From Candidatus Poribacteria bacterium (GTDB lineage: Bacteria > Poribacteria > DTPJ01 > WJIO01), in assembly GCA_014730235.1 (NCBI GenBank), contig WJIO01000009.1:1-12793 (forward strand): DNA of 12,793 bases, read 5' to 3'. Shown piece after piece: positions 1 to 12,793 of this stretch. A model generated the notes under the pieces. It did not search any database and was not told where the DNA came from. It was given only the letters and a program-made list of their open reading frames with translations. How positions within the stretch are numbered: position 1 is the stretch's first letter; the number at the start of each line of letters is the position of its first letter. Both the position numbers and the translations under genes were made by a program.

Positions 1-100
1 CCGCTTGCCTTATATATTCAATGACTTTTTCAGAGCTTTTCTGAATATTTTCAGTCGTTAGTATCTGACAGGCTCCAACATTAATTTTTGTATTATTCAT
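1..100 (-). CDS. Carbon-nitrogen hydrolase (nitrilase superfamily), N-terminal fragment
   Basis: Only the first 33 residues are inside the window; the gene continues past the left edge. The translation starts MNNTKINVGACQILTTEN and continues through EKVIEYIRQA. A first beta strand ending in A-C-Q, then a helix with spaced Leu/Ile and Glu residues, is the usual start of nitrilase-superfamily amidohydrolases. These enzymes use a Glu-Lys-Cys triad, which would lie outside the window, to hydrolyse nitriles, amides or carbamoyl groups. The ATG at 100-98 is preceded by AGGA at 110-107 with 6 bases of spacing, which supports this start. The gene begins 43 bp after the DUF6785 remnant on the same strand, so the two may once have been co-transcribed. 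The family call rests on a short N-terminus, so it is moderate, and the substrate cannot be inferred. Confidence 0.6.
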   Translation of the reverse strand, partial: MNNTKINVGACQILTTENIQKSSEKVIEYIRQA

Positions 101-143
101 AATTATTCCTATTATAATGAGTTTCGAGCTTTAGTAGCAAAAC

Positions 144-1460
144 TTACCCCGGTGCAAAGTCGTAAGTATATGTCTGAAAAATAACACTTATAGCACTCCA
201 GAAAGCACCTACGCAGTATTCTCCCAGTATTACACCGAAGAAAAAAGATCTGGCCTTTCGATGACCACTTGCTCCACTGAATTTAAGCACTATGTATTTA
301 ACCAGGGTAGCAATAACCAGACATGACCAAAAATACTCAACACCAAAATTGGTTGATAATGCATATCCTGCAGGATGAAAGGGCCACCATAGGAAACGCA
401 TACGCATGGCCATGAGAAAAAACGTAAAGGCTAATCCTGCAAGCATACCGATGATAGCCGGGATATCAGTATCCTTTGGATAATTCAATTGATTTGTAAG
501 CCAGTTAAACTGTCCAATATGTCCAACCGCCGGGCCTCCTTCTCCTCCAATTCTGTATAATTCACTAACCAACGACCAGAAAGAAGCTAATGAACCAAAC
601 AGAATAGCCAAGGCCATGGCCAGAACCAGACGTTTATTACTCATTCGAGCACATTCGGCCATTTTGAATCCTTCTAACTGGTGGGGCATAATATGTTCAC
701 GATAACCTCGGCCACTGAAGAACCAGAAATACATGGAAACAGTGAGATTATTTGCCCCCATTCTGCGGCTTCCCAGAACATTTACCAGTATCTGTTGAGA
801 ATTCATCATACCGGCCATTTCATGGGCTGGTGGGCCAAGTTCAGCCCTGGCTCTGGTTATAGCCAGAGAAAACGCGTAAAATATGGCAAAGAAAGGTATT
901 ATAATGCCTATACTCATACCAGCCCTTATGCAAAACCAAATTATGAATCCTGATGAAACTATTATAAAGATGAATGCTGTTCTGTAGCTTATTGGCTCAT
1001 CAGAATCATCTATATTTGTTTTTAATCCAAGAATTCTTCTTGCTACCACTTTCAGGTGACTCCTTGTTACCCATACAGCAATGAAAAATATTCCAAACCA
1101 TGCACCAGCTGATTGCTCGCTTAGATACGGAAAAAGCGGTAATCTTATCCCTGATGCACTGGTGGCCACCTCCTAAAATTTCCTGAAAAGATAAAAGAAC
1201 CACAGGGAAAAAGATAAATCCAATAGCAATAGAAACCCTAAACCGATAACAAAAGGATAAAAGGTAACAGGTATAGATCCCATAGCATTCCAGGGTTTTT
1301 CAGTAAAATATGAACCCAGATTTCTCTGGTTATGCCGCACCGGTATATTTGGAATCTGAGGATACAGGTAACTTAAGCCATTCAATATATCAAGGAAAGC
1401 GGCGATACTGAAACCGATCCACAGCATCCTATTTTTGAAAAATTGGGATGTTCCACCACC
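144..1460 (-). pseudogene. DUF6785/DUF6784 multi-pass membrane protein, truncated and interrupted
   Basis: Two in-frame pieces form one decayed gene. The upstream piece (open from 1460, ATG at 1427) has the family-like stretch LWIGFSIAAFLDILNG, then TEKPWNAMGSIPVTFYPF, ending FYLFRKF. A TAG at 1175-1173 interrupts it. Reading continues in the same frame as EVATSASGIRLPLFPYLSEQ through the C-terminal half, which includes ITRARAELGPP, a MPHQLEGFKMAE motif and the closing YDFAPG, to TAA at 146-144. I recall intact family members as roughly 600-700 residues with about a dozen membrane segments. Here only about 435 codons remain, and the N-terminal part is absent: an in-frame TAA lies at 1463-1461 and a repeat element begins at 1539. 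The function of the family is unknown. The membrane segments are otherwise well preserved and no further stops are seen, so the decay looks recent. TAG suppression is a less likely alternative. The GTG at 1169 could restart translation only implausibly, because it abuts the AGGAGG rather than following it. Confidence 0.8.
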
Positions 1461-1538
1461 TTATCGCACGCCAAGTAACTCCCACAGGTTTCCTGCGCTT
1501 TACTTGAACCACTATTAATCCTCCAAAGCTAAATTTTT

Positions 1539-1732
1539 TTCCAGATTTAGTGTGGTAGTAATTAGAAATTTATATATGTTTTTATTCTTACGAAGTTTTG
1601 ATTCCTTTTTGCTTAAGCTTTTTAAAAAGCTTAAAACAATAATCCAAAAGCCAAACATGATTACTGGATTTCTGCTTTCGCAGGAATGACAGGCTGAGAG
1701 AATTTTCAATTATAACCACACTAAACCCGGAA
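1539..1732 (-). mobile_element. MITE-like element, copy 1
   Basis: This is a 194-bp non-coding element bounded by imperfect terminal inverted repeats. The left end reads TTCCAGATTTAGTGTGGT; the right end, on the other strand, reads TTCCGGGTTTAGTGTGGT, and similarity continues for about 15 more bases. Inside are a 22-bp perfect palindrome at 1613-1634 centred on AAGCTTTTTAAAAAGCTT and a TTTCGCAGGAATGACA-type segment near the right end. It aligns along its length, in reverse orientation, with the copy at 6825-7019, and about 65 bp at one end are almost identical. It encodes no transposase, so any movement would need one supplied from elsewhere. It sits between the broken 5' end of the DUF6785 remnant and the tRNA promoter. 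A 64-codon open frame across it is a chance translation of the repeat. Confidence 0.75.
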
Positions 1733-1748
1733 GAAAAAGATTTTTCCC

Positions 1749-1777
1749 TTGACATCAATCTATTCATACGTTAAAAT
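1749..1777 (+). promoter_or_regulatory. Sigma70-type promoter of tRNA-Ala
   Basis: A perfect -35 box TTGACA (1749-1754) is followed after 17 bp by TAAAAT (1772-1777), five of six matches to the -10 consensus. Initiation would fall near 1784, a few bases before the mature tRNA 5' end at 1792, as expected for a short tRNA leader. The repeat element ends 16 bp upstream of the -35 box and leaves the promoter intact. Confidence 0.8.
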
Positions 1778-1791
1778 TATATCCACTGGTT

Positions 1792-1867
1792 GGGGGATTA
1801 GCTCAGCTGGGAGAGTACTTGCATGGCATGCAAGGGGTCACCGGTTCGATCCCGGTATCCTCCACCA
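1792..1867 (+). tRNA. tRNA-Ala, anticodon GGC, CCA encoded
   Basis: This 76-nt cloverleaf has acceptor arm GGGGGAT paired with ATCCTCC (one G-U), discriminator A and an encoded CCA. The D arm is GCTC...GAGT (one G-U). The anticodon stem CTTGC/GCAAG closes a seven-base loop ATGGCAT, so the anticodon is GGC, reading GCC and GCU alanine codons. The T arm is CCGG-TTCGATC-CCGG. It is followed by a run of T from about 1875 without a clear hairpin. It is the only plus-strand gene in the left half and converges on the transporter gene. Confidence 0.97.
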
Positions 1868-1917
1868 TTTCTCCCCCTTTTTTTTATTTATACCGATAAA
1901 CAGCTATAATCCACATT

Positions 1918-2835
1918 TTATTTTTTACCATTTAAAAATTTAAAACCGCGATTTACCACGTATATTCCCGCAGCTACCAATATGACTCCGACAATCAGGT
2001 AAGGTGTTACAGGTTCATCCAGTATGAGTTTGCTTAATCCTACTCCGAATAGTGGTGTGGAAAATAAAAAAGCCGATGCCTTGCTGGCGCTGTAGCGTTT
2101 TAATATCAAGGTCCAGGCTACAAAACAGAACGACGCGACAACTATTCCCTGATATGCTATTGAAATAAAAAGTCTGGAAGTGAAGTTATGAGAATCGGGA
2201 GCTTCAAATATTAAACTTAAACCAAAGAAAGGCACAAGAGCAAAAATCATCTCCCAGAATAAAAGCTTATATGCGCTAATGTTCTGAACGATCCGCTTTG
2301 TATAGACGGCCAGAATTCCCAGGAGACCGCCGCTTATAAGCACCAAAGAATCACCCAGAATACGGGTTCTATCCAATCCTACGTCATCCCTAAATACTAT
2401 TAATACACCACCAAAAGCCAGCAAAAGCCCAACTATTTTCCCTACACTGAGTCTATCAGTAGCTATAAAATAATGAGCAAGAACAGCAACAAAAAACGGA
2501 TGTGTATTAATAAACAGGGATGCTCTGCCAGCCTTAGTGAATTTCGTACCCATGTTAAACGTGGCAATCTGAGCGGCAAAGATTAACGATAGTATGATCA
2601 AATATATAATTTCATCCCGTTTTGGTTTCAGTTCTATACCGATAAACCTGGACCACAAGCCTACAATGACTGCCCCCAGGGCAAATCTAAGTCCAGCCAG
2701 CATAAATGGCTCTGTGTCTTTCAGAGCCAGCTTAACGGCTACGGCATTTCCACCCCAGAACAGGGCCAGAAAAAGAAGGATAATAACAGCTTTTAGTCCA
2801 AGGTTTTCACTAGGTAAAGTCTTATTTTGATCCAA
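1918..2835 (-). CDS. EamA-family (DMT superfamily) transporter, 10 TM
   Basis: The 305-residue inner-membrane protein has two tandem EamA repeats (about residues 17-147 and 162-296), each with five predicted membrane helices. It shows the family pattern near the N-terminus (LFWGGNAVAVKLAL, then RFALGAVIVG) and a C-terminal repeat with VGVILVAAGIYVVNRG. Such proteins export or import small metabolites such as amino acids, nucleosides or drugs; the substrate cannot be read from sequence. The start is TTG at 2835-2833, chosen because AAAGGAG lies at 2847-2841 with 5 bp spacing and no ATG is better placed. The gene begins 10 bp after pbpC and its ribosome-binding site overlaps the pbpC stop codon, so the two are probably one operon with coupled translation. 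A role in exporting a wall or envelope precursor would be speculation. Confidence 0.9.
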   Translation of the reverse strand: MDQNKTLPSENLGLKAVIILLFLALFWGGNAVAVKLALKDTEPFMLAGLRFALGAVIVGLWSRFIGIELKPKRDEIIYLIILSLIFAAQIATFNMGTKFTKAGRASLFINTHPFFVAVLAHYFIATDRLSVGKIVGLLLAFGGVLIVFRDDVGLDRTRILGDSLVLISGGLLGILAVYTKRIVQNISAYKLLFWEMIFALVPFFGLSLIFEAPDSHNFTSRLFISIAYQGIVVASFCFVAWTLILKRYSASKASAFLFSTPLFGVGLSKLILDEPVTPYLIVGVILVAAGIYVVNRGFKFLNGKK

Positions 2836-2840
2836 ACCAA

Positions 2841-2847
2841 CTCCTTT
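2841..2847 (-). promoter_or_regulatory. Ribosome-binding site deciding the TTG start of the EamA gene
   Basis: AAAGGAG on the minus strand lies 5 bases before TTG 2835-2833. Its first bases overlap the pbpC stop codon TAA (2848-2846), which suggests that ribosomes finishing pbpC reinitiate on the transporter gene. Confidence 0.7.
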
Positions 2848-5230
2848 ATTTAATAACCAGGGTCATTTCAGATGAACGTCCCTGGTCGTCCATACATATC
2901 AGGCTGTGTTTGCCGGGAACAGGCTTTAGAAAGACTTTTTCCACAGGCGTTCCATGATATATCATCTCCGAATCCAGAAACCAGAATATCTTATCCGTAT
3001 CGTTGGATACCGAGGCTTCCAGGAGTATTTTCTGGTATTCAATATCCACTCCCGGTCGGATTGTATACTCGCAGTTGGCCGATGGGGAATGAATAACAGG
3101 CCCTGAACCTGCAATCAAGCTTGTGCATCCGGGAAAATGTTCGGGGATATTATCCACAGCCATTCCGCTTCGCTCCAGCCATGTAGCTATCCTGGGAGGC
3201 CATAATTCAAATACCTTCATTTCATAATCCCGACCTATGCGGCAGTGAGAACAAAGACGCGCGCCTGTTTCTTTGTCAATAGCAAAAACCTGGTGTATCG
3301 AGCATTTTTCACCGGGAGATACACCAGGAATATAATATTCTCCCTTGCCATGCGGACAATGTTCCGACATAACCATCCCGCTTAATGTGCAGACATCCCG
3401 ACGATTTACCTTCAATGGTTGAGTATACCATGTTGACTTTCGCTGTTTTGATAAGGCGTTAAACAAATCAAAAAGCACCGGGGCCGCGGCTTCTGCTCCT
3501 ACAATAGCCGGTGATCCCACAGGTTTAAAATTGCCTATCCAGACACCAATAGTAAATTGTGGTGAATAACCGATGCTCCAGGCATCCTTATGACCGTATG
3601 ATGTTCCTGTCTTCCATGCCACTTTGGGAAGATTAACCGCCGATTCCCAGCACGCAGGCAGATCAGGTCGCTTTACTTCCGCCAGCATCTCCGTTATGAT
3701 AAAGGCTGCGCCTTTACTTAGCAAAAGGGTTTTGTGGGTGTTTTTTGTATCATCAATTCTCAGGCAGTAGGGAGCAAACTCTCCCATGTTGGCTAGTCCT
3801 GCATACAGGTTGGTCATTTCCAGCAGTTTTATGCCACATCCACCCAGTATTATAGAAAGCCCATAGTGCTCCACAGGCTTTGTTAAAGTGGAAACACCAG
3901 CGTTTTTCAAAAAGCTATATATATCATTGCTGTATTCTACTTCACCTGTATATACAGGCTGCATCTGTTTAATCTGGGCTACAAGATTGACGGCTGGAAC
4001 ATTGAGGGAAAACCTTAAAGCATCCCGTGCTGTAACTATACCCCGGAATTGCCCGTCGTAATTAACAGGTTTATAGCCGGAATAGTCAACCGGAACATCA
4101 CTCAGAACGCTTTCCGGTGAGATTAAACCTCGATCCAGGGCCAGGGCGTAGGCAAAGGGTTTTAAAGCCGATCCCGGTGATCTGGGGGATATCGCTCCGT
4201 TTACCTGTCCACATGAGCTTTTATCGAAAAAATCTGCCGAACCCACCAGAGCTAATACCTTCCGGGTTTTCGTATCCATAACAACTACAGAACCATTGGT
4301 AATGCCATGCTTTTTAAGAGGAATCAGGTGATCCTTCAAAATGTCCCTGGCCATAATCTGTATATTATGGTCTATTGTAGTTATAATTTTGCTGAAGCCG
4401 GGATACATGGCTTTTAAATCCCTGGCAAGGTGCGGCGCTTTAAAGGGCATGGGGTAGCGTTTATCCGGGATAGGTTCAGCTAAAGCCTCTTCATACTGGC
4501 TTACGTTTATTTTCTTTTTGTCAAGAAGCCTTTTTAATACCTTTTTCCGGCCTTTTTCCGCCATACTCTTAGGTGCATCGGGTCTTAAAACCGTAGGTGA
4601 ATTGGGAATAGCCGCCAGTAAAGCCGCTTCGCCAAGACTTAAGCTCTTCTGGTCTTTGTTAAAGTAGAAATACGAAGCAGCAGCAGAACCCACTATATTT
4701 CCACCATAAGGGGCCATGTTAAAATAAAAATTCAAGATTTCGTCTTTATTGTAAGATATTTCCAGTTGAAAAGCCCTTATAGCTTCAATTAGCTTATTTT
4801 TGAAAGTCCGGGGTTTAGGCTCCATCATCCGGGCCACCTGCATGGTGATAGTAGAGCCGCCGCAGACTATACGCCGCACTTTTATATTGGTTAAAGCCGC
4901 CCTGATTATAGATACAGGATTGATCCCGAGATGATAACGAAAAAATCTATCCTCGTAGTTTATAACAGCCATACTAAGCCTGGGGGATATATCGTCTATT
5001 TCCGAATAAATACGCCACATGCTGTCCGATGCGGTAAAAGCCCTGAGAAGCTTATTGTTTTGGTCATAGACGCTTACTGATGCAGGAGCATGTAATTTAT
5101 TTACGGGAAGCGGAAAAAGGATCTGGATTGTTAATAAAAGCAAAATCAGGAGGATAAATGCAGATAATGATATCTTAAGGAATACATGAAGAGGTTTTCG
5201 GGAATGGATGAAATTTTTAATTGTTTTCAT
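2846..5230 (-). CDS. pbpC: Penicillin-binding protein 1C (class A: GT51 transglycosylase + transpeptidase)
   Basis: This 794-residue peptidoglycan synthase has a short cytoplasmic tail, one membrane anchor (about 18-40), a GT51 glycosyltransferase domain (about 60-235) and a transpeptidase domain (about 310-590). The glycosyltransferase shows the catalytic Glu in YEDRFF (E93) and GGSTITMQVAR (124-134). The transpeptidase has the three penicillin-binding motifs: SALK (S354, K357), SLN (408-410) and KTG (540-542). A C-terminal domain (about 700-794) matches the BiPBP_C type that marks PbpC. Between them lies a Cys-rich linker with CTLSG, SEHCPHG, EKCSIH and LCSHCRIG, typical of PbpC proteins. 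Length and motif order agree with Escherichia coli PbpC. The ATG at 5230 has only a weak AAAG upstream. The gene lies 93 bp after the M20 gene, with a palindrome and a partial repeat in the gap, and leads into the transporter gene. PbpC is often next to an alpha-2-macroglobulin (yfhM) gene, which is not seen here. Confidence 0.95.
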   Translation of the reverse strand: MKTIKNFIHSRKPLHVFLKISLSAFILLILLLLTIQILFPLPVNKLHAPASVSVYDQNNKLLRAFTASDSMWRIYSEIDDISPRLSMAVINYEDRFFRYHLGINPVSIIRAALTNIKVRRIVCGGSTITMQVARMMEPKPRTFKNKLIEAIRAFQLEISYNKDEILNFYFNMAPYGGNIVGSAAASYFYFNKDQKSLSLGEAALLAAIPNSPTVLRPDAPKSMAEKGRKKVLKRLLDKKKINVSQYEEALAEPIPDKRYPMPFKAPHLARDLKAMYPGFSKIITTIDHNIQIMARDILKDHLIPLKKHGITNGSVVVMDTKTRKVLALVGSADFFDKSSCGQVNGAISPRSPGSALKPFAYALALDRGLISPESVLSDVPVDYSGYKPVNYDGQFRGIVTARDALRFSLNVPAVNLVAQIKQMQPVYTGEVEYSNDIYSFLKNAGVSTLTKPVEHYGLSIILGGCGIKLLEMTNLYAGLANMGEFAPYCLRIDDTKNTHKTLLLSKGAAFIITEMLAEVKRPDLPACWESAVNLPKVAWKTGTSYGHKDAWSIGYSPQFTIGVWIGNFKPVGSPAIVGAEAAAPVLFDLFNALSKQRKSTWYTQPLKVNRRDVCTLSGMVMSEHCPHGKGEYYIPGVSPGEKCSIHQVFAIDKETGARLCSHCRIGRDYEMKVFELWPPRIATWLERSGMAVDNIPEHFPGCTSLIAGSGPVIHSPSANCEYTIRPGVDIEYQKILLEASVSNDTDKIFWFLDSEMIYHGTPVEKVFLKPVPGKHSLICMDDQGRSSEMTLVIK

Positions 5231-5244
5231 TATGTCTTTATTAT

Positions 5245-5272
5245 TGTCATTCCTGCGTACGCAGGAATGACA
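5245..5272. repeat. 28-bp perfect palindrome
   Basis: The palindrome is perfect over 28 bp, with half-site TGTCATTCCTGCGT meeting its complement at the centre TAC|GTA region (…TGCGTACGCA…). It contains the widespread CATTCCTGC/GCAGGAATG repeat motif and is part of the partial MITE copy. It lies between the M20 stop codon and the pbpC start, and in RNA would form a strong hairpin. No T-run follows it, so it is not a standard intrinsic terminator. It could protect an mRNA end or attenuate read-through. Confidence 0.85.
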
Positions 5273-5308
5273 GACTTAGAGAATTTTCCAAATTATTACC
5301 ACACGAAA
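5245..5308 (-). mobile_element. Partial, degenerate MITE-like element, copy 2
   Basis: Read on the minus strand, the segment runs TCGTGTGGTAATAATTTGG, then AAAATTCTCTAAGTC, then into the GTCATTCCTGCG palindrome. This aligns with the first 65 or so bases of the other two copies (GTTTAGTGTGGTTATAATTG, AAAATTCTCTCAG, TGTCATTCCTGCG). The other half and the second terminal repeat are missing, and the terminal TTCCGGG is eroded. The boundaries are therefore approximate. It occupies most of the 93-bp gap upstream of pbpC and may supply part of its leader. Confidence 0.55.
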
Positions 5309-5323
5309 TGGCTATACCAATAA

Positions 5324-6688
5324 TCATTTAGCCACTAAATCATAAGCTAACGCTACTAAAACTTTTGTTCTGAATACCAGATCATCAACAGCTATGGATT
5401 CATTATCTCCATGAACGTTATTGAGGTTCTGGTTGGTTTTGGGATGGGAGGGGGCAAAGTTATATACGATAGTTCCCAATGGACGTACGGCGCTGGAGTC
5501 TGTAAAACCTACAGTAAGGTTCTGTATCGTTTCCACGTTTCTACCCATAACCTGACTAAGGGATTTCTTAATTGAATTGAGAAATTCATTATTTGATGGT
5601 GAAGCGCTAGGGTTGGTTGTTCCGCTTACTATGACTTTACAACCATCAATATCGCTCAAAGTCTTTTCTAATTCACTTTGAACATACTGAATATCCTGTC
5701 CCGGGAGCACTCTTATATCACATATAAGCTCATAGGTATCGGGAACCACATTTGACTTTATTCCACCTTTTGTCATGGTAGGTGTAACAGTCATGCGGGA
5801 TAAACCTTTTAGCACAGAATAAATAAGTGAATTCGATGAGGCAATTCTATCAATCAAAACATCTATTCTCTCAGGAGTTATTTCTGATTCCGCTACAGCG
5901 AATAACCTGGGTATTTCCTTGAATATTACGGTAGAGACATCAATCTCTGGTTTGTATTCATCTATTCTCTGTATTACTTTACTCAGCTTAACCAGGGCGT
6001 TATCGCCAACCCAGGGAACAGAAGCATGACAGCTTTTACCTGTTATAGTTATTCTTGCTTCTAACCTGCCTTTTTCTCCTATGGCTATTCCCCAGCAAAG
6101 ACCTTTTGGGGTCATTATACATCCCCCACCGCCTTCGTTTATGGCAAAATCTGACAATATCTCCCTTCTTCTGTTTTTTGCGAGCCATCTAAATCCATAT
6201 TTACTGCCCGTTTCTTCATCCGCACCCGCAGCCATTATAAGACTTCTTTTCAATGGCACATTCAGGCGTTTAAGCAGTATTGTAGCCATAACTTCACAGG
6301 ATGTAAGTCCCTTACAATCGTTTGAACCCCGGCCATATATACGACCATTGTCCAAAATGCCGCTAAAAGGAGGATGTTTCCACTTGGTTTCATCACCAAT
6401 GGGAACTACATCAGTATGAGACATAAACATCAGCCTGGCCTGATTTTCCCGGGAAGAACTGTTTAAACGGGCTATAAGATTACCTCTGGTAGGCAGACTT
6501 TCCACAATCTCATTTTTTATATGTTCAGCATCCAGTTTTTTCTTTAAAAACTGGCATAATTCAGTCTCGTTTCCTGTAGGCATTACACCTGTATTGACTG
6601 TTGGTATCTTTACAAGATTTTGATGCAGTTCTATTAATTCATCTTTTACATTATCAACTTCTGCTATTATTTCATCAAGTTTGCCCAA
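5324..6688 (-). CDS. M20-family metallopeptidase / deacylase (ArgE/DapE/ACY1-like)
   Basis: This 454-residue protein carries the complete di-zinc site of the M20 family: H91 and D93 in SHTDVVP, D124 in GRGSNDCKG, the catalytic pair E158/E159 in DEETGS, E185 in INEGGG, and H426 in NNVHGDNE. The dimerisation domain lies roughly at residues 205-330. Members hydrolyse N-acyl amino acids or dipeptides in the cytoplasm. The sequence does not separate acetylornithine deacetylase, succinyl-diaminopimelate desuccinylase and broad aminoacylase/dipeptidase. There is no arg or lys pathway neighbour, so a general M20 peptidase is the safest call. The start is TTG at 6688-6686, with GAAGGGG at 6703-6697 eight bases upstream and no alternative ATG nearby. 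The length is normal. It precedes pbpC and could be read with it, though 93 bp and a palindrome intervene. Confidence 0.92.
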   Translation of the reverse strand: MGKLDEIIAEVDNVKDELIELHQNLVKIPTVNTGVMPTGNETELCQFLKKKLDAEHIKNEIVESLPTRGNLIARLNSSSRENQARLMFMSHTDVVPIGDETKWKHPPFSGILDNGRIYGRGSNDCKGLTSCEVMATILLKRLNVPLKRSLIMAAGADEETGSKYGFRWLAKNRRREILSDFAINEGGGGCIMTPKGLCWGIAIGEKGRLEARITITGKSCHASVPWVGDNALVKLSKVIQRIDEYKPEIDVSTVIFKEIPRLFAVAESEITPERIDVLIDRIASSNSLIYSVLKGLSRMTVTPTMTKGGIKSNVVPDTYELICDIRVLPGQDIQYVQSELEKTLSDIDGCKVIVSGTTNPSASPSNNEFLNSIKKSLSQVMGRNVETIQNLTVGFTDSSAVRPLGTIVYNFAPSHPKTNQNLNNVHGDNESIAVDDLVFRTKVLVALAYDLVAK

Positions 6689-6696
6689 TATCTTGA

Positions 6697-6703
6697 CCCC
6701 TTC
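6697..6703 (-). promoter_or_regulatory. Ribosome-binding site deciding the TTG start of the M20 gene
   Basis: GAAGGGG on the minus strand lies 8 bases before TTG 6688-6686. It is the only good Shine-Dalgarno sequence near the 5' end and supports the unusual start codon. The rest of 6704-6824 is AT-rich and shows no convincing promoter boxes for this gene. Confidence 0.6.
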
Positions 6704-6824
6704 TATAATTATTTACAGATTAAAAATAGGTAATAATTTGCCATTAGTAATCGTAAAAAAATAAATATCATTCCTGCTATCACAGAAATTATATTGCATA
6801 CAAAATTTTTAAAATGTTTGGTTC

Positions 6825-7019
6825 TTCCGGGTTTAGTGTGGTTATAATTGAAAATTCTCTCAGCTTGTCATTCCTGCGAAAGCAGGAATTCAGTCTTTAT
6901 GTGGATCTACTGGATTCCTGCTTCAAGCTTTTTGAAAAAGCTTGAGCAAAAAGGAATAAGAGTTTCGCAGGAATGACAGCATAAAGAAGTTTCTTATATT
7001 TAAAACACTGAACCCGGAA
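6825..7019 (+). mobile_element. MITE-like element, copy 3
   Basis: This 195-bp non-coding element begins TTCCGGGTTTAGTGTGGT. It ends with an inverted, diverged version that reads TTCCGGGTTCAGTGTTTT on the other strand. Inside, a GTCATTCCTGCGAAAGCAGGAAT hairpin-type unit lies near the left end. It is mirrored by TTTCGCAGGAATGACA on the right, and a CAAGCTTTTT/AAAAAGCTTG stem-loop (6934-6954) occupies the middle. It aligns with copy 1 along its whole length in the opposite orientation. The flanks GGTTC and GGGTC (6820-6824, 7020-7024) agree at four of five positions, so a target duplication is possible but not shown. It lies in the divergent spacer between the M20 gene and the plus-strand cluster, upstream of the cluster promoter. 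Confidence 0.75.
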
Positions 7020-7069
7020 GGGTCAAATGTTTATACACCAAATCTGGAATAATCGAAAATATTTTGATA

Positions 7070-7098
7070 TTGACACTATTTTGTTAGTATTGTATATT
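7070..7098 (+). promoter_or_regulatory. Sigma70-type promoter of the prenyl-lipid gene cluster
   Basis: TTGACA (7070-7075) and TATATT (7093-7098) are separated by 17 bp; the -35 box is perfect and the -10 box has five of six consensus bases. Initiation near 7105 gives a leader of about 80 nt. It is the only strong promoter seen before the five plus-strand genes, which are close enough to form one transcript. Confidence 0.7.
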
Positions 7099-7133
7099 AC
7101 ATACGTCAACTTGGCAATATAAAACTAACTGGC

Positions 7134-7185
7134 TCTTCATAGCTAAGTATAGTAATGAAGAACTATTTTTATATAAATATTTATA
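7134..7185 (+). promoter_or_regulatory. Leader structures before the first prenyltransferase
   Basis: A 7-bp stem TCTTCAT (7134-7140) / ATGAAGA (7155-7161) with a 14-nt loop is followed by a 14-bp perfect palindrome TATAAATATTTATA (7172-7185) that ends directly at the ATG. No Shine-Dalgarno sequence is present between them. The palindrome could be an operator or simply AT-rich leader; nothing in the sequence decides this. Confidence 0.3.
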
Positions 7186-8259
7186 ATGCAACAAAAATCA
7201 GGGTTAGAGTTTGTGAAAAACCAACAGGAAAAGGTCATACCTGAACAAACCCACCCGGAAGATATTTCTTTAATTTCCTCCACATTTTATCGACTTTTAC
7301 AGTTATCAGACTATATAGCCATAACAAGGCCTTTATTGCTCATACCTGTATGGACTATGCTGTTTCTGGGCTATTATAAAAGCATAGCCGAAAATTTAAA
7401 TCATAAGGTCTCTTTACCCATTATAGGTGAATTAAGTATTATTCTCAAACCTGATAAAGGGATTATTACAACTTTTATACTTTATTCCCTTCTTATGGGT
7501 GCTATTTATATACTGAATCAACTAAGCGATATAAATACGGATAAAATAAACGGTAAACTTTATCTGGTATATCAGGGTTATATAGATAAAAAAAGACTTA
7601 AAATACAGATTATATCGATGCTTTTAGTTTCGGTTACCATATCACTGCTTGTATATACCCTTTCTTATTTGTATTTAATTATTCTTTCTATAGTCATAGG
7701 GATAATGTATTCTGTTACACCTTTCAGGTTAAAAGGAAGACCATTTTTTGATTTAATTGCCAATGCTTTCGGTTTCGGGATTGTGGCCTTCGCTGTTGGA
7801 TGGGCATCAAGATCTGAAATGTCAACTGATATGATTTTAAGCAGCATACCATACGTTATATGCGTTGCCGCAGCTTTCATTAATACAACAATACCGGATA
7901 TAAAAGGTGATGTACAAAATGGTGATATTACAACCGGGGCATTTCTTGGCATTCCCAAAGCCTGTATCACAAGCACCATACTTTTAACATCTGTGCCGGT
8001 GATAAGCTGGTTTCTCAGGGATTTTATTGCTATGTCCGCTTCCATTATATCTTTACCTTTTTTTATTTATATGACTTTTAAAAACCTGAATGAAAAATCA
8101 CCTGACATAAAAGCTGTTATTCTGGCTACAAAGATCAGCCTACTGACTCTATCAATTTTTGTTGCTATATTTATGCCATTTTATTTTGTTTTACTTTTCA
8201 TTACTATTTTGTTTATCAGGCTATATTATCATTCCAGATTTGGTATCAGCTATCCCTGA
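7186..8259 (+). CDS. UbiA-superfamily membrane prenyltransferase (first of two)
   Basis: This 357-residue integral membrane protein has about eight or nine hydrophobic helices. UbiA enzymes transfer a polyprenyl diphosphate chain to an acceptor using two Asp-rich, Mg2+-binding motifs. The first is NQLSDINTD (N111, D115, D119), preceded by the substrate-side ITRPLLLIPVW helix. The second is DIKGDVQNGD (D238, D242). The YSVTPFRLKGRPFFDL stretch (175-190) matches the usual YSxPPxRLKxR loop. It is divergent: the segment after motif one reads INGKLYLVYQGYI instead of the common INKPxRPxxxG, and the N-terminus carries about 40 extra polar residues. The acceptor cannot be named; quinone, chlorin-type and glycerol-lipid acceptors are all possible. 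ATG 7186 has no Shine-Dalgarno sequence. GTG 7213, with AGGG/TTAGAG just upstream, is an alternative start. It heads the plus-strand cluster. Confidence 0.88.
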   Translation: MQQKSGLEFVKNQQEKVIPEQTHPEDISLISSTFYRLLQLSDYIAITRPLLLIPVWTMLFLGYYKSIAENLNHKVSLPIIGELSIILKPDKGIITTFILYSLLMGAIYILNQLSDINTDKINGKLYLVYQGYIDKKRLKIQIISMLLVSVTISLLVYTLSYLYLIILSIVIGIMYSVTPFRLKGRPFFDLIANAFGFGIVAFAVGWASRSEMSTDMILSSIPYVICVAAAFINTTIPDIKGDVQNGDITTGAFLGIPKACITSTILLTSVPVISWFLRDFIAMSASIISLPFFIYMTFKNLNEKSPDIKAVILATKISLLTLSIFVAIFMPFYFVLLFITILFIRLYYHSRFGISYP

Positions 8260-8307
8260 ATAAATTATTTAAATTTAACATTGACATATAATTTTCATTA
8301 TGCAAAA

Positions 8308-9330
8308 ATGAATTTATCCATAATCACAACAATAGGTATAAATGCCGGTGACAATTTTATTTACGAGGGTTTTAAAAAACTCTTTCCGGTAAAAAAATAC
8401 GGTAGCATTTTGCTGATAAATAAAGCCGACGTTCCCAGGAGCAAAGAATACCGGGAACTTATAGATTTATCGGATATCATAGTTATATGCGGTTCTCCCA
8501 TATTCTATAAAGAGTGCTATAAGATGAAATGGCAGAACAGAATTCTGGATTACAGCAAAAAGTCGGGCAAAAAGATATTACTCTTCGCTGTTGGTTCTAA
8601 TTTTCTTTGTTCTGCTGATGGCAAAGTTAAGCCTCCGGTTGAAACAAGGGACGGAAGATATAGAAAATTTGTATCCCGTTATAATGAAGCAATAATCGAC
8701 GGTTTTAATGTAAGGGATAGATATTGCCGTAATTTTCTTAATGGTCTTGGATTTCAAAATGTAAATCAGGTTTCATGCCCGTCCTTATTTTCAGGTGATA
8801 TGAGAATCAAAGATAATGATGCAGATCTGATTTTTTTGATATGGGGGGATGATTACTGGAGTTGCAAACTTTCACCTAAAAAGATACTTAAAATATGTCA
8901 TGAAATTAAAGCTATACTGGAAAAAGAATTTTCTCAACAAAAAGTTGTTTGGGTATGTCATGACTTTAACTCTTATAAAAGATTGTTAAAAAAAGTTAAA
9001 AATCAAGAAGTATTGTTTTCAAACAATTATATAGACTTCTTTAAGTATTACAAACGTTGCCGATTTGCCTTTTCTGTAAAAGTTCATGGCTCTATGTTAC
9101 TTTCATCAATGGGGATACCTTCTTTATTATTGCAACTGGATTCCCGGGCATCAGTAATAGAAGCTCTGGATGAAACTTACGCAGTTCCGGCTATGGAAAC
9201 AGAAGAAATAGCTGAAATGTGCCTTCAAAAATTTGATAATAAAGGGGAATTCAGGGATAAAATAAATTACCTGAAAGATAAATATAAAAAAGAATATAAT
9301 CACCTATTTGAAAAATTGGGGTTTATCTAA
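8308..9330 (+). CDS. Polysaccharide pyruvyl transferase-like protein
   Basis: This protein of about 340 residues resembles the polysaccharide pyruvyl transferase family (PF04230, GT-B-like fold). The evidence is an N-terminal strand followed by GINAGDNFIYEG, a DIIVICGSP strand and loop, and a C-terminal signature FSVKVHGSMLLSSMGIP, with the conserved His-Gly (about residue 260), then QLDSRASVIEAL. Known members move pyruvyl groups from phosphoenolpyruvate to sugars of cell-wall polymers and lipid-linked glycans. Many homologues are uncharacterised, so the reaction here is open. I prefer ATG 8308 over TTG 8281: the first homologous strand MNLSIITTIGINAGD starts at this ATG, and the extra nine residues look unstructured. 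Neither start has a clear Shine-Dalgarno sequence. The protein is soluble, Lys-rich near the C-terminus, and separated by 48 bp from the prenyltransferase and 2 bp from the next gene. Confidence 0.75.
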   Translation: MNLSIITTIGINAGDNFIYEGFKKLFPVKKYGSILLINKADVPRSKEYRELIDLSDIIVICGSPIFYKECYKMKWQNRILDYSKKSGKKILLFAVGSNFLCSADGKVKPPVETRDGRYRKFVSRYNEAIIDGFNVRDRYCRNFLNGLGFQNVNQVSCPSLFSGDMRIKDNDADLIFLIWGDDYWSCKLSPKKILKICHEIKAILEKEFSQQKVVWVCHDFNSYKRLLKKVKNQEVLFSNNYIDFFKYYKRCRFAFSVKVHGSMLLSSMGIPSLLLQLDSRASVIEALDETYAVPAMETEEIAEMCLQKFDNKGEFRDKINYLKDKYKKEYNHLFEKLGFI

Positions 9331-9332
9331 AT

Positions 9333-10997
9333 ATGAACCATTTTTTACAATACAAATCATCTTCATCATTATTGCCTTTCATTGCCATCTCGATGTTGGT
9401 ATTAGTATGCTGGCGGGTATACTGTTATGCTGAAATTCATTATACATTTTTCGGTTATTCAATTATCAATCGGAAATACCCGGAAATACTGGCCGATGCT
9501 CCCTGGCGTTTGGATGAAGGGAAATCCCTTCCTATAGCCTGTCTTGTGAAAGATGCAAACATCTACCCCACAAAACTTAGAAGCATAATGGCCAGTTATT
9601 CAACACCTGATGGTGAAATATATCGAAAGCAAATTCTTTCCGAGAAACCGGTAAGGATTAATAAGCATTACTGGCATACTCTGGCTTTTCTTGATATACC
9701 CAAAGGGGCTGTTGGAAATATCAAGGTTAATGTGGATATGGATTTCACCTGTAAAGGTATAAAGAGGAAAGCTACTTCCGATAACCTGCCCGGTTTATCC
9801 CATAAGCCTTTCAATATATTTGTAAGCCCTTATAAACTGCCGTCATTTGATGGATGGTATTATGGAGATGGTCATTATCATACCCACATGTCCCACAATC
9901 AGGTTGAGTTCGGCGCACCATTAGACATTGCCTCAGAAATGGGTAAAGCCATAGGTATACAATGGGTAATAGCCTCTGACCATTCCTATGATCTGGATAG
10001 AGCAATGGGCAAGCTGTTTGAGCATGATCCAAAACTACCAAGATGGCAAAAGCTTCATGACGATGCCAAGATAATAAATTCAAAAGACAAAGAATTTGTG
10101 GTATTACCTGCCGAAGAAGTATCCTGCGGCAATTATAAAAAATATAATATACATTTGATAGCTCTTAACACTTCCCAATTTATACCCGGAAAGGGTGACG
10201 GAGTTAAAAGAGGTCTCAACAAAAGACCTGATCTAAGTCTGCGTCAGTGTCTTAACAGGATAAACGATCAAGATGGTTTTGCATATGCAGCCCATCCTGA
10301 AGAGGGTAACGGATACTTAGGCAAGCTGTTGCTAAACAGGGATTACTGGCGTAACCCGGACTATGATCAGGGTGGATATACCGGTCTTCAGTTCTGGAAC
10401 GGTTATCAGGGTAAACCTTTTAGAAAAGGATACAAAAAATGGGTTGAACTTCTTCTTGAAGGACGAAAACTTTTTGTTCTAGGTGGAAATGATGCTCATG
10501 GGGATTTTAACAGATGCCGAAAAGTCCGGTATCCAAATACAAAACTTGATGAAACCTATGATCATATATTCGGCAAAGTAAGAACTTATGCTAATTGCGG
10601 TGGTAACCTTTCCCAGGAAGGTGTTCTGGAAGCCCTTAGAAATGGAAGGACAATAGTAACTAACGGTCCTATTCTACTTATTGAAGCCAGGAGAGGAAAT
10701 CATTCTGCAGATATTGGCGAAGAAATAACAGGAAAAATTCAGGAAATTAAAATCAAAGCCAGTTCATCAAAAGAATTTGGTCCTATAGACAGAATTAAGT
10801 TATATAAAGGTGATTGTGTAGAAAAAGTTGAAAAAGTTTCCAGAGTTTTTATCCCCGAAAAAGACGAATATGAACTCGTATATAAATGCAACATAAACCA
10901 GAAAAACAGGGGTTATATCCGCGCAGAAGCATTTTCTTCAGCCAGAGGTTATAAGTATATGTGCATGACAAACCCCGTGTGGTTTCGCATAGTTTAA
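9333..10997 (+). CDS. Membrane-anchored PHP-domain metallohydrolase (CehA/McbA-like)
   Basis: The 554-residue protein starts with an uncleaved-looking membrane segment (about 11-30). It then has a region of about 140 residues, likely a beta-rich domain, and a PHP metallohydrolase core (about 175-450). Metal-ligand motifs are in the expected order: GDGHYHTH (D179, H181, H183), ASDHS (D216, H217), AEE (E261, E262), H274, AAHPEEG (H321) and GGNDAHGD (N386, D387, H389). The core ends with ALRNGRTIVTNGP, which is typical of the CehA/McbA group, and a C-terminal domain of about 100 residues follows. The anchor implies action at or outside the inner membrane. PHP enzymes hydrolyse phosphoesters, and this subgroup also includes carbamate/amide hydrolases, so the substrate is unknown. 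ATG 9333 follows the preceding stop by 2 bp, and the next gene starts 4 bp after this one, which strongly suggests an operon. Confidence 0.88.
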   Translation: MNHFLQYKSSSSLLPFIAISMLVLVCWRVYCYAEIHYTFFGYSIINRKYPEILADAPWRLDEGKSLPIACLVKDANIYPTKLRSIMASYSTPDGEIYRKQILSEKPVRINKHYWHTLAFLDIPKGAVGNIKVNVDMDFTCKGIKRKATSDNLPGLSHKPFNIFVSPYKLPSFDGWYYGDGHYHTHMSHNQVEFGAPLDIASEMGKAIGIQWVIASDHSYDLDRAMGKLFEHDPKLPRWQKLHDDAKIINSKDKEFVVLPAEEVSCGNYKKYNIHLIALNTSQFIPGKGDGVKRGLNKRPDLSLRQCLNRINDQDGFAYAAHPEEGNGYLGKLLLNRDYWRNPDYDQGGYTGLQFWNGYQGKPFRKGYKKWVELLLEGRKLFVLGGNDAHGDFNRCRKVRYPNTKLDETYDHIFGKVRTYANCGGNLSQEGVLEALRNGRTIVTNGPILLIEARRGNHSADIGEEITGKIQEIKIKASSSKEFGPIDRIKLYKGDCVEKVEKVSRVFIPEKDEYELVYKCNINQKNRGYIRAEAFSSARGYKYMCMTNPVWFRIV

Positions 10998-11001
10998 AAT
11001 T

Positions 11002-11862
11002 ATGAGTAAGTCAGGAGTCAGAACCAAAATTTCAGGTTACTTTAAGCTAATGCGTCCGTTGAATGGTGCAATAGCATTTATATCTGTAATAATGGGTGCT
11101 TTTCTGGCTAACGGTGATTTAGCATCTTTGGATAAAATATTAATTACAGCCTCAGCGGCTTTTATTATATTATCATCGGGAAATGTAATAAACGACTACT
11201 ATGATGTTGAAACCGACAGAATAAATAAACCCTATCGTCCTATACCTTCCAGACAGATAAAACGAACTAATGCGCTTATTTTCTCAATATGCCTTTTTAT
11301 AGCAGGAGTTTGCATGGGTTTGTTTGTTAATTTAACAGCATTTTTTATCGCACTTTTTTCATCAGTATTGCTTATATTATATACAACTATACTAAGACGT
11401 TTTCTGCTTTTAGGCAATATGACAGTTGGCCTGCTGACTGGATTGACATTTATTTCAGGTGGAGCAGCGGTAGAAAATATAGGACAAAGCCTGATTCCCG
11501 CAGTTTTTGCCTTTTTATTTACTGTAGCCAGAGAAATTGTGAAAGACATTCAGGATGTAAAAGGCGATCAACATGCAGGTATGTCAAGTTTACCCATAAA
11601 ATTAGGTAGACGCAGGGCTATGTATATTTCTTTTGTATTTTTTATCCTGGTAATTCTCATAAGTCCTGTACCATATTTAATGAACTTATATTCTATTTAC
11701 TATCTTATTTCTGTAACAATTGGGGTTGACTTGGTTCTTATAATCTGTATGATTATAATGTCAAAAGACCTTAACGAAATAAATACAGCCAGAGTTTCAA
11801 GTCTTATGAAATTTGATATTTTTATCGGATTGGGGGCTATTTATCTTGGAGGAATACACTGA
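11002..11862 (+). CDS. UbiA prenyltransferase, digeranylgeranylglyceryl-phosphate synthase-like
   Basis: This 286-residue membrane protein has about nine helices. It carries NVINDYYDVETDRINKPYRP (N61-P80; N64, D68, D72) and REIVKDIQDVKGDQHAG (R177-G193; D182, D185, D189), followed by SLPIKLGRR. This combination is close to the archaeal geranylgeranylglycerol-phosphate geranylgeranyltransferase group (DGGGP synthase), which adds the second C20 chain to a glycerol-phosphate ether lipid. Bacterial relatives with the same motifs are often annotated this way without proof, and menaquinone- or tocopherol-type acceptors remain possible. All catalytic residues are present and the length is normal. 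The start at ATG 11002 is 4 bp after the PHP gene and lacks a Shine-Dalgarno sequence. The following reductase gene starts 3 bp after its stop, as expected if the prenyl product is then saturated. Confidence 0.88.
   Translation: MSKSGVRTKISGYFKLMRPLNGAIAFISVIMGAFLANGDLASLDKILITASAAFIILSSGNVINDYYDVETDRINKPYRPIPSRQIKRTNALIFSICLFIAGVCMGLFVNLTAFFIALFSSVLLILYTTILRRFLLLGNMTVGLLTGLTFISGGAAVENIGQSLIPAVFAFLFTVAREIVKDIQDVKGDQHAGMSSLPIKLGRRRAMYISFVFFILVILISPVPYLMNLYSIYYLISVTIGVDLVLIICMIIMSKDLNEINTARVSSLMKFDIFIGLGAIYLGGIH
11848..11853 (+). promoter_or_regulatory. Ribosome-binding site of the ferredoxin-reductase gene
   Basis: GGAGGA lies within the last codons of the preceding prenyltransferase gene, 12 bases before ATG 11866. 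The spacing is longer than usual, but it is the only strong Shine-Dalgarno sequence seen in the plus-strand cluster. Confidence 0.5.
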
Positions 11863-11865
11863 AGT

Positions 11866-12793
11866 ATGAATTATCCAGTTGTAAACAGGCAAGTATGCGG
11901 TTACTGCGGCGCCTGTGTAAGTGTTTGTCCAGAAAATGCCATTGAATTGGTTGATACTTATGTCAGTATAGATAATAATTTATGTTCCAAATGTTTATCC
12001 TGTGTGAAAGTCTGTCCAGTAGGGGCTTTATCTACTGATATGCTTAATCCTGACCTTTTGTATAACAAACCATCTACTGAAAAAGCATCAATAAATGTTG
12101 ATGTGTTGATTATTGGTGGAGGCCCGGCCGGATCAATAGCAGCCCGAACTCTGGCGGAGCAGAATCTTGAAGTCCTTATGGTGGAAAAGCGTCAGGAGAT
12201 AGGAACTCCTGTCAGATGCGCCGAAGGGATAAGTAAAGAAGCACTGTTAAAGTTGACGGCTATTGACCCAAAATGGGTTTCTGCGCCTATAAACAGCGGG
12301 TGTATATATGCTCCTAATGGTGATTCTGTCACCCTTGAACAGCCGAATACGGGTCTAGTATTGGAAAGAAAAATATTTGATAGGGATTTAGCCCACCAGG
12401 CAGCCAAAGCCGGTGCTGATATATGGGTTAAAGCCAGAGCAGTTGGCATTATAAAGCAGAATGGAAATGTGATAGGTGCTGTGGTTCGTCGTGCAGGAAT
12501 TGATTATGAAATAAAATCAAAAGTCGTGATCGCCGCTGATGGTGTTGAGTCCCGGATCGCAAGATGGGCAGGAATTGATACCCATTGTAAGAACAGTGAT
12601 GTGGATACATGCGTCCAATATCTTATGACGGGTCTGGATAATATAAAGCCAGACTGCTGTTGTTTCTACCTCGGACATGAGGTGGCTCCCAGGGGTTACG
12701 CGTGGATATTCCCCAAGGGCAATGGTTCAGCCAACGTAGGGATTGGTATTGGCGGAAATATTGATAATAAGACAGCCCTGGATTACCTTAATC
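11866..12793 (+). CDS. 2[4Fe-4S] ferredoxin - geranylgeranyl reductase fusion (3' partial)
   Basis: The first 309 residues are present; the gene runs off the right edge. Residues 1-55 form a bacterial-type ferredoxin with two CxxCxxCxxxCP motifs (C11, C14, C17, C21; C40, C43, C46, C50). A linker leads to a Rossmann FAD-binding domain starting VDVLIIGGGPAGSIAA (G84-G89). Geranylgeranyl-reductase hallmarks follow: EIGTPVRCAEGIS (111-123), the second FAD motif VVIAADGVESRIARWAG (220-236) and RGYAWIFPKG (276-285). The family reduces isoprenoid double bonds, as in archaeal phospholipids, phytyl chains or menaquinone, using ferredoxin or NAD(P)H. The fused iron-sulfur domain suggests electrons arrive through it. 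ATG 11866 is 3 bp after the prenyltransferase stop, which suggests coupling. The base composition looks richer in GC than the two genes at the start of the cluster. The end of the protein cannot be judged. Confidence 0.92.
   Translation, partial: MNYPVVNRQVCGYCGACVSVCPENAIELVDTYVSIDNNLCSKCLSCVKVCPVGALSTDMLNPDLLYNKPSTEKASINVDVLIIGGGPAGSIAARTLAEQNLEVLMVEKRQEIGTPVRCAEGISKEALLKLTAIDPKWVSAPINSGCIYAPNGDSVTLEQPNTGLVLERKIFDRDLAHQAAKAGADIWVKARAVGIIKQNGNVIGAVVRRAGIDYEIKSKVVIAADGVESRIARWAGIDTHCKNSDVDTCVQYLMTGLDNIKPDCCCFYLGHEVAPRGYAWIFPKGNGSANVGIGIGGNIDNKTALDYLN

Follow-up and report, generated by a model that had tools for sequence, protein, structure and literature searches.

The question raised by the 'lipid divide', whether mixed archaeal-bacterial membranes exist in living bacteria, has been argued mainly from metagenome-assembled genomes (MAGs) of Cloacimonetes, whose enzymes produce PG-archaeol in E. 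coli (PMC7852524). Among bacteria, co-localisation of the genes for GGGP synthase (GGGPS) and DGGGP synthase (DGGGPS) has been stated to be limited to that group (PMC7852524). Our search of the literature for Poribacteria and GGGP synthase, which covered largely freely readable papers, preprints apart, returned no report. Here we describe a poribacterial locus which, judged by homology, is a variant of this known FCB 'mixed membrane' pathway, previously unreported in the literature searched.

The window analysed, 12,793 nucleotides long, is an entire contig (C39) of an assembly that is 91.6% complete, with 451 contigs and 4.8% contamination; the contig end at 12793 falls within a gene for ferredoxin and geranylgeranyl reductase (GGR). 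The first-pass annotation had described five co-directional genes behind one strong promoter. All five ORFs were recovered in place (Table 1), separated by gaps of 48, 2, 4 and 3 bp, the first being counted to the ATG at 8308 and reduced to 21 bp if the alternative TTG is used. The promoter claim held only in part: a TTGACA-17-TATATT site is present, but sites of this class are no commoner in the window (28 by consensus scan) than in shuffled sequence (25.1±4.9). The arrangement of the cluster is not due to chance, because related genomes keep it, the pyruvyl-transferase-like gene excepted; the gene order is thus not unique to this contig.

Table 1. Features of the ether-lipid cluster, in window positions
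Feature	Position	Strand	Evidence
Promoter-like site TTGACA-17-TATATT	7070..7098	+	Consensus scan; 87 bp 5' of first ATG
UbiAa, UbiA-superfamily prenyltransferase, intact	7186..8259	+	Pfam UbiA, E 2e-17
Polysaccharide-pyruvyl-transferase-like protein	8308..9330 (alternative TTG 8281)	+	Pfam PS_pyruv_trans, E 5e-13
CehA/McbA-type PHP metallohydrolase, hydrophobic N-terminus	9333..10997	+	NCBIfam NF038032, 111 bits (cut-off 80)
UbiAb, predicted DGGGP synthase	11002..11862	+	UbiA/DGGGPS-like, E 6e-50; 6m31; NF009521; tree
Ferredoxin-GGR fusion, N-terminal 309 residues, cut by contig end	11866..12793	+	Pfam Fer4 and GGR_cat

The second UbiA protein, UbiAb, had been noted to carry DGGGP-synthase-like motifs, and this was borne out by database matches and phylogeny. 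UbiAb matches MjDGGGPS (PDB 6m31) at E 4e-49, with chlorophyll synthase as the runner-up at 7e-13, and NCBIfam NF009521 at E 8e-71, while its motifs NVINDYYDVETDRINKP and REIVKDIQDVKGD are similar to those of MjDGGGPS. It also clusters with MjDGGGPS in a UbiA tree (support 97/91) built on a small reference set (MjDGGGPS, E. coli MenA, UbiA, CyoE, ChlG and the genome's own MenA-like protein), in which the MenA, UbiA, CyoE and ChlG branches are long. The following gene encodes a fusion of a 2x[4Fe-4S] ferredoxin with GGR. The GGR part in the window scores above the cut-off of the superfamily model for GGR, TIGR02032 (165 against 159 bits), and, truncated as the protein is, scores 208 bits on the DGGGPL reductase model (cut-off 780); a full-length relative matches 3oz2, the Thermoplasma DGGGP-lipid reductase, at E 2e-89.

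The remaining C-terminus of GGR is found at the end of contig C153 of the same genome, and a junction alignment shows that the two contigs carry complementary pieces of a single GGR gene, with ~16 residues absent between them. A search for exactly matching sequence at the ends of C39 and C153 found no overlap, nor does any read span the join; we infer that the two contigs adjoin each other, and in relatives UbiAb, GGR and GGGPS are contiguous on one contig. A GGGP synthase, for which the first-pass annotation had recommended a genome search, proved to be the next gene, directly after GGR on C153. Its product scores 164 bits on PF01884 and is far closer to archaeal GGGPS (4mm1, E 5e-55, 189 bits) than to the heptaprenylglyceryl phosphate synthase PcrB of Bacillus (1e-10, 44 bits).

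Because GGGPS follows GGR, and UbiAb groups with archaeal DGGGPS, we consider that the cluster very probably encodes the central steps of an isoprenoid ether-lipid pathway of archaeal type (GGGPS, DGGGPS, GGR) in a poribacterium. The original proposal of such a route, with a DGGGPS, a ferredoxin-linked GGR and archaeal-type lipid genes in a bacterium, is strongly supported by homology. GGGPS would couple geranylgeranyl diphosphate with glycerol-1-phosphate, UbiAb would add the second geranylgeranyl chain to give DGGGP, and the ferredoxin-fused GGR would saturate the chains with electrons from its own [4Fe-4S] clusters. In M. acetivorans, GGR depends on a ferredoxin encoded in its locus (PMC10821996).

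The two synthases are widespread in the phylum: among 58 Poribacteria genomes, both are encoded in 51, neither in 6 and DGGGPS alone in 1 (co-retention p 1.7e-7, without tree correction), and the two genes lie no more than 8 kb apart in 41 of the 51 genomes with both. The ether-lipid genes usually stand 3' of bamA-skp-lpxD, a position that points to a function in the envelope. LpxC is encoded in 58/58 Poribacteria, which rules out replacement of lipid A by an archaeal lipid. Many sponge-type genomes have no GGR in the cluster and most have no PHP there; those steps are therefore not universal in the phylum.

The PHP protein gave no match in a Pfam search. Its predicted structure is a PHP phosphoesterase fold (3e38, Z 17.7; 2anu, Z 16.0) that emerged on a second structural comparison, Foldseek with the whole model having yielded beta-sandwich noise only, and the metal-site-type residues H181, H183, E192, D216, H217, E262, H274, H321, D387 and H389 are invariant in 22/22 sequences. 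GGGPS is encoded in 69/69 PHP-positive genomes checked across the FCB group, and PHP directly adjoins UbiAb in all seven PHP-positive Poribacteria. The ether-lipid genes have a conserved partner in the PHP protein, which may process the head group. In KSB1 genomes, DGGGPS lies ~4 kb from PHP on the opposite strand, among maf, dtd and mpl, and in Marinimicrobia GGGPS is close to PHP; both cases of proximity are suggestive and may be incidental.

The pyruvyl-transferase-like protein had likewise been proposed to act on the head group, a suggestion that comparison with relatives did not support. The gene was found in 0/87 related loci, although by a weak search with one-sequence profiles, and its position is occupied by a GT2 glycosyltransferase or by nothing. 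Its product matches the broad Pfam family alone, scoring 17 bits on the NCBIfam CsaB equivalog against a cut-off of 213. Participation of this gene in head-group processing is thus unsupported.

Two fates can be envisaged for the product. Bacterial CDP-diacylglycerol enzymes might attach a phospholipid head group, as they do when Cloacimonetes genes are expressed in E. coli; alternatively, the PHP phosphoesterase might remove the phosphate or a phosphorylated group, with GT2 or another transferase glycosylating the diether. In the latter case the product could be a minor dephosphorylated or glycosylated envelope diether, its phosphate taken off by PHP and a sugar head group assembled through GT2, a deacetylase or the pyruvyl-transferase-like protein. 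The PHP fold with its complete, invariant metal site is consistent with this, as are the GT2 gene that immediately precedes PHP in several Poribacteria and in numerous FCB loci elsewhere, the polysaccharide deacetylase also found in the Poribacteria cluster, the location after lpxD, and the precedent of Bacillus, which dephosphorylates and acetylates its own archaeal-type ether lipid (PMC9179154). However, PHP proteins of this subfamily have no known substrate, GT2 and deacetylase do not stand beside PHP in the window, and bacterial CdsA and PgsA can process a DGGGP-type product unaided (PMC7852524); we therefore regard a minor envelope diether as possible and hold to it only tentatively. It is unlikely, in our estimate, that Poribacteria have made an archaeal-type saturated diether into a dedicated outer-membrane (glyco)lipid, with PHP as phosphatase, a GT2-type sugar head and an extra prenyl group from UbiAa. 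If true, a single envelope would hold both the diether and lipid A, the former being an inherited trait of FCB-type bacteria, with DGGGPS and its partners built into the bamA-skp-lpxD locus.

Both Asp-rich motifs of UbiAa are invariant in 8 relatives. A PDB sequence search with UbiAa gave no match, and its predicted structure is a UbiA fold, nearest to 4tq3 and 6m31. In the tree it forms a clade of its own apart from MjDGGGPS (support 95/99), which argues against its being a DGGGP synthase, and it would probably prenylate some other substrate of the ether-lipid pathway. Its weak matches to chlorophyll-synthase and homogentisate models (38-50 bits) could point instead to quinone, haem or chlorophyll biosynthesis, with both UbiA proteins as ordinary aromatic or porphyrin prenyltransferases and GGR saturating a quinone tail. 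Such a role is very improbable and is largely refuted by the tree and profile scores: neither UbiA falls inside the menaquinone, haem or chlorophyll clades of this small-reference tree, UbiAb standing outside E. coli MenA, UbiA, CyoE and ChlG. In addition, GGGPS is a neighbour, the best match of GGR is a DGGGP-lipid reductase, and a separate MenA-like UbiA is encoded elsewhere in the genome, adjoining carotenoid genes.

Two further enzymes named in the first-pass annotation were not found in this 91.6% complete genome: the search for G1P dehydrogenase (G1PDH; EgsA/AraM) yielded AroB and a pair of lactaldehyde-reductase-type alcohol dehydrogenases but nothing else, and that for CDP-archaeol synthase (CarS) no PF01864 match. 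Cloacimonetes are likewise without G1PDH, and bacterial CdsA can stand in for CarS (PMC7852524). Reverse use of the pathway has been suggested for FCB bacteria without G1PDH (PMC6431249), and the missing G1PDH would fit reverse-running enzymes that break down archaeal lipids acquired from the environment. We give this little credence, as the fused ferredoxin-GGR is a chain-saturating, biosynthetic enzyme, published GGGPS and DGGGPS assays were in the forward direction, and some Poribacteria have G1PDH-like genes (a likely one in G016, NF002022 204 bits). A binning or assembly artefact placing archaeal contigs in a bacterial bin is hardly credible even for a fragmented MAG with some contamination, since the window contig also has PBP1c, a DMT permease and a DUF6785 remnant, and contamination is ruled out by the single-contig Poribacteria chromosomes (G010, G019, G035, G037, G045 and G047) that carry GGGPS and DGGGPS, the cluster lying alongside lpxD and bamA.

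Poribacteria thus extend the case to a further phylum. Both key synthases are near-universal there, kept and lost together, clustered and often tied to outer-membrane genes, which makes the phylum a promising place to seek mixed archaeal-bacterial membranes. Poribacteria are abundant in marine sponges, making sponge lipids a direct testing ground. The PHP protein (FCB-wide) and UbiAa are candidate new members of the pathway.

The CehA/McbA-type PHP metallohydrolases resemble the window protein in family model, fold and metal-site residues, whereas the latter has a conserved YAE(I/T)HY N-terminus and a tie to GGGPS-bearing FCB genomes, and is not, so far as known, a carbamate hydrolase. With the Bacillus PcrB/heptaprenylglyceryl phosphate route the locus shares the GGGPS superfamily and, as predicted, a bacterial ether lipid, and it finds there a precedent for dephosphorylation, but its GGGPS is far closer to the archaeal enzymes and DGGGPS would put on a second chain. 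Three consecutive enzymes of the archaeal diether pathway (6m31, 3oz2, 4mm1) have clear homologues here, albeit without a detected CarS or own G1PDH and in a bacterial host with lipid A genes. Closest is the Cloacimonetes 'mixed membrane' (PMC7852524), with co-localised archaeal-type GGGPS and DGGGPS, an encoded GGR, and CarS and G1PDH not found. The predicted poribacterial pathway differs in belonging to another phylum, in having GGR in the cluster and fused to ferredoxin, in its added UbiAa, PHP, GT2 and deacetylase partners, and in its usual place after bamA-skp-lpxD. Contrary to the Cloacimonetes-only statement (PMC7852524), co-localisation is the rule in Poribacteria.

Both the five ORFs of the cluster and the intergenic gaps between them, as claimed by the first-pass annotation, were borne out on checking the window sequence, which makes up the entire contig C39 (12,793 bp) of a 5.5 Mb MAG with a completeness of 91.6% and contamination of 4.8%. 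The pyruvyl-transferase-like gene, seen in no other genome, is an addition to the set. The terminal ferredoxin-GGR gene is interrupted by the contig end, and a GGR C-terminus lies at the end of another contig, C153, immediately upstream of the only GGGP synthase gene of the genome; a search for this enzyme had been proposed in the annotation. When aligned to the full-length GGR of the relative G001 (470 aa), the window contig (C39) accounts for the first ~314 residues, and C153 begins ~16 residues after this part stops. In G001, G057, and G040, one contig holds UbiAb-GGR-GGGPS in this order. The predicted adjacency of C39 and C153 is therefore well supported, by the complementary GGR parts as well as by the single-contig order.

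Features of the window and of two loci in other Poribacteria genomes
Feature	Location	Coordinates	Strand
DUF6785/DUF6784 transporter-like gene	window	144-1457	-
tRNA-Ala	window	1792-1867	
Palindromic repeat CATTCCTGCGAAAGCAGGAAT	window	6869-6889	
UbiA (UbiAa)	window	7186-8259	+
PS_pyruv_trans	window		+
CehA/McbA-type PHP metallohydrolase (PHP)	window	9333-10997	+
UbiA (UbiAb)	window	11002-11862	+
Ferredoxin-GGR	window		+
UbiAb-GGR-GGGPS	G035, L167	6504-9199	+
Likely G1PDH gene	G016, L182	694-2034	-

Outside the cluster, the transporter-like gene is broken: compared with an intact paralogue (641 aa, contig C138 of the same genome), it matches residues 207-638, the first 206 being missing, and an in-frame stop interrupts it near 1170. 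The palindrome is a dispersed repeat specific to one genome, recurring on contigs C314, C96, C189, and C271 and absent from all examined loci of other genomes.

Comparisons of the core enzymes show archaeal-type relationships. UbiAb hits 6m31, an archaeal DGGGP synthase of solved structure, at E 4e-49 (7e-13 for chlorophyll synthase), GGGPS matches archaeal enzymes at 5e-55 (1e-10 for Bacillus PcrB), and the GGR of G001 matches the Thermoplasma DGGGP-lipid reductase 3oz2 at 2e-89. In a maximum-likelihood phylogeny of 44 UbiA proteins, with a small reference set and several long reference branches, UbiAb sequences cluster with MjDGGGPS (support 97/91), as the annotated likeness to DGGGP synthase predicted, and fall outside E. 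coli MenA, UbiA, and CyoE, a chlorophyll synthase, and the MenA-like protein of the same genome. UbiAa forms a distinct clade in this tree (95/99); since it retains both Asp-rich motifs and is predicted to have a UbiA fold, it is probably an active enzyme. Remnants of UbiAa 5' of UbiAb in G019 and G034 demonstrate its loss from some sponge-type genomes retaining UbiAb. A second isoprenoid locus of the window's genome (L011, contig C314) comprises MenA-like UbiA, IDI-2-like, phytoene-desaturase-like, and phytoene-synthase-like genes, all but the UbiA assigned by eye.

The N-terminus of the window GGR bears a fused segment with two [4Fe-4S] motifs, a direct sign that the reductase runs on ferredoxin; G057 encodes the ferredoxin in a small frame of its own immediately upstream of GGR. 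The M. acetivorans GGR depends on ferredoxin from its own locus (PMC10821996). In G035, UbiAb-GGR-GGGPS follows 2-oxoacid:ferredoxin oxidoreductase-like genes (assigned by eye from sequence), a possible source of reduced ferredoxin that would fit a ferredoxin-driven GGR.

Joint presence and clustering extend across the phylum. At a threshold of >100 bits, GGGPS was present in 51 and the DGGGPS orthologue in 52 of 58 Poribacteria genomes, with both in 51 and neither in 6 (Fisher p 1.7e-7, uncorrected for shared ancestry), and the two genes lie within 8 kb in 41 of the 51 genomes with both. Villanueva et al. found bacterial co-localisation apparently confined to Cloacimonetes (PMC7852524); because they sampled the FCB genomes existing at that time, our result extends their data and does not contradict them. 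Coleman et al. reported GGGPS and DGGGPS in 12/12 surveyed FCB phyla, their text making no mention of Poribacteria (PMC6431249).

PHP adjoins UbiAb in all seven PHP-positive Poribacteria, and its relatives (80 kept of 196 found) are spread over FCB lineages. Ten metal-site-type residues are unchanged in 22 diverse members, and the AlphaFold model (pLDDT 89) adopts the fold of PHP phosphoesterases (3e38: Z 17.7, rmsd 3.2, 229 residues; 2anu: Z 16.0, rmsd 2.6, 201 residues). GGGPS was found in 50/50 non-Poribacteria PHP genomes chosen from the best-scoring loci, one as a partial match, and, when 247 genomes of one phylum were sampled evenly, in 13/13 with PHP versus 76/234 without (p 9e-7, uncorrected for ancestry). 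All 69 PHP genomes, counting the seven Poribacteria and one shared genome once, thus have GGGPS, but GGGPS also occurs without PHP; PHP is therefore a marker of GGGPS genomes, yet dispensable for GGGPS presence. PHP begins with a short run of hydrophobic residues that terminates in YAE(I/T)HY and in many members is shorter than a signal peptide needs, so that a membrane-bound cytoplasmic enzyme would be expected. The simplest guess is that PHP may act as a lipid phosphatase; a dephosphorylated ether lipid in Bacillus offers a precedent (PMC9179154).

In other phyla, PHP is often preceded by several GT2 glycosyltransferases in a row (L047, L049, L055, L058, L060, L084, L089, and others), together with LPG_synthase_TM (flippase-like), a polysaccharide deacetylase of small size, and in some cases a radical SAM protein, apparently a conserved FCB glycolipid-type cluster. 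In KSB1 loci L048, L049, L050, L053, L061, L062, and L070, a conserved arrangement places maf, dtd, and an mpl-like ligase between PHP and DGGGPS, the latter lying ~4 kb downstream on the opposite strand.

DGGGPS has lpxD upstream of it, in the same orientation, in at least 26 Poribacteria genomes (19 from one scan plus G001, G004, G010, G016, G023, G029, and G057), and we infer an envelope role for the cluster. The usual order is bamA-skp-lpxD-[deacetylase]-UbiAa-[GT2-PHP]-UbiAb-[trmH]-[ferredoxin/GGR]-GGGPS, after which several genomes have hrcA, grpE, dnaK, or dnaJ; G003 and G055 are exceptions, having GT2-PHP-UbiAb with no lpxD, as is G035, with its oxidoreductase-like genes upstream, and in the window lpxD is not adjacent to the cluster. 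Replacement of lipid A synthesis is ruled out by the presence of LpxC in 58/58 genomes.

Neither G1PDH nor CDP-archaeol synthase (CarS), both also proposed for searching, was found in the window's genome (91.6% complete), the three Fe-ADH_2 matches being AroB and two lactaldehyde-reductase-type enzymes. G016, from another Poribacteria family, has a gene scoring 204 bits against NF002022 (model cut-off 413) that is likely G1PDH and, if so, would make the pathway complete there; sponge-type genomes have a weaker relative (115 bits). Cloacimonetes likewise lack both enzymes; there, bacterial CdsA is able to replace CarS, and E. coli produces G1P by an unknown route (PMC7852524). The sequences establish the genes, their order, their archaeal-type relationships, and their joint, clustered occurrence in the phylum; the pathway product, its saturation, and its head group are what we infer. 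The core is solid, and we rate the Poribacteria cluster as a further form of the FCB mixed-membrane pathway.
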